DNA of 64,000 nucleotides, taken from contig NZ_PGFA01000001.1 in NCBI RefSeq assembly GCF_002797555.1, positions 1,736,001 through 1,800,000 on the forward strand, written 5' to 3'. A model generated the notes under the pieces. It was not told the origin of the DNA, did not search any database, and worked only from the letters and a program-made list of their open reading frames with translations. This document shows positions 1 through 64,000 of this stretch, piece by piece. The DNA comes from Hymenobacter chitinivorans DSM 11115. GTDB taxonomy: Bacteria; Bacteroidota; Bacteroidia; Cytophagales; Hymenobacteraceae. Within the stretch, counting starts at the first letter, position 1. Each line of letters opens with the position of its first letter. The position numbers and the translations under genes are program-made.

Positions 1-390
1 GACGACGTGCTCAAAGAGCGTCAGCAAATCAACGCCACCCTGCAGGGCCTGGTCGATGCCGCCACCGAACCCTGGGGCGTCAAGATTGAGATGGTGGAAA
101 TCAAGGACGTGGAGATTCCCGAGTCCATGCAGCGGGCCATGGCCCGGGAGGCCGAAGCCATCCGCGAGAAGCGGGCCCGCATCATCAAGGCCGAAGCCGA
201 GCTGGAAGCCAGCATCAAGCTCACCCAGGGTGCTAAACAAATGGAGGAAAGCCCTATTGCCCTGGAATTGCGCCGTTTGCAGATGCTTTCCGAAATCGGC
301 ATCGACAACAATACTACCACCATTGTGATGGTGCCCTCGGAGTTTACCCAGGCTGCCAAAAGCCTGACCCAACTGGCCGGGAAGATGTAA
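1..390 (+). CDS. SPFH/stomatin-like (slipin) protein, C-terminal part
   Basis: The reading frame is open from the first base, so the gene starts before the window and only the last 129 codons are visible. The piece contains the end of an SPFH (band 7) domain followed by a long charged Ala/Glu/Arg-rich helix (AEAIREKRARIIKAEAE region) and a hydrophobic tail, the usual order in prokaryotic stomatins. Family members are membrane-anchored oligomeric scaffolds, often coupled to an NfeD-type protein, and are tied to membrane microdomain organisation. The partner is not visible here. A strong intrinsic terminator follows 27 bases after the stop. The family call is fairly secure from the coiled-coil signature; the exact subfamily is not. 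Confidence 0.85.
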   Translation, partial: DDVLKERQQINATLQGLVDAATEPWGVKIEMVEIKDVEIPESMQRAMAREAEAIREKRARIIKAEAELEASIKLTQGAKQMEESPIALELRRLQMLSEIGIDNNTTTIVMVPSEFTQAAKSLTQLAGKM

Positions 391-416
391 TTACCTTCGT
401 CTTAACTACCATTCGA

Positions 417-457
417 CGGCTGCCCGGCTGAGTTTCTCTCGGCCGGGCAGCCGTTTT
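417..457 (+). terminator. Intrinsic terminator of the stomatin-like gene
   Basis: A 12-bp perfect GC-rich stem (CGGCTGCCCGGC, 417-428, pairing with GCCGGGCAGCCG, 442-453) with a 13-nt loop is followed by TTTT. It lies directly after the stop at 390. Confidence 0.9.
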
Positions 458-686
458 GGCTACGTTCTATATTCTCGGAATTATTATAATATTTAAATCA
501 CTCAGCGGGACCATTTGTTGACCGGACCAGCGTGCAAAACGAGTGCCCTGCTAAAACGAATTGGCAAGCGTGAGACGCTCAAAAGGCGCTTTATAATCAA
601 TTGGGGCTATATATCGACAGGTACTTGGTTGCCGAACAAGTCCGCAATTGTTCCAGTGGATCTGGTCCTTGCTCGCCCTTTATTGG

Positions 687-694
687 TAGCTTTG
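687..694 (+). promoter_or_regulatory. Bacteroidota-type -7 element (TAGCTTTG)
   Basis: TAGCTTTG fits the TAnnTTTG -7 consensus of the Bacteroidota primary sigma factor and lies 30 bases upstream of the MBOAT start. No well-spaced -33 TTTG is visible, so this is a weak call. Confidence 0.35.
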
Positions 695-724
695 TGTCCA
701 ATTTGAAAAAAATCTACCCATTGC

Positions 725-2185
725 ATGCTTTTTAACTCGTTCGAGTTTCTCGTATTCTTTCCGCTCGTAACAATTCTGTTCTTTCTGTTGCCGCACCGCT
801 TCCGGTGGCTCCATCTGCTGCTGGCGAGCTGTGCCTTCTACATGGCCTTTATTCCGGCCTATATTCTAATTCTGTTCCTGACGATTGTCATCGACTACAT
901 CGCCGGGATTATGATTGAAAATGCCCAAGGGGCCCAGCGTAAGTTCTATTTGGCCATGAGCCTGGTGGCCAACATCGGGGTGCTGGCCGTCTTTAAGTAC
1001 TATAACTTCTTTATTGACAACGTTAATGCGCTGCTGCACCTGAGCAACCCCACTGCCTCGCTGCCGCTGCTCGCTATTATTCTGCCCATCGGCCTGTCAT
1101 TTCACACGTTTCAGGCCATGAGCTACACCATTGAGGTATACCGGGGCCATCAGGCCGCCGAGCGACATTTCGGGATATACTCGCTCTACGTCATGTTTTA
1201 CCCCCAACTGGTGGCGGGCCCTATTGAGCGGCCCCAGAACGTGCTGCACCAGTTTCACGAAAAGCAATACTTCGACTATCGGCGGGTGGTGAGCGGCCTG
1301 CGTCTGATGGCCTGGGGCTTGTTCAAGAAGGTCGTCATTGCCGACCGGCTGGCCTACATGGTGAATGCCGTGTACAACAATCCCCACGACTTCCACGGCC
1401 TGCCCGTGCTGGTTTCCACGCTGTTCTTCTCCATCCAGATTTACTGCGACTTTTCCGGCTATTCCGACATGGCCCTGGGGGCGGCCCGCGTGATGGGCTT
1501 CGAGCTGATGAAAAACTTCGACCGGCCTTACTTTTCGGAAAGTGTAGGGGAGTTTTGGCGCCGTTGGCATATTTCTCTGTCCACGTGGTTTAAGGACTAC
1601 CTCTACATCAGCCTGGGCGGCAACCGCGTTCCGTTGCTGCGGGCCTGCCTGAACACGTTTATCGTCTTTATGGTGAGCGGCTTGTGGCACGGGGCCAACT
1701 GGACCTTTATTGTCTGGGGCGCTTTGCACGGTTTGTTCCTGGTGGTAGGCCGGCTGACCAAGGCCCGCCGCATTGCCTTTATTGAGCGCACCAATCTGCA
1801 CTTTCTCAATAACCCCTTGCTCAACACGGGCCTCACGTACGTGCTGGTCGCCTTTGCCTGGATTTTCTTCCGGGCCAATACCCTGCAGGATGCCGGTTAC
1901 GTCATCAACAACCTGTTCACGACCAGCTCGGCCTACTGGAAGGATACCGTATTCACGGGCCTGTCCACCGTCAAGATATTCTACACCCGCACCGAGTGGC
2001 TGGCGCTGTTGGGGGCCCTGATTCTGCTCTTTGCCGTGGAAAAAGCCCAATTCCGGCTTTCTATCAACAACTGGCTGGTGCGGCAGAGCACGCCCGTGCG
2101 CTGGGCCATTTACCAGGGCATCGTGCTCTATATCGTCTTGCTGGGGGCCTTTGAGCACGTACAATTCATTTACTTTCAATTCTAG
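725..2185 (+). CDS. MBOAT family O-acyltransferase (AlgI/DltB type)
   Basis: This 486-residue integral membrane protein belongs to the membrane-bound O-acyltransferase family, which moves acyl (usually acetyl) groups across the inner membrane onto an extracytoplasmic glycan. It has about ten hydrophobic segments and the two family signatures: WRRWHISLSTWFKDYLYISLGG (from about residue 279, with His282) and GLWHGANWTFIVWG, containing the conserved catalytic His322. Length is typical for AlgI homologues. The next gene starts 2 bases after the stop and encodes a single-pass SGNH-like protein, matching the AlgI-AlgJ/AlgX or DltB-DltD arrangement. Which polymer is acylated cannot be told from the sequence, as no polymer synthesis genes adjoin. 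Confidence 0.93.
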   Translation: MLFNSFEFLVFFPLVTILFFLLPHRFRWLHLLLASCAFYMAFIPAYILILFLTIVIDYIAGIMIENAQGAQRKFYLAMSLVANIGVLAVFKYYNFFIDNVNALLHLSNPTASLPLLAIILPIGLSFHTFQAMSYTIEVYRGHQAAERHFGIYSLYVMFYPQLVAGPIERPQNVLHQFHEKQYFDYRRVVSGLRLMAWGLFKKVVIADRLAYMVNAVYNNPHDFHGLPVLVSTLFFSIQIYCDFSGYSDMALGAARVMGFELMKNFDRPYFSESVGEFWRRWHISLSTWFKDYLYISLGGNRVPLLRACLNTFIVFMVSGLWHGANWTFIVWGALHGLFLVVGRLTKARRIAFIERTNLHFLNNPLLNTGLTYVLVAFAWIFFRANTLQDAGYVINNLFTTSSAYWKDTVFTGLSTVKIFYTRTEWLALLGALILLFAVEKAQFRLSINNWLVRQSTPVRWAIYQGIVLYIVLLGAFEHVQFIYFQF

Positions 2186-2187
2186 CC

Positions 2188-3228
2188 ATGGCCTCTGTCT
2201 CTACTGCCAAGCCCGCCTCCGACACCAAGGCGGTTAGTCGGTTGCTGCTCAAGTCGCTGCTGCTGGTCATTCCCTACCTGCCGATTGTGGTGAGCTACTT
2301 TGTGCTTGACCCATTTCGGGTGTTGTACGACTACAAAAAGTTTGATGAGCCGCTGACCGTGGTGCCCAACCGCGACTACATCAGCACCCAGATGTACCTG
2401 AACACCTACCAGCAGCGGCCCTACAGCAGCTTTATTCTGGGCAACTCCCGCACGATGAGCTTCCTGACCCGCGACTGGGTGAAGTACACCGGCGACTCCC
2501 TGGCCTTTCACTACGATGCCTCCGGCGAGTCGCTGTACGGGGTGGGGCAGAAGCTGCAGTTTGTTGAGCAGCACAACTCCAGCCTAAAAAACGTGCTCAT
2601 TATTTGCGACCAGGAACTGCTGAAAATGGTGGGCGACGTGGACAACCATATTTACCGCAAAGATCCGCGCACGACGGGCGACTTTTCGTTTGCCTTCCAG
2701 CTAGCTTTCCTGAAGGCGTACTTTTCCGATACCTTCTTTTTTCAGTACCTCAAGCAGCGCGTCACCGGCAAGTTTACGCCCGAGATGTTCGGGATTCTGG
2801 AAGACCGCCGCATCTACTACGACCCGGTGACCAACGACATGGTGCTGCCCGATATCAACGCCGAAATCAAGCGTGACTCGGTGGGTTTTTACGCCCGCAA
2901 CCGCTCGTTGCGGCTGGCCCGCAAGGCTGGGGTTTCGGATGCCGTAATCGGGCCCGAGCAGCTGCGGCAACTGGTGGCAATGCGCAACATTTTCAAGCGC
3001 CACAATACCAACTACCACATCGTCATCAGCCCGCTTTTCAAGCAGCAGCAGCTCAATCCGGCGGATCTGGCCTTGTTGCAGCGCACGTTCGGGGCCAGCC
3101 ACATTCACGATTACAGCGGCGTGAACGAGTTTACCAAAGAAGTCGGCAACTACTACGAGCAGGACCACTACCGGCCGCTGGTGGGCCGCAAAATTCTGGA
3201 GCAGATCTACGCTCCTCGGCCGCAGTAA
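2188..3228 (+). CDS. Membrane-anchored SGNH/AlgX-like partner of the MBOAT acyltransferase
   Basis: The product (346 residues) has one N-terminal transmembrane helix at about residues 20-42 and an extracytoplasmic domain. The stretch FILGNSRTMSF (about residue 90) resembles the SGNH block I with its serine, and YEQDHYRPLVG near the C-terminus looks like the block V DxxH region. These are the catalytic elements of AlgJ/AlgX/DltD-type acetyl transfer partners. The 2-base spacing to the MBOAT gene implies co-transcription and joint function: the MBOAT protein exports the acyl group and this protein places it on the acceptor. Overall similarity is weak, so the SGNH assignment is an inference from motifs and context. 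Confidence 0.7.
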   Translation: MASVSTAKPASDTKAVSRLLLKSLLLVIPYLPIVVSYFVLDPFRVLYDYKKFDEPLTVVPNRDYISTQMYLNTYQQRPYSSFILGNSRTMSFLTRDWVKYTGDSLAFHYDASGESLYGVGQKLQFVEQHNSSLKNVLIICDQELLKMVGDVDNHIYRKDPRTTGDFSFAFQLAFLKAYFSDTFFFQYLKQRVTGKFTPEMFGILEDRRIYYDPVTNDMVLPDINAEIKRDSVGFYARNRSLRLARKAGVSDAVIGPEQLRQLVAMRNIFKRHNTNYHIVISPLFKQQQLNPADLALLQRTFGASHIHDYSGVNEFTKEVGNYYEQDHYRPLVGRKILEQIYAPRPQ

Positions 3229-3260
3229 AGGCGGTTCTGCCTAGCCCGGCCAGGCTCCTG

Positions 3261-3301
3261 CGAATGGGCAAATTTCGGCTAGTCCGGAGTTTGCCCATTC
3301 G
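3261..3301. terminator. Bidirectional hairpin between convergent genes
   Basis: CGAATGGGCAAA (3261-3272) pairs perfectly with TTTGCCCATTCG (3290-3301) across a 17-nt loop. It lies 32 bases after the SGNH-like stop and overlaps the last codons of the convergent acetyltransferase, so it probably ends both transcripts. The T-tract is imperfect (GTTGTTTT). Confidence 0.65.
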
Positions 3302-3800
3302 TTGTTTTGCGCACGGCATACACCAGCTCGTCCAGAAACTCGCCGTTCTTGAACAAGGTCTTCTCAAACTGGCCTTCCAGCACGAAGCCGGCCTTTTCCA
3401 GGGCGCGCCGGGAGCCAATATTGGTACCGTAGGGCCGGGCGAAGATGCGGGTAATGTCGAAGGTGCGGAAGCCGTAGTCCACGACCTGCTGAATGGCCTG
3501 CGTGATGATGCCCCGGCCCCAGAACGGCTGGGCCAGCCAGTAGCCCAGCTCGGCGTTTTTGCACTGCACGTCGGCTTGGGGGTGAATGCCGATGCCGCCC
3601 GCCGCCTGCCCATCCACCTCGATGGCAAAGATGCGCTGGGGCGTATGACCGGTGGCAAAGTCGATAAAGTCCCGGCCTTTTTCCTCGGTGAAGGGGTGGG
3701 GAAACTGGTCGGTCATGAACCGGGCAATTTCCGGGTTGTTGGCGTAGCTGATCAGGCTGGCAAGGTCGTCGGGGCGCCAGGGGCGGAGGGTGAAGGACAT
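3279..3800 (-). CDS. GNAT family N-acetyltransferase (RimJ/RimL type)
   Basis: At 173 residues this is a standard-length GNAT enzyme, which transfers acetyl from acetyl-CoA to an amine. The N-terminal LRPWRPDDLASLISYANN block, the ELGYWLAQPFWGRGIITQA stretch (acetyl-CoA-binding motif A, with GRGI acting as the Q/RxxGxG/A pyrophosphate loop) and the terminal IFARPYGTNIGSRRALEKAGF block are all characteristic of the ribosomal-protein/small-molecule acetyltransferase subgroup. The substrate is unknown. The gene is convergent with the SGNH-like gene and shares a terminator with it. Confidence 0.9.
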   Translation of the reverse strand: MSFTLRPWRPDDLASLISYANNPEIARFMTDQFPHPFTEEKGRDFIDFATGHTPQRIFAIEVDGQAAGGIGIHPQADVQCKNAELGYWLAQPFWGRGIITQAIQQVVDYGFRTFDITRIFARPYGTNIGSRRALEKAGFVLEGQFEKTLFKNGEFLDELVYAVRKTTNGQTPD

Positions 3801-3840
3801 GTCGAAGTATTGGTTTTTGCTCGGTAATCTAAGTATATAT

Positions 3841-4332
3841 TTAAGGGTATATAAGGCCTAGCTCATTTACGTCGATGTTTACCGGTTGCCAAAGCAGCGT
3901 ATCAACCTTTTCGGGGTCAGTTTCCTTCATCCAGCTTATTCCTGGCAGCAGCTTCAGCTTCTCAACGGTACGTTTCTGGTAGCCAAAAGCGCCAACGTCT
4001 TTCATTTGGAATTCGATGACCGTATTGGCGGACTCCCGATTTACGTAATTAATGGACTGCGTATGCCAACCGCCGCGGTAGATGAACAGGAACTCCACCA
4101 AGCTGAGGAGAACCGCCAGCACGAGTACGGTTCCGGTGTAAGCGGCTCGGTGCTGAGCAAATAAGGCCCGGCACAAATAGGTAACTGCGGACAGTAAAGC
4201 AACGACAAGCACCAGGTAACTCAGCTGCAGGCTATTGATGTTCAGGGGAGTGGTAACATCTGCTACAAACAGGAGGGACGTAAGCCCCGCAACCAGCAGC
4301 AGGTGCTGGTTGCGGGGCCACCCACGTTTCAT
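3841..4332 (-). CDS. Small membrane protein of unknown function
   Basis: I do not recognise this family. The 163-residue product (from the ATG at 4332; an in-frame GTG lies 5 codons upstream) has three clear hydrophobic helices in the first 90 residues (around LLLVAGLTSLLFVADV, LSYLVLVVALLSAVTYL and TGTVLVLAVLLSLVEFLFI) followed by a soluble polar domain of about 70 residues. GC content is visibly lower than in neighbouring genes. It is oriented with, and lies 43 bases downstream of, the glycosidase gene, but nothing else ties them together. Confidence 0.6.
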   Translation of the reverse strand: MKRGWPRNQHLLLVAGLTSLLFVADVTTPLNINSLQLSYLVLVVALLSAVTYLCRALFAQHRAAYTGTVLVLAVLLSLVEFLFIYRGGWHTQSINYVNRESANTVIEFQMKDVGAFGYQKRTVEKLKLLPGISWMKETDPEKVDTLLWQPVNIDVNELGLIYP

Positions 4333-4374
4333 GGTGAATAAGCTCACGGGTTCAATTCTATACGTTGGGAAGCT

Positions 4375-5649
4375 TTATTTCCCCTTCACGTAAAACGGGA
4401 TATTAGCCGTAGCCACGTTGTCTTTGCCGTCGTAGGCGTACACGAACAGCCGGTAGGCGCCTTCCTGGGTCGGGGCCTGCAGCGTCGTCTGGCCTTTGGC
4501 GCCGGCCGGCAGCAGGCCCGGAATGGCGGCGGGGCGGCTTTCCCGGTCGCCGCCGGTTTTCAGGTCGGTGCTTTCCGGCAGCAGCTCATAGCGGTAGGTG
4601 AGCGGGTCCTTGTCGGGGTCCGACACGGCGGCTACCACGGGCACGCTCTGGCCGGGCTGCACATACACGTTGTCGGTGGCTTTCTTGCCGTTCAGCGTGA
4701 AGGAAGCCAAATGCGGGGCGCGGTTCTGGGGCCACTTGCCGCTCCACAGGTACTGCATCACGTCCACCACTTCCGACTCCTTGCCGTCCTCGGTGAAGAT
4801 GCCGTACCAGGTGGGCGTGCGTTCCTGCTTCTGGCCCCACAAAAACACGTAGGTGCCCAGGCACTGGGTTTTGTCTTTGGCCACCGAGGCTTCGTAGCGG
4901 CTCTGGTACACGGCGGCTTTCTGGCTGCTGGTTTCCTCCACCGAGGCTTTCCAGGACGTGACGGGGCTTTCCCAGTGGCCGGTGGGGCCCCACTCGGCCA
5001 CCACGTAGGGGCCGGTCCAGCCGGTTTTGCGCACCTGCTGCGGTATTTCGGCCAGGCCGGCGTAGGTGTTGATGCTCAGAATATCCACGGCCGGGCACTT
5101 AGCCTTGATGTAGTCGGCTTCCTTCTGATTGAGGCCGGCCAGCACGGTGCTGGTGGGGTGGTTGGGGTCGACTTCGTGAATCATCTGGGCAATCTGCTGC
5201 ACCGCGTCCCAGACTTTGGGGTTGGTGTACTCCAGGTTCAGCTCGTTGCCGATGCCCCAGAACAGCACCGCCGGGTTGTCCTTGTACTTGAGCACCTCGG
5301 CCTTCACCTTCTGCAGCTGTTGGGCCACGGCCGCCGGGTTGTTGTAGTCGAAGCCGTGCCGCTCCCGGGCCACGTCGAGGCCCACCATCACCGTGAGGCC
5401 GTTCTTGTTGGCTTCGGCCAGGACTTTATCGGCGTGGTCGGTGCTCCAGGTGCGGATGGAGTTGCCGCCGTAGGCCTTCACCCGCTCGGGAAACTGCCCG
5501 CCGCCCGCGCCGTTGATGAAGTAGGGTTTGCCGCCGCGCAGCAGCTCGTAACGGCCGTTGGTTTGCTTTACTTCAACTTTGACGGGGCCGGTTTGGGCCT
5601 GGGCAGTAGTGGTAAGCGCCAGCAAGGCCAGCAGGAGGTAGGATTTCAT
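4375..5649 (-). CDS. Secreted glycoside hydrolase, GH2/GH5-like TIM barrel
   Basis: The 424-residue product begins with a clear Sec signal peptide (MKSYLLLALLALTTTAQAQ). The mature protein is a clan GH-A TIM barrel: the acid/base Glu136 lies in WGIGNELN after beta-4 and the nucleophile Glu219 in YVVAEWGP after beta-7, about 83 residues apart. The region resembles the catalytic domain of family 2 enzymes (beta-galactosidase, mannosidase, glucuronidase) without the usual N-terminal jelly-roll. A C-terminal Ig-like domain (about residues 320-424) follows. It probably acts in the periplasm or outside the cell on a plant or microbial glycan. The gene is divergent from a TonB-type receptor, which could import its products; that link is an inference. 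Confidence 0.8.
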   Translation of the reverse strand: MKSYLLLALLALTTTAQAQTGPVKVEVKQTNGRYELLRGGKPYFINGAGGGQFPERVKAYGGNSIRTWSTDHADKVLAEANKNGLTVMVGLDVARERHGFDYNNPAAVAQQLQKVKAEVLKYKDNPAVLFWGIGNELNLEYTNPKVWDAVQQIAQMIHEVDPNHPTSTVLAGLNQKEADYIKAKCPAVDILSINTYAGLAEIPQQVRKTGWTGPYVVAEWGPTGHWESPVTSWKASVEETSSQKAAVYQSRYEASVAKDKTQCLGTYVFLWGQKQERTPTWYGIFTEDGKESEVVDVMQYLWSGKWPQNRAPHLASFTLNGKKATDNVYVQPGQSVPVVAAVSDPDKDPLTYRYELLPESTDLKTGGDRESRPAAIPGLLPAGAKGQTTLQAPTQEGAYRLFVYAYDGKDNVATANIPFYVKGK

Positions 5650-5988
5650 AGGGTGAAGTGGGGTAGAGGCTAGCGGTGCCCAAATTAAGCGGTATTTCCC
5701 AACTGCGGCGGGTTGACAGCCTTTCTTCGCGCTGGCCCGGCGGGGCCAGTGGAATTGAAAAGCGGCCGGCCACCCCGCCGTTTGACTGCTGCGAAAAAAA
5801 GTTGCGCCGGGCTGTAACCTTCCCCGGGTGGCGCAGTGTCTACGCCTGAATTTCTCCTTGCCAGCCCGGCTGCGCAGGGTCTGATTCTTACCACTTACCG
5901 ATTTCTACTCCCTTTCGACGCCATTTTTTGGCGCCGCGGGAAAGTATTGCCCGTTCCGAACCTCCCCAGCCTTAACCACTGCCGCACC
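5650..5988. other. Divergent promoter region between glycosidase and outer-membrane receptor
   Basis: The 339-base gap between two divergent genes should hold both promoters. An open frame continues upstream of the receptor start to a GTG at 5836, but its translation has no signal peptide at the N-terminus and looks non-coding. I see no convincing -33/-7 pair, operator or repeat. Confidence 0.5.
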
Positions 5989-8457
5989 GTGAAAAACTAC
6001 TTTTACTCCGCCCTTCCCCGCGTAACGTGGTGCCTGGTGGCCGGGCTGCTGCCGTTGCTGGCCGCTTCCGGCGCCCTGGCCCAAAACCCGGGAATCACCA
6101 CGGGCCGGGTGCAGACCGAGGCCGGCGCCCCCATCGACTACGCCACCGTGACCCTGCACCGGGCGGCCGACTCGACGCTACTCAAAACCGAGTTTAGCGA
6201 CGCCCGGGGTGAGTACCGGTTTGAGCAGGTGGCGGCGGGCAAGTACCGGGTGTCGGCGGCGCAGGTGGGCTATAACCGGGCCTGGAGCACCGTTTTCGAG
6301 CTGCCCGGCAGCAGCGCCGGGCCCACCCTTACGCTGCGCGTGAATGCGGCCACCCAGCTCAAGGAAGTGCAGGTGGTGGGGCAAAAGCCGTTGTACGAGC
6401 GGCTGGCCGACCGCACCGTGGTCAACGTGGAAGGCTCGACGCTGGCCACCGGCAACTCCACGCTGGAAGTGCTGAGCCGGGCCCCGGGCGTGACGGTGGA
6501 CGCCAACGACAACCTGGCCTTGCGTGGGCGGCAGGGCCTGCTGGTTATGATTGACGGCAAGCGCCAGCCCATGACCGGCGCCGAGCTGGCCGACTACCTG
6601 CGGGCCCTGCCCGCCGACCAGCTCAAGAGCATTGAGCTCATTACGAGTCCGCCGGCTAAGTACGATGCCCAGGGCAGCGCCGGGATTATCGACATCAAGC
6701 TCAAAAAGGACCAGCGCCAGGGCACCAACGGCAGCGGCAACGTCAGCTACGGCCGCGGGCAGTTCGGCCGGTTCACGACCAGTGCCGCGGGCAACCACCG
6801 CCAGCCGGGCCTCAACCTGTTTGCCTCCACCACCTACACCCGGCGCAGCAACCTGGGCATCCGCAACACTTACCGCCGCTTCTACGAAACCCGGGACGGG
6901 CAGCCGGAGCTCGTGGGCGTGGCCGACCAGCGCAACACCCAAACCGGCAGTGACCATTTCCTGATCTGGCGGGCCGGGGCCGACGTGGACCTGTCGAAAA
7001 ACACCCGGTTGGGCGGCGTCGTCACGGGCTTTGCCGTGCCCAACCCCCGGCCCGGAGGCAGCAGCAGCAACACGAGCTACTTCTACGACGGCGGCGGGCA
7101 GCTCACCGACTACTACACGGCCCAGGGCACGGGGCTGGGCTACAACCCCAACATCACGGCCAACCTCAACTTCAAGCACGTTTTTGCCGCCGCCAAAGTG
7201 GGCAAGCCCGAGCTGACGGCCGACCTCGACTACGCCCGCTACTACACCCACCGCCTGCAAAGCCTGACGACATTCAATGAGCAGGCGGGCCGGCCCCCGA
7301 CGTTGCTCAACGGCGACCAGACCGGCGAGCTGGTGATTCAGGCGGCCAAAGTCGACTACACCCAGGCCCTGCGCGAGAAAACCACCCTGGAAGCCGGGGC
7401 CAAGGCCAGCCGGGTGTTTTCCGACAACGACATCCTGTTTCTCAACACCCAGGAGGGCATCACCACCGTCGACGAGGGCCGCACCAACCGCTTCCGCTAC
7501 GACGAGCTGATTTCGGCCGCCTACGTCAACCTGAGCCACACGGCGGGCAAGCTGAACCTGCAGGCGGGCCTGCGCGGCGAGCAAACCCACGCCACCGGCG
7601 AGCAGGTGGTGGCGGCCGACAACTTCCGGCGCGACTACTACCAGCTCTTTCCCACGGCCTCGGTGAAGTACACGCCCAGCGCGGTGCACGAGTGGACGGC
7701 CGCCCTGAGCCGGCGCATCAACCGGCCCTCGTACCGGCAGCTCAACCCGTTCCGCTTCGTCGTCGACCCTACCACCACCGGCAAGGGCAACCCCGAGCTG
7801 CGCCCCGAAACGAGCTACAACCTGGAAGTGGCCCACACCTTCCAGCAGAAATTTACCGCCACCCTGAGCTACAGCCTCACCCAGGACCCGATTACCGACG
7901 TGGCCCAGCCCGAGTCGCGCACGTCCACCGTGTCGATGTACGTGAACCTGAACCGCCAGCACTACGGGGCCCTGACCCTGACGGCCCCGCTGACCCCGGC
8001 CAAGTGGTGGAACGTGTACAACAACGCCGTATTCTTCTACATCCACTACCAGGGCACCCTGGCCAATACCGCCCTCAACCGCGGGCAGGGCGCTTTCACG
8101 CTCAGCAGCAATAGCACGTTTACCTTCGGCAAGGGCTGGGGCGCCGAGCTGAGCGGCAACTACTACTCCCGGCAGCGCGTGGGCTTCTTCCTCTTCCAGG
8201 ATTACGGGCAGCTCAACCTGGGCGTGCAAAAAGCCCTCTGGGACCGGAAAGCCACCCTCAAGCTGGCCGCCACCGACGTGCTGCTGACCACCCCGCTGCG
8301 GGCCCGCTCCAACTACAACAACTACCAGGAAGACCTCTACCTGCGCCGCGACTCCCGGGTCGTTACCCTGTCGCTGGGCTGGCGGCTGGGCAACGACAAG
8401 CTCACCTCCACCACCCGCCGCTCCGGGGCCGAGGACGAAAAGCGCCGCGCCCAATAA
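5989..8457 (+). CDS. TonB-dependent-type outer membrane receptor with carboxypeptidase-regulatory domain
   Basis: From the GTG at 5989 the protein has 822 residues and opens with a good signal peptide (MKNYFYSALPRV...LLAASGALAQ), which is why this start is preferred over a GTG at 5836. Domains in order are a CarboxypepD_reg-like beta-sandwich (about 35-115), a TonB plug domain (about 125-225, with the LIMIDG-like LLVMIDGKRQP and GSAGIIDI motifs) and a long beta-barrel of the OMP_b-brl_3 type ending in alternating aromatic strands. Such receptors bind and import ligands too large for porins; this subgroup is not SusC. The ligand is unknown. The gene is divergent from the glycosidase and ends 14 bases before a convergent gene. 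Confidence 0.9.
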   Translation: MKNYFYSALPRVTWCLVAGLLPLLAASGALAQNPGITTGRVQTEAGAPIDYATVTLHRAADSTLLKTEFSDARGEYRFEQVAAGKYRVSAAQVGYNRAWSTVFELPGSSAGPTLTLRVNAATQLKEVQVVGQKPLYERLADRTVVNVEGSTLATGNSTLEVLSRAPGVTVDANDNLALRGRQGLLVMIDGKRQPMTGAELADYLRALPADQLKSIELITSPPAKYDAQGSAGIIDIKLKKDQRQGTNGSGNVSYGRGQFGRFTTSAAGNHRQPGLNLFASTTYTRRSNLGIRNTYRRFYETRDGQPELVGVADQRNTQTGSDHFLIWRAGADVDLSKNTRLGGVVTGFAVPNPRPGGSSSNTSYFYDGGGQLTDYYTAQGTGLGYNPNITANLNFKHVFAAAKVGKPELTADLDYARYYTHRLQSLTTFNEQAGRPPTLLNGDQTGELVIQAAKVDYTQALREKTTLEAGAKASRVFSDNDILFLNTQEGITTVDEGRTNRFRYDELISAAYVNLSHTAGKLNLQAGLRGEQTHATGEQVVAADNFRRDYYQLFPTASVKYTPSAVHEWTAALSRRINRPSYRQLNPFRFVVDPTTTGKGNPELRPETSYNLEVAHTFQQKFTATLSYSLTQDPITDVAQPESRTSTVSMYVNLNRQHYGALTLTAPLTPAKWWNVYNNAVFFYIHYQGTLANTALNRGQGAFTLSSNSTFTFGKGWGAELSGNYYSRQRVGFFLFQDYGQLNLGVQKALWDRKATLKLAATDVLLTTPLRARSNYNNYQEDLYLRRDSRVVTLSLGWRLGNDKLTSTTRRSGAEDEKRRAQ

Positions 8458-8471
8458 CCCGGCCCGGCCCC

Positions 8472-9071
8472 TTACTCGCCCACGTATTCCAGGACAATTC
8501 GTTCGAAGCCCGCATCCGGCTCCGTGGGCTCCATGTACTGGGCGTTGTCAAACCCAATCAGGCATTTCCCTTGCGCCAGCTCCTGGGTGATAAGGACGTT
8601 GAGCTGCTCCGTACTCACCGGGCTCAGCCCATAATAATCGAATACCACGGCCTCGTGCCGGGCCAGCAGGGCCAGCGTAACGGCCATGCGCTGCCGGCCG
8701 AGCCCAATCGAGCCCCACCGGCCGGCCGGGGGAATGCTCAGCCTCCGCAGAACCTCGTCGGCCTGCGGGTACGATACCTGGCATTTGCGGTGCAGATACG
8801 TGCGCAGGGAGATGGGAAAAAGCAACGACTCCCAGAACGTCAGGGGAAAGTTGCGGGCATAGGGTAGGGGGTCGGCCAGAGCGAGGCCGGCCCCTGCTCT
8901 CTGGCCCCGCAGCAGCGCGATGAGCTCCAGGGCCAGATCAGCGCCGAGCGGCTCGTTGAGGACCGAAAAATTGGGCACGTATATGCGGATGCACTTGCCG
9001 GGAGTAAGCTTGAACGGGGGCAGCCGAAAGCCGCTGACGACGATACCCGTATTATGTACCAGGTGCTGCAT
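8472..9071 (-). CDS. Degenerate ABC-ATPase-like protein lacking a Walker A motif
   Basis: The 199-residue product (ATG at 9071; a GTG 12 codons upstream is possible) has the outline of an ABC ATP-binding domain without its catalytic parts. The region TPGKCIRIYVPNFSVLNEP sits where the Walker A loop should be but has no GxxGxGK(S/T). The segment IGLGRQRMAVTLALLARHEAVVFDYYG mirrors the signature helix and Walker B (LSGGQRQR...LLDEP) with the catalytic Glu replaced by Tyr, and no H-loop histidine is evident. It is therefore likely to be non-hydrolytic. No permease gene adjoins. The assignment is an inference from pattern; a gliding or polysaccharide ABC paralogue that has drifted is one possibility. 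Confidence 0.5.
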   Translation of the reverse strand: MQHLVHNTGIVVSGFRLPPFKLTPGKCIRIYVPNFSVLNEPLGADLALELIALLRGQRAGAGLALADPLPYARNFPLTFWESLLFPISLRTYLHRKCQVSYPQADEVLRRLSIPPAGRWGSIGLGRQRMAVTLALLARHEAVVFDYYGLSPVSTEQLNVLITQELAQGKCLIGFDNAQYMEPTEPDAGFERIVLEYVGE

Positions 9072-9310
9072 GGCTGGGCGGTAGGTAGAGCGTGTGTTCG
9101 GGCCCACCTACCAGGCCCAACGCCGCCGGGGCCGTTTCCGTGTCTTCCACGCAATTGAGTCCGCCGCCAGAACTCCTGCGTTGCCGCTTCCCGGCATGGG
9201 TTAGAGCTCTGTTTCAGTGGGCGTAACAAGCTCATCGTCTGCGAATCCCGACCATATCCTCCCCAAGTAGCCGCCGTTAAAAGGGGCGTAGAACTATACC
9301 GGGGGGAGCT

Positions 9311-10558
9311 ATGGAAGCGCAAGGGCGGAGTGTGAAAGGCCTCGACTGGGTGAGCCTGCTGATGGCCGATGTCAAGGACGGGGTGGGGGTCTACCTGTCG
9401 GTTTTTCTGCTGACGGTGCGCCGCTGGGAGCCCGACGAAATCGGTATCGTCATTGCCGCGCCCGGCATCGTGGGCATCCTGGTGCAGGCCCCCGCCGGCG
9501 CCCTCATCGACCGGACCACCTACAAGCGGTGGCTGCTGGTGGGGGCTTCTCTCATCATTGCCGCCTGCTGCCTGGTGGTGGTGCTCAGCACGGGCTTTAC
9601 CCCCATCCTCGTTTCCCAGCTGGTGGTGGGCCTCACCCAGTCGGTGTACGCGCCCTGCGTGGCGGCCATTACCCTGGGCATCGTGGGCCACTCGCTGCTT
9701 GCCCAGCGCATCGGGCGCAACGAGAGCTGCAACCACCTGGGCAACATGCTGGCCGCCATTGCCGCGGGCCTCATCGGGCGGTTTATTTCCTACGAGGGCA
9801 TCTTCTACTTCTCCATTGCCCAGTGCCTGGCCCTGGTGGCGGCCGTGTTCATCATCCGCGAGCAGGACATTGACCACTGCCTGGCCCGGGGCGCCGAAAA
9901 AGACGAAAAAGAAGCCGATGCGGCCGGGGTCAAAACGCTGCTCTCGAACCGGAAAATCCTGGTCTTTACGGTGGCTATGGCTTTATTTCATTTGGCCAAC
10001 GGGGCCATGCTGCCGCTGGTAGGCCAGAAAATGGGCCTCGTCGACCCCCAGAACTCGTCCCTGTACCTGTCGGCGGCCATCATCATTGCCCAGGGCGTGA
10101 TGGTGTTCGTGGCCAACTACGCGGGCCGGGCCGCCGAAAACGGCCGCAAGAAAGTGCTGGTGCTGGCCTATCTGCTGCTGCCGGTGCGGGCCCTGCTCTT
10201 CGCCTTTATCGACAACCCCTACGCCCTGACCGCCATCCAGCTGCTCGACGGCATCGGGGCCGGCCTGTTCGGGGTGCTCAGCATCCTGATGATTGCCGAC
10301 CTGAGCAAGGGCACCGGCCGCTTCAACCTGCTGCAGGGCGTGGTGTACTCGGCCATCGGGCTGGCCGCGGCCCTGAGCAGCATCCTGGGGGGCTTCGTAG
10401 TCAAGCACTTTGGCTACCCCATCGGCTTTGCTTCCCTGGCCGCCATTGGCGGGCTGGGCCTGCTGTTCTACTGGTTTTTCGTGCCCGAAACCAAGGACAG
10501 CAGCACCGACCAGGAAATAGAAGCCGTGGAAGCCCACGCCAGTGCCGTGCCGCAGTAG
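9311..10558 (+). CDS. MFS transporter
   Basis: The 415-residue product has about twelve hydrophobic segments in two halves separated by a charged loop (around residues 190-215, EQDIDHCLARGAEKDEKEAD). The loop after TM2 carries the MFS signature-like sequence GALIDRTTYKRWL. The start codon is preceded by a strong purine-rich Shine-Dalgarno (GGGGGGAG, 9301-9308), unusual in this window. The substrate is not evident; the overall pattern is similar to multidrug or sugar-efflux-type MFS proteins. It is a monocistronic gene, with a 42-bp tandem array starting 59 bases after the stop. Confidence 0.88.
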   Translation: MEAQGRSVKGLDWVSLLMADVKDGVGVYLSVFLLTVRRWEPDEIGIVIAAPGIVGILVQAPAGALIDRTTYKRWLLVGASLIIAACCLVVVLSTGFTPILVSQLVVGLTQSVYAPCVAAITLGIVGHSLLAQRIGRNESCNHLGNMLAAIAAGLIGRFISYEGIFYFSIAQCLALVAAVFIIREQDIDHCLARGAEKDEKEADAAGVKTLLSNRKILVFTVAMALFHLANGAMLPLVGQKMGLVDPQNSSLYLSAAIIIAQGVMVFVANYAGRAAENGRKKVLVLAYLLLPVRALLFAFIDNPYALTAIQLLDGIGAGLFGVLSILMIADLSKGTGRFNLLQGVVYSAIGLAAALSSILGGFVVKHFGYPIGFASLAAIGGLGLLFYWFFVPETKDSSTDQEIEAVEAHASAVPQ

Positions 10559-10616
10559 CGGAAGGCCCCCGCCCCGGTTTTCGGAAAGCCCGGACCCAAC
10601 CCAAGGAAATACCCCG

Positions 10617-10940
10617 GAAAACCGCGGTGGGCCTTCCAGGAGTCGGAATAAGGCTCTTCAAAACCTCGAAAGACCATCCAGAACTCTGCCAGACCCTCCC
10701 GAAAACTTCGGTGGCCTCTCCAGAACTCTGCTAGGCCCTCCCGAAAACTCCGGCCGGCCTTCCAGAACTCTGCCAGGCCCTCATGAAAACTTCGGTGGGC
10801 CTTCCAGAACTCTGCCGGGCCTTCGTGAAAACTTTGGTGGGTATTTCAGAACTCTGGAGAGTGCCCGTGAAAACTTCGGTGGCATCTCCAGAACTCTGCC
10901 AGGTCCTGCCGAAAACCTGGCAGAGCTAGACAGGGCCCGG
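10617..10940. repeat. Tandem array 1: about 7.7 copies of a 42-bp unit
   Basis: The hexamer GAAAAC (or one-base variant CAAAAC) starts at 10617, 10659, 10701, 10743, 10785, 10827, 10869 and 10911, exactly every 42 bases with no indel. The unit begins GAAAACTTCGGTGGGCCTTC and continues CAGAACTCTGCCAGGCCCTCCC-like; GGGCC...GGCCC within a unit can form a small hairpin. Because 42 is divisible by 3, long open frames cross the array, but their translations are 14-residue low-complexity repeats without a credible start, so I treat it as non-coding. There are no unique spacers, so it is not a CRISPR array. It fills most of the 10559-11055 gap. Confidence 0.93.
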
Positions 10941-11055
10941 GGTACTGTCAAACCACTGCGCCGGCGCCCAACTACCCGTAAGCAATGGCCGCGCCGGATA
11001 ACCACCGCGGGGCTGCTTGCGTACCAAAGGGCTCCACCATCTTCCCTTGTCAATC

Positions 11056-11292
11056 ATGAGCATATTCGGTTCTGACCGCCCGAGCGGTACTATGGGAGGC
11101 CTGCTGTCGGGCCTGTTTCGCACTTTTGGCGGCGGCAACCCGGCCGCCGGTACGTATGGCACTGCCGCCCGCCCCGCGGGCATGGGCCGTAAGCTAGCCA
11201 CCGGCGCCCTGCTGGCTGCCGGCGCGGCTTACCTCTACAACCGCAACAAGAACAAAGGCACCTCGGTACCCAGCTTCACCCCGAACCTGTAA
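11056..11292 (+). CDS. Small glycine/alanine-rich protein of unknown function
   Basis: I do not recognise this 78-residue protein. It starts MSIFGSDRPSGTMGG, has a Gly-rich middle (LFRTFGGGNPAAGTYGTAARPAG) and a single short hydrophobic helix LATGALLAAGAAYLYN near the C-terminus, so it may be membrane-associated. An in-frame upstream start at 11017 is possible, but the ATG at 11056 gives the cleanest product. It is followed directly by a strong terminator, which supports it being a real transcript end. Confidence 0.55.
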   Translation: MSIFGSDRPSGTMGGLLSGLFRTFGGGNPAAGTYGTAARPAGMGRKLATGALLAAGAAYLYNRNKNKGTSVPSFTPNL

Positions 11293-11312
11293 GCCCTAGC
11301 CTGCCACCACGT

Positions 11313-11356
11313 AAAAGCCCCACCGCCGGCCCTTAGGAGCCGATGGTGGGGCTTTT
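11313..11356. terminator. Intrinsic terminator, probably bidirectional
   Basis: AAAAGCCCCACC (11313-11324) pairs with GGTGGGGCTTTT (11345-11356), with A and T tracts on either side. It lies between the small + strand gene and the convergent acyltransferase gene, so it can serve both. Confidence 0.88.
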
Positions 11357-11414
11357 GGTATTCTGGAATTTGGTAGCAGAGCATCCCTCTGCCGCCTCTG
11401 GGCAGCGGTAAGAC

Positions 11415-12566
11415 CTACGCGGCGCGACGTTCCATAAACCGGGTTTTCAGCCAGCGCCGCACCGGCTCATCGTACAGCTTCAAGCTGGCGTAGGCCAGCC
11501 CCACGGCCGTAACAAAAACCAGCACCGCCACCAGCACGGCCTGGCCCAACGGAGGTTTGTGCGCCACTACCCAGCCGGTATAGATGTAAATGAGCGGGAA
11601 GTGGGTCATGTAGATAGGGTAGGAAATGTCGCCCAGGAACTTGCAGAGCCGGGCCGACCGGGCGCCGGCAATCTGCCCGCTGGCCCCGAGCCATACGATG
11701 AGGGGAAACACCACCACGATGCTCAGCGAGTCGTAAAGGCCGTTGAGCCACACCTGCTCGGCCCCGCCCACCCGGGGAAAGGCCAACACCAGCAACAGCA
11801 AGCCGCTGCACAGCAGGAACACCGACGTAAACCGGGCCAGCGGAGCCACCCGGGAGAGCAGCAGCCCGGCAAAAAACGGGAACAATACCCGGCTGAAGCC
11901 GATGCGCAGCTGCTCGGGGTCCAGGGACCAGCCCCCGATAACGTCGCCGGCCTGGCTGGTCACGGCCAGGTGAATCAGGGCGGCGCCGGCCAGGGCCACC
12001 AGGATGCCCAGGGCGGTGTTGGAGAACTTGCGCACGCCCAGGGCATAAAGCAGGTTGGCCACGTACTCGTAAAACAACGACCAGCCCGGCCCGTTGAGCG
12101 GGTGCATCTCGTGCCAGCCCCGAATGTCCAGCGACACCGGCAGGGGCAGCAGGGTAAAGCCCACGAGCATCACCAGCAGCATCTTCCAAACCGGTACCCC
12201 GGCTATACCGGGCCACACCGGCGAGGCCTGAAAGTAAAAGCACAGGGCCCCGACCACCATGCCCAGCACCACCATGGGCTGCAGGCGCACCAGCCGCGCG
12301 CGGAAGAATTCCTTGAGCGTCATCCGGCCCCACCGGTCGTCGTAGGCGTAGCCAATAACGAAGCCCGAGAGCAGAAAGAAAAAATCCACGGCCAGGTAGC
12401 CGTGGTTGATGACCTGGTCGAGGTGGCTGGTGGCGTGGGGCTCACAGAGGTGAAAGGCCACCACCGTGAGGGCCGCCACCCCCCGCAGGCCGTCGAGGAT
12501 GGCGTAGTGGGGCTTGGTGCCGAGGGGCGTGACGGGTGCGGCCGTAAGAACGGGGGAAGATTCCAT
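11415..12566 (-). CDS. Acyltransferase family 3 membrane protein (OafA/YrhL type)
   Basis: The 383-residue product, starting at the ATG at 12566 (MESSPVLTAAP), is a ten-helix membrane acyltransferase of the AT3 family. The hallmark DGLRGVAALTVVAFHL sits at about residues 24-39 with the conserved His, followed by the SGFVIGY and FFRARLVRLQP motifs typical of OafA, and the usual YPIYMTHFPLIY motif lies near the C-terminus. Family members O-acetylate or O-succinylate cell-surface sugars, exopolysaccharide or antibiotics. There are no partner genes, so the acceptor is unknown. The ORF extends further upstream to 12725, but this part overlaps a tandem repeat and has no family similarity. Confidence 0.92.
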   Translation of the reverse strand: MESSPVLTAAPVTPLGTKPHYAILDGLRGVAALTVVAFHLCEPHATSHLDQVINHGYLAVDFFFLLSGFVIGYAYDDRWGRMTLKEFFRARLVRLQPMVVLGMVVGALCFYFQASPVWPGIAGVPVWKMLLVMLVGFTLLPLPVSLDIRGWHEMHPLNGPGWSLFYEYVANLLYALGVRKFSNTALGILVALAGAALIHLAVTSQAGDVIGGWSLDPEQLRIGFSRVLFPFFAGLLLSRVAPLARFTSVFLLCSGLLLLVLAFPRVGGAEQVWLNGLYDSLSIVVVFPLIVWLGASGQIAGARSARLCKFLGDISYPIYMTHFPLIYIYTGWVVAHKPPLGQAVLVAVLVFVTAVGLAYASLKLYDEPVRRWLKTRFMERRAA

Positions 12567-12934
12567 AGTAGCGGGGTAACGGATACGTACTGAAGGCAAT
12601 ACAACGACACGAATCTTCCTCGGGCTGGCTAAAGTACCAGTCTGCCTACTAGCAGACAATAAGTGGCCCCGCGCTTTTACCAAAACCCCACACAACGTTT
12701 CCCGGCTACCCCGCGCTTTCCGCAACGACCCAGGAAATGTTTCCCAGATACCCCGACGTTTGGCGAAGTACCCGCGAAACGTTTCCCGAGCGGGGTGCTG
12801 TTTTTCCGATAACCAACATAAGCTTACCCGAATACCCCGACGTTTTTCGGAGTACCCGGGTAAGCTAAAGTAGCCCGGCGGGCTTCAGGTAGGGCGGTGC
12901 GGCACCGGGTAGTCAGTGCCCGACCTTGCGGCAC
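12567..12934. other. Intergenic region upstream of acyltransferase, holding array 2
   Basis: The gap contains the 42-bp array listed separately (12655-12864). The remaining short flanks on each side would have to hold the acyltransferase promoter (12567-12654) and the end of the VOC transcript (12865-12934). I see no gene or terminator in them. Confidence 0.5.
12655..12864. repeat. Tandem array 2: five degenerate copies of a 42-bp unit
   Basis: GTTTCCC begins at 12697, 12739 and 12781. The internal word TACCCCG recurs with the same phase at 12707, 12749 and 12833 (the last being two periods on), and CCCCGCGCTTT recurs at 12667 and 12709. This fixes a 42-bp period over five units, the third being the most diverged. 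Unit junctions read GAAACGTTTCCC, a near-palindrome. No credible protein is encoded. Confidence 0.85.
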
Positions 12935-13336
12935 TTACCCGTCGTAGCGCTGCCGGGCTTCGGGGGTAACGGGGGCGAAGAAGTTGACCAGGTTACCGTC
13001 CGGGTCGAGGAAAAGCAGGGAGCGGTTGCCCCAGGGCATGGTTGTGGGCGCCTGCACCAGGGCCTCGCCAAGCATGGGCGCCAGGCGCTGGTAGTCGGCG
13101 TCCACGTCGGCGACCCGGAATTCGAGGATGGCCGAGTGGTTATGGGCGGCACGGACCACGTGCTGACCGCCAAATTGCAGAGTGCGCGTGCTGCCGATGC
13201 CCAGCGTGGCGGTGGGCGTCTGGAGCTCGGCAAAGTCTTCGGTGTACTGCCGCACGGGCAGCCCGCTGATTTGCTCGTAGAACTGTACCAGGCGGGGCAG
13301 GTCGTTGGTAATTACGCGGATGGAGTCGAATTTCAT
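12935..13336 (-). CDS. VOC family protein (glyoxalase/bleomycin resistance/dioxygenase fold)
   Basis: The 133-residue product has the two beta-alpha-beta-beta-beta modules of the vicinal-oxygen-chelate fold: MKFDSIRVITNDLPRLVQFYEQISG at the start and AILEFRVADVDADYQRLAPMLGEAL followed by WGNRSLLFLDPDGNLVNFF in the second half. The terminal DPDGN(L)xxF motif is the classic family signature. Members are metal-dependent lyases, dioxygenases or drug-binding resistance proteins. The Glu in the LLFLDPDG region is replaced, so the metal site may be incomplete. It lies 92 bases downstream of, and in line with, the WYL-type regulator gene, and is its most likely target. Confidence 0.88.
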   Translation of the reverse strand: MKFDSIRVITNDLPRLVQFYEQISGLPVRQYTEDFAELQTPTATLGIGSTRTLQFGGQHVVRAAHNHSAILEFRVADVDADYQRLAPMLGEALVQAPTTMPWGNRSLLFLDPDGNLVNFFAPVTPEARQRYDG

Positions 13337-13428
13337 GGGGGTATTCGGTAAAAAGTGAATGATGCCCCAAAGCTCCGCCCGCCCACTGACAACCCTATGG
13401 CAGTCCGAATTCCGCCCCGAAAAAATAA

Positions 13429-14124
13429 TTACGGCACGTAGGGCAGGTTCAGGCCGGCAATGTACTCGGTGAGCAGGAGGTGGTCGGACTTGGTAAAGGG
13501 CCGGGTGGTGGCGGTGAGCTGCCGGATGCGGGCCACTTTAAAGTCGCGGTAGTCCTGCCGCAGCTGGCACCAGCCAATCAGGTGCCAGGCCAGGTTGTAA
13601 AACGCCAGCCCGATGGGCTCCACCAGGCGCCGGCTGCTCTGTCCGGCTTTGTCGCAGTACTCCATGTCAATCACCCGCCGGTCGGCCAGCGCCGACTGCA
13701 ACGCGGCCAGGTAGTCGGCCGGGCCGCGGAAGTACTCGGGCAGGTGCATTTTGATGCGGCTCGTAAACTGTTCGAGCCGGTCCCGGTCCCGCTCGCGCAG
13801 GGCGGCTTTCACCTTGGTCAGGGCCGCCGAGTACTGGGCCTGAATGGAGGCGTCGGCCAGGGTGGCGGCAATGGTTTCGAGCAGGACCAGGGCGTTGGCT
13901 TCCTCGGGGGTAAAGGACACCGGCGGCAGGAAGTAGCCCTGCACCAGAAAGTAGCCCTTGTGTTGCTCAAAGCTCACCGGAATACCCTGCTCGCCCAGGG
14001 CCTTAATGTCGCGGTACACCGTGCGCACACTGATACCAAACTGCTCGGCCAGCTGCTCGGCCGGCACGTACTTTTTGGCTTGCAGCAGGGTGGTAATACC
14101 AAAGAGGCGGTCAATGCGGTTCAT
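13429..14124 (-). CDS. YafY/DeoR-type HTH transcriptional regulator with WYL domain
   Basis: From the ATG at 14124 (MNRIDRLFGITTLLQAKKYV) the product has 231 residues. An HTH_11/DeoR winged helix occupies residues 1-60 (LAEQFGISVRTVYRDIKALGEQG is the recognition region) and a WYL ligand-sensing domain lies in the C-terminal half (SALADRRVIDMEYCDK, PIGLAFYNLAWHLIGWC, with the family W-Y-L positions). Such regulators commonly control the adjacent gene, often a VOC or DinB protein, in response to small molecules or nucleic acids. The VOC gene follows in the same orientation. An upstream GTG in the ORF would add 15 residues of no family similarity. Confidence 0.92.
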   Translation of the reverse strand: MNRIDRLFGITTLLQAKKYVPAEQLAEQFGISVRTVYRDIKALGEQGIPVSFEQHKGYFLVQGYFLPPVSFTPEEANALVLLETIAATLADASIQAQYSAALTKVKAALRERDRDRLEQFTSRIKMHLPEYFRGPADYLAALQSALADRRVIDMEYCDKAGQSSRRLVEPIGLAFYNLAWHLIGWCQLRQDYRDFKVARIRQLTATTRPFTKSDHLLLTEYIAGLNLPYVP

Positions 14125-14635
14125 AGCGGGGGCAGGGGCACACCCCGGGTTCAGGGTGCCAAGGCGCAAAAGTAAGCAGGACCTTTCGACCCCCGAGCCC
14201 CAGCTATTCCCAGCCCGCCTTTAATACAGCAGGGGAGGTGCGCCCTCATCGTAGGGCTGGCCCCAGGTTTCGCGGCAGGCTGCGCCACCCATTCCGGAGC
14301 CCCCGAAGTTTCCAGGTCAGCCCAGCACACCTGTTCCGGACCACCCTAACTTTCTCGGATGCCCCAGAACAGGTGTGCTAGGCCATCCTAACTTTCTAGG
14401 TCGGTCCGGAACACCTGTGCCGGGGCACCCGAAGTTTCTCGACCGGTCCGGGACAAGTGTAGTGAGGCATCCGAAGTTTCTAGGCCGGTCTGGAAAGACT
14501 GTAGCGGACCACCCTGACTTTCTCGGGTGCCCCGCTACACTTGTGGCGAAGGATGCCAGGTTTCTCGGGTATTCCCTCATTGGCGTGGGCTGCCAAACGC
14601 GCGCCGGTGAGGGCTATGCAGATGAGTAGCTGCTA
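14125..14635. other. Intergenic region holding array 3
   Basis: Between the regulator start and the next gene the only structured feature is the 42-bp array (14305-14598). The segment 14125-14300 should contain the promoter of the regulator but shows no clear -33/-7 pair. Confidence 0.5.
14305..14598. repeat. Tandem array 3: seven copies of a 42-bp unit
   Basis: The anchor word (GAAGTTTC/TAACTTTC and relatives) begins at 14305, 14347, 14389, 14431, 14473, 14515 and 14557, exactly 42 bases apart. The unit reads GAAGTTTCTCGGCCGGTCCG followed by GAACACCTGTGCCGGGGCACCC-like sequence, and can be aligned with array 1 (GAAC.C.TG.CC.GG.C..CCCGAA). Both strands are open through it for 84-87 codons with 14-residue repeats, which I read as a by-product of the period. 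Confidence 0.9.
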
Positions 14636-14977
14636 TTACGGCTTGTGTCTGATTATATACTTTTCTTCACCATCGTGAATGGTATACGAATAGTTCTTAT
14701 CCCTATATTGAACATCAGCCACATGGTCATTGCTAATTCGGTGGAATGACTCCATGTCAATAGTGTTCAAGCCGTCGTTTACCCGCTGCAATTCGCTGCC
14801 ATCAAATTCATATTCAATGTGCGTTACATCCGTACCCTGGAACCGCACAAACCTCTTTTCTGAAAAGTGGGTGCTATAAAAAGGGGCTTTCAACTTAGTT
14901 GCATAGGCATAATCCAGCACATGAAATATCCATATACTAAATACGGCAGCAGCATATAATAAAAGGCCCTTTTTCAT
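14636..14977 (-). CDS. Small membrane-anchored protein of unknown function
   Basis: I do not recognise this 113-residue protein. It has an N-terminal signal anchor (MKKGLLLYAAAVFSIWIFHVL) and a polar, beta-rich extracytoplasmic part with many charged residues (DVTHIEYEFDGSELQRVND). Base composition is clearly AT-richer than its neighbours, which suggests recent acquisition or weak codon selection. It lies just downstream (38 bases) of the GH92 gene in the same direction. Confidence 0.6.
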   Translation of the reverse strand: MKKGLLLYAAAVFSIWIFHVLDYAYATKLKAPFYSTHFSEKRFVRFQGTDVTHIEYEFDGSELQRVNDGLNTIDMESFHRISNDHVADVQYRDKNYSYTIHDGEEKYIIRHKP

Positions 14978-15014
14978 TTCTCAATCATCCTTACCTACAA
15001 GTCTAAGCCATTTA

Positions 15015-17312
15015 TTACGGCTTCCCGGCCATCGTAAACACCAGCTCCCCGCCCTGCACAATATCCTGATGATTCAAAAACGGTCGGGTCAGCTTCTGCC
15101 CATTTAAGCGGGCTTCCTTCACGTAGACGTTTTTGTCGCTTTGGTTTTTGACGGTGATGCGGAAGGTCTTGCCGTTTTCGAGCTGCATCGTGGCGCCGTG
15201 GATGGCGGGGCTGCCCAGGGCATACTCCGCTGAGCCGGGGGCCACGGGGTAGAAGCCCAGGGCCGAGAAGACGTACCAGGCCGACATCTGCCCGCAGTCG
15301 TCGTTGCCGCCGAGGCCGTCGGGGGTGGGGCGGTACATCTTGGGCAGAATCATGCGCACCCGCTGCTGAGTTTTGTAGGGCTGCTCGGTCCAGTTGTAGA
15401 GGTAGGCCGCGTGGTGGGCGGGCTCGTTGCCGTGCACGTAGTTGCCGATGATTCCGTCGCGGGTGATGTCCTCGGTTTCGGCGAAGAACTTGTCGGGCAG
15501 GTGCATGGTGAAGAGCGAGTCGAGGTGCTCGGTAAAGCGCTTCGAGCCGCCCATGAGCTGGATCAGCGCTTTGGGGTCCTGGGGCACGTAGAGGCTGTAG
15601 TTCCAGGAGTTGCCCTCGATGTAGCCCTGGTTGTTGGTGCTGAGCACGTCGAATTCCTTGCGGAAGGAGCCGTCGGCCAGGCGGGGGCGCATAAAGCCGA
15701 TGCGCTGGTCGTACACGTTCTTATAGTTCAAGGCCCGCTTACTGAACTCCTGGTAAATATCGGGCCGATTGAGCTTTTGGGCCATCTGGGCAATGCACCA
15801 GTCGTCGTAGGCGTACTCCAGGGTCTTGCTCACTGACGACGAGTTTTTGTCTTCGGGCACGAAGCCCAGCTGCCGGTAGAAGCCCACGCCGTCGTAGGAA
15901 TCGTGGCGGGCGGTGGCCACGCAGGCGTCCAGGGCCTTGTTGGCGTCGAAGGTGGCATTGCCCTTGAGCACGGCATCGGCAATAACCGAGACGCTGTGGT
16001 AGCCAATCATGCACCAGTTTTCGTTGGCGTGGTGGCTCCACACGGGCAGCATGTGCTCGGGGCTCTGGCTGTAGTGGGCCAGCATGGATTGAATCATGTC
16101 GGCGTTACGCTTGGGCTGCACCAGGTTGAAGAGTGGGTGCAGGGCGCGGTAGGTGTCCCAGAGCGAGAAGGTGGTGTAGTTGGTGAAGCCTTCCGCCTTA
16201 TGGTTGTTCTGGTCGAGGCCCCGGTACTGCCCGTCGGCGTCCTGGTACACGGTGGGGCCCAGAAAGGTGTGGTAGAGGGCGGTGTAGAAGTTGATTTTAT
16301 CGTCCTTTTTGGGGCTTTGAATCGTGACTTTGCTCAGCTCCTGCTGCCACAGCGCCTGGCTCTGGGCCTTGGTCTGCTCGAAGTTCCAGCCCGGCAGCTC
16401 AGCCTGCATATTCGCCACCGCGCCTTCCTGGCTGACCGGCGAGAGGGCCAGCTTTACCTTGATTTTCTCGCCTTCAGTAGTATTAAAGTCGAAGTAGGCG
16501 CGCAGCTGCTCCCCGGCCATTTCGGGGAAGTTGTGGGCTTGGTCAAACTTGCCCCAGAACCCGCGGTAAACCTGCTTTTTGGAATAATTACGGTAGCCGT
16601 ACTGCTTGAAGGGCTTGGAAAAGGCCATGGCAAAGTACAGCGTGCGGGTGCGGGCCCAGCCGTTGGTTTGGCGGTAGCCGGTGATGAGCGAGTCATTCAC
16701 CACGCGCACGTAAGTCCAGGTGTTCTTGTCCTCGTAGTTGTAGATGCCCGCCATCAAATCCAGAATGACGTGAGCCTGGTCGGACTTCGGAAACGTGTAC
16801 TGGTGCATGCCCACGCGGGTCGTGGCCGTCAGCTCCACCCCAATGTTGTGGTCGTCGAGCTTGACCTTATAATAAGCCGGCTCGGCGGTTTCGTTCTTAT
16901 GCGAAAAGCGGGAGCGGAAGCCGGATTCGGGCTTTTGGGCGGTACCGGGGTTGAGCTGCAGCGGCCCCGTGGTGGGCATTACCAGGAAGTCGCCGAGGTC
17001 GGAGTGGCCGGTGCCGCTGAAGTGGGTGTGGCTGAAGCCCACGATGGTGGGGTCGTCGTACTGGTAGCCGGCGCAGTAGCGGTAAATGTCGGGGTTGTAC
17101 TTGCCGTCCTTGGCGTAGAGCAGCGTGTCGGTATCGGGGGAGAGCTGCACCATGCCGAAGGGCACCGTGGCCCCGGGGTAGGTGTGGCCCATCTTCTGGG
17201 TCCCGATGATGGGCCGGGCGTACTGCACCAGGTTTTCGGCCGGCGCGGCTTTCTGAGCGAAGGTAGTAGTAGCGGCCAGCAGGAGCGGGGCAAGAAGGAG
17301 CGGCAGTTTCAT
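15015..17312 (-). CDS. Secreted GH92 family glycosidase (alpha-mannosidase type)
   Basis: The 765-residue product starts with a signal peptide (MKLPLLLAPLLLAATTTFAQ) and has the full length of family GH92. The N-terminal beta-sandwich begins PIIGTQKMGHTYPGATVPFGMVQLSPDT, a hallmark of the family. The (alpha/alpha)6 domain contains the HYSQSPEHMLPVWSHHANEN, YVHGNEPAHHAAYLYNW and GNDDCGQMSAWYVFSALGFYP motifs, which include the Ca2+-dependent catalytic residues. These are calcium-dependent exo-alpha-mannosidases that trim mannan or N-glycans in the periplasm or outside the cell. The gene is alone, without SusC/D partners nearby. Confidence 0.95.
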   Translation of the reverse strand: MKLPLLLAPLLLAATTTFAQKAAPAENLVQYARPIIGTQKMGHTYPGATVPFGMVQLSPDTDTLLYAKDGKYNPDIYRYCAGYQYDDPTIVGFSHTHFSGTGHSDLGDFLVMPTTGPLQLNPGTAQKPESGFRSRFSHKNETAEPAYYKVKLDDHNIGVELTATTRVGMHQYTFPKSDQAHVILDLMAGIYNYEDKNTWTYVRVVNDSLITGYRQTNGWARTRTLYFAMAFSKPFKQYGYRNYSKKQVYRGFWGKFDQAHNFPEMAGEQLRAYFDFNTTEGEKIKVKLALSPVSQEGAVANMQAELPGWNFEQTKAQSQALWQQELSKVTIQSPKKDDKINFYTALYHTFLGPTVYQDADGQYRGLDQNNHKAEGFTNYTTFSLWDTYRALHPLFNLVQPKRNADMIQSMLAHYSQSPEHMLPVWSHHANENWCMIGYHSVSVIADAVLKGNATFDANKALDACVATARHDSYDGVGFYRQLGFVPEDKNSSSVSKTLEYAYDDWCIAQMAQKLNRPDIYQEFSKRALNYKNVYDQRIGFMRPRLADGSFRKEFDVLSTNNQGYIEGNSWNYSLYVPQDPKALIQLMGGSKRFTEHLDSLFTMHLPDKFFAETEDITRDGIIGNYVHGNEPAHHAAYLYNWTEQPYKTQQRVRMILPKMYRPTPDGLGGNDDCGQMSAWYVFSALGFYPVAPGSAEYALGSPAIHGATMQLENGKTFRITVKNQSDKNVYVKEARLNGQKLTRPFLNHQDIVQGGELVFTMAGKP

Positions 17313-17629
17313 CAGCTTCGGGGTTGAAGCCGGGAAGGTAGGAAAGGAAGGTGGATAAGTCGCCTTTGAGCGTTGCTAAAGCCTTTTAGGAAGCTTTGCT
17401 CAGCAAACCTGGCAGTCGCTCGGCACCGGGCAGTCGCTCGGCTATTGCCGAGTGACTCACTATGCTGGAGGGGCTGCGCCCCGAGCGTCCCGCGCCGCGT
17501 GGTCGTTCTGCTGGTGCGGTGCAATTCGCAGCAGAGCTGCTCACGCGTAGTCATCACTCGGCACAGCCGAGCGACTGCCGGGGGAGGGACCTGGGCGCTG
17601 ATTGAAGATGACTTGGCCCGATTAATCCC
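17313..17629. other. Intergenic region with an imperfect hairpin element
   Basis: This stretch lies between the GH92 start and the stop of the DUF5713 gene, so it carries the GH92 promoter. Most of it is occupied by the inverted-repeat element at 17411-17580, listed separately. No gene is evident. Confidence 0.55.
17411..17580. repeat. REP/MITE-like hairpin element
   Basis: GGCAGTCGCTCGGCT (17429-17443) is perfectly complementary to AGCCGAGCGACTGCC (17565-17579), and the pairing continues inwards less perfectly (TGCCGAGTGA against TCACTCGGCA). A second partial direct copy of GGCAGTCGCTCGG lies at 17411-17423. The 120-base interior has no credible coding potential. The layout is typical of a small non-autonomous repeat. 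Confidence 0.65.
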
Positions 17630-17980
17630 TCACCAGTCCCGCGTGGCAATCAGCTCTTCAATGTCGGCCTCAAACCCATACGCCGTGGCAACGAAGTCAA
17701 AGTCGGTGCCGATACAGTCGCGGGCGGCGGTTTCAATTTCGCTGTCGGCTTCGTAGAACTCCTCCTGCAGGTCGTTGAACTGGTCGGTGGCGGCGTGGGT
17801 CAGGGCGTAGAGCTCCTCCAGACTCTTGGGTTGCTGCTGCTCGATGTCGAAGCACAGCTGCACCAGAATGGCCTTGCCCTTATCGACGAGGTTATTGGGG
17901 AAGTAGGAGTCCTGGTACATTTCGGCCAGGAAGGAATACTGGCGGGCGGCTTCGTTCTGAAGCTGGGCTTGCTGGGCCAT
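17630..17980 (-). CDS. DUF5713 family protein
   Basis: From the ATG at 17980 the product has 116 residues and matches the DUF5713 pattern closely: QYSFLAEMYQDSYFPNNLVDKGK at the start, LYALTHAATDQFNDLQEEFYE in the middle and DFDFVATAYGFEADIEELIATRDW at the end. It is soluble, acidic and entirely helical in appearance. No function is established for the family. The ORF is open for another 117 codons upstream, but this part is a translation of the 21-bp tandem array and should not be annotated. Confidence 0.85.
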   Translation of the reverse strand: MAQQAQLQNEAARQYSFLAEMYQDSYFPNNLVDKGKAILVQLCFDIEQQQPKSLEELYALTHAATDQFNDLQEEFYEADSEIETAARDCIGTDFDFVATAYGFEADIEELIATRDW

Positions 17981-18429
17981 GCTGGGGTGGTTGAAAGGAA
18001 GGATGGGGCCCAAGTAACGACTTTTTCCTGCGTAGCACAGCTTGGGAAGGGCCGCGTTATGGCCGGCGGCAGTGTAGCGGGCGGTGCCTGCTGCATTTCG
18101 GCCGCCGGCCAAAGGGGCACAAGATAGTCCCCACGCGTCCCTGGACTGTCGCAGCCGTGGTAGTATCTGTCGCACGCCGATCCAAGCCTCTCGCACGCCG
18201 ATCCAAGCCTCTGGCACGGCCGTCACGCTCGTCGCACGGCTGACACAGGTCGTCGCACGGGTGTCACGGGGTGTCGCACGCGCGTCACGGCCCTTCGCAC
18301 GCGCGTCACGGGGCGTCGCACGGCCGACCATCCCTCTCGCACGCTCGCCGTAGCTCGTCGCGCGCCTGATGCAGGTTGTCGCACCCGGCGGCTTGCGTAT
18401 ATTGGCGGCTTCTGCTACTTCCTTTGCTT
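17981..18429. other. Divergent intergenic region with a 21-bp phased array
   Basis: The gap separates the divergent DUF5713 and lactonase-like genes. Its lactonase-proximal half is occupied by a 21-bp tandem array (18149-18399). Nothing distinctive is visible in 17981-18148. Confidence 0.55.
18149..18399. repeat. Tandem array 4: twelve copies of a 21-bp unit
   Basis: TCGCAC (or one-base variants TCGCAG, TGGCAC, TCGCGC) starts at 18149, 18170, 18191, 18212, 18232, 18253, 18274, 18295, 18316, 18337, 18358 and 18379. All steps are 21 bases except one of 20. Within many units a related CGTCACG follows at about +10, giving a roughly 10.5-base sub-period. The array ends 31 bases before the lactonase start, so it overlaps its promoter zone. 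Confidence 0.93.
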
Positions 18430-19614
18430 ATGACGCTGAATCCGACTATTACCCGCCGCAGCTTTCTCCAACGTACCGTCCTGGTGGCGGCCGGCCCGCT
18501 GCTGGCGGCCTGCGTCACGAGCCAGGCCGCAGCGGCCAGCAAGGAACTGCTGCTCTACATCGGCACCTACGGCCCGGCTGAGCAGGACAATATTTTTCTC
18601 TACCGCCTGCACCCGCGCACCGGCGCCCTGACCCGGGTGGCGGGTTTTCGGGGTGGGGTGAAGCCGGGCTTCCTGACCCTTTCCACTGACCACCGCTACC
18701 TCTACGCCACCCTGGAGGTGCCGGGCAACGGCAGCGGCGCGGTCCGCGCCTTTGGCATCGACCAGCGCAGCGGCGCCCTGACCGTGCTCAACGAGCAGCC
18801 CTCGGCCGGGGCGGGGCCGTGCTACGTGAGCCTGACGCCGGGGGATAAAGCCGTGCTGGTGGCCAATTACGGCGGCGGCACCATCGGCGCGCTGCCGGTG
18901 CAGGCGGGCGGGCAGCTGGCCCCGGCCGCCGTCGTCGACCAGCACCAGGGCTCGGGGCCACACAAAAACCAGGACAAGCCCCACGCCCACTGCATCCTGC
19001 CTGACCCCGCCGGCCGCTTTGCGCTGGCCGTGGACCTGGGCAACGACCAAATTCTGAGCTACGCGCTGAACCCGGCCACCGGCCTGCCCCAGCTGCCGGG
19101 CCAAACGGCCTTTACAGGCCAACCCGGGGCCGGGCCCCGCCACCTGGCCTTTCACCCCGGCGGCCGCTGGGCCTACGTGATAAACGAGCTGAACTCCACC
19201 GTCACGGCCCTGAGCTACGACGCGGCCCAGGGTACGTTCACCGAGCTGCACACGGTGTCGGCTTTGCCCGCCGGCTACGCCGAAACCAGCTACTGCGCCG
19301 ACATCCACGTCTCGCCCGATGGCCGCTTCGTATACGGCTCCAACCGCGGGCACGACAGTATCGTGGTGCTGGCCGTGGATAAAGGCAGCGGCCGGCTGAG
19401 TGTGGTGCAGCACGCCAGCACCCAGGGCAAAACCCCGCGCAACTTCACCCTCGCACCCGACGGCCGTCTGCTGCTGGTGGCCAACCAGAACTCCAACAGC
19501 ATCTTCAGCTACCACGTCGACCCCAAAACCGGCCAGCTCACGCCCACCGGCTTCTCGGCGGAGCTGCCTGCCCCGGTCTGCCTGCGCCTGCTGGCCGATT
19601 TCACCGCTGGCTAA
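18430..19614 (+). CDS. Tat-exported lactonase family (YbhE-type) beta-propeller lipoprotein
   Basis: From the ATG at 18430 the product has 394 residues. It begins with a Tat-like signal (ITRRSFLQRTVLVAAGPLLAAC) ending in a lipobox cysteine, then a seven-bladed propeller of the lactonase (PF10282) type: LYIGTYG, FRGGVKPGFLTLSTDHRYLYAT, YVSLTPGDKAVLVANYGGGTI, PHAHCILPDPAGRFALAVDLGND and RHLAFHPGGRWAYVINELNSTV mark successive blades. The family includes 6-phosphogluconolactonase and other sugar-lactone hydrolases. Given its lipoprotein signal it would act outside the cytoplasm, and could hydrolyse lactones made by the neighbouring sugar-oxidation cluster. That role is an inference. Confidence 0.9.
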   Translation: MTLNPTITRRSFLQRTVLVAAGPLLAACVTSQAAAASKELLLYIGTYGPAEQDNIFLYRLHPRTGALTRVAGFRGGVKPGFLTLSTDHRYLYATLEVPGNGSGAVRAFGIDQRSGALTVLNEQPSAGAGPCYVSLTPGDKAVLVANYGGGTIGALPVQAGGQLAPAAVVDQHQGSGPHKNQDKPHAHCILPDPAGRFALAVDLGNDQILSYALNPATGLPQLPGQTAFTGQPGAGPRHLAFHPGGRWAYVINELNSTVTALSYDAAQGTFTELHTVSALPAGYAETSYCADIHVSPDGRFVYGSNRGHDSIVVLAVDKGSGRLSVVQHASTQGKTPRNFTLAPDGRLLLVANQNSNSIFSYHVDPKTGQLTPTGFSAELPAPVCLRLLADFTAG

Positions 19615-19941
19615 GGGCGTGGTTGAGGTCTTTGTTTCCTCTGTCATCCTGAGCATTCCGCGTATTAAGCGGCGACGAAGGACCTTCCTCACCTATGTGA
19701 CAAGTGTTTTTTAATGTACCAAAGCCCTCTCACTATGCGGTAGTAAGGGCTTTGGTACATTGGTATAAACTTCGGTGAGGTAGGCGAGGAAGGTCCTTCA
19801 CTCCGCTTTGCTGCGTTCAGGATGACAGGCGTAGTATCATCAGGCCGCAGGTTGATTTTCGACAAATCTTGCCGCCAGCTACTTGCCCTAACTCAAAACC
19901 AGTAGATTAGAACACCCAAAAAAACCTACCCACTTCCTCCG
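19615..19941. other. Intergenic region filled by hairpin element A, copy 1
   Basis: Most of this gap is the repeat at 19641-19828. The remaining 110 bases before the DUF1080 gene should contain its promoter; nothing distinctive is visible. Confidence 0.5.
19641..19828. repeat. Hairpin element family A, copy 1
   Basis: The element starts CTGTCATCCTGA and ends with the complement TTCAGGATGACAG. Inner arms are GAAGGACCTTCCTC against GAGGAAGGTCCTTC and TACCAAAGCCCT against AGGGCTTTGGTAC, so the whole length folds into one long interrupted hairpin. Two more copies with the same architecture lie at 23909-24093 and 33397-33555. There is no ORF, so it is a non-autonomous repeat of the MITE/BIME kind. 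Confidence 0.88.
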
Positions 19942-20823
19942 ATGAGAAAATCCACGGCCCTCGTGCTGGGTGCTACGCTGCTGCTGACTTCCGTTTCGTT
20001 TACCCCGGCCAAGGGCTGGGAGCCCCTGCTCGACCAGAAGCTGAGCAAGTGGCGCACGTTTCAAAGCTACCGGCACCAGCTCGGCTACCGGGGGCAGGCA
20101 CCCACCGATGCCCAGGGTCAGGTGATTCCGCCCATCGGCTACGACAAGAACGAGGCGAATGTCTTCTCCGTGGCAATGCAGGATGGGGAGCCGGTGCTGC
20201 GCATCAGCGGGGAAATCTACGGCTGCGTGTTTACCAAACAGGACTACAGTAACTACGACCTCAAGCTCAAGGTGAAGTGGGGCGGCAAGAAATGGGTGCC
20301 CCGCCTCGACGAGCCCCGCGACAGTGGCATCCTCTACAACAGCCAGGGGGAGTGCGGCGTCGACTACTGGCACAGCTGGATGCTAAGCCAGGAATTCCAG
20401 GTCTCGGAGCACCAGAAGGGCAACGCCATGGGCGACTTCTGGTGCATTGCCAACTCGGCCGCCGACATCCGCGCCTCCTTCGACGCTACGAAAGACACGC
20501 TCAAGTTTAATCCCGCCGCCGCCCCGGTTACGATGGGCAAGGGCGGCAAAGGCTTTTGCCAGGCCGCGGCCAACTACGAGCTGCCCAACGGCCAATGGAA
20601 CGAGCTGGAGCTGATCAACGTGAACGGCAAGAGCATTCACCTCGTCAACGGCCACGTGGTGCTGGCCGTCGACAACTCCTCCTTCGTCGTAAACGGCCAG
20701 CGCCAGCCCCTGACCCACGGCAAGATTCAGCTGCAGAGCGAGGCGGCCGAAGTCTACTACAAAAGCATTATGATCAAGCCTCTGGACGCCATGCCCAAGC
20801 AGTACGCCCAGTATTTTAAATAG
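19942..20823 (+). CDS. DUF1080 (3-keto-disaccharide hydrolase) family secreted protein
   Basis: The 293-residue product starts with a signal peptide (MRKSTALVLGATLLLTSVSFTPA) and continues with WEPLLDQKLSKWRTF, the usual opening of the DUF1080/PF06439 concanavalin-like jelly-roll. The middle EPRDSGILYNSQGECGVDYWHSWMLSQEFQV block with its D/E-rich loop matches the family core. Members hydrolyse or lyse 3-keto-glycosides. The gene is in the opposite direction to the oxidation operon at 20873-30200 and convergent with another DUF1080 gene. It is longer than that paralogue, with an extra loop near residues 165-215. Confidence 0.88.
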   Translation: MRKSTALVLGATLLLTSVSFTPAKGWEPLLDQKLSKWRTFQSYRHQLGYRGQAPTDAQGQVIPPIGYDKNEANVFSVAMQDGEPVLRISGEIYGCVFTKQDYSNYDLKLKVKWGGKKWVPRLDEPRDSGILYNSQGECGVDYWHSWMLSQEFQVSEHQKGNAMGDFWCIANSAADIRASFDATKDTLKFNPAAAPVTMGKGGKGFCQAAANYELPNGQWNELELINVNGKSIHLVNGHVVLAVDNSSFVVNGQRQPLTHGKIQLQSEAAEVYYKSIMIKPLDAMPKQYAQYFK

Positions 20824-20872
20824 GCGCGGCCCGGGCTTGCCGTCTAAAACCTGTCACTAACGGCTGCCGACT

Positions 20873-21652
20873 TTACAGCTCCCGCACCCAGATGTTGCGG
20901 AAGCTGATGGGCTCACTCTTGTCGCCGTGGGCCTGCAGCTTGATGGGGGCCGGGCCGTGGGCCTGCTCGTAGCGCGGCGCCCCGATGTAGACCGTGGGGC
21001 CGGCCAGCGTCACGTTCTGCTGCACGACTACGCCGTTGAACAGCACCGTTACGCGGGCCGGGGTCAGCACTGCGCCGTCGGGTTTGAAAGTGGGGGCGGT
21101 CCAGAGCACGTCGTAGCTTTGCCACTCGCCGGGCTTGCGGGCGGGGTTGGCCAGCGGAATATGCTGCTTGTAGATGCTGCCGGCCATGCCGTTGGCGTAG
21201 GTCTTGTTCTGGTAGGAATCCAGGATTTGCAGCTCGTAGCCCAGGTCGCCCTTGCCGAGCGAAGCCAGAAAAATGCCGCTGTTGCCGCGGGCCTGCCCCG
21301 TGCCGCTGATGCCCGCCGGCACCCGCCATTCCACATGAAGCTGGTAGTTGGTAAAAGCCTGCCGGGTTTCGATGTTGCCCGTGGCCTTGTCGACGGTGAG
21401 CAGGCCGCCGGCTACTTTCCACCGGGCCGGGGCCGTGTGGTCATCAGTCGAAACCCACTGGCGGAGGTCCTTGCCGGTGAAGAGCACGACGGCGTCGGAG
21501 GGCGGCGGGGTAAAGTTGGGGCTGGCCGTAACGGTTTTGGGCACCGGCTCCCACACTTCGGTGGCTTCGGGCTGGCCGGTTTGCTGGGCCTGGGTCATGG
21601 TGGAAAAGCCGAGGAGAAAGGCGGACAACAGCAGCGGGAGGGGCAGCTTCAT
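20873..21652 (-). CDS. DUF1080 (3-keto-disaccharide hydrolase) family secreted protein
   Basis: The 259-residue product has a signal peptide (MKLPLPLLLSAFLLGFSTMTQAQ), then a DUF1080 jelly-roll: DAVVLFTGKDLRQWVS, TNYQLHVEWRVPAG, GNSGIFLAS and YELQILDSYQNKTYANG are canonical family blocks. The sequence is close to those shown to act on 3-keto-glucosides. It is the last gene of a right-to-left transcription unit, 51 bases after the isomerase. It would cleave 3-keto products made by the GMC dehydrogenase in the same cluster. Confidence 0.92.
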   Translation of the reverse strand: MKLPLPLLLSAFLLGFSTMTQAQQTGQPEATEVWEPVPKTVTASPNFTPPPSDAVVLFTGKDLRQWVSTDDHTAPARWKVAGGLLTVDKATGNIETRQAFTNYQLHVEWRVPAGISGTGQARGNSGIFLASLGKGDLGYELQILDSYQNKTYANGMAGSIYKQHIPLANPARKPGEWQSYDVLWTAPTFKPDGAVLTPARVTVLFNGVVVQQNVTLAGPTVYIGAPRYEQAHGPAPIKLQAHGDKSEPISFRNIWVREL

Positions 21653-21703
21653 ACGGGGCGGGGTCAGGGCAGAGTCGGAGGGAGCAAGATAAAAACCGTG
21701 GGT

Positions 21704-22591
21704 TTATACGTCGCAGAGCTGCACGGCCTGGCGCAGGGACGCCAGCTTATCGGCCTGGCGGGGCATGAATTCCTGGGCCACGTAGCCTTTGAATCCGGTG
21801 ACCTGGATGGCCCGCATGATGGCCGGGTAGTTCAGTTCCTGCTGGTCGTCGAGTTCGTGGCGGCCGGGCACGCCGGCGGTATGGTAGTGGGCAATGTACT
21901 CGTGGTGCTGGGTCAGGGTGCGGATAACGTCGCCCTCGTTGATTTGCATGTGGTAGATGTCGTAGAGCAGCCTGAAGTGCTCCGAATCCAGCTTACGGGC
22001 CAGCTCCACGCCCCAGCTTGTCCGGTCACACTGGTAGTCCTTGTGGTCGACTTTGCTGTTAAGCAGCTCCATGACCAGCACTACTTTGTGCTGCTGGGCG
22101 AGCTTGAGCAAGGGCGCCAGACCCCGCACGCAGTTGTCCCAGCCCGCCGCATCCGACAAGCCCCGGCGGCTGCCGCTAAAGCAAATCAGGTTGGTGTAGC
22201 CGGCCGCGGCCACCCGCGGAATCATCTCGGCGTACTGCTTTTGCAGGCGGGCGTGAAACTGCGGGTCGTTGAAGCCGTCGGTCAGGTTGATTTCGGCCCC
22301 GTTGCACATGGGCGAGTCGAGGCCATACTTCTGCAGCGTCGGCCAATCCTGAGGTCCCACCAAATCGATGCCCCGGATGCCCATTGCCTTAGCCGCCGCG
22401 CAGAGCTGGTCCAGGGGCAGATCCTGAAAGCACCAGCGGCACACCGACTGCTTGATATTGCCCTTCAGCGGCGGAGCTTGGTCGGCCTTTTTACCCTCGG
22501 CGACGCAGGCCCCGGCCACACCCAGCGCACTTACGGCCGCGGTGCCCGCCAGCAGCCCTTTCACCGCCGCCCGCCGATTCCAGGTAGCCAC
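21704..22591 (-). CDS. Tat-exported sugar isomerase/epimerase (TIM barrel, hydroxypyruvate isomerase-like)
   Basis: This 295-residue protein starts at a GTG (22591), 5 bases after the MFS stop. It has a twin-arginine-type leader (TWNRRAAVKGLLAGTAAVSALGVAGACV) and an AP-endonuclease-2/xylose-isomerase-like TIM barrel: MGIRGIDLVGPQDW, NLICFSGSRRGLSD, VVLVMELLNSKVDHKDYQCD and LYDIYHMQINEGDVIRTLTQH contain the Glu and His metal ligands typical of Hyi-type isomerases. It probably isomerises or epimerises a keto sugar outside the cytoplasm. One of three paralogues in the cluster. Confidence 0.88.
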   Translation of the reverse strand: MATWNRRAAVKGLLAGTAAVSALGVAGACVAEGKKADQAPPLKGNIKQSVCRWCFQDLPLDQLCAAAKAMGIRGIDLVGPQDWPTLQKYGLDSPMCNGAEINLTDGFNDPQFHARLQKQYAEMIPRVAAAGYTNLICFSGSRRGLSDAAGWDNCVRGLAPLLKLAQQHKVVLVMELLNSKVDHKDYQCDRTSWGVELARKLDSEHFRLLYDIYHMQINEGDVIRTLTQHHEYIAHYHTAGVPGRHELDDQQELNYPAIMRAIQVTGFKGYVAQEFMPRQADKLASLRQAVQLCDV

Positions 22592-22596
22592 GGCCG

Positions 22597-23856
22597 CTAG
22601 TTGGCTTGGGCCAGGGTGGGAGCGGCATCCAGGGCCGGGGCCTCGGCAGTTGCCGTCTGGGGCTGGGCGCGGTCCTGGAACAGCAGCAGGAACAGCAGCA
22701 GCACCACGACGGCAATGCCGGCGGGAATCAGCCAGATCATGCGCCAGTCGTGGGTCGTGGGCGTGGTTTGGTAGGCGTCGAAGATGCGGCCCGAGAGCAG
22801 GGTGCCGATGAGCATACCCACGCCGTAGGTAGCCAGGGTAATGAAGCCCTGGGCCGAGCTTTTGAACCGCTCCCCGGCCAGGTTATCGGTGTAAATCTGG
22901 CCCGTGACGAAGAAGAAGTCGTAGCAGATGCCGTGCAGCACGATGCCGGCAATCAGCATCCAGTAGCTGCTTTCCGCGTTTCCGTAGGCGAAGCACACGT
23001 AGCGCATGACCCAGGCGCCCATGCCGATGGCCAGCATCTTCTTGACGCCCAGCCGGCTGAAAAATACCGGAATCAGGAGCATAAACAGCAGCTCCGACAC
23101 CTGGCCCAAACTCTGCACGCCGGCCGCGGCCTTCATGCCCACCTCGTTGAGGAAGGGGTTGGTAAAGCCGTAGTAAAAGGCCAGCGGAATGCAGATGGCA
23201 ATGGAGGCCAGAAAGAAAATCAGGTAGGAGCGGTTCTTCAGCAGCCCAATGGCGTCGAGGCCCAGCATGTCGCCTAACGAGCTGGCCTGCCCGGTTTTGA
23301 CGGGCGGCGTAGCGGGCAGGGTAAAGCTAAACACACCCAGCAACGCCGAGGCCCCAGCCGCCATCAGAAAGGTACTTTGCAGGCTGCCGCTTTGCTCCCA
23401 GTTGAGCCAGCCAATAGTGAGGCCGGCCACAATCCAGCCCAGGGTGCCGAGCACCCGGATGGTGGCAAACTCCTTCTGCGGGTTCTGCATCTGCCGGAAG
23501 GCAATGGAGTTCACCAAAGCCAGCGTGGGCATGTACAGAATCATGTAGGTCAGGATGTTGGGGTAGAAGGAGCTGAAGTCGGGGGCGGTGGAGGCGTGCC
23601 AGAGCAGGGCCGCCCCGGCCAGGTGCAGCACCCCCAGAATCTTCTGGGCCGAGAAGAATCGGTCGGCAATGAGCCCGATGATAAAGGGCGCCACAATGGC
23701 CCCGATGGACTGGGTCAGAAACGCCACGCCCACCTGAGTGCCGGTGGCCGAGAGGTTGCGCAGCAGGTAGGTGCCCAGCGTTACAAACCACGCGCCCCAG
23801 ATAAAAAACTCCAGAAACATCATGATGGACAGCTTGATGCGGATGGTGGTATTCAT
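22597..23856 (-). CDS. MFS permease of the nucleoside-H+ symporter type (NupG/XapB-like)
   Basis: The 419-residue membrane protein has twelve hydrophobic segments and the Nuc_H_symport opening (IRIKLSIMMFLEFFIWGAWFVTLGTYL), where the FFIWGAW motif is characteristic of the family. In Bacteroidota such permeases frequently occur inside sugar-oxidation clusters rather than nucleoside operons, so a keto-sugar or its derivative is the likely substrate here. It is first in the MFS-isomerase-DUF1080 group and is separated from the cytochrome gene by hairpin element A copy 2. Confidence 0.9.
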   Translation of the reverse strand: MNTTIRIKLSIMMFLEFFIWGAWFVTLGTYLLRNLSATGTQVGVAFLTQSIGAIVAPFIIGLIADRFFSAQKILGVLHLAGAALLWHASTAPDFSSFYPNILTYMILYMPTLALVNSIAFRQMQNPQKEFATIRVLGTLGWIVAGLTIGWLNWEQSGSLQSTFLMAAGASALLGVFSFTLPATPPVKTGQASSLGDMLGLDAIGLLKNRSYLIFFLASIAICIPLAFYYGFTNPFLNEVGMKAAAGVQSLGQVSELLFMLLIPVFFSRLGVKKMLAIGMGAWVMRYVCFAYGNAESSYWMLIAGIVLHGICYDFFFVTGQIYTDNLAGERFKSSAQGFITLATYGVGMLIGTLLSGRIFDAYQTTPTTHDWRMIWLIPAGIAVVVLLLFLLLFQDRAQPQTATAEAPALDAAPTLAQAN

Positions 23857-23908
23857 GGGCGGTGGGGTTGAAGCGTAGTTGTTAGTCGTTAGTTGTCCGT
23901 TGTTAGCT

Positions 23909-24093
23909 CTGTCATCCTGAGGCCGAGCCGAAGGACCTTCCTCGCCTCAGTGACAAGCTTCATTCAAAGTACCAAAGCCCTCTATCCTTGTTAGAGCAAA
24001 GGGCATTTCACGTTGGCATTTAGCTGCAGTGGGGTAGGCGAGGAAGGTCCTTCACTCCGCTACGCTGCATGACCGGCAGATCAAGGATGACAG
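23909..24093. repeat. Hairpin element family A, copy 2
   Basis: It begins CTGTCATCCTGAGG and ends AAGGATGACAG, with inner arms GAAGGACCTTCCTCGCC against GGCGAGGAAGGTCCTTC (17 bp perfect). Compared with copy 1 the middle is different but still carries CAAAGCCCT and AGGGC-like words. The immediate flank upstream (GTTGTTAGTCGTTAGTTGTC) belongs to a further short-word repeat. It sits inside the oxidation gene cluster, between the permease and cytochrome genes. Confidence 0.85.
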
Positions 24094-24122
24094 GCGAGAA
24101 GAACCGAGTTAGTGGAAAACGG

Positions 24123-24593
24123 CTACCGCAAACTCAGGATGTAGCGGGCCATTTCCTGGGCGTCGGCTTCCGAGAGGCCGGGGTGGGGCGTCATGGCCAC
24201 GTCGCCCCAGTTGCCCTTGCCGCCCTTGATGATTTTGCCGGCCAGCATGCTGACGTTGGCGTCGTTGCTGGGGTATTTTTCGGCCACGGCTTTATAGGCG
24301 GGGCCCAGGAGCTTCTCGTTTTCGCGGTGGCAGCCCAGACAGTCGCTGCCCTCGATGAGCTTGGCGCCTTTGGCAACGGCTCCGCCCGTGGGTCCGGTCC
24401 CGATTTTGGTGGCGCTGGTATCAATCTGGGGCTGGTGGGCCACGGCCGTCAGGTTAGCGCCAGTAGTCGAGTCGGTAGCCAGAGTTTCCTCGGAGCCGGC
24501 CAGGGTGTATTCGTCCTTGGCTTTCTTCTCCGACCCGGAAGAGCAGGCCGCCAATAATGCGCCGAAGCTCAGGAATAGGAAGACTTTTTTCAT
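24123..24593 (-). CDS. c-type cytochrome lipoprotein
   Basis: From the ATG at 24593 (MKKVFLFLSFGALLAACSS) the product has 156 residues with a lipobox cysteine at about 17. After a 50-residue acidic linker, a class I cytochrome c domain follows: haem-binding CLGCH at 85-89 and the distal Met at about 134 (DVAMTPH), the final helix being EADAQEMARYILSL. It is a membrane-anchored periplasmic electron carrier, and would take electrons from the GMC dehydrogenase at 27527-29203 to the respiratory chain. The upstream part of the ORF (to 24668) is not coding. Confidence 0.93.
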   Translation of the reverse strand: MKKVFLFLSFGALLAACSSGSEKKAKDEYTLAGSEETLATDSTTGANLTAVAHQPQIDTSATKIGTGPTGGAVAKGAKLIEGSDCLGCHRENEKLLGPAYKAVAEKYPSNDANVSMLAGKIIKGGKGNWGDVAMTPHPGLSEADAQEMARYILSLR

Positions 24594-24609
24594 GGGTATA
24601 CAGCGGTAA

Positions 24610-25662
24610 TTAAAGGCCCAGCAGGGTTTTGTTTTTGGCTTCGTCGATGCCGGAAGCCGCAAAATCATCGAAGGCCTTGTCGGTGACGCGGATGATGTGG
24701 TCTTTGATAAACGTGGCCCCTTCGCAGGCGCCGTCCTCGGGGTGTTTCAGGGCGCATTCCCACTCCAGCACGGCCCAGCCGGGGTAGTCGTACTGGGCCA
24801 ACTTACTGAAAATAGCTTTGAAGTTGACCTGCCCGTCGCCGGGGGAGCGGAAGCGGCCGGCGCGGTCGGCCCAGCTCTGGTAGCCCCCGTACACGCCCTG
24901 CCGGCCGGTGGGGTTAAACTCGGCGTCCTTGACGTGAAACGCCCGGATTCGCTCGTGGTAGAGGTCGATGTACTCCAGGTAATCCAGGCACTGGAGCACG
25001 AAGTGGGAGGGGTCGTAGAGCAGGCAGGCCCGGGGGTGGTGCTGCACCTTGTCGAGGAACATTTCGTAGCTGATGCCGTCGTGCAGATCCTCGCCGGCGT
25101 GCACCTCGTAGCACACGTCCACCCCGCACTCGTCGAAGGTTTGCAGGATGGGCAGCCAGCGCCGGGCCAGCTCGGTAAAGCCCGTATCGACGAGGCCGGC
25201 CGGACGCTGGGGCCAGGGGTACACCATGGGCCAGAGCAGCGCCCCGCTAAAGGTGGCGTGGGCGGTCAGCCCCAGATTTTGCGAAGCTTTAGCCGCGTAC
25301 TTGAGCTGCTGCACGGCCCACGCTTGCCTCGCCGTGGGGTTGCCGCGCAACGCCTCGGGCGCGAAGCCGTCGAACAGCGAATCGTAGACGGGGTTTACGG
25401 CCACCAGCTGCCCCTGTAGGTGAGTCGACAACTCGGTGATTTCCAGCCCAGCGGCCTGCACTTTGCCCTTCAGTTCGTCGGCGTAGGTCTGGCTTTCGGC
25501 CGCTAATTGCAGGTCGATAAAGCGTTTGTCCAGGGTGGGCAATTGCACACCTTTGAAGCCCATACCGCTGGCCCAGGCGCAGATGCTTTCCAAGCTGTTG
25601 AAGGGCGGCTGGTCGGAAATGAACTGGGCCAGGAAAATAGCGGGTCCCTTAATGGTTTTCAT
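24610..25662 (-). CDS. Cytoplasmic sugar isomerase/epimerase (TIM barrel)
   Basis: The 350-residue product (ATG at 25662, MKTIKGPAIFLAQFISDQ) has no signal peptide, in contrast to its two paralogues. The TIM barrel is marked by GFKGVQLPTLDKRFIDL, VDVCYEVHAGEDLHDGISY, LLYDPSHFVLQCLDYLEYID and IRAFHVKDAEFNPTGRQG, with the Glu/Asp/His/Glu metal site positions of the family. It starts 7 bases after the Gfo/Idh/MocA gene and is likely translated with it. It probably interconverts keto-sugar intermediates after uptake. Confidence 0.88.
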   Translation of the reverse strand: MKTIKGPAIFLAQFISDQPPFNSLESICAWASGMGFKGVQLPTLDKRFIDLQLAAESQTYADELKGKVQAAGLEITELSTHLQGQLVAVNPVYDSLFDGFAPEALRGNPTARQAWAVQQLKYAAKASQNLGLTAHATFSGALLWPMVYPWPQRPAGLVDTGFTELARRWLPILQTFDECGVDVCYEVHAGEDLHDGISYEMFLDKVQHHPRACLLYDPSHFVLQCLDYLEYIDLYHERIRAFHVKDAEFNPTGRQGVYGGYQSWADRAGRFRSPGDGQVNFKAIFSKLAQYDYPGWAVLEWECALKHPEDGACEGATFIKDHIIRVTDKAFDDFAASGIDEAKNKTLLGL

Positions 25663-25669
25663 GCGCGGC

Positions 25670-26821
25670 TTAGATGGTAAAGTCCGTCCATTTCTGCTCG
25701 GAGCGGCCCGAGGCAATGACGTTTTCAATAAAGGCCATGCCCCGTACGCCTTCCTCGATGCCGGGGTAGTCCAGAGCTTCGGGCGGGGCGGGGGCGCCGG
25801 TCAGGTCGGCCTGCAGCGTCAGGGCGAAGTTGCGGTAGAGGTTGGCAAAGGCTTCGAGGTAGCCTTCGGGGTGGCCGGCCGGGGTGCGGGTGTTGTGACG
25901 GGCGTAGGAGCTGACGTAGCCCGTGCCCGCCCGGCGGATTTCGGTGGGCCGGTCCAGCCACTTTACCAGCAGGGTGTTAGCGTCGGTCTGCTGCCATTCC
26001 AGGCCGCCTTTTTCGCCGTATACCCGCAGGCGCAGGTTATTTTCCTCCCCGGCCGCCACCTGCGTAGCCACCAGCAAGCCGCTGGCCCCGCTCGTGAGGC
26101 GCAGCAGCACGGCCCCGTCGTCGTCGAGCTGCCGGCCGGGTACTACCGTGTGGATGTCGGCGCAGAGCTGGCTGACGCTGAGTCCCGTGACGTACTCGAG
26201 CAGGTTGAAGGCGTGGGTGCCAATGTCGCCCATGGCCCCGGCCACGCCGCTGCGGCTGGGGTCGGTGCGCCAGGCGGCCTGCTTGTTGGCCGAGCCTTCC
26301 TCAAACGTGCTCAGCCAGCCCTGCGGATACTCCACGTACACCTTGCGGATGTTGCCCAGCGCCCCGGAAGCTACCAGCTGCCGGGCTTCTTTCACCATGG
26401 GGTAGCCGGTGTAGGTATGGGTCAGGCAGAAGCGGGCGGAGCTGGCTTCGACTACGGCCTGCAGTTCCTTGGCTTCGGCCAAAGAAAAGGTCATGGGCTT
26501 GTCGAGGATGACGTGAAAGCCGTTTTCCAGGGCCAGCTTGGCCGGGGCGAAGTGCAGGTGGTTGGGCGTCACGATGGAAACGACCTGCACCCGCTGCGCC
26601 GCCGGCAGCTCTTTCTCGCGCTGGATCAGCTCCTCGTAGGAACCATACACCCGCTCGGGCTGAAGGCCCAACAGCTGTCCGCTCGCCCGGGAAGTTTCCG
26701 GGTCGCTGCTAAAGGCCCCGGCTACCAACTCGTAGAGCCCGTCCAGGGCGGCGGCGTGGCGGTGTACGGCCCCGATAAAGGCGCCCTGCCCGCCACCTAT
26801 CATGGCTAGTCGTAGTTTCAT
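25670..26821 (-). CDS. Gfo/Idh/MocA family oxidoreductase
   Basis: The 383-residue protein begins with a Rossmann fold: MKLRLAMIGGGQGAFIGAVHR has the GGGxGxxxG dinucleotide motif and VVSIVTPNHLHFAPAKLALENGFHVILDKPMTFSL carries the family EKP-like catalytic Lys in DKP. The C-terminal GFO_IDH_MocA_C domain includes GAMGDIGTHAFNLLEYVTG with the conserved His. Such enzymes oxidise or reduce a sugar hydroxyl or keto group with NAD(P). In this context it could reduce the released 3-keto sugar back to a metabolisable sugar. It has no signal peptide. Confidence 0.93.
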   Translation of the reverse strand: MKLRLAMIGGGQGAFIGAVHRHAAALDGLYELVAGAFSSDPETSRASGQLLGLQPERVYGSYEELIQREKELPAAQRVQVVSIVTPNHLHFAPAKLALENGFHVILDKPMTFSLAEAKELQAVVEASSARFCLTHTYTGYPMVKEARQLVASGALGNIRKVYVEYPQGWLSTFEEGSANKQAAWRTDPSRSGVAGAMGDIGTHAFNLLEYVTGLSVSQLCADIHTVVPGRQLDDDGAVLLRLTSGASGLLVATQVAAGEENNLRLRVYGEKGGLEWQQTDANTLLVKWLDRPTEIRRAGTGYVSSYARHNTRTPAGHPEGYLEAFANLYRNFALTLQADLTGAPAPPEALDYPGIEEGVRGMAFIENVIASGRSEQKWTDFTI

Positions 26822-26912
26822 TCAGGATTAGATGTTGATTGTCAATTGTTGATTGTTAGTAGCTGATACAGTTCTTCTGACAACTAACAACGAGCAACTA
26901 CCAACTACCAAC
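26822..26912. repeat. Short-word inverted repeat (TTGATTGT / ACAACTA type)
   Basis: The gap consists of degenerate copies of TTGATTGT/ATTGTTGATTGTTAG on the left and the complementary words TGACAACTAACAAC and CAACTACCAACTACC on the right. It resembles the clearer GACAACT element at 29236-29317. I see no gene. Confidence 0.55.
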
Positions 26913-27515
26913 TTAAGTGGTGGCCCAGGCCCGGTCGCCTTTTTTGTAGGGCACGCAGCCGTCGTATTTGCCGGGCACGGGCAGGTAGCGCAGGGCCTTG
27001 GTGGCTCCCACTTCGGAAGTGAAATAGCCCAGCAAGGTCAGCTCCTTGAGCATACGGAAGTAGTGGTTGGGCGCTTCCAGGGTCTTGGTTTTGCTGTACT
27101 GCTTTTGCTCGGCATCCAGGGCCGTGAGCAGGGCCGTGCGCTGCTCCGGGGTGCTTTCCAGGAAGCCTTTGCCGTTTTTCTGCTTGCTGGCCTGCTCGAG
27201 TTTCGTCAGGCCCTGCAGGAAAATCTGCTGGTCGGCGGGCTTGTAGCAGTCTTTTACCATAACGGCCATGAACGAGCCCACGTCGGCGGCTTTGGCCCCG
27301 GGCGTTGTGGTGGTGGGCAGGATGGTTTCCCCGACTTCGTTCAGGTAAGCCACCTGGTCCGGACTCAGCAAGGGCTTTTCCTTTTTGACGGCCGCCGTGG
27401 CCTTCTGGTCCTTTTCTTCGGCGGGCGAGGAGCAGCTGCTCAAAAAATACTCGCCGCCGATAAGCGTGCCGCCCATGATAATAGCTACCCGGGCCAGGGC
27501 GTCTCTTCTGTTCAT
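26913..27515 (-). CDS. Gluconate 2-dehydrogenase subunit 3 family lipoprotein
   Basis: The 200-residue protein carries a twin-arginine leader (MNRRDALARVAIIMGG) and a lipobox (YFLSSC). The mature part matches the gluconate_2-dh3 family: LSPDQVAYLNEVGETILPTTTTPGAKAADVGSF is the characteristic core, and the C-terminus ends with LTLLGYFTSEVGATKALRYLPVPGKYDGC. This small subunit is required for export and function of the partner GMC dehydrogenase, which it precedes by 11 bases in transcription order after the GMC gene. Together they form a periplasmic membrane-bound glycoside dehydrogenase. Confidence 0.92.
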   Translation of the reverse strand: MNRRDALARVAIIMGGTLIGGEYFLSSCSSPAEEKDQKATAAVKKEKPLLSPDQVAYLNEVGETILPTTTTPGAKAADVGSFMAVMVKDCYKPADQQIFLQGLTKLEQASKQKNGKGFLESTPEQRTALLTALDAEQKQYSKTKTLEAPNHYFRMLKELTLLGYFTSEVGATKALRYLPVPGKYDGCVPYKKGDRAWATT

Positions 27516-27526
27516 CGTGGTACGGA

Positions 27527-29203
27527 TTAGACGTTTTGCTTTTTCAGCTCACTTACCGCGTGGTCGACGGCGCGGGCGGTGAGGGCCATGTAAGTCAACG
27601 ACGGGTTCTGGCAGGCCGAGGAGGTCATGCAGGCCCCGTCGGTGACGTACACGTTGGGGGCGTCCCAAACCTGGTTGTGGGCATTGAGCACCGAGGTTTT
27701 TGGGTCGCGGCCCATGCGGGCGGTGCCCATTTCGTGGATGCCGCCGCCCATGGCGTAGCCGTTGTTGTAGGTCTTCACGTTTTGGAGGCCGGCCTTTTCC
27801 AGCATTTCCTGGGCGTCCTGCATCATGTCGATGCGCATTTTCTGCTCGTTGTCCCGAATGCTGGCGTCGAGGGCCAGCACGGGCAGGCCCCACTTGTCCT
27901 TCTTGTCCTTGGCCAGGAAGGCGCGGTTGTCGTGGTAGGGCAGGGTTTCGCCGAACGCGCCCAGGCCCATCGTCCAGTTGCCGGGTTCCGACAGCGCGTC
28001 CTTCAAGTCGCCGCCGATGCTCATTTCGGCAATTTCCCGGCTCCAGCCTTCCCGGCCGGCCCCGCCTTGGTAGCCAAAGCCACGGATGTAGTCGCGCTTA
28101 TCGCCAAACAGGTTGCGGAAGCGGGGCACGTAAATACCGTTGGCCCGGCGGCCGTACACGTACTTGTCTTCGTAGCCGGGCATCTCGCCGTGGGCCCCGG
28201 CCCGGAAGTGGTGGTCCATCAGGTTGTGGCCCAGCTCCCCGCTGCTGCTGCCCAGGCCCTCGGGCCACACGTCGGTGGCCGAGTTCATCAGCACCCAAGC
28301 CGAATTCAGGGTGGAGGCGTTCAGGAACACGATTTTGGCGAAGTACTCGTAGGTCTGGTTGGTTTCCGCGTCCAGTACTTCCACGCCCTTGGCCCGCTTC
28401 GTATCCTTGTCGTAGAGGATTTTGGTAACAATCGAAAACGGCCGCAGCGTCAGATTTCCGGTGGCCACGGCAGCGGGCAAGGAAGCTGCCTGGGTGCTGT
28501 AGTAAGCTCCGAATGGGCAGCCCAGCCAGCACTTGTTGCGGTACTGGCAGTTGGTGCGGTTATTATGCGCCACGGTAATGTTGGCCGTGCGCCCAATCAC
28601 CATGTGGCGGTTTTTGTAGTTCTTTTTGATGCGGGCCGCCACGTCCTTTTCCACGCAGTTCATTTCCATGGGCGGCATAAAGTCGCCGTCGGGCAGCTGG
28701 GGCAGGCCGTCCCGGTTGCCGCTAATACCCGCAAATTTTTCCACGTAGCTGTACCACGGGGCCAGGTCCTTGTAGCGGATGGGCCAATCCACGGCCACTC
28801 CGTCCTTGGCGTTGGCCTCGAAGTCGTAGTCGCTCCAGCGGTACGACTGCCGGCCCCACATCAGGCTGCGGCCGCCCACCTGGTAGCCCCGAAACCAGTC
28901 GAAGGGCTTGACCTCCACGTAGGGGCTTTCCCGCTCATCGACCCAGAACTCCAGGTTGCTTTCGTTGAGCGTGTAGTCGCGCTTGAGCACGGGGTGGTCG
29001 GCCATCATCTGCTGGGTTTTGCCCCCGCGGTGGGGCAGCTCCCAGGGTGCCTTGTTGGCATTCACGTAGTCCTTGATGTGCTCCACGTTGCGGCCCCGCT
29101 CCAGCAGAATGGTTTTCAAACCTTTCTCAGTCAATTCCTTGGCAGCCAGGCCGCCCGAAATACCGGAACCAATGACTATAGCGTCGTAGGTATTCTTTTC
29201 CAT
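27527..29203 (-). CDS. GMC family oxidoreductase (catalytic subunit of a glycoside dehydrogenase)
   Basis: The 558-residue FAD enzyme starts EKNTYDAIVIGSGISGGLAAKELTEKG with the GxGxxG dinucleotide fold, and has the GMC signature around QVGGRSLMWGRQSYRW (residues 110-125). The C-terminal substrate domain has MGGGIHEMGTARMGRD with the catalytic His and VTDGACMTSSACQNPSLTYMALTARA with the second catalytic position (Asn). Homologues with this subunit 3 and a c-type cytochrome oxidise sugars at C3 to 3-keto-glycosides. There is no signal of its own; it is likely exported with its Tat-bearing partner. Confidence 0.93.
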   Translation of the reverse strand: MEKNTYDAIVIGSGISGGLAAKELTEKGLKTILLERGRNVEHIKDYVNANKAPWELPHRGGKTQQMMADHPVLKRDYTLNESNLEFWVDERESPYVEVKPFDWFRGYQVGGRSLMWGRQSYRWSDYDFEANAKDGVAVDWPIRYKDLAPWYSYVEKFAGISGNRDGLPQLPDGDFMPPMEMNCVEKDVAARIKKNYKNRHMVIGRTANITVAHNNRTNCQYRNKCWLGCPFGAYYSTQAASLPAAVATGNLTLRPFSIVTKILYDKDTKRAKGVEVLDAETNQTYEYFAKIVFLNASTLNSAWVLMNSATDVWPEGLGSSSGELGHNLMDHHFRAGAHGEMPGYEDKYVYGRRANGIYVPRFRNLFGDKRDYIRGFGYQGGAGREGWSREIAEMSIGGDLKDALSEPGNWTMGLGAFGETLPYHDNRAFLAKDKKDKWGLPVLALDASIRDNEQKMRIDMMQDAQEMLEKAGLQNVKTYNNGYAMGGGIHEMGTARMGRDPKTSVLNAHNQVWDAPNVYVTDGACMTSSACQNPSLTYMALTARAVDHAVSELKKQNV

Positions 29204-29235
29204 AAAAAGGGTGGGAAATGGTAGGGCGGATTTTT

Positions 29236-29317
29236 AGTTGTCAGTTGCTGGTTGTCAGTTGTTAGGTCGTTCTAACTTTCTTATTTACTGACAACTGACA
29301 ACTGACAACTGACAACT
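29236..29317. repeat. GACAACT tandem/inverted short repeat
   Basis: Four perfect head-to-tail copies of the 7-mer GACAACT lie at 29290-29317, and their complement AGTTGTC/GTTGTCAG appears at 29236-29262. The two arms can pair into a hairpin. The right array overlaps the stop codon of the following gene (TAG at 29318-29316), so the repeat sits directly at a gene end. Confidence 0.8.
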
Positions 29318-30200
29318 ACACCAAGCTGCGCTTGATGTGGGTGATGCTCTTCTGGATGCTGTCGAAGGGGGAGCCGGGGGTTTGGTCCTGCTCCACGAAG
29401 AAGTACTTCAAGCCGGCTTTGCTAGCCTGGGCGAAGATGCGTTTGAAGTCGATGGTGCCGCTGCCTACTTCGGTGAAGTCATGCTTGGGCGTATTGTCCA
29501 TGTCCTTCACGTGCCAGAGCGGGAAGCGGCCGGGGTGCTTCGTAAACAGGGCCACCGGGTCGTGGCCGGCCTTGGTGGCCCAGTACAGGTCCAGCTCCAT
29601 CTGCACTAAGCTCTTGTCGGTGCTGCTGAGTAGCAAATCGTAGGGCAGTTGGCCGTTCTGGGCCGCGAATTCGAAGTCGTGGTTGTGGTAGCAGAGCTGG
29701 ATGCCGGCCTTTTTGCTTCGCTCCCCGGCTTTGTTGAGCTGCTCCGCTACATACTTATAGTGGTCCAAATTGCCGCGCTCGGCCTCCGAGAGGTAGGCGC
29801 ACACCATATATTTCACGCCGGCCTGGGCGGCATCGTCCACGGCTTTGTCCCAGCCATGGAGCATGGTGCCCAGCACGGGTTGGCCCTTTTCCGGTTCCTC
29901 GCCCAGGCGGTAGTGGCTGCTGGGCATAATTAGCCCGTTTTGCTTGAGCAGCTTGGCAAAGGCGGCGGGTTCCATGCCGTAAAACTTCTGGCTGCCCGTG
30001 TAAGTCGCGCCTTCTACCGAGGTGTAGCCCAGCTTGGCAATGTGGGCCAGCGTCCCGGCCGGGTCTTTTTGCATGGCCTCGCGCACAGTGTAGAGCTGCA
30101 GGCCGATGTACTGTTTGGGCGCCGCCAGTAGGGTGGGCGAAATCAGGGCGCCGGCCGACAACAAGGCCGCGGACTTTACGAAGGCACGACGGGACGTCAT
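29316..30200 (-). CDS. Tat-exported sugar isomerase/epimerase (TIM barrel)
   Basis: The 294-residue product begins with a twin-arginine leader (MTSRRAFVKSAALLSAGALI). The barrel shows YIGLQLYTVREAMQKDP, GYTSVEGATYTG, YHNHDFEF (the family metal-binding His-Glu region), MELDLYWATKAG with Glu/Asp ligands and WHVKDMDN near the C-terminus, characteristic of the IolE/xylose isomerase-like superfamily. It is the first gene of the right-to-left operon and is exported, so it acts on the periplasmic keto sugar. Paralogue of the proteins at 21704-22591 and 24610-25662. Confidence 0.9.
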   Translation of the reverse strand: MTSRRAFVKSAALLSAGALISPTLLAAPKQYIGLQLYTVREAMQKDPAGTLAHIAKLGYTSVEGATYTGSQKFYGMEPAAFAKLLKQNGLIMPSSHYRLGEEPEKGQPVLGTMLHGWDKAVDDAAQAGVKYMVCAYLSEAERGNLDHYKYVAEQLNKAGERSKKAGIQLCYHNHDFEFAAQNGQLPYDLLLSSTDKSLVQMELDLYWATKAGHDPVALFTKHPGRFPLWHVKDMDNTPKHDFTEVGSGTIDFKRIFAQASKAGLKYFFVEQDQTPGSPFDSIQKSITHIKRSLV

Positions 30201-30770
30201 AGCTAAACGGGAAAGGGTGGGAAGGAGCAGCCGCCCGATAAGCCCGGGGCAACTGGTAGTGACTTAGGAAGCATTCGGGGCCCGGTAGCCGGGGCGGCCA
30301 AAAATCAGCCGACAGTATACCAGAGGCCCGCGAAGGAGGAGTATTGTGCCCTAATTTATTCCGTCTGAATTGGAGAAAGCAAGCTTTTAAATGGGATAAA
30401 AGCCGGCCGGTTAGCCTTTTGCGCAGGGTCAATACGCTTACGGCACACGTAGTAAGGCGTACTGCCGTTCACCTGGGCGTAATTCGTTGGTGCTTGGTGC
30501 TTTATTTCAAACAGATAAAAAACATGCCCGCCGACGACGCTAATTTCCGCCCGAAGACTGGCTCTACCCGGGCTACAAGCCACCTGTCGCCGCATGAGCC
30601 GGCCCGGTACCCGGTGCTGGTTTCGTCTCTATAGGTGCCGGCGGCTAGGCTCAAGCGGCATTGTACCCACAAGCTGGCTGCGGCGGAATAGTGCAGCCCG
30701 GAGCTCCTTTCCAAGTTCCAAAGAGGCGGGCCTTAAAAAGGTAGCGTGTTTACGCGGACGGCTTGGCACT
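30201..30770. other. Long gap with no confident gene
   Basis: These 570 bases are less GC-rich than the neighbours in places (30340-30520). A 79-codon frame on the - strand (30356-30595) has a protein-like stretch (GGHVFYLFEIKHQAPTNYAQVNG) but no convincing start or family, and could be a remnant of a lost gene. A 96-codon + strand frame overlaps it. The gap must hold the promoter of the isomerase operon, transcribed leftward from about 30201. I can support nothing more. Confidence 0.4.
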
Positions 30771-31601
30771 TTACTCGCCGGGTAAGCGGGGCTCGGGCTT
30801 TACCAGAGCCTTATGGTTGGGCACGGGCGCGGTGAACGGCAGGGCCGGCTGGGTCCAGGCCGTGGTGTTGCCGGCCGCATCCATGAGGGCACACGTGACG
30901 GAGTACGACTTCCCGTTTTGCAGCCGAAACGCGCCGCCGCACATACCGTGGCCGATGTAAATCGTGCCCTGCTCGTCGGGGTGGAGGTAGTAGCTGGTTG
31001 CTTGCCCGGTAGTCAGATTCTGCACCGTGGCCTTAACCAGATACTCCGAGTCATCCTGCACCCGGCCCATGAAGTCGACCGATACTTCCGGGCCGCAGCC
31101 AAATTCCTGGTATTGCTGACCTTTCTCGGTAGGTAAGGTCAGCCATTGGGGCGCGGTGTCGTCCTGGCCCGCCACGACGGTATACACGGCCTTGCCCCGG
31201 TGGTGCTGGAATACCAGATTGGTTTTCCCCGTGGCCTTTTTCCCCGCGGCGACGATGACTACCTCATACTGCTTCCCGACTTCCAGCTGCCGCCGCGGCC
31301 GGAGCACCGCCTGGGTTACCGCAAACTCACCGGGCAACAGCTGCACGACCTCCAGCGGAATCCGCTGGTCGCCGGCGCGCAAAAACGCCTCGTGCGTAGT
31401 GCCTAGTCCTGTGAGAAGAACCTGGCTTTGGTAGTAGGCATCCACGACCAGCAGGGAATTTTGCCGAATGGTCTGGCTCCGGGGCCAGAAGCTCAGGCCC
31501 GTACTCATGCACTTGGCCCGGGCCCCGGGGGGCGCCAGCAAAGCCAGCAGGAGCAGGGCAAGTACGCGGCAATTGAAGGAAGCGGGCAGGGCTAGAAGCA
31601 T
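30771..31601 (-). CDS. Secreted protein of unknown function with Ig-like character
   Basis: The 276-residue product has a signal peptide (about residues 1-30, ending PPGARAK) and then a beta-rich mature region. Two cysteines flank a likely Ig-like or fibronectin-like domain (QEFGCGPEVSVDFMGRVQDDSEYLVKA and GHGMCGGAFRLQNGKSYSVTCALMDAAGN). The latter segment looks like a bacterial Ig/FNIII strand pattern. I do not recognise a family. It stands alone, 46 bases from the NTF2-like gene in the same direction. Confidence 0.65.
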   Translation of the reverse strand: MLLALPASFNCRVLALLLLALLAPPGARAKCMSTGLSFWPRSQTIRQNSLLVVDAYYQSQVLLTGLGTTHEAFLRAGDQRIPLEVVQLLPGEFAVTQAVLRPRRQLEVGKQYEVVIVAAGKKATGKTNLVFQHHRGKAVYTVVAGQDDTAPQWLTLPTEKGQQYQEFGCGPEVSVDFMGRVQDDSEYLVKATVQNLTTGQATSYYLHPDEQGTIYIGHGMCGGAFRLQNGKSYSVTCALMDAAGNTTAWTQPALPFTAPVPNHKALVKPEPRLPGE

Positions 31602-31647
31602 AGCGGAGTGGACTAAGATACGGAGCCGGAGCCTGGCTGGAACAGTG

Positions 31648-32187
31648 CTAGTGGCCGTAGCTGACGACCCGGGTAATTTTCCACTGCCCGTCCCGCAGCC
31701 GCCACACCATCATGTTCTTAAACGTGCCACAGTCGTCCTTACCATTTTCAACGTGGCAGAAGCGGTGCTGATAGGTTTCCACGGCCCCGTAGCCACTGAT
31801 GGGGTACACTTCCAGCGTGCCGGGCACCAGCTGCCGGTTCAGGCCGTTGGTGCGGGCCTGCTCAAACATAGTGCGGAAGCCCTGCATGGTTTGCGCGTAG
31901 TTGGCCAGGCCGCCCCGGTCGTGAAAAAACTCCAGGTCGTCGGCGAAGTAGGTCTGCAGCTGGGTCAGGTCGTGGCGGTTGAAGGCCACGAACAGCAGGC
32001 TGTCTTGCCGGGCAATGGTGGCGTACAGGGCCGCATCGACTGGCTTATAGGCGGCCGGAACTTGCGCCGCCGTGGCGGGCAGGTGAGCCGTGGAGCAGGC
32101 CCCCGCGCCCAGCAGCAAGCCAAATAGGACCAGGGACGTGGGAAAGTGGCGGGCGGCCGTCCTGAGCAGGCGGGGGCGGAGTAGCAT
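31648..32187 (-). CDS. NTF2-like/DUF4440 lipoprotein
   Basis: From the ATG at 32187 (MLLRPRLLRTAARHF) the product has 179 residues with a hydrophobic leader ending in a lipobox (LLLGAGACST). The mature part has the SnoaL/NTF2 cone fold: AALYATIARQDSLLFVAFNRHDLTQLQTYFADDLEFFHDRGG followed by VWRLRDGQWKITRVVSYGH at the C-terminus, both typical of DUF4440 proteins. Such proteins are usually non-catalytic or small-molecule binding; the specific role is unknown. The ORF extends upstream of this ATG without similarity. Confidence 0.82.
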   Translation of the reverse strand: MLLRPRLLRTAARHFPTSLVLFGLLLGAGACSTAHLPATAAQVPAAYKPVDAALYATIARQDSLLFVAFNRHDLTQLQTYFADDLEFFHDRGGLANYAQTMQGFRTMFEQARTNGLNRQLVPGTLEVYPISGYGAVETYQHRFCHVENGKDDCGTFKNMMVWRLRDGQWKITRVVSYGH

Positions 32188-32393
32188 CGACAAAGGGGGG
32201 AGAAGAGGCGGATAGCAGTCCGAATATACGGAAGAGCCTATTGTTTCCGGCGCTGTTGAGCTAGGCCAAAAACGGGCTATAATGGCACCCACCACCGGCA
32301 AAACTCGTTAGAAAGCAGATGTCCGCCGGGTATGAGCCCACCAGGAGCGAGGCCGCCGGGCCCTAACGAGTGTAGTATTAACCGCAGCGCAGC

Positions 32394-33239
32394 ATGGAAA
32401 CAGTGGAAAAAGCCAACCCAGTGCAGACCACCTACGACATTGCCCAGATTATGGGCGGCCTCTACGGCGACGGTATTATTGGCCTCAAAGGCGCCTTCAG
32501 TCGGGAGTGGGCCCAGCAATTGGGCGAGGACATCACCCGGCTGTACGCTGAGGCCCTGCAGCGGCCCGGCGGCGCCCTGGGTCGGGGCCCCAAGCGCCAC
32601 TACGTCGAAATTCACCCCGAAAACATCCGCGGCTTCGTGGAGCTGGCCACGCATCCGTGGGTAACCACTGTGTGCGAAGCTGTGCTGGGGCCCGACTACA
32701 AAATCGTGGAAATCGGCTTCGACGTGCCCGGGCCCGGGGCCATGAACCAGCCCTGGCACCGCGACTTTCCCGCCAACGAAGACACCATCCGGGGTCGGCG
32801 GCTCAACTCGCTGGCCTTCAACCTGACCACTGTCGACGTCACCGAGGACATGGGCCCCTTCGAAATTGCGCCCGGCACCCAGTGGGATTTGCCCGTCGGC
32901 TTCGCGCACGAGATGTTTCCGCCCAAAACGAACAGTCCGCGCTACGAGGCCCGGGCCCAGCGCAAGATGCCCCAGATGGGCGACATTTCCGCCCGCTCGG
33001 CCCTGACCATTCACCGCGGCACGGCCAACCACTCGGATAAGTCGCGGCCCGCCCTGGTGCTGGGCGTGGATGCGCCCACGGCCAACAATGCCGAGCGCCA
33101 CGACCTGCAGCTCACCCACCGCTTCTACGCCACGCTGCCCGAGAGTCTGCGCCAGCACCTGACCTGCCGCCTCGTCGATGAGCTCGAGCCCATCGTGCAG
33201 GGCCACACCATCGAAGGCCTGATGATGGGCGAAGCATAA
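32394..33239 (+). CDS. Phytanoyl-CoA dioxygenase (PhyH) family protein
   Basis: The 281-residue product is a Fe(II)/2-oxoglutarate dioxygenase of the PhyH type. The iron ligands are His122 and Asp124 in QPWHRDFPANED, with a distal His in the SALTIHRGTANHSDKSRPALVLGV block (His207 or His213) and the 2-oxoglutarate-binding Arg218. It would hydroxylate a small molecule such as an amino acid, lipid or natural product. No biosynthetic partner adjoins; a GH43 gene follows after a 330-base repeat region. Confidence 0.9.
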   Translation: METVEKANPVQTTYDIAQIMGGLYGDGIIGLKGAFSREWAQQLGEDITRLYAEALQRPGGALGRGPKRHYVEIHPENIRGFVELATHPWVTTVCEAVLGPDYKIVEIGFDVPGPGAMNQPWHRDFPANEDTIRGRRLNSLAFNLTTVDVTEDMGPFEIAPGTQWDLPVGFAHEMFPPKTNSPRYEARAQRKMPQMGDISARSALTIHRGTANHSDKSRPALVLGVDAPTANNAERHDLQLTHRFYATLPESLRQHLTCRLVDELEPIVQGHTIEGLMMGEA

Positions 33240-33565
33240 AAGGTAAAATAGCAGTTTTTATTCTCCTCCTCTGATGAGGAGGGGTGCCCGAAGGGCGGGG
33301 TGGTTGACCCAGTCAGAACGATGTAGCTGAACGTCATTCGGAGCATTCTGCAATTCAAGCAGAGACGAGGAATCTCATGTGCCGATGTTATTTATTCTGT
33401 CATCCTGAGCTTGCGAAGGACCTTCCTCACCTGCGTGGCAAACGTCATTCAATGTGACGAAGCTCTTCCATCGTGCGGTAGTAAGGGCTTTGTCGCGTTG
33501 GCAGGAGCCGTGGTGGGGTAGGCGAGGAAGGTCCTTCGCAAGCTCAGGATGACAGACGAGTAAAA
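33240..33565. other. Intergenic region with two repeats before the GH43 gene
   Basis: It holds a short palindrome (CTCCTCCTCTGATGAGGAGG, 33264-33283) and hairpin element A copy 3 (33397-33555). The palindrome is followed by the GCCCGAAGGGCGGGGTGG word often seen beside such repeats in this phylum. Element A copy 3 ends 10 bases before the GH43 start. Confidence 0.6.
33397..33555. repeat. Hairpin element family A, copy 3
   Basis: It starts CTGTCATCCTGAGCTTGCGA and closes with TCGCAAGCTCAGGATGACAG, a perfect 20-bp inverted repeat, with inner arms GAAGGACCTTCCTCACC against the related GGCGAGGAAGGTCCTTC. It shares the interior words AGTAAGGGCTTTG with copy 1. The arm end is only 10 bases from the ATG at 33566, so it occupies the position where the promoter and ribosome-binding site of that gene should be. 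Confidence 0.88.
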
Positions 33566-34597
33566 ATGCCCGACAAGAAAGCTGCTCAACCCATGTCCAC
33601 GCCCGACGACGACCATATCTACCAGGAAGCTCAGCTGGCGCCCATGACGGTGGCCGAAATCAACGAGCTGACCCGGGCTGCCCGGGCCCAGCCGCCCAGC
33701 GCCGACCAAACCCACGTGCTGGTGCCCGACGGCGAAGACCCCTGGGTGATTAGCCACGAAGGCCAGCTCTACTACTGCACCGTGGACCGGCTCAAGCGCA
33801 AAATTCTGGTGGCGAAATTCTCCCGCCTGCAGGACATGGCCGCCGCCGAGCTGGTGGAAGTGTGGCCCGGCTTGCAGGGTGCCACGCCGGAGTTCGTGGA
33901 AATCTGGGCGCCCGAGCTGCAGCTCATCGACGGGCAGTGGTACGTGTACTTCGCGCTCTACAACGCCCGGCTTGGCGAGGAGCGGCTCTACGCCCTGCAG
34001 GGCATTTCCGCTGACCCCCAGGGCGAGTACGAGTTCAAGGGCAAGCTCGCAGTGCCTACCGACCGGTGGGCCATCGACGGCACCGTGCTTCGCTTGGATG
34101 ATGAGCAGCTCTACTTTCTCTGGTCGGGCTGGGAGGGGGCTACCAACGTGAGCCAGAACCTCTACATTGCCCGGATGAGCAACCCCTGGACCATCAGCTC
34201 GGATAGGGTCTGCATATCCAGGCCCGAGCACGACTGGGAAAAACAGGGCTACCCCTACGTCAACGAAGGCCCGCAGGTATTGCAGCGCCAGGGGCGCACC
34301 TTCGTCATCTACTCGGCCTCCGGTAGCTGGACCGACGACTACTGCCTGGGCCAGCTCACCTACCTCGGCGGCGACCCGCTGAGCCCCGCCGCCTGGCGCA
34401 AGGAGCCCCGGCCGGTATTTGCCAAAACCAGCACCATTTTCGGCCCCGGCCATGCGTCGTTCGTGGAGCTCGGGGGCCAGGACTACATCATCTACCACGC
34501 CGCCCGCCGCAGCCGGGCCGGCTGGGCCCGGCAGATTCGTTATAAGCCCTTCACCTGGCACGAAGACGGCTCGCCAGACTTTGGCGAGCCGCTCTAA
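33566..34597 (+). CDS. GH43-type glycoside hydrolase (five-bladed propeller)
   Basis: The 343-residue product has the three acidic residues of the family 43 active site at the expected positions: the general base Asp58 in GEDPWVI, Asp171 in RWAIDGTVLR, and the general acid Glu234 in PYVNEGPQVL. The final blades (GPGHASFVELGGQDYIIYHA) are also typical. Such enzymes are arabinofuranosidases or xylosidases. There is no signal peptide, so it may act in the cytoplasm on imported oligosaccharides. An alternative ATG lies at 33593. The gene immediately follows hairpin element A, and no SusC/D partners are near. Confidence 0.9.
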   Translation: MPDKKAAQPMSTPDDDHIYQEAQLAPMTVAEINELTRAARAQPPSADQTHVLVPDGEDPWVISHEGQLYYCTVDRLKRKILVAKFSRLQDMAAAELVEVWPGLQGATPEFVEIWAPELQLIDGQWYVYFALYNARLGEERLYALQGISADPQGEYEFKGKLAVPTDRWAIDGTVLRLDDEQLYFLWSGWEGATNVSQNLYIARMSNPWTISSDRVCISRPEHDWEKQGYPYVNEGPQVLQRQGRTFVIYSASGSWTDDYCLGQLTYLGGDPLSPAAWRKEPRPVFAKTSTIFGPGHASFVELGGQDYIIYHAARRSRAGWARQIRYKPFTWHEDGSPDFGEPL

Positions 34598-34634
34598 CGA
34601 TGTTCCGGAAAAACTGCTTCGGCAACTTTCGCAC

Positions 34635-34937
34635 TTAGCTACCGGAGCGGACCTGGTTGGCTTTCTGCTCCCGCTCGGCGGCTTTGAGTTGGTGGCGCTT
34701 GGCTTCGAGGCGCTCCTGCTCACTCTTGGCCCGCAGCTTGGCTTCCTCGGTTACGCGCTCCTGCTCCCGGATTTCGCTGCGCAGGCCCTCGATTTCCATC
34801 GAGCTGCCCGAAGTCGAGGAGCCCGAGGTGGAGGAAGCGCCGCTGCCGCCCGAACCCGAGTTCAGGAGGGAGCAGCCGATGGTGGCGGGCAGGCTCAGCA
34901 GCAGGCCGGCAGCCAGAAGTTGTTTGAATACGCGCAT
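34635..34937 (-). CDS. Small coiled-coil lipoprotein
   Basis: The 100-residue product has a lipoprotein signal (LLLSLPATIGCS) with a lipid-accepting Cys, a Ser/Gly-rich linker (SGSGGSGASSTSGSSTSGSS) and a C-terminal charged helix (about residues 48-95, IREQERVTEEAKLRAKSEQERLE), a coiled coil. This is a common design for periplasmic spacer lipoproteins. The family is not known to me. Confidence 0.75.
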   Translation of the reverse strand: MRVFKQLLAAGLLLSLPATIGCSLLNSGSGGSGASSTSGSSTSGSSMEIEGLRSEIREQERVTEEAKLRAKSEQERLEAKRHQLKAAEREQKANQVRSGS

Positions 34938-35092
34938 GGTCGTAAGGATATAGGTTTATCCTTGCTCTACCCTGCTTTTTGCTGCTTTGTTATTGATGAG
35001 CAAGGCTTTAGCGGGGCTTGCGGCGGGGCTATAGCGGAGGTTATTCCACTGCTTTAACTGCCCGGCGGCGCTGTCCTGGCCTGGTAGGCAGC

Positions 35093-35653
35093 TCAGTCAA
35101 TCTTCAGCGGCGGGCCTACTACTTGCATGTCGCAGGCGGCAAATACGTCGGCGACCTGCTGGGGCGTGGGCTCGGTTTTGAAGGCGGCCATGGCCACGAA
35201 AAAATCTTCCAGCTTGCCGGCCGGTTGCAGGGTCACCTGCATCTTACCCCGGGCGCTGACCTGGGTCCAGGCGTGGGGTACCTGCCGGGGCAGGAAGATT
35301 GAGTCGCCGGTTTTGAGCCGGTATTTGTCGTCGCCGACCAGAAAGGCGTATTCCCCGTCGAGCACGGTAAAGATTTCGTCCTGATGGGGGTGAATGTGCA
35401 GCGGCGTGCCCCGGCCCTGGGAGAGGCTGGTTTGCTCGAAAATGGCCAGGTCGCCGTTGGTGTCCTTGCCCGATACTTTCACGTCCAGCACGTTCTGGTT
35501 CACGCCCTTGAGCTGCATGTGCCCGTGGTAGCGCCCTTCCCCGGCCGGAATCTTAAAGCCTTTCGGGCTCCGCTCGGCCCAGCGTGGGGTGGGGAAGGCG
35601 GCGGCCAGGGGCAGGGCGGCCAAGGTGGTGCGGACGAAAGTGCGGCGCTGCAT
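35093..35653 (-). CDS. Secreted cupin domain protein
   Basis: From the ATG at 35653 (MQRRTFVRTTLAALPLAAAF) the product has 186 residues with a Tat-like leader and a single cupin domain: HIHPHQDEIFTVLDGEYAFLVGDDKYRLKTGDSIFLPRQVPHAW, where the two motif sets carry metal-binding His/His/Glu (HIHPHQDE) and a further His (PHAW). Such proteins are metal-dependent isomerases or dioxygenases, or sensory cupins. No partner is evident. The ORF's earlier Met adds only nine residues. Confidence 0.9.
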   Translation of the reverse strand: MQRRTFVRTTLAALPLAAAFPTPRWAERSPKGFKIPAGEGRYHGHMQLKGVNQNVLDVKVSGKDTNGDLAIFEQTSLSQGRGTPLHIHPHQDEIFTVLDGEYAFLVGDDKYRLKTGDSIFLPRQVPHAWTQVSARGKMQVTLQPAGKLEDFFVAMAAFKTEPTPQQVADVFAACDMQVVGPPLKID

Positions 35654-35731
35654 ACCCAACTGGTGTAGAGGTGAAGCCAAGAACGGCGGCCTTCTCTAAA
35701 TATAGGAATTTTAGCGTATTTGGCCGCAGCC

Positions 35732-36418
35732 TTAGGGAGCAAACAGGGGCCTGTCGTCCCGAGCTGAGCTGAGCTGACTCAGCATCCCGGCTTTGGCTAG
35801 CACGGTCAAGACCTTTTTAGCGTTTTCATGCTCGTTACCCAGCCACTCCCGGAGCTCGATGAACTCCTTGGTCGTGTTGATGTACTGCAGAAAGAACCAG
35901 GGGTCCAGGCAGCCAAATTCTGGGCAGTTGATCAGAATGACGTCAATTTCCTGACCGGTGCGGTTATTTCGAAACAGGCATTCGTAGCCGTGCAGATAAT
36001 ATGACCAGCCGGCTTTAAGGACTCCGCTGGATTGCCCGCGTCGGATATGTAGCATCTTGGTCCGCATTAGCCCTTTCCAATCATCCCGTTTCTCCGGCGG
36101 GATGGATAGGGCCTCATACAGCCCGTCCATCAACTCGAATGCCTGCCGCCGAAACTCCTTGGCGCAGGCGTAGAGTGCCGCCTTGCGGGCTAGAATACTG
36201 GGGGTTGACACTGCCGGAATGATGGTAATAAACCCGCCGGATTCTGCGTCCCAGTTTCGGAATGCGTGGTTTTCCAGCGTTTCGAAAAGCCTATCTAAAT
36301 ACCCATCGGGCAGAAAAGTGTATCGAAAGCCTACTTCCCGGTACTCTTGCAGCAGTTCGAGCAGCTCCGCCGCCGAGGGCAGCGGCTTCGGATCCGGAAT
36401 AACGTAGCGCTCCTGCAT
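35732..36418 (-). CDS. DUF6896-like protein of unknown function
   Basis: The 228-residue product has no signal or membrane segments. The stretch GWSYYLHGYECLFRNNRTGQEIDVILINCPEFGCLDPWFFLQYI (about residues 135-180) resembles the DUF6896 family signature, which carries a conserved WxxxxHGxGC motif and an acidic patch around 'GQEIDV'. The function of this family is not established; homologues often sit in toxin or immunity-like neighbourhoods, and here the gene follows a secreted NUC1-type nuclease by 5 bases. The family assignment is tentative. Confidence 0.55.
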   Translation of the reverse strand: MQERYVIPDPKPLPSAAELLELLQEYREVGFRYTFLPDGYLDRLFETLENHAFRNWDAESGGFITIIPAVSTPSILARKAALYACAKEFRRQAFELMDGLYEALSIPPEKRDDWKGLMRTKMLHIRRGQSSGVLKAGWSYYLHGYECLFRNNRTGQEIDVILINCPEFGCLDPWFFLQYINTTKEFIELREWLGNEHENAKKVLTVLAKAGMLSQLSSARDDRPLFAP

Positions 36419-36423
36419 CCAGC

Positions 36424-37893
36424 TTACCGCGTCGGGCCCTGGTCTACCTGGGCTTCCAGGCGGGCCTGCACCTCCACGGGCAGCTTGCTGAGCAAATCCA
36501 GGCCGGTGGCATTTTCGATGGCGTCGACCGAGACGCGGTACTGGCTCCAGTCGGCGCTGACCGAGTTGTCGTTGGGCGTGTCCAGGGCCACGATGCGGGC
36601 CTGGGTGGCCACGCGGTTCAGATCATCCGAGCCCTCGGGCAGAATCACCAGCACCTTCCAGACCCGGGCCGGCACGGTCACGCGGCCCCCGTCGAGGGTC
36701 GTGGTGAAGCCCTTGGCCCCGGTGCCGCCCTTGCCGTAGCTGCCCATAATGACGTAAATTTCCTGGCCCCGGCTCACCTGGGTGCGGCCCCATTCTTCGA
36801 GGCTGCTCCAGGTGCGCTGGTTGTTGTTGGGGGCCTGCGGAATCATGTTGGTCATCAGGAAAGTGGCCGAGTTGTCGTCCAGCTCGGTGGTGCGGTCGGC
36901 CGAGGGGCAGTTGTGGCCCTTGTCGAAGCCCGAGCCCGAGTAGCTGCGCGGCGTCACGGCGTAGAACCCGCGGGGCAGGGCCGGGTCGGGGCGGAAGTCG
37001 TCCTGGCGGGGGGCCGAGCCCATCCAGGCCCGGTTCAGGTGCCAGCTCACCCAGGTAGGAATTCCGCGGTTGGCGTTGTAGCCGATGCTGAACTGGGGCT
37101 TGACGAGCAGGTAGTTGGTCAGGTTGTCGGGGCTGCTGGTAGCCCCGCTGGGGTTGCCCAGGGCCATATTATCGTCGCGGCTGGTTACCACGGCCGTGGC
37201 CTTGCGCGTGGTGGCCGGTGGCAGGGAAGTGCCTTGCCCGGCGCTGCTGCTCGGGGTAGGTGCGGGGCCGGCGTTACTATTGCCCGCGGCCACGCTGCCG
37301 CCCGTCGTTTCGAGCTGCACGTCGTCTATATTGAGTCGGCCGCTGCCGCCGGTTTTGCGGATTTCCAGGCGCAGGCGGTTGGTAGTGCCCCCGCTGAAGG
37401 TATTCACCGCCAGGCGCGGGCCCTGGGTGCGCACCGGCTGCCCGATGCGGCGGAAGCTGCGCCCCCCGTCCACGCTGCCCCACAGCTCCCAGGTGCTGGC
37501 CGGGTCGTTGCCGTAGGCCGCCGCGCTGATGCGGATGCTGCGCACCCCGGCCGGGGCGTCGAAGTTCATCCGCAGCTTGCCCTGATTGCGCAGGCGGGCC
37601 GCGTGCTGCCCGTTCTTGTGGTCCTCGTCGGCTGAGCCAATCAAGGCGTCTTCAAAGTGCCAGGCCCCGGTGGTCAGCGTCTCATCGGCGGTGGAGTAGG
37701 CCCCCTTGCTACCGGCCTCGAAGGTTTCGAGCAGGCCGCTGCCCGTGGGCGTCTGGGCCGCCGGGCCGGCATTCCCCGCCGATTCCACCGGAATGGCCGG
37801 CGGACCGTCGGGCAGGGGCGGGCGGGAGGTTTCGGGTGAGGACTGGGAACAAGCCAGCAGGGCGGCGGGCAGCAGAAACAGGAGGCGGGACAT
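36424..37893 (-). CDS. DNA/RNA non-specific endonuclease (NUC1 family) lipoprotein
   Basis: The 489-residue product begins with a lipoprotein signal (LFLLPAALLACSQ). A beta-rich domain follows (about residues 60-200, RSIRISAAAYGNDPAS and RSFRRIGQPVRT), then a Ser/Thr-rich linker, and finally a NUC1 beta-beta-alpha-metal nuclease: DKGHNCPSADRT (DRGH motif with the His general base) and DDNSATFLMTNMIPQAPNNNQRTW, where Asn binds Mg2+. It would degrade nucleic acids outside the cell, for nutrient scavenging. The next gene (DUF6896-like) begins 5 bases downstream of the stop. Confidence 0.92.
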   Translation of the reverse strand: MSRLLFLLPAALLACSQSSPETSRPPLPDGPPAIPVESAGNAGPAAQTPTGSGLLETFEAGSKGAYSTADETLTTGAWHFEDALIGSADEDHKNGQHAARLRNQGKLRMNFDAPAGVRSIRISAAAYGNDPASTWELWGSVDGGRSFRRIGQPVRTQGPRLAVNTFSGGTTNRLRLEIRKTGGSGRLNIDDVQLETTGGSVAAGNSNAGPAPTPSSSAGQGTSLPPATTRKATAVVTSRDDNMALGNPSGATSSPDNLTNYLLVKPQFSIGYNANRGIPTWVSWHLNRAWMGSAPRQDDFRPDPALPRGFYAVTPRSYSGSGFDKGHNCPSADRTTELDDNSATFLMTNMIPQAPNNNQRTWSSLEEWGRTQVSRGQEIYVIMGSYGKGGTGAKGFTTTLDGGRVTVPARVWKVLVILPEGSDDLNRVATQARIVALDTPNDNSVSADWSQYRVSVDAIENATGLDLLSKLPVEVQARLEAQVDQGPTR

Positions 37894-37929
37894 AGGGCGA
37901 AGGTAATAAATGCGCGGCAGGCCGCGGTA

Positions 37930-37949
37930 GAGACGCCTACTTGCGTCTC
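37930..37949. repeat. Small perfect hairpin near the nuclease promoter
   Basis: GAGACGC (37930-37936) pairs with GCGTCTC (37943-37949) across a 6-base loop. It is directly upstream of the nuclease gene, within its probable leader, and next to the larger REP-like element. Confidence 0.5.
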
Positions 37950-37962
37950 AATCAACAGCAGT

Positions 37963-38056
37963 AGTAGCGCGAACTTTGTAGTTCGCGTGCTCCACGCCGT
38001 TAGAATCGTTGCAACGATGGTCGTTCAGCCACGCGAACTACAAAGTTCGCGCTACT
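37963..38056. repeat. REP/BIME-like palindromic element
   Basis: A 27-bp perfect inverted repeat: AGTAGCGCGAACTTTGTAGT... at 37963-37989 is mirrored at 38030-38056. Each arm is itself a small hairpin (GCGAAC-TTTGTA-GTTCGC). The interior is 40 bases without an ORF. This design matches REP/BIME-type elements mobilised by RAYT transposases, although no transposase gene is present in the window. Confidence 0.8.
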
Positions 38057-38072
38057 GCCATTCCTGATAAGA

Positions 38073-38663
38073 CTATTCCGCCGGGGCCGGGGGCAGGAGA
38101 CTTTCCAGGGTGGCAATTTCCAGGTCCAGGGCCCGGATCCGGTTTTCGAGCAGGCTCTGGGGCAGCCGGCCGCACTTGGTCAGCTTGTGCTCCGCCACGT
38201 CGATGTGGTGCTCGTACCAGAGCCGGTCCAACCCGTCGGGGTCGTCCTGCCCAGCCGGGGGCACGGCGGGCAGCGTGGCTTGCAGCGCCCTGAGCACCGC
38301 CACCCGCCGCCGCAGCGCCGGGGCCTGGTCCCGGAGCAGGCTGAGCTCATAGCGCGCATTGCCGGCCTCGTGCCGGACGATCCGCAGGCGCCGCCGCATC
38401 TCGTCGACCACCTCGATGTTAGCGGTGTGCGCCGGGTCGGTTTCCGCCGGGGTCAGCGGGGGCTCGGCAGGAACCGAATCATGGGGTACCGCCAGTAGTT
38501 GGCGCAGGCGGGCCATGCGTTCGGCAGCCACCGGGGGCAGGCCGCGGCGGCCAATTTCGACCTGCCCCAGCTGCTCACGGGACACGCGCAGGTAGATGGC
38601 CAAATCGTGCTGGGACAGGGCTAGCTGCTGACGGAGCAGCCCGCGGCCGGAGGAGAGGGGCAT
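38073..38663 (-). CDS. XRE-type helix-turn-helix regulator with coiled coil
   Basis: The 196-residue product has an N-terminal HTH_3-like domain (LLRQQLALSQHDLAIYLRVSREQLGQVEIGRRG, about residues 8-60), with the LSQHDLAxYLxVSREQLGQVExGRRG pattern of phage-repressor-like regulators. The rest is Arg/Leu-rich and helical (about 90-185). It is divergent from the ATPase/nuclease pair, and the region between them carries eight copies of a TTGTGACA-type word, so autorepression and control of the pair are plausible. Neither has been tested. Confidence 0.75.
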   Translation of the reverse strand: MPLSSGRGLLRQQLALSQHDLAIYLRVSREQLGQVEIGRRGLPPVAAERMARLRQLLAVPHDSVPAEPPLTPAETDPAHTANIEVVDEMRRRLRIVRHEAGNARYELSLLRDQAPALRRRVAVLRALQATLPAVPPAGQDDPDGLDRLWYEHHIDVAEHKLTKCGRLPQSLLENRIRALDLEIATLESLLPPAPAE

Positions 38664-38935
38664 AACAATAAGTAAATAGGGAAGACAAATGCCGCCGGTA
38701 GCGCCGGTGTCACAAGTTTTCTCAAGCTAGCAAAGTTTGTGACACCAACTTGTCACAGATTACCGGCGTCACAAAAAAATTGTGACAGGCGTACTTTGTG
38801 ACAGGTTGTTGTCACAAGATTAGGCAGCCCTTCCACTTTTGTGACAGATGACTGCCGTAGCGGTTATGCCGGCGGGTTAGCTCCATACCCAGTCGCGAGT
38901 TCTGCGTAACGACGGGAAAGCCTTAGCTTCGCACC
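38664..38935. promoter_or_regulatory. Divergent intergenic region with eight TTGTGACA-type sites
   Basis: TTGTGACA or its complement (some with one mismatch) occurs at 38708-38715 (TGTCACAA), 38737-38744 (TTGTGACA), 38751-38758 (TGTCACAG), 38767-38774 (CGTCACAA), 38780-38787 (TTGTGACA), 38796-38803 (TTGTGACA), 38810-38817 (TGTCACAA) and 38839-38846 (TTGTGACA). Eight sites lie in 139 bases, in both orientations, with some forming inverted pairs. No such words occur in the adjoining coding sequence. The likely meaning is an operator cluster for the divergent XRE regulator. Confidence 0.8.
38924..38931 (+). promoter_or_regulatory. Promoter-like TAGCTTCG just before the ATPase start
   Basis: TAGCTTCG resembles the TAnnTTTG -7 element and ends 4 bases before the ATG at 38936. 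If real, the transcript would start at or close to the ATG, so the mRNA would be leaderless. A matching element exists at 43037-43044. Confidence 0.4.
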
Positions 38936-40033
38936 ATGTTAAAACGCCTGCACGTTAAGAATTTCACCGTTTTCGCCGAGGCCGAGTTTGAGTTCAGTCG
39001 CGGGCTGAATGTTATTGTGGGGACGAATGGAACAGGCAAGAGCCACGTGCTGAAGCTGGGGTATGCGGTGTTAAATAGTTTTGGAAGCAAGCATCTATTG
39101 GAAGATTATCAAGCATCCAATAATTCCAACGATGTTTCACTACCTCGAAAGGAGGAAACAATAACTATACACGAGAAGCTGCTCACAGTATTCCGGCCAT
39201 CTCCCGCTCGTTTAAGACAGCTCATTCGTCGGGAGGCAGTACCTCAAGAGGCTCGAATAGAATATGATTTTCATAATCAGTCATATTCACCAGGAGTTCT
39301 TTCTTTTCAATCCAACCGTTCTCATGAGTCCAATATTGGGTTAAACTCTTGGGAAAATGTTGTGCAATGGTTTGCTCCACCAGTATTTATCCCGGCTAAA
39401 GAAGTATTGACGCTCGGGTGGATGCTGTCTGCTTCCCGCCAGTTTAAGCTGCCGATGGATGAGACATATTTGGATGTACTCGGCCAACTCAGTGGTTTGG
39501 CCCTTCAGAACCCTGAGCAAGCAGCAGCAGCAGCAATTTCAGCGCTAACCAAACTGTTAGGTGGAGAAGTAGAGGAACAGAATGGCTCTTTCTTTTTGGT
39601 TTATCCGAAGGAAGAACGCATGGAAATGAACCTCGTAGCTGAAGGCTTACGCAAGTTTGGTACGCTGCAAAAGCTGCTGAGCAACGGTAGCCTCACGCCC
39701 CGTGCTACGTTATTTTGGGACGAGCCCGAGGCAAACCTCAACCCGGCGCTGCTCAAGAAGCTGGCGGCGCTGCTGGTGCAGCTGGCCGGGCAGGGCTTCC
39801 AGATTATTCTGGCTACGCACAGCCTGTTTCTGCTCAAGGAATTCCACATTCTCTCGCGGGAGCTGAAAACGCCGGTGCGCTATTTCGGGCTGAGTGCCGA
39901 GCCGGGCCAGGCTACTACCGTCACCGCTGCCGACAACCTGGAGCACTTACCCGATATCGTGGCCCTGGATGCGGAGTTGGAGCAGTCGGACAAGTTCCTG
40001 AACGTCTTGAATCAGGAAGATGCAGACATTTGA
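38936..40033 (+). CDS. AAA family ATPase (RecF/OLD-like, AAA_21/AAA_15 type)
   Basis: The 365-residue protein opens with MLKRLHVKNFTVFAEAEFEF, the usual start of RecF/SMC-like ATPases, then Walker A GTNGTGKSH (29-37), an extended insertion, a signature-like LVAEGLRKFGTLQKLLSNGSL (233-253), Walker B TLFWDEPEANLNP with Asp262/Glu263, and switch His295 in ILATHSLFLL. The gene overlaps the next by 14 bases, so the two are translationally coupled. The first two-thirds (to about 39660) is AT-richer and uses other codons than the end. Similar ATPases pair with nuclease-like proteins in anti-phage systems; that role is an inference here. Confidence 0.88.
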   Translation: MLKRLHVKNFTVFAEAEFEFSRGLNVIVGTNGTGKSHVLKLGYAVLNSFGSKHLLEDYQASNNSNDVSLPRKEETITIHEKLLTVFRPSPARLRQLIRREAVPQEARIEYDFHNQSYSPGVLSFQSNRSHESNIGLNSWENVVQWFAPPVFIPAKEVLTLGWMLSASRQFKLPMDETYLDVLGQLSGLALQNPEQAAAAAISALTKLLGGEVEEQNGSFFLVYPKEERMEMNLVAEGLRKFGTLQKLLSNGSLTPRATLFWDEPEANLNPALLKKLAALLVQLAGQGFQIILATHSLFLLKEFHILSRELKTPVRYFGLSAEPGQATTVTAADNLEHLPDIVALDAELEQSDKFLNVLNQEDADI

Positions 40034-40601
40034 GGAGGGCGCGCTACGGCTTTTCTTTCCGCTGGAGTGGTCGGTGCTGAAATACGATGATTGCCAGTAC
40101 TACCGCGGCCCGGTAGTGCGCACCGGCACCGATATGGCCGCCGTCGATTTTGTCGTGGCCGCTCCCCAGCAGCCCCCCGTGCTGCTGTTGATAGAGGTAA
40201 AGGACTTTCGCGGCCACGCCGTGGCCAACCGGCCACGCCTGCTTTCGGGAGAGCTGGCCGTGGAAGTACTGCGCAAAGCCCTTGATACTGTGGCCGCCTT
40301 GGCGCTATGGCCGCGGAGCCGCCACCCGGAGCTTGGCCCATTTTCGCCCGCGCTACTGGCAAACGACACCGACCTTCGGGTAGTATTGTTGCTGGAAGAA
40401 GACCCTACTCCCAATGCGGACGACCGACGCGAAACGCGGCAAAAGCTGAAGCAGGATGCCCAGCTCAAGTTGCGTGGCGACATTGCTCAACTGCTGATTA
40501 ATAAGCTTACTCCCTTTCGCATAACCTCGTTTGTCCATAGCTGCGCCACCGTACCGGCTAGATTTGGCTGGTACGCCCTGGCGGCCCCTCCGAACGGCTA
40601 A
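40020..40601 (+). CDS. PD-(D/E)xK nuclease-like partner of the ATPase
   Basis: The 193-residue protein overlaps the ATPase gene by 14 bases. Residues AVDFVVAA (Asp43) followed by VLLLIEVKDFRGH (Glu59-x-Lys61) form the D...(D/E)xK core of restriction-endonuclease-like folds, with hydrophobic strands around them and spacing within the usual range. The C-terminal half is helical and of unknown type. It has no signal or membrane segment. I know no named family that matches the full length. It is a candidate effector whose activity is controlled by the ATPase, as in other two-component ATPase-nuclease defence systems. Confidence 0.65.
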   Translation: MQTFEEGALRLFFPLEWSVLKYDDCQYYRGPVVRTGTDMAAVDFVVAAPQQPPVLLLIEVKDFRGHAVANRPRLLSGELAVEVLRKALDTVAALALWPRSRHPELGPFSPALLANDTDLRVVLLLEEDPTPNADDRRETRQKLKQDAQLKLRGDIAQLLINKLTPFRITSFVHSCATVPARFGWYALAAPPNG

Positions 40602-40636
40602 GGCGCCCTACATTTTCTTGATTTTAAATCCCTTAT

Positions 40637-42421
40637 ATGACCCCAACTTCTACTCCCAAACTGCTCTTGCTGGCCGCCTGCGCGGCTTCCCTGGGCCTGG
40701 CCTCCTGCGGGCAGGAACAGCACGCCGGCTCGGCCGAAGCGCCCACCGCCGACGCCAACTTCGAGCGGTTTAAAACCCAGTTTATCGACTCGCTCTGGTA
40801 CTACAACCCCGAGTGGGCCAGCAGCCAGGGCTACCACCGCTACGACTCCCTGCTGGTGGTGCCCAACGCGGCCCGCCGCCAAGTAGAAGCCAAGGACCAA
40901 GCCCGGGTGCGCCGGCAGCTGGGCACGTTCCCGGTCGGGGAGCTGTCGGTAAATAACCAGACCGATTTCCGGCTGATTGAAAACTACCTCAATAGCGCCC
41001 GGTGGTACGCCGACACGCTGCGGGAGTGGCAGTGGAACCCGGCCAGCTACAACCTGGGCTCGTCGGTGGCCGAAATCCTGAACGGCCGCTACCAGCCCCT
41101 GGACCGCCGCCTGCGCAGCATCTCGCTGAAGATTTCCCGGGCCTCCGACTACTACGCCGCCGCCGAGGACAACATCCAAAACCCGACCCAGGAGCACACC
41201 AAGCTGGCTATTCAGCAAAGCAAGGGGGCACTGGCGGTGTTCGGGCCCGCCCTGCTCGATTCACTGGGCCGCTCGGGCCTGAGTGAGCGGGAGAAGAAAG
41301 ACTTCCGTGACCGGGTGGCGACGACCAAGCTGGTACTCGAAAACTACATCAAGTTTCTCCAGGAAGAAGTGCTGCCGGCCGGCAAGTTCCGCAGCTTCCG
41401 CCTAGGCAAGGCTCTCTACGACCGGAAGTTTGCCTACGACATTCAGAGCACTTACTCGGCCGACCAGGTCTACCAGAAGGCCCAGCAGCACAAGCAGGAG
41501 CTGCTGCGCGACATGAAGAAGCGGGCCGCCCGGCTCTGGCCCAAGTACTTTGCCGGCCAGCCCCGGCCCGCCGATTCGCTGGCTGCCGTGCAGCAGGTTA
41601 TCAGCCGGCTCTCCCAGAACCACGCCACCCCGGCCGGCTTCGTGGCCGCCGTGAAGGCCCAGATTCCAACCCTGGTTACGTTCGTCAACGACCAGAAACT
41701 GCTCACCCAGGACCCGACCAAGCCCCTGGTGGTGCGCGAAACCCCGCTCTACATGCGCGGCAGCGGGGCCGGCGCCTCCGTGTCGGCCCCCGGGCCTTAT
41801 GATACGTCGGCCGACACCTATTATAACGTGGAGCCCCTGGACGGGCAGCCCGCCGAGCAGGCCAACAGCTACCTGCGCGAGTACAACGAGTACACCCTGC
41901 AGATTCTCAACATCCACGAGGCCATTCCGGGGCATTACACCCAGCTCGTGTACGCCAACCGCAGTCCTTCGCTTATCAAATCTATCTTCGGCAACGGGGC
42001 CATGATTGAGGGCTGGGCCGTGTACGCCGAGCGCATGATGCTGGAAAGCGGCTACGGCGGCAACACCGACGAAATGTGGCTCATGTGGGACAAGTGGAAT
42101 ATGCGCGTGACCCTGAACGCCATTCTCGACCACGAAATCCAGGTCAACAACGCCTCCGAGGCCAGCATCGTGGCCCTGCTCACCCGCGACGGGTTCCAGG
42201 AGCAGTCGGAGGCTACCAACAAGTGGAAGCGGGCCACCCTGAGCCAGGTGCAGCTGGCCAGCTACTTCACCGGCTACACCGAAATCTACGATTTGCGCCA
42301 GGAGCTCAAAAAGGAGCAGGGCAGCCAGTTTGACCTCAAAGCCTTCAACGAGCAGTTTCTCAGCTACGGCAGCGCCCCGGTGCGCTACATCCGCACGATG
42401 ATGCTCAAAAAGCCGGCGTAA
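40637..42421 (+). CDS. DUF885 family metallopeptidase-like lipoprotein
   Basis: The 594-residue product has a lipoprotein signal (LLLLAACAASLGLASC) and the DUF885 layout: ERFKTQFIDSLWYYNPEWASSQGYHRYDS at the N-terminus, and in the C-terminal half a thermolysin-like NIHEAIPGHYTQLVY motif (a HExxxGH variant) followed by the third ligand helix EGWAVYAERMMLESGY. Members are zinc-dependent carboxypeptidases or amidases of the outer or inner membrane. It starts 35 bases after the nuclease-like gene in the same direction, but its signal peptide and family argue for an independent role. Confidence 0.9.
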   Translation: MTPTSTPKLLLLAACAASLGLASCGQEQHAGSAEAPTADANFERFKTQFIDSLWYYNPEWASSQGYHRYDSLLVVPNAARRQVEAKDQARVRRQLGTFPVGELSVNNQTDFRLIENYLNSARWYADTLREWQWNPASYNLGSSVAEILNGRYQPLDRRLRSISLKISRASDYYAAAEDNIQNPTQEHTKLAIQQSKGALAVFGPALLDSLGRSGLSEREKKDFRDRVATTKLVLENYIKFLQEEVLPAGKFRSFRLGKALYDRKFAYDIQSTYSADQVYQKAQQHKQELLRDMKKRAARLWPKYFAGQPRPADSLAAVQQVISRLSQNHATPAGFVAAVKAQIPTLVTFVNDQKLLTQDPTKPLVVRETPLYMRGSGAGASVSAPGPYDTSADTYYNVEPLDGQPAEQANSYLREYNEYTLQILNIHEAIPGHYTQLVYANRSPSLIKSIFGNGAMIEGWAVYAERMMLESGYGGNTDEMWLMWDKWNMRVTLNAILDHEIQVNNASEASIVALLTRDGFQEQSEATNKWKRATLSQVQLASYFTGYTEIYDLRQELKKEQGSQFDLKAFNEQFLSYGSAPVRYIRTMMLKKPA

Positions 42422-42451
42422 GGAAAGCGGTAAATAGCTAGCCGGTATTGC

Positions 42452-42494
42452 AACAGAACGTCATGTCGACCAGTGGTCGACATGACGTTCTGTT
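42452..42494. terminator. Long perfect hairpin after the DUF885 gene
   Basis: Twenty-one bases at 42452-42472 (beginning AACAGAACGTCATGTC) are perfectly complementary to 42474-42494, separated by a single base. A T-run follows (TTT). It is a strong hairpin between two genes in the same direction and is likely to terminate the upstream transcript. The arm length and A/T ends suggest a mobile palindromic repeat that works as a terminator. Confidence 0.8.
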
Positions 42495-42563
42495 TATGCC
42501 CAGTAGGCATACCTGAATCCGCTGGCGGGCCGTATACTGCTACTTCAGTTTTTTACCCGTTTT

Positions 42564-42920
42564 ATGAAAGAGAAAGACCGTCAGCGCGTCTACGATACCG
42601 ACGATGAGGGCCTGCGCCGCTATACCCACGAGCACATGAAGGTGCTGGCCAAGTTCACCTCCGACAACTGCGAAATCTGTGCGTCGTTGGCCCCGCCCTT
42701 CGAGCAGTTTGCCAACGACGAACCCTACGAAACCATCCTGTTTCTGCGCCTGGCCTCGGAGGAAAGTCCGGTGGCCAAGAAGCTGATGCAGCAGAAAGTG
42801 GCCCCGTTCTTCGTGAGCTACTGCCAGGGCCGCATCCTGGAGTGCGACACGCTGACCACCGAGCAGCAAGTGCTCGACATGCTGGAGCGCCTGCGGGAGT
42901 TTCTGCCCCAAAACCACTAA
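42564..42920 (+). CDS. Thioredoxin-like protein
   Basis: The 118-residue product has a thioredoxin fold: MKVLAKFTSDNCEICASLAPPFEQFAND carries the CxxC active site (Cys36 and Cys39, sequence CEIC) at the start of helix 1, and the cis-proline region VAPFFVSYCQGRIL follows. The usual WCGPC is replaced by NCEIC, so this is a divergent member, cytoplasmic, of unknown partner. There is a purine-rich ribosome-binding region before the start. Confidence 0.85.
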   Translation: MKEKDRQRVYDTDDEGLRRYTHEHMKVLAKFTSDNCEICASLAPPFEQFANDEPYETILFLRLASEESPVAKKLMQQKVAPFFVSYCQGRILECDTLTTEQQVLDMLERLREFLPQNH

Positions 42921-43036
42921 GCTAGCGGCTCCTGCGCCTGCGGCTGCACGAGGACCTGTGGGCCCTGCTGGCCTTATTAACTACGTTTCTGCTGTTGTTT
43001 TTGCGGTTCTAGGGCGTCGGCCCGCTAATTTCCTCC

Positions 43037-43044
43037 TAGCTTCG
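43037..43044 (+). promoter_or_regulatory. Promoter-like TAGCTTCG before the YdcF gene
   Basis: TAGCTTCG, identical to the element at 38924-38931, ends 5 bases before the GTG start at 43050. It would again imply a leaderless or near-leaderless transcript. Confidence 0.4.
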
Positions 43045-43049
43045 CGGCC

Positions 43050-43814
43050 GTGTTTTTCATTGTCTCCAAAACGTTGCCCTACCTGCTGGAGCCCGCCATC
43101 TGGCTGCTAGCTTTGCTCGGTGGGGCCTTGCTGAGCCGGCGTCCCGCCCGGCAGCGCGGCTTCGTGGTGGCGGCCCTGGCCGTCGTGGTGCTGGGCACTA
43201 ATGGCGGACTGGTCAACGAGGCCTGGCTGGCCTGGGAGCTGCCACCCGTACCGCTGCGCACCGTTGCCCCCCACGACGCGGGCGTGCTGCTCACCGGCGT
43301 GACCCGGCCCCAGAAGTCGCCCCACGACCGGGTGTACTTAGCCGAGGGCGCCGACCGGGTGACGCACGCGCTGTGGCTCTACCGGGCCGGGCGCATCCGC
43401 CGCATCATTATCAGCGGGGGCTCGGGCTCCTTGCGGGAAGTGGCCCACACCGAAGCCCACGATATTGCTACCCTGCTGCGCCTGGCCGGGGTGCCCCGCC
43501 AGGATATTCTGCTGGAGGAACGCAGCCGCAACACCCGCGAAAATGCCCTCTACACCAAGCAGCTGCTCACCCAGCACCCCGACCTCAAGAGCCTGGTGCT
43601 CATTACCTCGGCCTTCCACCAGCGCCGGGCCCTGGGCTGCTTCGCCAAAGTAGGCCTGCATCCCACGCCCTTCCCCGTCGACTTTCGCACCGAAGACCGG
43701 GGCCTCCATTCCCTTACCTACTGGCTGCCCGACGCCACCGCCCTAGGCCGCTGGAGCCACCTGCTCCACGAGCTACTCGGCTTCCTGACCTACAAGCTGC
43801 TGGGCTATATTTAA
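43050..43814 (+). CDS. YdcF/DUF218 family membrane protein
   Basis: The 254-residue product starts at a GTG and has two N-terminal hydrophobic segments (PYLLEPAIWLLALLGGALLS and RGFVVAALAVVVLGTNG) and a DUF218 catalytic-like domain: DAGVLLTGV..., RRIIISGGSG, TEAHDIATLLRLAGVPRQDILLEERSRNTRENALYTKQLL and LITSAFHQRRALGCF. The family is linked to cell-envelope sugar or phospholipid metabolism (ElyC, SanA), but the exact reaction is not settled. Confidence 0.9.
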   Translation: MFFIVSKTLPYLLEPAIWLLALLGGALLSRRPARQRGFVVAALAVVVLGTNGGLVNEAWLAWELPPVPLRTVAPHDAGVLLTGVTRPQKSPHDRVYLAEGADRVTHALWLYRAGRIRRIIISGGSGSLREVAHTEAHDIATLLRLAGVPRQDILLEERSRNTRENALYTKQLLTQHPDLKSLVLITSAFHQRRALGCFAKVGLHPTPFPVDFRTEDRGLHSLTYWLPDATALGRWSHLLHELLGFLTYKLLGYI

Positions 43815-43825
43815 GGTGGGGGAAT

Positions 43826-44060
43826 GTGAGGAATGTGGTTGAATGGGAAAATGTGAGGACTCGTGTCCATGCGAGCTTGCGAAGCCATCCGTCCTCTGAA
43901 ATATGCTGCCCGTCCTCAAATGAAAAGCCCTTTACTCCAACTGGAATAAAGGGCTTTCTAGTAAAAGGGAGTGACTACCTGCGCAGCGGACGGATTAACG
44001 CCGCTTGAGGCGCCGAATGTCATTCTTCCTCGCAAGGACACATTCAACCACATTCCTCAC
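43826..44060. repeat. Hairpin element family B, copy 1
   Basis: A perfect 20-bp inverted repeat (43826-43845 against 44041-44060, GTGAGGAATGTGGTTGAATG) encloses a core starting GCGAGCTTGCGAAGCCATCC (43871-43890) and containing a terminator-like hairpin (AAAGCCCTTTA ... TAAAGGGCTTT, 43922-43957). The same core occurs in copy 2 (48231-48497), but the arms differ in sequence while each is self-complementary. No ORF is present. It ends close to the stop codon of the convergent aldehyde dehydrogenase. Confidence 0.85.
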
Positions 44061-44077
44061 ATTTTCCACATTCAAAA

Positions 44078-45475
44078 TCACTCTACTTTCTTCTTGACCA
44101 CGGGGGCTTCGCCGGCTATCCAGATGCTTTTCTGGTTCACGAATTCGCGGATGCCCAGGTAAGACAGCTCCCGGCCGTAGCCCGACTTCTTGACCCCGCC
44201 GAAGGGCATTTCCGGCGACGACTTGACCATGGCATTCACGAACACCGCTCCCGATTCGATGCGGCGGGCCACGGCCTCACCGCGCTGCTGGTCGCGGGTC
44301 CAGACGGAGGCGCCCAGGCCGAAGGGCGAGTCGTTGGCCAGGCGCACCGCGTCGGCTTCGTCGCGGGCTTCGAGAATGAGGGCCACCGGGCCAAAGAGCT
44401 CCTCGTAGTAAGCCGGCTGCCCGGGCTTGATGTTCGACAGAATCATGGGCCGGAACAGGGCCATGCCGGGCGCTTTCTGCCCGCCGAACAGCTCCACTTT
44501 GGCCCCAGCCTTCACCGTGTCTTCCACCTGCTTGGTGAGCTCGTCGGCCAGGTCGGGGCGGGCCAGGGGGCCGTACTGGGTGGCCTCGTCGAGCGGGTCG
44601 CCGGTGCGCAAAGCCAGCAGGTGGGTTTTGAGCTGGCTGATAAAGGGCTTGACGATGGATTTATCGACGATGAAGCGCTTGGCGGCAATGCAGCTCTGCC
44701 CGGCGTTGACCATGCGGGCCTGGGCGGCGGTTTTGGCGGCCAGCTCCAGGTCGGCGTCGGCCAGCACCACGAAGGGGTCGGAGCCGCCGAGCTCCAGCAC
44801 CGTTTTCTTGATCTGGGCCCCGGCCGTGGCAGCCACTTTGGAGCCGGCCAGCTCACTGCCGGTCAGCGTGGCGGCCTTCACCCGGTCGTCCTGCAGCAGC
44901 TTTTCCACCAAATCGGAGCCGATGAGCAGGGTGCGGAACGTGGCGGGCGGGAAGCCCGCGTCGTGGAAGATTTTTTCCAGGGCCAGGGCGCACTGGGGCA
45001 CGTTGGAGGCGTGCTTGAGCAAGCCCACGTTGCCGGCCATCAGGGCCGGGGCGGCAAAGCGGATAACCTGCCAGAAGGGGAAGTTCCAGGGCATGATGGC
45101 CAGCACCACGCCCAGGGGCTCGTGGGCAATAAAGCTGCGCCGGGCCTCGGTCTTGATTTGCTCATCGCGCAGAAAATCTTCGGCGTGGTCAGCATAATAG
45201 TCGCAGGTCAGAGCGCACTTGAGCACCTCGGCCCGGCCGTCGACGACGGGTTTGCCCATTTCCAGGGCCATGAGGCGGGCCAGCTCGTCTTGCCGCTCGC
45301 GCAGCAGCTCGGCGGCCCGGTGCATGAGCGCGCGGCGCGTGGCAAAGGTAGTTTCGCGCCACGCGGTGGCGGCCCGGGCGGCCTGGGTCAGGATTCGCTC
45401 GGTTTTGGTCCAGGAAAAGGCCCGGAAGCGCCGCAGCACCTTGCCGGTATAGGGGTTAAAGGATTCGATGGCCAT
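44078..45475 (-). CDS. NAD(P)-dependent succinate-semialdehyde dehydrogenase-type aldehyde dehydrogenase
   Basis: From the ATG at 45475 (MAIESFNPYTGKVL) the product has 465 residues and is an aldehyde dehydrogenase of the GabD/SSADH type. VLAIMPWNFPFWQVIRFAAPALMAGN binds cofactor, KKTVLELGGSDPFVVLADADLE carries the catalytic Glu and NAGQSCIAAKRF the nucleophilic Cys. The C-terminal PEMPFGGVKKSGYGRELSYLGIREFVNQKSI is typical of short SSADH proteins. The substrate is an inference from the subfamily. It is monocistronic. Confidence 0.93.
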   Translation of the reverse strand: MAIESFNPYTGKVLRRFRAFSWTKTERILTQAARAATAWRETTFATRRALMHRAAELLRERQDELARLMALEMGKPVVDGRAEVLKCALTCDYYADHAEDFLRDEQIKTEARRSFIAHEPLGVVLAIMPWNFPFWQVIRFAAPALMAGNVGLLKHASNVPQCALALEKIFHDAGFPPATFRTLLIGSDLVEKLLQDDRVKAATLTGSELAGSKVAATAGAQIKKTVLELGGSDPFVVLADADLELAAKTAAQARMVNAGQSCIAAKRFIVDKSIVKPFISQLKTHLLALRTGDPLDEATQYGPLARPDLADELTKQVEDTVKAGAKVELFGGQKAPGMALFRPMILSNIKPGQPAYYEELFGPVALILEARDEADAVRLANDSPFGLGASVWTRDQQRGEAVARRIESGAVFVNAMVKSSPEMPFGGVKKSGYGRELSYLGIREFVNQKSIWIAGEAPVVKKKVE

Positions 45476-45710
45476 GAGAAAACAAAAAGAGCTCAGAAAG
45501 TTTACAAACAACTACAATAGCGTGCTGTTAGGCAAAACATAGGGCTTGGTGAATACGGCGCGGCCTTAAGCACCACCGTAGGACCTGCGCCCCGGTACTT
45601 TTACGCAACCCAACCGACGCTGCTTACTGCAGAATAAGGTTTATAGTGTACTTTCGTCTCATTGCTGAGCGCGTAGCGTACGTGCGGTCGGCCTTTCAAA
45701 GCTGTTGCCT
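45476..45710. other. Divergent intergenic region, aldehyde dehydrogenase / sigma factor
   Basis: This stretch holds promoters for both directions. A TACTTTCG at 45649-45656 resembles a -7 element about 55 bases before the sigma factor start. There is nothing else I can support. Confidence 0.4.
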
Positions 45711-46268
45711 GTGTCTCCCACCACTCCCGAATCACCGACATCCGTTTCCGAAGAGCTGCTCGTGCAGCGCCTTCGCGACCGGGATGAATCGGCCATGACG
45801 CTGTTCTACGATAAGTATTCGGCGGCTTTGTACGGCGTTATTCTGCGCATCGTCAAGAAAGAGGAAATTGCCGAAGACGTGCTGCAAGAAAGCCTGGTCA
45901 AAATCTGGCATTCGTTCCAGTCCTACGACCCCACCAAAGGGCGGCTTTTCACCTGGGTGCTGAATGTTTCCCGGAATTTGGCTATCGACAAAATCCGGTC
46001 CCGGCAGTACCGCGTAGATACCCGCACGCAGCCCATCGAAGATAGTGCCGCGCTGCGCCAGGCGGCAACTCCCACGTTCCGGCCTGAGCACATTGGTCTG
46101 CAGGAAATGACTGGTAAGCTGGCTCCGGAGCAAAAGCAAATCATTGACCTGCTTTATTTTGGCGGATTTACACAAAGCGAAGTGGCTGAAGAACTCAACC
46201 TGCCGCTGGGAACGGTGAAAACCCGGGCCCGGGCGGCCATCAAAGTACTTTCTAAACTGATTCGATAG
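45711..46268 (+). CDS. ECF-type RNA polymerase sigma factor
   Basis: The product (about 185 residues from the GTG at 45711; a TTG two codons earlier at 45705 is equally possible) has the sigma-70 region 2 (ESAMTLFYDKYSAALYGVILRIVKKEEIAEDVLQESLVKIWHSFQSYDPTKGRLFTWVLNVSRNLAIDKIRSR) with the -10 recognition helix, and region 4 (LAPEQKQIIDLLYFGGFTQSEVAEELNLPLGTVKTRARAA). It has a 45-residue linker. The anti-sigma gene follows 2 bases after the stop, so this is a classic membrane-stress-type pair. Confidence 0.95.
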   Translation: MSPTTPESPTSVSEELLVQRLRDRDESAMTLFYDKYSAALYGVILRIVKKEEIAEDVLQESLVKIWHSFQSYDPTKGRLFTWVLNVSRNLAIDKIRSRQYRVDTRTQPIEDSAALRQAATPTFRPEHIGLQEMTGKLAPEQKQIIDLLYFGGFTQSEVAEELNLPLGTVKTRARAAIKVLSKLIR

Positions 46269-46270
46269 CC

Positions 46271-47137
46271 GTGAACATTCAGGAGTACATCGAATCTGGA
46301 ATTCTGGAAGAATACGCTCTGGGCGTGCTCGACGAGGCGCAGCGCGCCGAAGTGGAGCGCTACGCCGCCGAATACCCAGAAGTTCGGCAGGAGCTGGACC
46401 TTGTGCAGCAAGGCCTGGAAACCTACGCCCAAGCCCATGCCCAAAACCCGCCGGACGGGATGCGGGAGCGGGTTTTGACTGGTTGGCAGGCCGCCATTCG
46501 GCAGGAGGAAACGGCGCCCGCGCCGACGCCCGTAGCGGCGGCTCCGGCCCCCGAGCCCGTGGTGCGGCCTATTAGCTCGGCCCCGGTGGCGGAGGAAGCG
46601 CCGGCCGCCGGCTTTAATTGGATGATGGCGGCTTCGGTAGCCCTGCTGGTACTGAGCGCCGCGGCCAACCTGATTTTGTACAACCGCTGGAAAGACAGCG
46701 AAACCCAGCTGGTGGCCCTGCAAGCCGATCAGTCGCGGGTGGCCTCGACCATGCAGGCCGTGGAAAAGCGCCTTGATACCCGCACCCAGGAGCTGGCCGT
46801 GCTGCGCAGTGAGCAGTTTCGGCAGGTAGAACTGGCCGGCACGCCCACCGCGCCCCAGGCCAAGGCCCGGGTGCTCTACAACGTGGCCACCAAGGCCGTG
46901 TACGTAGACGTGCGCAACCTGCCCGCCCTGCCCGAAGGCAAGCAGTACCAGCTCTGGGCCATGGACAAAGGCAAGCCCGTGGATGCGGGTGTGCTGGCCG
47001 CCGCTACCACCGCCGGCGACAGTCTGCAGCAGATGAAGGACGTGGCCAGCGCCGAGGCCTTCGCCATGACCGTAGAACCCGCCGGGGGTAGTGAAAATCC
47101 GACCTTATCGACGATGACGGTTTTAGGGAAATTCTAA
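46271..47137 (+). CDS. Anti-sigma factor (RskA/anti-sigma-K type)
   Basis: The 288-residue product starts at a GTG. The N-terminal region (NIQEYIESGILEEYALGVLDEAQRAEVERYAAEYPEVRQELDLVQQGLETYA) is an anti-sigma zinc-finger-like domain, followed by a Pro/Ala-rich linker, one transmembrane helix (WMMAASVALLVLSAAANLILY, about residues 118-138), then a coiled coil and a periplasmic RskA-type domain (LYNVATKAVYVDVRNLPALPEGKQYQLWAMDKGKP, YAMTVEPAGGS). It is translationally tied to the sigma factor and would hold it inactive until a membrane signal releases it. Confidence 0.93.
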   Translation: MNIQEYIESGILEEYALGVLDEAQRAEVERYAAEYPEVRQELDLVQQGLETYAQAHAQNPPDGMRERVLTGWQAAIRQEETAPAPTPVAAAPAPEPVVRPISSAPVAEEAPAAGFNWMMAASVALLVLSAAANLILYNRWKDSETQLVALQADQSRVASTMQAVEKRLDTRTQELAVLRSEQFRQVELAGTPTAPQAKARVLYNVATKAVYVDVRNLPALPEGKQYQLWAMDKGKPVDAGVLAAATTAGDSLQQMKDVASAEAFAMTVEPAGGSENPTLSTMTVLGKF

Positions 47138-47175
47138 GCCGACTACACACTTTTCTTGCGTAGCTGCACGGTGCT

Positions 47176-47246
47176 GGTACTGGTACTTTCGGAAGAAAGC
47201 TTAACAATAAGCGGCTTCTGGTGGTAGTAGTACCAGTACCTTTTTT
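47176..47246 (+). promoter_or_regulatory. Terminator-like hairpin directly before the H-NOX gene
   Basis: GGTACTGGTAC (47176-47186) is complementary to GTACCAGTACC (47230-47240), with a 43-base loop, and six T residues follow (47241-47246). It ends 10 bases before the GTG start at 47257, so it could either terminate the sigma/anti-sigma transcript or act in the leader of the H-NOX gene. Confidence 0.6.
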
Positions 47247-47256
47247 ATTACCACCC

Positions 47257-47796
47257 GTGCACGGCTCCATTATCAACCTGCTCAAACGCTTCGTTCAAAC
47301 CCAGTACGACCACAGCACCTGGCTGCGGCTGGTAGAGCTTTCGGGCTTGTCTAGCGCCGACTTTGAGATGAACGAGGTGTACCCGGACGCCCACATGTAC
47401 GCCCTGGTCGGGCAGGCCGCTCTCATGACCGGGATTCCGGCCGAGCGGCTGCAGGAAAAGTTTGGCGAGTTTCTGGTGCCCGACCTCATGCTGGTGTACA
47501 AGCGCTACGTGCAGCCCGGCTGGGACACGCTGGCCATGATTGAAAACACCGAAGAGGCCATGCACGGGGCCGTGCGCCGCGACGCACCCGGCACCCGCCC
47601 GCCGACGCTGCACGTCACCCGGCTGACCGACAAGGAGTTGGAGGTGCGCTACGAGTCGGAGCGACGCATGGGCGCGCTGGCCGTGGGAATCATCCGGGGC
47701 CTGGCCGTGTATTTTGATGAGGCCGACGAAATTGAAGTCGAGCCCCTGACCCGGGAAAATGAGGAGCAAGTCATTATCCGGGTGCGGCGGCGGTAG
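47257..47796 (+). CDS. Stand-alone haem NO/O2-binding (H-NOX) sensor protein
   Basis: From the GTG at 47257 the product has 179 residues, the usual size of a single H-NOX domain. The proximal haem ligand is His103 (ENTEEAMHGAVRRDAPGTRPPTL), and the haem-propionate-binding YxSxR motif is Tyr132-x-Ser134-x-Arg136 (RYESERRMG), matching the reference positions in Thermoanaerobacter H-NOX to within one residue. The protein senses NO or O2 and usually signals through a partner (kinase, cyclase or methyl-accepting protein) that is not adjacent here. A hairpin sits just before its start. An earlier in-frame GTG (47221) would add twelve residues encoding the hairpin arm and is less likely. Confidence 0.93.
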   Translation: MHGSIINLLKRFVQTQYDHSTWLRLVELSGLSSADFEMNEVYPDAHMYALVGQAALMTGIPAERLQEKFGEFLVPDLMLVYKRYVQPGWDTLAMIENTEEAMHGAVRRDAPGTRPPTLHVTRLTDKELEVRYESERRMGALAVGIIRGLAVYFDEADEIEVEPLTRENEEQVIIRVRRR

Positions 47797-47891
47797 TGTA
47801 AGTTAGCTTCCTGGCGGTTGAGCTTGCTGGCCGCCATCCGTATATTTTTCTTTTCTTCCTTGGGCCGCAGCCCGCTACACGCAGTTCTATC

Positions 47892-48230
47892 ATGGAAAAA
47901 TCAACGTACTACAACCCCGCCGACTTGGCCAAATTTGGTAATATCTCGGAGTGGCAGCCCGAAATGGGCCGCAAGTTCTTCGAGTACTACGGTGAAGTAT
48001 TCAAGGAAGGCGCCCTGACCGAGCGGGAAAAAGCCCTCATTGCCCTGGCCGTGGCCCACGCCGTGCAGTGCCCCTACTGCATTGATGCCTACACTTCCGA
48101 CTCCCTGCAAAAAGGCGCCGACGAAGCTCAGATGATGGAAGCTGTGCACGTAGCCGCGGCCATCAAAGGCGGCGCCGCCTTGGTCCACGGCGTGCAAATG
48201 ATGAACAAAGCCAAGGAATTGTCTATGTAA
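47892..48230 (+). CDS. Arsenosugar biosynthesis-associated AhpD/CMD-like protein
   Basis: The 112-residue product is a carboxymuconolactone decarboxylase-fold protein with the AhpD-type CxxC motif (Cys60-Cys63 in HAVQCPYCIDAYT). Its whole sequence (TYYNPADLAKFGNISEWQPE, KGADEAQMMEAVHVAAAIKGG, HGVQMMNKAKELSM) matches the subfamily that accompanies the radical-SAM enzyme ArsS in arsenosugar clusters. ArsS itself is not in this window. A rhodanese gene, often seen with such clusters, follows 300 bases later behind a hairpin repeat. Confidence 0.88.
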   Translation: MEKSTYYNPADLAKFGNISEWQPEMGRKFFEYYGEVFKEGALTEREKALIALAVAHAVQCPYCIDAYTSDSLQKGADEAQMMEAVHVAAAIKGGAALVHGVQMMNKAKELSM

Positions 48231-48497
48231 TGTGCTGATGTGCTAATGTTTAATGTGGCTGAATGTGGCTGAATGTGAGAAATATGTCCTTGCGAGCTTG
48301 CGAAGCCATCCGTCCTCTGAAATGTGCTGGATTCTCTTGCCTGACGAGCCTTGGCGTGTAATGACGAAAAGGGCTTTCTGATAAAAGGGCGTGGCTACCT
48401 GGGCAGTGGACGGCTGCCTTCGTCGTGCCTTTTGGCAAAGACACATTTCCCCACATTCTGCACATTCAGCCACATTAAACATTAGCACATCAGCACA
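48231..48497. repeat. Hairpin element family B, copy 2
   Basis: A perfect 37-bp inverted repeat (48231-48267 against 48461-48497) made of AATGTG/TGCTAATG-like words encloses the same core as copy 1: CTTGCGAGCTTGCGAAGCCA, CCGTCCTCTGAAATGTGCTG and GGGCTTTCTGATAAAAGGGC. The left arm begins on the base immediately after the stop codon of the AhpD-like gene. The core is conserved between copies but the arm sequences are not, while complementarity within each is perfect. Confidence 0.88.
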
Positions 48498-48532
48498 TTC
48501 CAACACATTAGCACATTAACCCTTGGTGTGAA

Positions 48533-49048
48533 ATGAAACGACCTGCTTTTCTGGCCTGGGGGCTGTTGTTGTCGGCCTGCGGCTCCAAGGCCCAGACGGG
48601 CGACAACCCGGGCTACGACCGGCTGCTGCGCACGCTCTACAAAAACACCGTGCCCGTCGTCCGGCCCGCGGCCCTGGCCCAGGAGCTGCAGCAAAACCCG
48701 GCCGCGGTGGTCGTGCTCGACACGCGCACCCCGGCCGAGTACCGGGTCAGCCACCTGCCGGGCGCCCGGTTCGTGGACTTCGATACCTACGAAAAAGCCA
48801 CGTTTGCCGACCTGCCCCGGGACCGGAAAGTGGTGGTATACTGCTCCGTAGGCTACCGCAGCGAGCGGGTGGGGGAGCGGCTGCGGGCGTTGGGCTTTAC
48901 CCAAGTCCAAAACCTGTACGGCGGCATTTTTCAGTGGGTCAACGAAGGCCGGCCGGTGTACAACCAGCAGGGTTTGACCCAGAATGTGCACCCGTATTCG
49001 GCCCTGTGGAGCCTTTGGCTCAGCAAGGGCAATAAGGTGTACGAGTAA
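48533..49048 (+). CDS. Rhodanese-like lipoprotein
   Basis: The 171-residue product has a lipoprotein signal (LAWGLLLSACGS; Cys16) and a single rhodanese domain: AVVVLDTRTPAEYRVSHLPGARFVDFD and VVVYCSVGYRSERVGERLRALGFTQVQNLYGGIFQWV, with the active-site Cys104 in CSVGYRS. The rare combination of lipoprotein anchor and rhodanese suggests periplasmic sulfur or thiol handling. Similar proteins occur near arsenosugar genes. Confidence 0.9.
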   Translation: MKRPAFLAWGLLLSACGSKAQTGDNPGYDRLLRTLYKNTVPVVRPAALAQELQQNPAAVVVLDTRTPAEYRVSHLPGARFVDFDTYEKATFADLPRDRKVVVYCSVGYRSERVGERLRALGFTQVQNLYGGIFQWVNEGRPVYNQQGLTQNVHPYSALWSLWLSKGNKVYE

Positions 49049-49063
49049 GTTGCCGCAACCCCG

Positions 49064-50410
49064 TTATTCCGGGTGCAGCAGGAGCGGCCGACGAGTTATT
49101 TCCCAGAGCAGCACGGCCGCAACCACGGTATATTCCAAGGCCACCAGGCCCAGATTTTCGCTGTAGGCCCGGGTTTGGTACGCCGCGTAGGACAGCGGAA
49201 TCAGGGCCGACCACACCAGCGCGTACCGGTAGTGGGTCAACGTGCTCAGGGCCACCAGCGTGGTAAGGTACCAAGGGTGCACGGTGGTAGCCAGGGCAAA
49301 GTACAGAGTGAGGACAAACAGCAGGGCGCGGGGCAACGTGAGCAACGTTGGACGCCGCTCGGAGGCCGCCAGCCCCAGCACTCCGGCGCCGGTAGCCAGG
49401 GCCAGGAAAGTGCCCAGGCGGGCAATCTGGTTGTAACCCGTTTGCCAATAGCCCACCGCCCGCAGCAGGTAGTACAGACTGGCGTTGAACTCAAACTTGT
49501 GGAAGTATAAGTCCAGGCTGCGGCTCAGGTTGCGCAGCAAATCAGCGGAAATGAAGGGGATAAACAGCGCCAGTAGCACCACTGCCGTCAGGCTGGCGTA
49601 GCGCAGAAACGGCCGGAAACCCAGGCGGCGCGCCAGCAGGGGCAGCATCAGCAGGGGCAGCAGCTTAGTGGCAATGGCCCCGGCCAGGGCCGCCGCCGAA
49701 AGGGCCCAGCGCCCCCGCACCAGCAGCCACACCGCCGCCAGCAGGCCGCAAATCAGCAGGGCCTCGAAGTGCAGGTTGCCGGCCAGCTCCACCACGACCA
49801 GCGGGTTGAGCAGGTACCGCAGGGCTTGGTCGGCGGGCAGGCCCAGGTGGGGCAGCAGCCGCAGCAGCAGCAGGGCCGTGGCCATTTCCGCCAGCAGAAT
49901 CACGAGGCGCAGCACGAGGATGAAGCCCTGCGCATCGCGGGGAAATAGTCTGCTGGCTAGGCCGAAAGCCGCCTGGCAAACGGGTGGGTACACCGAAAAA
50001 TAGTGGGGCGAATTGAGCTGCTCGTACAGGTGCCGGATTTCGGGGCGGGTGAGCGGCGGCAGCGGCGAAACGCGCGAATCAGTAGGTGAAGCCAGCAGGG
50101 CGGTGGGCGTCAGCAGGTAGGGGTTGTGCCCGGCCGCTACCAGGTTGCCGTCCCAGCGGAAGCGGAAATAATCGTCGGACAGGGCCGGCACGGCGGGCAG
50201 CCAGAGCAGGCGCACGGCCAGGGCCAGCAGCAGGCCGTAGCGCAGCGGCAACGAGCTACGCAGCAGCCACCAGTACGCCGCCGTGGCTAGTCCGGATAGG
50301 GCTATAAACTGCCCCAAAGCCGGCCGCGGCGTGTAGTAGGCCAGCCCGGCATAGGCAGCCAGGCTCAGCAAAGCCGCCAGCCCCTGTGCGCCGGTAGGCC
50401 GCCCGCTCAC
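49064..50410 (-). CDS. Polyprenol-phosphate-dependent glycosyltransferase-like membrane protein (GT87/DUF2029 type)
   Basis: The product (448 residues from the GTG at 50410) is a multi-pass membrane protein with about eleven helices. SDDYFRFRWDGNLVAAGHNPYLLTPTAL has the Asp-Asp-x-x-Arg-x-x-Trp-Asp and Asn-Pro-Tyr pattern of mannosyltransferases that use polyprenol-phosphate sugars, and YFSVYPPVCQ is the second motif. The gene starts with a 4-base overlap (GTGA) with the stop of the upstream GT2 gene, showing coupled translation. It likely adds a sugar to a lipid-linked glycan using the donor made by its operon partner. Confidence 0.82.
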   Translation of the reverse strand: MSGRPTGAQGLAALLSLAAYAGLAYYTPRPALGQFIALSGLATAAYWWLLRSSLPLRYGLLLALAVRLLWLPAVPALSDDYFRFRWDGNLVAAGHNPYLLTPTALLASPTDSRVSPLPPLTRPEIRHLYEQLNSPHYFSVYPPVCQAAFGLASRLFPRDAQGFILVLRLVILLAEMATALLLLRLLPHLGLPADQALRYLLNPLVVVELAGNLHFEALLICGLLAAVWLLVRGRWALSAAALAGAIATKLLPLLMLPLLARRLGFRPFLRYASLTAVVLLALFIPFISADLLRNLSRSLDLYFHKFEFNASLYYLLRAVGYWQTGYNQIARLGTFLALATGAGVLGLAASERRPTLLTLPRALLFVLTLYFALATTVHPWYLTTLVALSTLTHYRYALVWSALIPLSYAAYQTRAYSENLGLVALEYTVVAAVLLWEITRRPLLLHPE

Positions 50411-51879
50411 GAATTGGCGCGGTTGTGCCGCAGCGAGTAGTAGAAAATCAGGCCGAAACCGACCGTGAGCAGGCTGTGAAACGGCAGCAGCCCGTAGCTG
50501 CGCAGGTAGAGGCCCAGGCCCAGTCCGAACAGGAAATACAACGCCAGCAGGCCTTCGAGCACGGTTAGCCCGTCGAGGCGGCCGGTGCGGTACTGGCGCC
50601 CAATCCAGGTGCCCTGCCGCTTGACGAGGCCCATTTTCGGCGTCCGGATAAAGGCCGAGGGGCGCCGGGCCAAGCCCGCCAGCACGGCTCGGGAATTGTG
50701 CAGCGACAACCCCATGGTGACGGCCAGAAACAGCAGAAAACGGGGAACAAACTCCCGCAGCCGACCCGCCGGAGCCCCCACCCGCCAGGCAGTGTAGAAG
50801 TAGTAGGTCAGCGGCAAAAAGCCCAGAATGCAAACCGAGGCCAGGCGGAAAACGGGCTGAAACCGGGGCTCAAACTCCCGGATGTAGAGCAGGGGCACGC
50901 TGAGCACGGCCATCAGCAGAATGGCCACGAAGACGGTGCTGTTGAGCAAATGAAACGCGGCGTGCAGCTTGGTACTGGTGCTCTGGCCCGAGCGCAGCAC
51001 CTGGCGCAGGTGCTTGCGGGCCGTTTCGGCGGCGCCCTTGGTCCAGCGGTGCTGCTGCGACTTGAGGGCGGGCAGCTCGGCGGGCAGCTCGGCCGGGGCC
51101 TGCACCCCGGGCAAATACACGAAGTGCCAGCCCCGCAGCTGGGCCCGGTAGCTCAGGTCCAGGTCTTCGGTGAGCGTATCGGCGTGCCAGCCGCCGGCAT
51201 CCTCGATGCACTGGCGCCGCCATACCCCGCCGGTGCCGTTGAAGTTGATGAAGTGCCCGCCCCGGTTGCGGCCCACCTGCTCCACCAGAAAGTGGGCATT
51301 CAGGCCGAAGGCCTGCAGCTCGGTCAGCAGGGAATATTCCTCGTTGAGGTGGGTCCAGCGGGTTTGCACCACCCCGGTTGCGGCCTCGGCGAAGTAGGGC
51401 ACCGTGCGGCGCAGAAAATCGGGCTCGGGCACGAAGTCGGCGTCGAAAATGGCAATGAATTCCCCGTCGGTTTCCTGCAGCCCGTACGCCAGGGCGCCGG
51501 CCTTGTAGCCGTCCCGGGTGGGCCGCCGCACCTGCGTGATGCGCAGGCCCTGGGCCTGGTGGCGGGCCACGGCGGCGGCGGCCAGGGCCACGGTTTCGTC
51601 GGTGGAGTCGTCGAGGACCTGAATGTGGAGCTTATCGGCGGGGTAATCCAGCCCGGCAGCGGCCTCGATGATGCGCTCCACCACGTACAGTTCGTTGTAG
51701 ATGGGCAGCTGCACCGTCACGCGGGGCCAGTGGGCCGGCGCCGGGGGCACGGGCCGGGGCGGCCGGGCGTAGGCGCGCCGGGCCAGGCGGGTGAGGTGGA
51801 ACTGCGTCAGACTAAAGCCCAGAATAAAGGCCAGGCAGAGTCCGTAGAGAACCAGAAGAACGATTTCCAGTCCTTGCAT
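50407..51879 (-). CDS. Membrane glycosyltransferase family 2 (cellulose-synthase-like)
   Basis: The 490-residue product has an N-terminal helix (VLLVLYGLCLAFILGFSL), a GT2 catalytic domain with the DXD-type GEFIAIFDADFVPEPDFL, the LTEDLDLSYRAQLRGW acceptor motif and the QxxRW-type LKSQQHRWTKGA motif, then four or five C-terminal transmembrane segments. The sequence follows the synthase/translocase pattern of bacterial processive GT2 enzymes. It is second in a three-gene operon after the DPM-like GT2 gene (56-base gap) and before the GT87-like gene. Confidence 0.9.
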   Translation of the reverse strand: MQGLEIVLLVLYGLCLAFILGFSLTQFHLTRLARRAYARPPRPVPPAPAHWPRVTVQLPIYNELYVVERIIEAAAGLDYPADKLHIQVLDDSTDETVALAAAAVARHQAQGLRITQVRRPTRDGYKAGALAYGLQETDGEFIAIFDADFVPEPDFLRRTVPYFAEAATGVVQTRWTHLNEEYSLLTELQAFGLNAHFLVEQVGRNRGGHFINFNGTGGVWRRQCIEDAGGWHADTLTEDLDLSYRAQLRGWHFVYLPGVQAPAELPAELPALKSQQHRWTKGAAETARKHLRQVLRSGQSTSTKLHAAFHLLNSTVFVAILLMAVLSVPLLYIREFEPRFQPVFRLASVCILGFLPLTYYFYTAWRVGAPAGRLREFVPRFLLFLAVTMGLSLHNSRAVLAGLARRPSAFIRTPKMGLVKRQGTWIGRQYRTGRLDGLTVLEGLLALYFLFGLGLGLYLRSYGLLPFHSLLTVGFGLIFYYSLRHNRANS

Positions 51880-51935
51880 TTAAAGGGGCAACAAAGTCAA
51901 CGTACAAATCAAAACGGGCGGCGGCGCTCCGGGTG

Positions 51936-52646
51936 CTACAAATACTTGAAAATCGTCCACAAAATCTTGTAGCCGGCGCCCAACGTGCCCTTCACCGTGC
52001 CCGAAACCTTCGAAACTCCGATGCGGCGCCGGTAGCGGACGGGCACTTCCTGATTACGCAGGCGGTGCTTGGCCGCCTTGAGCTGCATTTCTACCGTCCA
52101 GCCATACGTGGTATCAGCCATGCCCAGATTGCGCAGGGCCTCGGCTCGAATAGCGCGGAAGGGGCCCAGGTCGGTGAAGCGCACCCCGTAGAGCCGGTGC
52201 AGCAGGCTAGTGGCCAGCCAGTTGCCGAAGATTTGCTGGGGCAGCATCGAGCCGCTTTCCCGCTCGCCCAGGGCCCGGGAGCCAATAACCATATCGGCCT
52301 CGCCGCGCAGAATGGGGGCCAGCACGGCGGGCATGTCGGCGGGGTAGTCGGAATGGTCGCCGTCGAGAAAGACGATGATGTCGGCCTGCTCGGCGGCGGG
52401 CTTGCCGAAGCTGTAGGCCATGCCCGCCAGGCAGGCGTGGCCGTAGCCGGGCCGGTTTTCGCGCAACACCGTGGCTCCGGCCGCCCGCGCCACGGCTCCG
52501 GTATGGTCCCGGGAGTTGTTGTCGACCACAATGACCTCATCAACGAGCCCGGCCGGTATTTCGGCCAGCACCAGGGCAATGGACTGTTCTTCGTTGTAGG
52601 CCGGAATAATGACGTGAATACGCGGCGCGGCGGGCAAATCGGGCAT
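51936..52646 (-). CDS. Glycosyltransferase family 2, dolichyl-phosphate mannosyltransferase-like
   Basis: From the ATG at 52646 (MPDLPAAPRIHVIIPAYNEE) the product has 236 residues. It carries the DPM1-like signature: IPAYNEEQSIALVLAEIP, VVDNNSRDHTG, GKPAAEQADIIVFLDGDHSDYP with a DxD-like DGDHSD, and GPFRAIRAEAL. It transfers a sugar from a nucleotide donor to polyprenyl phosphate on the inner membrane. It starts the operon with the two membrane enzymes, which would use the lipid-linked sugar it makes. Confidence 0.88.
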   Translation of the reverse strand: MPDLPAAPRIHVIIPAYNEEQSIALVLAEIPAGLVDEVIVVDNNSRDHTGAVARAAGATVLRENRPGYGHACLAGMAYSFGKPAAEQADIIVFLDGDHSDYPADMPAVLAPILRGEADMVIGSRALGERESGSMLPQQIFGNWLATSLLHRLYGVRFTDLGPFRAIRAEALRNLGMADTTYGWTVEMQLKAAKHRLRNQEVPVRYRRRIGVSKVSGTVKGTLGAGYKILWTIFKYL

Positions 52647-52843
52647 GGGGGGTGGGGCAGGCGAGGTCGGCAGCGGGGCGCGACGAAGCAGAAAAACGGG
52701 ACGGACCGGGCCCGACAGACCACAAATCCGGTGCAAAGATGCACCTTCGGCGCGGTTATTCGTTTAAGCCCACAGCCGAGCTCAAACCTTCGGCCGGCCG
52801 AATAGGTTTCGGTCTATATTCTGCTTTCCTTATTCCGTAGCGC

Positions 52844-53302
52844 ATGCTCCAGGTTGGTGACCAAGCCCCCGATTTTACCCTTACCACGACTTCCGGCGAA
52901 ACTTTTCGCCTTTCCGACCAGCGCGGCCAGCGCAGTATCGTGCTCTATTTCTACCCCAAGGACGACACGCCCGGTTGCACGGCCGAAGCCTGCTCGTTTC
53001 GCGACCAGTACGAAGATTTTCTCGAGCTGGGGGCCGAAGTGGTGGGCGTGAGCTCCGACTCGGAAGCCTCCCACCAGAAGTTTACCCAGAAGCACCGCCT
53101 GCCGTTTCCGCTGCTGGCCGACGCGGGTGGGCGGGTGCGCAAGCTCTACGAAGTACCCCGCGCCCTGCTGGGCATCATTCCCGGCCGCGTTACCTTCGTT
53201 ATTGATAAGCAGGGCGTTATCCAGTACATCTTCAACTCCCTGAACCGGGCCACCGACCACGTGAGCACCGCCAAGGACGTGCTGGCCGGCCTGGAAAAAT
53301 AA
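52844..53302 (+). CDS. bcp: Peroxiredoxin, BCP/PrxQ type
   Basis: The 152-residue enzyme reduces peroxides in the cytoplasm. The peroxidatic Cys45 lies in [17 protein letters not shown] and the resolving Cys50 five residues later, the layout of atypical 2-Cys BCP/PrxQ proteins. The rest ([34 protein letters not shown]) is canonical. The next gene begins 4 bases after the stop, so they are likely co-transcribed. Confidence 0.96.
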
Positions 53303-53306
53303 GTTG

Positions 53307-53873
53307 ATGGGAGCTTTACTGACCGACCTGCTGCAGCGCGCCCAGCGCAGCCGCCGCGTAGTGGCCGTGCAAACTGGCGGCCCCATGTTTCTGGGCTACG
53401 TGCTGAGTCACAACGCCGAGTTGCTGCTCTTGCGCACTCTTACCCGCCAGGGTTTGCCCACCGGTGTCCAGACCCTGAGCATGCAGACCGTGACCCAGGT
53501 GCACTTTGACGACCGGTACGTGCGCCTGATTGAGTTCAAGGAGCACAACCCCGAGGTGGTGTACGGCCTGCCGGCCGCCCCCGACGGCATCAGCAACGAC
53601 GACCTTAGCGTGGCGGCCCTGCTGCAGAAAGCCCACGAAACCCACCAGCTGCTCCAGCTCGAAACCTATGCCGACACCACTTTCTACGGCTACGTGGCCC
53701 GCCTCACCGAAGACGAGCTGCTGCTGGAAGTCTACACCCAGTTTGCCGAGGCCGACGGCCACAGCGTGATGGACGTGGACAGCATCCGCAGCGTGGTGTG
53801 GAGCAACGAGGATACGCGCACCATCGAGCTGCTGCGCAAGCAGCCGGGGGCGTTGAGCAAGGGCGCGGAATAA
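53307..53873 (+). CDS. Protein with two similar, possibly Sm-like, halves
   Basis: I do not recognise this 188-residue protein. Its halves look alike: GPMFLGYVLSHNAELLLLRTL...SMQTVTQVHFDDRYVRLIEF (about residues 25-75) and TTFYGYVARLTEDELLLEVYT...MDVDSIRSVVWSNEDTRTIELL (about 122-175). Each has a GYV strand followed by a turn, a run of leucines and then a final 'V..V' strand pair, which is reminiscent of an Sm/LSm or SH3-like barrel. It follows the peroxiredoxin by 4 bases. Function unknown. Confidence 0.7.
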   Translation: MGALLTDLLQRAQRSRRVVAVQTGGPMFLGYVLSHNAELLLLRTLTRQGLPTGVQTLSMQTVTQVHFDDRYVRLIEFKEHNPEVVYGLPAAPDGISNDDLSVAALLQKAHETHQLLQLETYADTTFYGYVARLTEDELLLEVYTQFAEADGHSVMDVDSIRSVVWSNEDTRTIELLRKQPGALSKGAE

Positions 53874-53918
53874 GCAATTTTATGGCCCGCAGGTAGCCAA
53901 GCGGGCTAGTGAATACCG

Positions 53919-53926
53919 TACCTTGG
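53919..53926 (+). promoter_or_regulatory. Promoter-like TACCTTGG before the M50/TPR gene
   Basis: TACCTTGG fits TAnnTTTG with one mismatch and ends 6 bases before the ATG at 53933, similar to the other near-leaderless candidates. Weak on its own. Confidence 0.25.
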
Positions 53927-53932
53927 GCCGGT

Positions 53933-55133
53933 ATGACGCTTGCGCTGCTGCTGCCCACCCTGATTTTATTGCTTCTGCTGAGCCGGCCCGCCGTGACCTT
54001 GGTGCACGAACTGGGACACGCTGTAGTGGGCCGGCTGCTCGGGGGCGGTCCAGTCCAGGTTTTTGCGGGCTCCCACGGCAACCAGGACCGTAGCTTCCGG
54101 TTGCCGCTGGGCCGCGCCGCTGGGCCGCACGTCCGGGCTGTATATTATTCGTAACCCGTTGAAGTGGTCGGGGGGGCTGTGCGAATTTACTTACCCGCTG
54201 TCCGGCTCCCGGCGGGTGCTAATGTTGCTGGCCGGCCCTCTGTTGCCGGCCGTGGTGGCGGCCGGGCTGGCATGGCTCGTATTTCACACCGCAACGAATG
54301 ATCTGTGGCGCATGGCCAGTATTGCCTTCGTAGTGGGCACTGGGCTGTCATTGGTCCTGAACCTGGTGCCTAGCTCCACACCGGTGGCCTTGGCCAATGG
54401 CTCGACTACGCATACCGACGGGACGCTGCTGCGTTCCGCCTGGCTTCTGCGGCATTACTCTTTGGCGCACCAAGCAGCCCTGGCCGACTACCAGGCCGGT
54501 AAGTATGACGCAGCGGTCCGGGGGCTGCGGCCCTTTCTGGCCAGCCGGCGCCACCAATCCGACACAATTAGCATGGTGGTGTCGGCCTTGGTAATAACTA
54601 AGGAGTGCGACCAGGCCCGCCAGATACTAACCACCTACCGCGCCCAGTATCAGCCCACCAGTAATGGCTGGGTTAATGAAGGCGTATTGCACGCGCACTT
54701 CAACGAGTTGGACGCCGCTTTTGCCTGCTATGAGCAAGCCCTGCAACTGGACCCGGCCAACTCCTTTGCCCTCAACAACCGCGGCTACACCCACAACCGG
54801 GCCGGCCAGTACGCGCAGGCCGTGCCCGATTTTCGTCGGGCTCTGGAGCTCAATCCGGGCTTTGCTTACGCCCACGCCAACCTGGGCCTGGCCCTGCTGA
54901 TGCTGGGCGAAACCGATGAGGGCCTGGGCCACGTGCGCTACTCCCTGCGCCTCGACGACCAGAACGCCTACGCTTACCGCAACCTGGGCATCTACCATCT
55001 GCAGCGCGGGGAGTTGGAAGAGGCCCGCCGGCAACTCGACCGGGCCTGGGAGCTTGATCCGCACACCGATTTACTGGCCGACTACCGGGCCCAGCTGCAA
55101 AGCCGCTTCGACGGGAAACCTCCGTCCAACTAG
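53933..55133 (+). pseudogene. M50-type site-2 protease/TPR membrane protein, broken by a 13-bp tandem duplication
   Basis: The reading frame starts at the ATG at 53933 (MTLALLLPTLILLLLLS), contains HELGH (residues 25-29, the M50 zinc motif) and runs to a stop at 54154. The remainder is found in another frame to 55133: LYIIRNPLKWSGGLCEFTY, hydrophobic helices, then three or four TPR motifs (LDAAFACYEQALQLDPANSFALNNRGYTHNRAGQYAQAV). The break is explained exactly by GCCGCTGGGCCGC repeated in tandem at 54103-54115 and 54116-54128; deletion of one copy fuses the two frames as LPLGRTSGLYIIRN. The gene is thus disrupted, or phase-variable, or misassembled. Confidence 0.88.
54103..54128. repeat. 13-bp perfect tandem duplication inside the M50/TPR gene
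   Basis: GCCGCTGGGCCGC occurs twice head-to-tail. Its length is not a multiple of three, so it shifts the frame by +1. This is the sole cause of the frame break in the surrounding gene. Confidence 0.95.
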
Positions 55134-55218
55134 CGCCCGGCGGCTTTTGCGTCGGTGCAGTGTAGCCCCGGCCGCTGATTCTGCGTAACCACGGGCAACT
55201 CCCTGACCCGTTTACGCC

Positions 55219-56208
55219 ATGTTTCGCTTTCTGTCTGTACTACTGCTGGCCCTGCTGCTCTCGCGGCCCGGCTCGGCCCAAAATACCGTCCTCAACGCCA
55301 CGCTCGACGGCTACGAGTATCCGTTTCCGGTCAAGTACCTGCCCCTGAAGCTCGAAGGCCAGGCCCTGCGCATGGCCTACATGGACGTGCCGGCCACTAC
55401 TAAAGCCAACGGCCGTACCGTCGTGCTGCTGCACGGCAAAAACTTTTTCGGGGCCTACTGGCGCGAGACCATTAAGGCGCTGACGGGGGCGGGCTTCCGG
55501 GTGGTGGTGCCCGACCAGGTGGGCTTCGGCAAGTCCGACAAGCCGGATCTGCACTACTCCTTTCACCAATTAGCCCGCAACACCAAGCATTTGCTCGACA
55601 CGCTGGGCGTGCCAAAGGCCGTGGTCGTGGGTCACAGCATGGGCGGTATGCTGGCCACCCGCTTTGCGTTGCTCTACCCCGAAGCCACCGAAAAGCTGGT
55701 GCTCGAAAACCCCATCGGCTTGGAAGATTACCGCGTCGGCGTGCCATTCCAGACCATTGACCAAGCCGAGGCCACCGAGCGCAGAAGCACCGAGGCAAGC
55801 ATCCGCAAGTACCACGCTACCTATTACCCCAACGGCTACCCCCAGGCCCACGACGAGTGGCTGTTGCCGCTGGCGGCCCAAACCAAAAGCCCGGACTTCC
55901 CAAAAGTGGCCCGGGCCAATGCCCTGACCTTTGACATGATTTACCAGCAGCCGGTGGCGTACGAGTTCAGCCGGGTGCAGGCTCCCACGCTGCTCATCAT
56001 CGGGCAGGCCGACCGCACGGTGGTGGGTAAAAAGCTGATTAAGAACCCGAAAGTGCTGGCCGCCATGGGGCAGTACCCCGCGCTGGGCCGGCGCACCGCC
56101 GCCCAGATCAAAGGCGCCAAGCTGGTGGAGCTGGACAAGGTGGGCCACATTCCGCATCTGGAGGCCTTTGCCAAATTCCGGGAAGCCCTGCTGGCCTTTG
56201 TGAAGTAA
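55219..56208 (+). CDS. Secreted alpha/beta hydrolase
   Basis: The 329-residue product has a signal peptide (MFRFLSVLLLALLLSRPGSAQ) and an alpha/beta-hydrolase domain. The oxyanion region is VVLLHGKNFFG, the nucleophile elbow VVVGHSMGGMLA, and the acid and His appear in LLIIGQADRTVVG and VGHIPHLEAFAKF. The sequence is similar to haloalkane dehalogenase/epoxide hydrolase-like and esterase proteins; the substrate is unknown. It is monocistronic and convergent with the SUMF1 lipoprotein operon. Confidence 0.9.
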   Translation: MFRFLSVLLLALLLSRPGSAQNTVLNATLDGYEYPFPVKYLPLKLEGQALRMAYMDVPATTKANGRTVVLLHGKNFFGAYWRETIKALTGAGFRVVVPDQVGFGKSDKPDLHYSFHQLARNTKHLLDTLGVPKAVVVGHSMGGMLATRFALLYPEATEKLVLENPIGLEDYRVGVPFQTIDQAEATERRSTEASIRKYHATYYPNGYPQAHDEWLLPLAAQTKSPDFPKVARANALTFDMIYQQPVAYEFSRVQAPTLLIIGQADRTVVGKKLIKNPKVLAAMGQYPALGRRTAAQIKGAKLVELDKVGHIPHLEAFAKFREALLAFVK

Positions 56209-56216
56209 AGCTGGCG

Positions 56217-56444
56217 TTAGCGGCGGTTGGGAAACGAAATCTGGCACACGCACCGGAACCCAACAGTTGAGGCCGGGCCCGAGTAGCGGCCCAGGTTGGG
56301 AATGCGCGTGCCGGCCAGGGGCAAGGCCGTGGTAGCGCTGTAGGGCCCGGGCAGGATGCTGGCGGGGGCCTGCACCGAATAGCAGCCTGCCAAGACGCCG
56401 GTCAGCGCCACAAGGCTGCCCTGCAGGCAATGTCGAAGATTCAT
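56217..56444 (-). CDS. Small lipoprotein with a SUMF1-type C-terminal tail
   Basis: The 75-residue product (ATG at 56444) has a lipoprotein signal ending in VLAGC and a short mature part. Its last residues, GPASTVGFRCVCQISFPN, match the final residues GPAAHIGFRAVCDVEFPN of the upstream protein (56458-57663). It is thus a shortened paralogue consisting of a signal and a tail, without the SUMF1 core. It could be a decayed duplicate or a regulatory tail protein. It lies 13 bases after the upstream gene. Confidence 0.65.
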   Translation of the reverse strand: MNLRHCLQGSLVALTGVLAGCYSVQAPASILPGPYSATTALPLAGTRIPNLGRYSGPASTVGFRCVCQISFPNRR

Positions 56445-56457
56445 GCGGTAGGCCGGG

Positions 56458-57663
56458 TTAGTGCTTCTGCGAAGTAGCCAGCGGGGCCTGGTTGGGAAAC
56501 TCAACGTCGCACACGGCCCGGAAGCCAATGTGGGCCGCTGGGCCCTGGTAGCTGCCGCACTCCTTGATGGCGCACTCCACGAGCCGGTCCTGGTAGCTAC
56601 CGCCTTTAGTCACGCCCTGTTCCTGCACCAGTTCGGCCACGTTGCCGGTCATGTGGTAGAGCCCCAGGCCATTGACGGGCAGGTCGTAGACGTAGCTGGG
56701 CGTGGAAGCGGCCAGAAAGTAAGGTGCTTCCCGGCGGCAGTTGAACATCACGATTTCGGAGCGTTGGCGGTTGAAGGCCAGAATATCCTTGCGAATCTGG
56801 GCCGCCGAGTTGGTCGTGCCCGAGCGAAGGCGCAGGTACTCGGCCGCCTGCGGATTCACCGTTACTTCCGCCGTCGACACCTCGTAGCCGTAGGGCAGCT
56901 TGGTGCCGTAGTGGGCCGCAAATTCCCATTCGGCCTCGGTGGGCAGCCGGTAGGTGATGCGCACGTATTTCGGGTCGCGGGAGCTGCGGATGCCGCGGTC
57001 CTCGTTGAGCAGGCGGGTTACGGTGCGGCTACGCCAGCGGCAGTATTCGAGTACCTGCTCGTAGCTGATGCCCACCACCGGGTAGAGGCGGTAAAAGGGA
57101 TTGGTAAAATAGCCCCGCACGGGCTGCACCGTCGAGTCGGGCAGATACAGGCGGACTTCGGCGGCCGACTTGGTTTTGGCCAGGCTGTGCAAAAATGTTT
57201 GCCATTCCACGTTGGGCACTTCCACCTCGTCCATCTGAAACTGGTCCCCAATCCAGACCACACCGGGCGGAATCACGCCTTCGTCCTCGGCCTTCTGAAT
57301 CTTAAGGCTGGGCGGGGGCAGGGCCCGCAGCCGGGCCAGAGCCACGGTGGCCGTGTCGGCGGCAAAGCGCAGGCCTACGACCCGGGCATCGGAAAAGCCC
57401 TGGTAGGGCTGCAGGGGCTGGGCGACCCCGAGGGGGGCGTCTTCATCCTCGGCCTCGGCGCGTACGATGCGCTGCACCTGCTGCTCATCCCAGACCTGCA
57501 GCGGCACGCCGGTTTGGGCGCTGACAGTGCCGGGCCGGGTGCTGGTGGGGGCCGCCCCGCGCAGGGCCGTCGGAAACTGGTACCGAATCAGGGCCGTTTG
57601 GCAGGCGCCAAGCCCGCCGAGTATAGCTAGCAGAAGAAACCGACCGTACGCGGAGCTTCGCAT
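56458..57663 (-). CDS. SUMF1/GldJ-like lipoprotein (formylglycine-generating enzyme fold)
   Basis: From the ATG at 57663 (MRSSAYGRFLLLAILGGLGACQ) the product has 401 residues with a lipobox Cys. The FGE-sulfatase-modifying fold is seen in FQMDEVEVPNVEWQTFLHSLA, PVVGISYEQVLEYCRWRSRTV, YRLPTEAEWEFAAHYGTKLPYGYE, GLYHMTGNVAELVQE and KGGSYQ...GFRAVC. This resembles the gliding motility lipoprotein GldJ more than catalytic FGE, since the paired active-site cysteines are not obvious. It is in an operon with the polyferredoxin (10-base gap). Confidence 0.88.
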   Translation of the reverse strand: MRSSAYGRFLLLAILGGLGACQTALIRYQFPTALRGAAPTSTRPGTVSAQTGVPLQVWDEQQVQRIVRAEAEDEDAPLGVAQPLQPYQGFSDARVVGLRFAADTATVALARLRALPPPSLKIQKAEDEGVIPPGVVWIGDQFQMDEVEVPNVEWQTFLHSLAKTKSAAEVRLYLPDSTVQPVRGYFTNPFYRLYPVVGISYEQVLEYCRWRSRTVTRLLNEDRGIRSSRDPKYVRITYRLPTEAEWEFAAHYGTKLPYGYEVSTAEVTVNPQAAEYLRLRSGTTNSAAQIRKDILAFNRQRSEIVMFNCRREAPYFLAASTPSYVYDLPVNGLGLYHMTGNVAELVQEQGVTKGGSYQDRLVECAIKECGSYQGPAAHIGFRAVCDVEFPNQAPLATSQKH

Positions 57664-57673
57664 AGAACAAGGA

Positions 57674-59059
57674 TTAGGAAAGGAGCCGCAAACTATCGGC
57701 GTGAATAAACGAGGAACCCTGGTAGCGGCCCTCGCGCGGTCCGTTTTCCAGGTTGAGCACGCCCCGGGGGCAGGCCGTGCTGCACATACCGCAGCCCACG
57801 CACGAGGCCCGGATGATGGGCTCCCCGCGCTGGGCGTACTGCTTGACATCAATGCCCATCTCGCACACGTTGGAGCAGTTGCCGCAGCTGATGCACTGCC
57901 CGCCGTTGGTGGTAATGCGGAACCGGGAAAAATGCTTTTGCAGCAAGCCCAGGTAGGCGGCCATGGGGCAGCCAAAGCGGCACCACACCCGGTTGCCCAG
58001 AATAGGGTAGAAGCCCACGCCTACCACGCCCGAAAACACGGCCCCAATCACGAAGCCGTAAAAGCGGTACAGCCCGTCGGCCAGGGAGCCCAGCAGGGCG
58101 CCGTGCAGCCAATAGTTGAGCCACACGATAATCGTTACCAGAATAATCAGGGCCAGAATCGGGTAAATCAGCCGCACTTCCCAGCGCCAAGCGGCCCGGC
58201 TCTTGTCGGACAGCTGACGGTAGGGGTCCCCGGCGGTTTCGGCCAGGCCCCCGCAGCCGCACACCCAGGAGCAGTACCAGCGCTTGCCGTAGAAATAGGT
58301 GAGAATGGGCGTGGCTACGAACGACATCACGGCGCCCCATACCACCATGAAAACGCCCAGGGCCTGCCCGTCCCGAATCAAATACTCAAACGAGCTGGGA
58401 AACAGGTAGTCGTACTTCAGGGGCCAGAAGTAGGTGAAGTAGAACTCGGGCTGCTGGAAAAACTGCAGCACGCCGGGCAGCAGAAACGCAAAGGCCAGCT
58501 GGAAAAACATGACTGACCCGGTGCGCAGGCGCTGGTAGCGGGAGTGCCGGTACTTCCACAAAGCCCGGCCGCCCATGAGCAGAATGGCCAGGGTGTAGAA
58601 TGTGCCGTAAAGAAACCACTGGTCGGCCGGCCGCTGGCGCAGCAGCTGGCTGAATGGGTCGAGCGTGTGTACCAGGCCGTTGAGCAGGCCGAAGTTGCCT
58701 TTGTCGTCGGGGGTGCTGTACCAGTAGAGCAGCACGTAGAAACCGGTCAGGACTACGGCCGTGACCCAGGCCACGGCCCCTCGGCTGGTGCTGCCGCGCA
58801 GCCAGAGGTTGTCGTGCTGCAGGCCGGCGGGCTGGCGGCCGTACTTAAGCCAGGCCCAGGCCAGCGTGCCGCCGCTCACCAGGCTCAGGGCCGCGTACAG
58901 GCTGAGCCGGGCCCGGTCGGCATCGGCGTCGGCGGCGGCCACGAGCAACGCCAGAAAGCCCAGCCCAATGATGGTAAGCGTGGTTTTTTCGGGCGTGGAA
59001 ACCGTAGGTAAAGGCGGCTGGGCCAGCGCCAGGCTAGCTGCCGCAGGGGAAGCGGGCAT
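57674..59059 (-). CDS. Membrane polyferredoxin (NosR/NapH-like 4Fe-4S protein)
   Basis: The product (461 residues from the ATG at 59059) has six or so transmembrane helices and cysteine clusters in the order of NapH/NosR-type proteins: CSWVCGCGGLAETAGDP, CRFGCPM, then two ferredoxin motifs CISCGNCSNVCEMG and CVGCGMCSTACPRG. It is a membrane electron conduit that passes electrons from the quinone pool or NADH side to a periplasmic acceptor. The upstream FAD reductase and the small membrane protein are probable partners. No nitrous-oxide or nitrate reductase gene is visible, so the acceptor is unknown. Confidence 0.9.
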   Translation of the reverse strand: MPASPAAASLALAQPPLPTVSTPEKTTLTIIGLGFLALLVAAADADADRARLSLYAALSLVSGGTLAWAWLKYGRQPAGLQHDNLWLRGSTSRGAVAWVTAVVLTGFYVLLYWYSTPDDKGNFGLLNGLVHTLDPFSQLLRQRPADQWFLYGTFYTLAILLMGGRALWKYRHSRYQRLRTGSVMFFQLAFAFLLPGVLQFFQQPEFYFTYFWPLKYDYLFPSSFEYLIRDGQALGVFMVVWGAVMSFVATPILTYFYGKRWYCSWVCGCGGLAETAGDPYRQLSDKSRAAWRWEVRLIYPILALIILVTIIVWLNYWLHGALLGSLADGLYRFYGFVIGAVFSGVVGVGFYPILGNRVWCRFGCPMAAYLGLLQKHFSRFRITTNGGQCISCGNCSNVCEMGIDVKQYAQRGEPIIRASCVGCGMCSTACPRGVLNLENGPREGRYQGSSFIHADSLRLLS

Positions 59060-59157
59060 CGGAGAGAAGCGGTGAATGGGGCAGCGGAGAGAGGTAGTTC
59101 GGCAAGCCGAGCAGTAAGATAAGCTTTTGGCCGCAACCAAACATACCGCCCGGCTAA

Positions 59158-59385
59158 TTAATGATGGTGGTGATGTCCTTCACTGGGCTTGCCAAACAGG
59201 TTGAGCAGGGTGCCCACCACGTACAGCGCCGCCCAGCAGGCGTAGAGCCAGGTAAAACCCTCGGGGAGGCGGTGCACGAAATAGTGCAGAATCAGGTGGG
59301 CGGCCCCGCTCATAAGCAGGCCCGTAACGGCAATAAACTGGAAGCTGTTCAGGGCGCTGGGCCGGTAAAGCTTGGTGAAATCCAT
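59158..59385 (-). CDS. Small two-helix membrane protein with a histidine tail
   Basis: I do not recognise this 75-residue protein. It has two transmembrane helices (SFQFIAVTGLLMSGAAHLIL and GFTWLYACWAALYVVGTLLNL) separated by HYFVHRLPEG, and it ends in GHHHHH, five consecutive His at the C-terminus. The tail and the histidines between the helices suggest metal or haem binding. It is located between the FAD reductase and the polyferredoxin genes, all on the same strand. Confidence 0.75.
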   Translation of the reverse strand: MDFTKLYRPSALNSFQFIAVTGLLMSGAAHLILHYFVHRLPEGFTWLYACWAALYVVGTLLNLFGKPSEGHHHHH

Positions 59386-59519
59386 AGAAGGCGGAAAATA
59401 GGAGTGAAGTAGCTACAAGCCGGTTCCGGCCGGAATGATTCGGGGCTGGCCGCAGAAAAGTAGCCGGCTACGGGTGGGCAAAGTTTAGGCGGCCGTTGCA
59501 GTTGAATTTCTGCAGCAGT

Positions 59520-60851
59520 CTAGAAGCGGGCAAATAATCCTTTGCGGCGCTGCAAGACCGTGGCGTGCTGGGGAAACTGCTGGTTGAACTGCCGGACCAT
59601 GTCGGGCTCGTGCTGGCGGTAAAACTCGGGGTCGAAGTTGGCCGCGCCCAGCTGGGCCATGACCTCCCGGATGGGCGTCTGGGCGCTGATCCACCGGGCG
59701 CACACCTCGTGGCGCAGGCGCAGCCCCAGGGCGTTGAAGCCCGTTACGGCAAAGCCCGGGGTGCTGCTGAAGTTGATGCGCAACGCCTGCCGGCCGCTGG
59801 GGTGCTCCCAGTAAAAGGAGTCGGTGCCGGCTTCGGCCTGGGCCGGCACGCGGCCGTAGGTCTGGTATTCCAGGGCAAAAAACTTGGCCGAGTTAAACCA
59901 CACCCCGCGCTGGTAGGCCGTGGGTTGCCCGCAGATGGTATGGGCCACGGTTTCGCCCTGCATGCGGCCGGTGTACCACAGCTGCTCGACGGGCACCTCA
60001 GCAGGGCCCGGCTGCCGGTGCTGGGCACAGTCGCCGGCGGCGTACACGTTCGGCACGCTGGTTTGCAGCTGCGCATCCACCAAGATGCCCCGGTCGGTTT
60101 CCACGGCCGTGTCCTGTACCAGGCTTAGGTTGGGCGTGACGCCCGTGGCCAGGCCCAGCCACTGGCAGGGCAGTTCCTCGCCGGCGGTGGTGCGCACGGC
60201 CCGCACCCGGCCCTGCGCGTCGGCCAGGATTTCGGCCAGCTCGGTCTGGTAGCACACCGTCACGCCGTGCTCGGCAAACTGCTGATCCACGAGCCGGGCC
60301 TCCGGGGCGGGCAGCACCGAGCCCCAGTAGTGGGCGTCGCGCACGAGCACCGTGGTGCTGATGCCGCGCGAGTGCAGCATTTCGGCCAGTTCCACCCCAA
60401 TCAAGCCCCCACCTACCACCACGGCCTGCCCGATGCCGTGGGTGTCGCGCTCCATGCGGGCCAGGTCGGGCAGGCCGTAGAGGCCCTGCACGCCCAGCAG
60501 ATCTTGCCCCGGCCAATCGGCCCGGCGGCTCACCGAGCCCGTGGCCAGCAGCAGCTTGTCGTAGCCCAGCTGCCGGCCGTCGTGCAGGGTTACGGTCTGG
60601 CGTTGCGTATCCAGACTGGCGGCCGTGGCCTCAACCAGTTCCAGGCGGTTTTCTGCCCAGAACCAGTCCTCGTAGGGCTTGATATCGGCGTAGCGCATAT
60701 GGCCCAGATACACGTACATCAGGGCCGTGCGGGAGTAATGGTGGGTGCTTTCCCCCGACACCAGGGTAATCCGGGCCGCGGGCTGCAGGCGGCGTACCGT
60801 CAGGGCCGCCGTTACGCCCGTTATACCATTGCCAATAATGAGAAGGCGCAT
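59520..60851 (-). CDS. FAD/NAD(P)-dependent oxidoreductase (nitrite-reductase-like/ferredoxin reductase type)
   Basis: The 443-residue product (ATG at 60851, MRLLIIGNGITGVTAALTVRR) is a two-dinucleotide-binding disulfide-oxidoreductase-fold flavoprotein without the redox disulfide: FAD motif GxGxxG at the start, NAD motif VVVGGGLIGVELAEMLHSRG, and FAD-binding VPNVYAAGDCAQ. Homologues are rubredoxin/ferredoxin reductases and NirB/NasB-like proteins. The C-terminal 130 residues are distinct from the standard dimerisation domain. It is first in the - strand redox operon and may feed electrons to the polyferredoxin. Confidence 0.88.
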   Translation of the reverse strand: MRLLIIGNGITGVTAALTVRRLQPAARITLVSGESTHHYSRTALMYVYLGHMRYADIKPYEDWFWAENRLELVEATAASLDTQRQTVTLHDGRQLGYDKLLLATGSVSRRADWPGQDLLGVQGLYGLPDLARMERDTHGIGQAVVVGGGLIGVELAEMLHSRGISTTVLVRDAHYWGSVLPAPEARLVDQQFAEHGVTVCYQTELAEILADAQGRVRAVRTTAGEELPCQWLGLATGVTPNLSLVQDTAVETDRGILVDAQLQTSVPNVYAAGDCAQHRQPGPAEVPVEQLWYTGRMQGETVAHTICGQPTAYQRGVWFNSAKFFALEYQTYGRVPAQAEAGTDSFYWEHPSGRQALRINFSSTPGFAVTGFNALGLRLRHEVCARWISAQTPIREVMAQLGAANFDPEFYRQHEPDMVRQFNQQFPQHATVLQRRKGLFARF

Positions 60852-61093
60852 ACAAGAAGGAAGAAGTCGGCCGGGAGGGCCCGGCAATCAAATGTAGGCG
60901 GCCCGCTGCCCAATGCCGCTACCGGCGGTGTGGGGTGGCCCGTCAGGACGTTATCAACCGCACTTTGCGGGTCGGGGTTTGAGGATACGCGTTGGGTTGG
61001 GCACTAAACTCCTGCGGCCGCGCGCCCAACCTCCCCGGCCCCGGTGCGTAAGCTACTAACAAATTCCCCCGTCAACCCAAAGCACCTCTCCAG

Positions 61094-61471
61094 ATGGCTA
61101 CCGATAACGAAAACGAAGAAATCACCAAAACGCCCGGCACTACTAAGAACGAGGGCCTGGAAAAAGAGCGTGAGTACAAGGAAGGCGAAAGTAACGGCAA
61201 AGCCTCCGATGACCCCTCGGCCCACCGCAACATGGGCGCCAACGGCTATACCCAGCGCAGCGACCAGAAAGATCAGCTCGAAAACCTGCACATCGGCGGC
61301 GACGATCTGACCCCCTACGGGGCCAACAACCACGCCACGCCAGGGGAGCAGGCTCAGGGCCCGGGCTTCGAGGCGGAAGGCAGCTACGAAAAGGATATGG
61401 ACATCCGCACCCGGGAGCAGCAGTTTGGCGAAAAAGCGCCCAGCGGCCCCCCCCGAACTCCCCGCGACTAA
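61094..61471 (+). CDS. Small hydrophilic, disordered protein of unknown function
   Basis: The 125-residue product is rich in Glu, Lys, Asp, Gly and Asn with no hydrophobic core (KNEGLEKEREYKEGESNGKASDD and YTQRSDQKDQLENLHIGGDDL). It resembles stress-inducible, hydrophilin-like proteins found near starvation or desiccation genes in Hymenobacter-type bacteria. There is no signal peptide. A strong terminator follows, which supports a real short transcript. Confidence 0.65.
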   Translation: MATDNENEEITKTPGTTKNEGLEKEREYKEGESNGKASDDPSAHRNMGANGYTQRSDQKDQLENLHIGGDDLTPYGANNHATPGEQAQGPGFEAEGSYEKDMDIRTREQQFGEKAPSGPPRTPRD

Positions 61472-61495
61472 ATGCCGTCAGCAGCAGTTGCTACG

Positions 61496-61527
61496 AAAAG
61501 CCCCGGCACGGTCCGGGGCTTTTTTTA
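61496..61527 (+). terminator. Intrinsic terminator
   Basis: AAAAGCCCCGG (61496-61506) pairs with CCGGGGCTTTT (61513-61523) across a 6-base loop, and the T run extends to 61527. It lies directly after the hydrophilic protein gene. Confidence 0.92.
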
Positions 61528-61747
61528 TGGGTTTGCGGCAGTTGTGACCCTGGCGGATAGGAGGAATTGGCCGCTGGGTACGGAAGCGGCCGGCGCAGGG
61601 TTACGAAAATGTTAGGACAGTGTATGACTATTTATATATCTTTAGAAACCCGAAATAAAGCTACAACAAAACGCGGCCCAACTGCGCCCGTTCGAAGGCT
61701 TTAGGCGGTACCCTGATCATTTTCTAACACCCACAATTCACGCATCT

Positions 61748-62452
61748 ATGAGCACTTCTACCCCTTCAAATGAACCAGAAATCGACGAGGCTGAGCTGCT
61801 AGCCACTGAGGAAGAAGAGGATTTTTCCTCCGGCAACGGGCGGCTGGCCATCATCGTGGGCGCTATTGTATTATTTGCCGGCCTGGGGTACGCCTTTGTG
61901 CCCGTTAAAACGGCAAAGTCGGCTATTTCCAACGTCATGCCCTCCTTCGTGCTGGGCGATGCTACCGTAACGGGCAGCCGGCCGGCGGAAGAGCAGCCCG
62001 CCGATGCCGCCACCGCTACCGTAGCCCCCGAAGCGGCTACGGCGCCCGTAGCCACGGCCGCTAAACCCGTGGCCCGCCCGGCCGCCGCGGCCGCCGTAGC
62101 GGCCCAGCCCGTGCGCCCGACCGAAATGGCTCCGGCCGAAGTAGCACCGCTGCCCGAAGCCGAAGCACCCGTTGCCGCCGCACCCGCCGAGCCCGTCAAC
62201 GTAACGCTCTCGGGCCGGATTCTGGACGAGAATGGCCGCCCGCTGGCCGGCGCTACCGTACTGGTAAAAGGCTCGCGCAAGGGCACCGGCACCGATGCCA
62301 ACGGCAACTATACCCTGGAAGTACCCGCCGGCGACAACACGCTGGTATACGGCTACGGCGGCTACCAGGACCAGGAGCTGCGGGCCCGCGGCGGACAGCC
62401 CGTCAACGTGACGCTGACCCCGGCGGAAGGGGGCAAGCGCCGCCGCCGGTAA
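61748..62452 (+). CDS. Single-pass membrane protein with carboxypeptidase-regulatory-like C-terminal domain
   Basis: The 234-residue protein has an acidic N-terminus (EIDEAELLATEEEEDF), one transmembrane helix (LAIIVGAIVLFAGLGYAFV, about residues 33-51), a long Ala/Pro/Val-rich linker (about 75-145) and a CarboxypepD_reg domain (VTLSGRILDENGRPLAGATVLVKGSRKGTGTDANGNYTLEVPAG) ending in GKRRRR. The linker and the arrangement resemble TonB, but the C-terminal domain is not TonB_C. It may act as an envelope spacer or adaptor. Function unknown. Confidence 0.8.
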   Translation: MSTSTPSNEPEIDEAELLATEEEEDFSSGNGRLAIIVGAIVLFAGLGYAFVPVKTAKSAISNVMPSFVLGDATVTGSRPAEEQPADAATATVAPEAATAPVATAAKPVARPAAAAAVAAQPVRPTEMAPAEVAPLPEAEAPVAAAPAEPVNVTLSGRILDENGRPLAGATVLVKGSRKGTGTDANGNYTLEVPAGDNTLVYGYGGYQDQELRARGGQPVNVTLTPAEGGKRRRR

Positions 62453-62460
62453 ACTGCGGT

Positions 62461-62520
62461 CGTAAGCACCACAAAAAAAGGCCACCCAGTACTGGGTGGC
62501 CTTTTTTTGTGGTGCTTACG
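62461..62520. terminator. Perfect 60-bp palindrome, bidirectional terminator
   Basis: All 60 bases are self-complementary: CGTAAGCACCACAAAAAAAG (62461-62480) pairs with the matching 62501-62520 and the central GGCCACCCAGT is mirrored as ACTGGGTGGCC. There is no loop base. It has A/T tracts in both directions and lies 8 bases after the + strand stop and 13 bases before the convergent permease stop. Confidence 0.95.
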
Positions 62521-62533
62521 GGTTCGGTGGCCA

Positions 62534-64000
62534 TTACTGCTGGGCGGGGGTGTTGGCGAAGCGCTTGCCGAAGAGGAAGAATACCGGCACGCCCAGGGCT
62601 ACCAGCATCAGGCCGCGGCGCGAGAACAGGGCCGTATCTTCGGCCACGAGTAGGATAACGCAGAAAACCGAGGCCAGCACCACGTAGATAATGGGCAGCA
62701 CGGGGTAGCCCCAGGCCCGGTAGGGCCGGGGAGCGTCGGGGCGGGTGCGGCGCAGCACGAAAATGCCGATGATGGTGATGACGTAAAACAGAATTACCGA
62801 GAACATCACGTAGTTGAGCAGCTGCCCGTAGGAACCGCTCAGGCAGAGCAGGCAGGCCCACAGGCACTGGGCCCACAGGGCGCGGGCCGGCACGCCGGCG
62901 GCGTTGAGGCGGGCCAGCCCGGGGAAAAACAGCCCGTCTTTAGCCATGGCGTAGTAGGCCCGGGCCCCGGAGAGGATGATGCCGTTGTTGGCGCCAAAGG
63001 TGCTGAGCATAATCAGCACGGCCATGACCACAGCGCCTACCGGACCCAGCACGTGCTCGGCTACGGCCGTTGCCACCCGGTCGTCGGTGGCGTACTGAAT
63101 GCCGCGGCCGGCCAGGGTGGTGGCCTCCGGCGAGCCCACCAAAGGCAGGGCCAGCAGGTACACCACGTTGACCAGAATGTAGAGCGCCGTCACGATGGCC
63201 GTACCGATGGCCATGCTGCGCACCAGCGTCCGCTCGGGGTTCACGATTTCCTCGCCGGCAAAGCCGATGTTGTTCCAGGAGTCGGAGGAAAACAGGGAGC
63301 CGGTCATGGCCATGCCAATGGCGACAACCAAGCCGCTGAGGCTCAGCGGGAGCGGGGCCGCCGATACGCCGGGGGCAGGGTAGCGCACGGCCGTCCAGAT
63401 ATCGTGGAAGTTGGCCTGCACGGCTTCGGCGTTGAGGCCCAGCGTCAGGCCGCCGATAATGAGCAGGGCCAGGGCCACGAGCTTGGTACTGCTGAGCACG
63501 TTCTGGATCAGCTTGCCGGCCCGCACGCCCCGGGCGTTGATGGCGGTGATGCCCACAATGAGCAGAATGGCCAGCAGCTGCACGCTGCTGAACTCGAAGC
63601 TATAGTCGCCGACCAGGGGGCCGGTTTTGAACAGCACGTTTTTGACGCTGAACCAGGGAATGAGCACGCCGGTAAACTTGGCGAAGGCCACGCCCACGGC
63701 GGCAATAACGCCGGTTTGAATTACCAGGAACAGCGTCCAGCCGTAGAGAAAGGCTACCAGCTTGTTGTAGGCCTCGCGCAGGTACACGTACTGCCCGCCC
63801 ACTTTGGGGAACATAGAGGCCAGCTCGCCGTAGCTCACGGCCCCGGCCAGGGTGATGACGCCCGTGAGCAGCCACACCACCAGTAGCCAGCCGCTGGAGC
63901 CCACCTGCCGGGAAATGTCGGCCGAGACGATAAAGATACCGGAGCCAATCATGCTGCCGGTCACAATCATGACGGCGTCGAAAAGAGTAATGGCGCGCTG
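62534..64000 (-). CDS. APC family amino acid permease, 5' end outside the window
   Basis: The frame stays open to the last base of the window (reading QRAITLFDAVMIVTGSMIGSGIFIV at the visible N-terminal side), so the gene starts beyond 64000 and the apparent ATG at 63970 is internal. The visible 488 residues contain the APC signature GSMIGSGIF of helix 1 and about twelve transmembrane helices. The family transports amino acids or related compounds in exchange or with cations. The substrate is unknown. Confidence 0.93.
   Translation of the reverse strand, partial: QRAITLFDAVMIVTGSMIGSGIFIVSADISRQVGSSGWLLVVWLLTGVITLAGAVSYGELASMFPKVGGQYVYLREAYNKLVAFLYGWTLFLVIQTGVIAAVGVAFAKFTGVLIPWFSVKNVLFKTGPLVGDYSFEFSSVQLLAILLIVGITAINARGVRAGKLIQNVLSSTKLVALALLIIGGLTLGLNAEAVQANFHDIWTAVRYPAPGVSAAPLPLSLSGLVVAIGMAMTGSLFSSDSWNNIGFAGEEIVNPERTLVRSMAIGTAIVTALYILVNVVYLLALPLVGSPEATTLAGRGIQYATDDRVATAVAEHVLGPVGAVVMAVLIMLSTFGANNGIILSGARAYYAMAKDGLFFPGLARLNAAGVPARALWAQCLWACLLCLSGSYGQLLNYVMFSVILFYVITIIGIFVLRRTRPDAPRPYRAWGYPVLPIIYVVLASVFCVILLVAEDTALFSRRGLMLVALGVPVFFLFGKRFANTPAQQ

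Follow-up and report, generated by a model that had tools for sequence, protein, structure and literature searches.

In the genome of Hymenobacter chitinivorans DSM 11115, an exact 13-bp tandem duplication breaks a gene (53933-55133) that would encode a TPR-bearing membrane protein similar to M50 site-2 proteases. This very probably reflects a recent and ordinary loss of function, caused by a spontaneous duplication inside an accessory gene. Positions are those of the window, i.e., the whole stretch of DNA analyzed here, which comprises 64,000 nucleotides (contig 1, 1736001-1800000); the genome measures 5.87 Mb and is assembled into 7 contigs. The loss of function, its recency and the lack of a switching role are what we infer from the analyses below, rather than direct observations.

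The duplication consists of two exact head-to-tail copies of GCCGCTGGGCCGC on the forward strand, located at 54103-54115 and 54116-54128, respectively. Tandem Repeats Finder assigned the pair a period of 13, 2.0 copies and a match of 100%, and alignment to three homologues showed that the pair amounts to 13 extra bases. The period is broken on either side of the pair by T54102 and A54129, and flanking microhomology is therefore absent. On the basis of base composition, approximately 0.011 exact period-13 duplications are expected per 460-kb block, which scales to about 0.0015 in 64 kb, so that the GCCGCTGGGCCGC duplication is no chance event.

The two halves of the gene lie in different frames around the GCCGCTGGGCCGC pair. 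According to the list of open reading frames (ORFs), the upstream frame from the ATG at 53933 stops at 54152-54154, and the downstream frame is open across the duplication site to 55133 with no further stop; the two overlap at 54063-54154. The 5' piece (53933..54154, forward strand) would encode 73 aa from ATG 53933, comprising the first helix with the HELGH motif, the first strands and a short out-of-frame tail ending at the stop. Although the ORF list gives this piece from a GTG at 53909, the ATG start at 53933 fits the MTLGLLL of the H. metallicola protein. When compared with Peptidase_M50B, the 5' piece gave an E value of 4.9e-4, under the Pfam cut-off. The 3' piece (54129..55133, forward strand) holds the remaining membrane protease core (GLC, LAGP and TDG) and the TPR repeats. 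Since HELGH and GLC/TDG of the window's own gene are on different frames, the whole active site is not on one chain. Both neighbours, which served as synteny flanks, are intact and conserved: a 189-codon ORF without an NCBIfam match upstream (53304..53873, forward strand) and an alpha/beta-hydrolase-like gene downstream (55219..56208, forward strand). The preliminary description of this DNA had reported an exact 13-bp duplication at 54103-54128 and a HELGH-containing membrane protease/TPR gene with its halves in different frames; the window letters and the ORF frames around the site confirm both.

Three of the ten further genomes of the genus that encode a full-length homologue, namely H. metallicola, H. 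telluris and G014, were aligned with the site at the DNA level. Each of them showed a 13-column gap at the duplication, and therefore one copy of GCCGCTGGGCCGC, either one, is the derived insertion. No repeated unit was present at the site in any of these three relatives. A single frame encodes the protein in H. metallicola, where it has 395 aa, and in H. telluris, where it has 401 aa. Full-length homologues were detected in 11 genomes of the genus, and in nine of these one frame runs from HExxH to the TPRs, the exceptions being this genome and G014. Thus, the intact form that had been proposed to be sought in relatives does exist there, and the earlier claim that the duplication is the cause of the frame break appears well founded, as judged from relatives that are shorter by exactly 13 bases and from their open frames. 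A 96-base probe over the site gave a full match only in this genome among 120 and partial matches of 26-56 bases in eight others; since divergence keeps this probe from matching even the orthologue of H. metallicola (G039), it shows only the absence of a near-identical copy among the 120. The M50/TPR gene of G014 has frame breaks as well. We did not accept it as a second independent inactivation, given that the 17-kb locus of that genome (L058) shows single-base gaps against the window in eight of the nine compared genes, which is the mark of an error-rich assembly.

Intact homologues resemble M50 site-2-protease-like membrane proteins with C-terminal TPR repeats, as suggested by conserved residues and predicted models. 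In an alignment of 17 intact Bacteroidota homologues (17 of 21 loci; L089, L090, L094 and L095 were left out owing to an unclear start, odd length or partial sequence), H25, E26 and H29 of the HExxH motif, G77 and C79 (G-x-C) and D158 and G159 (D-G) were invariant in all 17, and N157 was nearly so. We take the aspartate of D158-G159 to be the third zinc ligand of the site-2 protease; the window gene carries TDG, matching the D-G motif. At E<=0.01, PF13398 was matched by 16 of the 17 homologues and PF02163 by 12. Among the three full-length proteins scanned against the PF13398 cut-off of 26, that of H. telluris scored above it (30.2) and those of Chryseolinea (22.7) and H. metallicola (19.1) below, and a PF13398 search of the window's own genome, broken gene included, gave no match. 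The TPR part strongly matched Pfam TPR families.

AlphaFold modelled the H. metallicola protein with a pLDDT of 92.2 (93.6 for its first 166 residues), and the first helix with HExxH spans residues 3-37 of the model. When the modelled core was compared with known structures, ranks 1-9 in VIA-align were RseP-type, RASP (presumably a site-2 protease), SpoIVFB and mjS2P structures with Z of 13.5-8.0, with rank 10 at 5.9; in Foldseek, ranks 1-9 were RseP, mjS2P and SpoIVFB, with a best E of 0.0019. In a profile search against solved structures, the best 60 of 389 matches were all repeat proteins, for the most part TPR, and hence the protease fold rests on models. The identification of the gene as an M50 protease joined to TPR repeats, already put forward from the letters, is upheld by the residues conserved in 17 homologues, the Pfam TPR matches and the modelled core. 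The break falls at about residue 60 of the H. metallicola model, between strands 54-58 and 64-68, that is, after HELGH and before G-x-C and D-G, and therefore neither piece can hold all conserved residues.

The M50/TPR gene is accessory, being patchy in the genus and absent from the nearest relative. The protein search found a full-length homologue in at least 11 of 120 genus genomes, possibly a lower bound as at most 18 initial candidates were scored in most genomes. Over 11 kb of syntenic DNA, compared at the DNA level only and with approximately 670 bases at the G046 site outside the examination, the gene was not found in seven of ten stretches, and G014 and G039 carry it at the window's position; in the seven genomes without it at synteny, only matches to the TPR part were present among the protein candidates scored. 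In a six-neighbour tree, this genome was sister to G015 (local support 0.98), which is without the gene, and G014 came next. Three further M50 genes over the Pfam cut-off are present in this genome.

Two observations concern the history of the gene in relatives. In H. telluris (L061, G112), an intact copy is located across the alpha/beta-hydrolase gene from the window's position, and the gene has therefore moved or been separately gained. Further, the G014 protein (L011) is only 53% identical to the product of window positions 54150-55130 vs. approximately 88% DNA identity of the neighbour genes, so the histories of the gene and its neighbours may differ between G014 and the window. Horizontal replacement was considered for this contrast and not retained: the gene tree grouped this genome with H. 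metallicola (81/88), yet a grouping of this genome with G014 was not rejected (p-AU 0.134).

With regard to age, approximately 3% of single changes in the downstream half would create a stop, and three stops would be expected at about 0.1 substitutions per site. As this half contains no other stop, the lesion is probably younger than approximately 0.1 substitutions per site; the uncorrected synonymous difference from H. metallicola is about 0.5. Pairwise dN/dS against H. metallicola was 0.19 for the first part of the gene and 0.29 for the second, compared to 0.07, 0.15 and 0.08 for three neighbours, indicating that the M50/TPR gene changes faster than these neighbours. Accelerated decay on this branch was rejected because two relative-rate tests disagree: the branch of this genome changed faster with G014 as the outgroup (36 v 18, p=0.02) but not with H. 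telluris (25 v 33, p=0.36).

In the course of events that we propose, a spontaneous 13-bp tandem duplication, without flanking repeats, would have arisen inside the accessory M50/TPR gene, either in nature or during laboratory culture. Because the length of the insert, 13, cannot be divided by three, translation would run out of frame past the first helix and then reach a stop, so that no protease would be made; the lineage may dispense with the gene, and the mutation would be an ordinary gene inactivation. Two routes by slippage were rejected. Slippage at flanking microhomology does not fit a period that stops at both edges of the GCCGCTGGGCCGC pair, and slippage between the GCCGC at the start and at the end of GCCGCTGGGCCGC would add 8 bp instead of 13.

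Several other explanations were weighed against loss of function by spontaneous duplication. An assembly or sequencing artefact, with one copy in the living strain, is quite unlikely. It would draw on the fact that this is a single assembly and on the example of G014, where an error-rich assembly fakes frame breaks. However, the usual sequencing error is a single-base change in a homopolymer, which an exact 13-base duplication does not resemble; the assembly has a completeness of 100 and a contamination of 0.21 in its 7 contigs; and in the comparison of this genome with G015, seven of nine neighbour genes were without any frame-breaking gap, the other two showing such gaps only near the ends of the alignments. 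The earlier judgement that sequencing error is the less likely option is thus likely right. We consider it extremely improbable that the 13 bp are the footprint of a mobile element, namely a target-site duplication whose element has since disappeared. In being exact and free of flanking microhomology, the pair does have the form of a target-site duplication, and some IS4-family elements generate duplications of about 13 bp, but nothing lies between the two GCCGCTGGGCCGC copies and the genome is without a match to DDE_Tnp_1 (PF01609), a family matched by nine of 14 control genomes. On this latter ground the footprint was rejected for that transposase family alone. Hardly credible, too, is the idea that both pieces are made and used, whether as a split protein, as a truncated TPR membrane protein or through a programmed frameshift. 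The overlap of the frames and the protein-like character of each piece would suit it, but the conserved residues fall on separate pieces, the 17 aligned homologues have a single frame, which speaks against conserved recoding or splitting, and the DNA fold at the site was no stronger than that of shuffled sequences (z 1.35); a programmed frameshift or split gene was rejected on the single frame and the lack of an unusual fold.

The preliminary description had also suggested that the gene may be an on/off switch. In a switch of this kind, cells would gain and lose a second 13-bp copy often enough to be of use, and the protease would go off and on accordingly. In principle, an exact two-copy repeat can be deleted precisely, and no other stop interrupts the remainder of the coding sequence. 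Both halves are also still protein-like by dN/dS, as expected if the gene were intact in most cells, which counts against a fixed loss, and duplications in Streptococcus pneumoniae capsule genes and tandem repeats of Mycobacterium tuberculosis are described as phase-variable. Nevertheless, the locus has only two copies, the three aligned relatives are without a repeated unit, the gene is often absent in the genus, including in G015, and no paper in the literature searched joined 'Hymenobacter' and 'phase variation'. Moreover, a survey of 1.26 Mb of this genome for units of 10-100 bases duplicated exactly in tandem gave 19 cases, the focal one included (two overlap in one array; cases no more than 180 bases from a block end were left out of the count), and none of the others is comparable to the focal one as an in-gene duplication. 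Seven of the 19 have a length that is not a multiple of three, and only the focal duplication among these is inside a gene by codon score, being coding-like on both sides, with a downstream score of 0.09 that is just under the threshold of 0.1 and led to the script class 'other'. None of the other six was coding-like on both sides within the 1.26 Mb surveyed of 5.87 Mb; a heptamer-based 14-mer duplication at C1:351529 of the same genome (G000) sits between two ORFs, one of which presumably resembles cysN. The switch therefore finds no support here, and we regard a reversible switch as very unlikely. We give slightly less credence again to a low-rate form, in which the two-copy duplication would genetically switch a site-2 protease fused to TPRs, the sequenced colony being in the off state; if true, contingency loci in Bacteroidota could consist of no more than a plain two-copy duplication.

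Other repeats were observed in the window and the genome. At 48228-48277 and 48451-48518, tandem repeats of the AATGTGGCTG type and inversely oriented repeats of the CACATTCAG type flank about 170 bases between two genes, an arrangement like that of a small inverted-repeat element with its two arms. Tandem arrays built on heptamers (GTTGTCA / CAACTAC / ACTGACA) occur at 26833-26913 and 29236-29317 of the window and at C1:351529, 1586039 and 1651672 of the genome. Tandem arrays with periods of 21 and 42 bases, mostly imperfect, are found at 10677-10916, 12687-12787, 14303-14525 and 18170-18344 of the window and at C1:87462 and 1409019.

For annotation, 53933-55133 is best treated as one frame-broken M50/TPR gene, not as two genes. 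Read as a spontaneous loss of function, the locus is of little importance and of use chiefly in annotation; it offers a clean case from nature of a repeat-free short tandem duplication, and the intact relatives point to a TPR-fused site-2-protease-like family in Bacteroidota.

Short tandem duplications that inactivate genes have been described elsewhere. In an Escherichia coli topA R168C mutant, head-to-tail duplications of 2-19 bp, independent of existing repeats, are frequent, and no duplications are reported for the topA+ lines; the same paper describes longer insertions without repeats as rare in the wild type (PMC6954433). The focal 13-bp duplication has the same form. However, the E. coli events are mutator-driven, whereas the Hymenobacter TopA keeps the equivalents of R35 and R168, the two arginines whose loss gave the E. 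coli mutators (position numbers derived by hand from the alignment), and no other in-gene case was seen in 1.26 Mb. A topA mutator was rejected on account of the intact arginines; these, together with the rarity in wild-type cells, also count against the proposed spontaneous duplication. In Xenorhabdus nematophila, tandem duplications were among spontaneous lrp mutations, and functional restoration of lrp was not observed (PMC6786866); these are likewise spontaneous loss-of-function mutations, but with units of 26-116 bp and selected in prolonged culture. Copy number of tandem repeats is reported to be phase-variable in M. tuberculosis (PMC12817950). For S. pneumoniae, PMC4243769 names reversible duplications within capsule genes as one reason why the capsule is lost or phase-variable, citing Waite 2001 and 2003. 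There, too, a duplication within an open reading frame breaks the gene, but it is described as reversible and of high frequency, and it affects a surface polysaccharide, with neither reversibility nor recurrence seen at the Hymenobacter locus. At the protein level, the Hymenobacter family shares with the M50 site-2 proteases RseP, SpoIVFB and mjS2P the HExxH in the first helix, a predicted membrane core and the conserved D-G; it differs from them in adding C-terminal TPR repeats and, in this genome, in being encoded by a broken gene.
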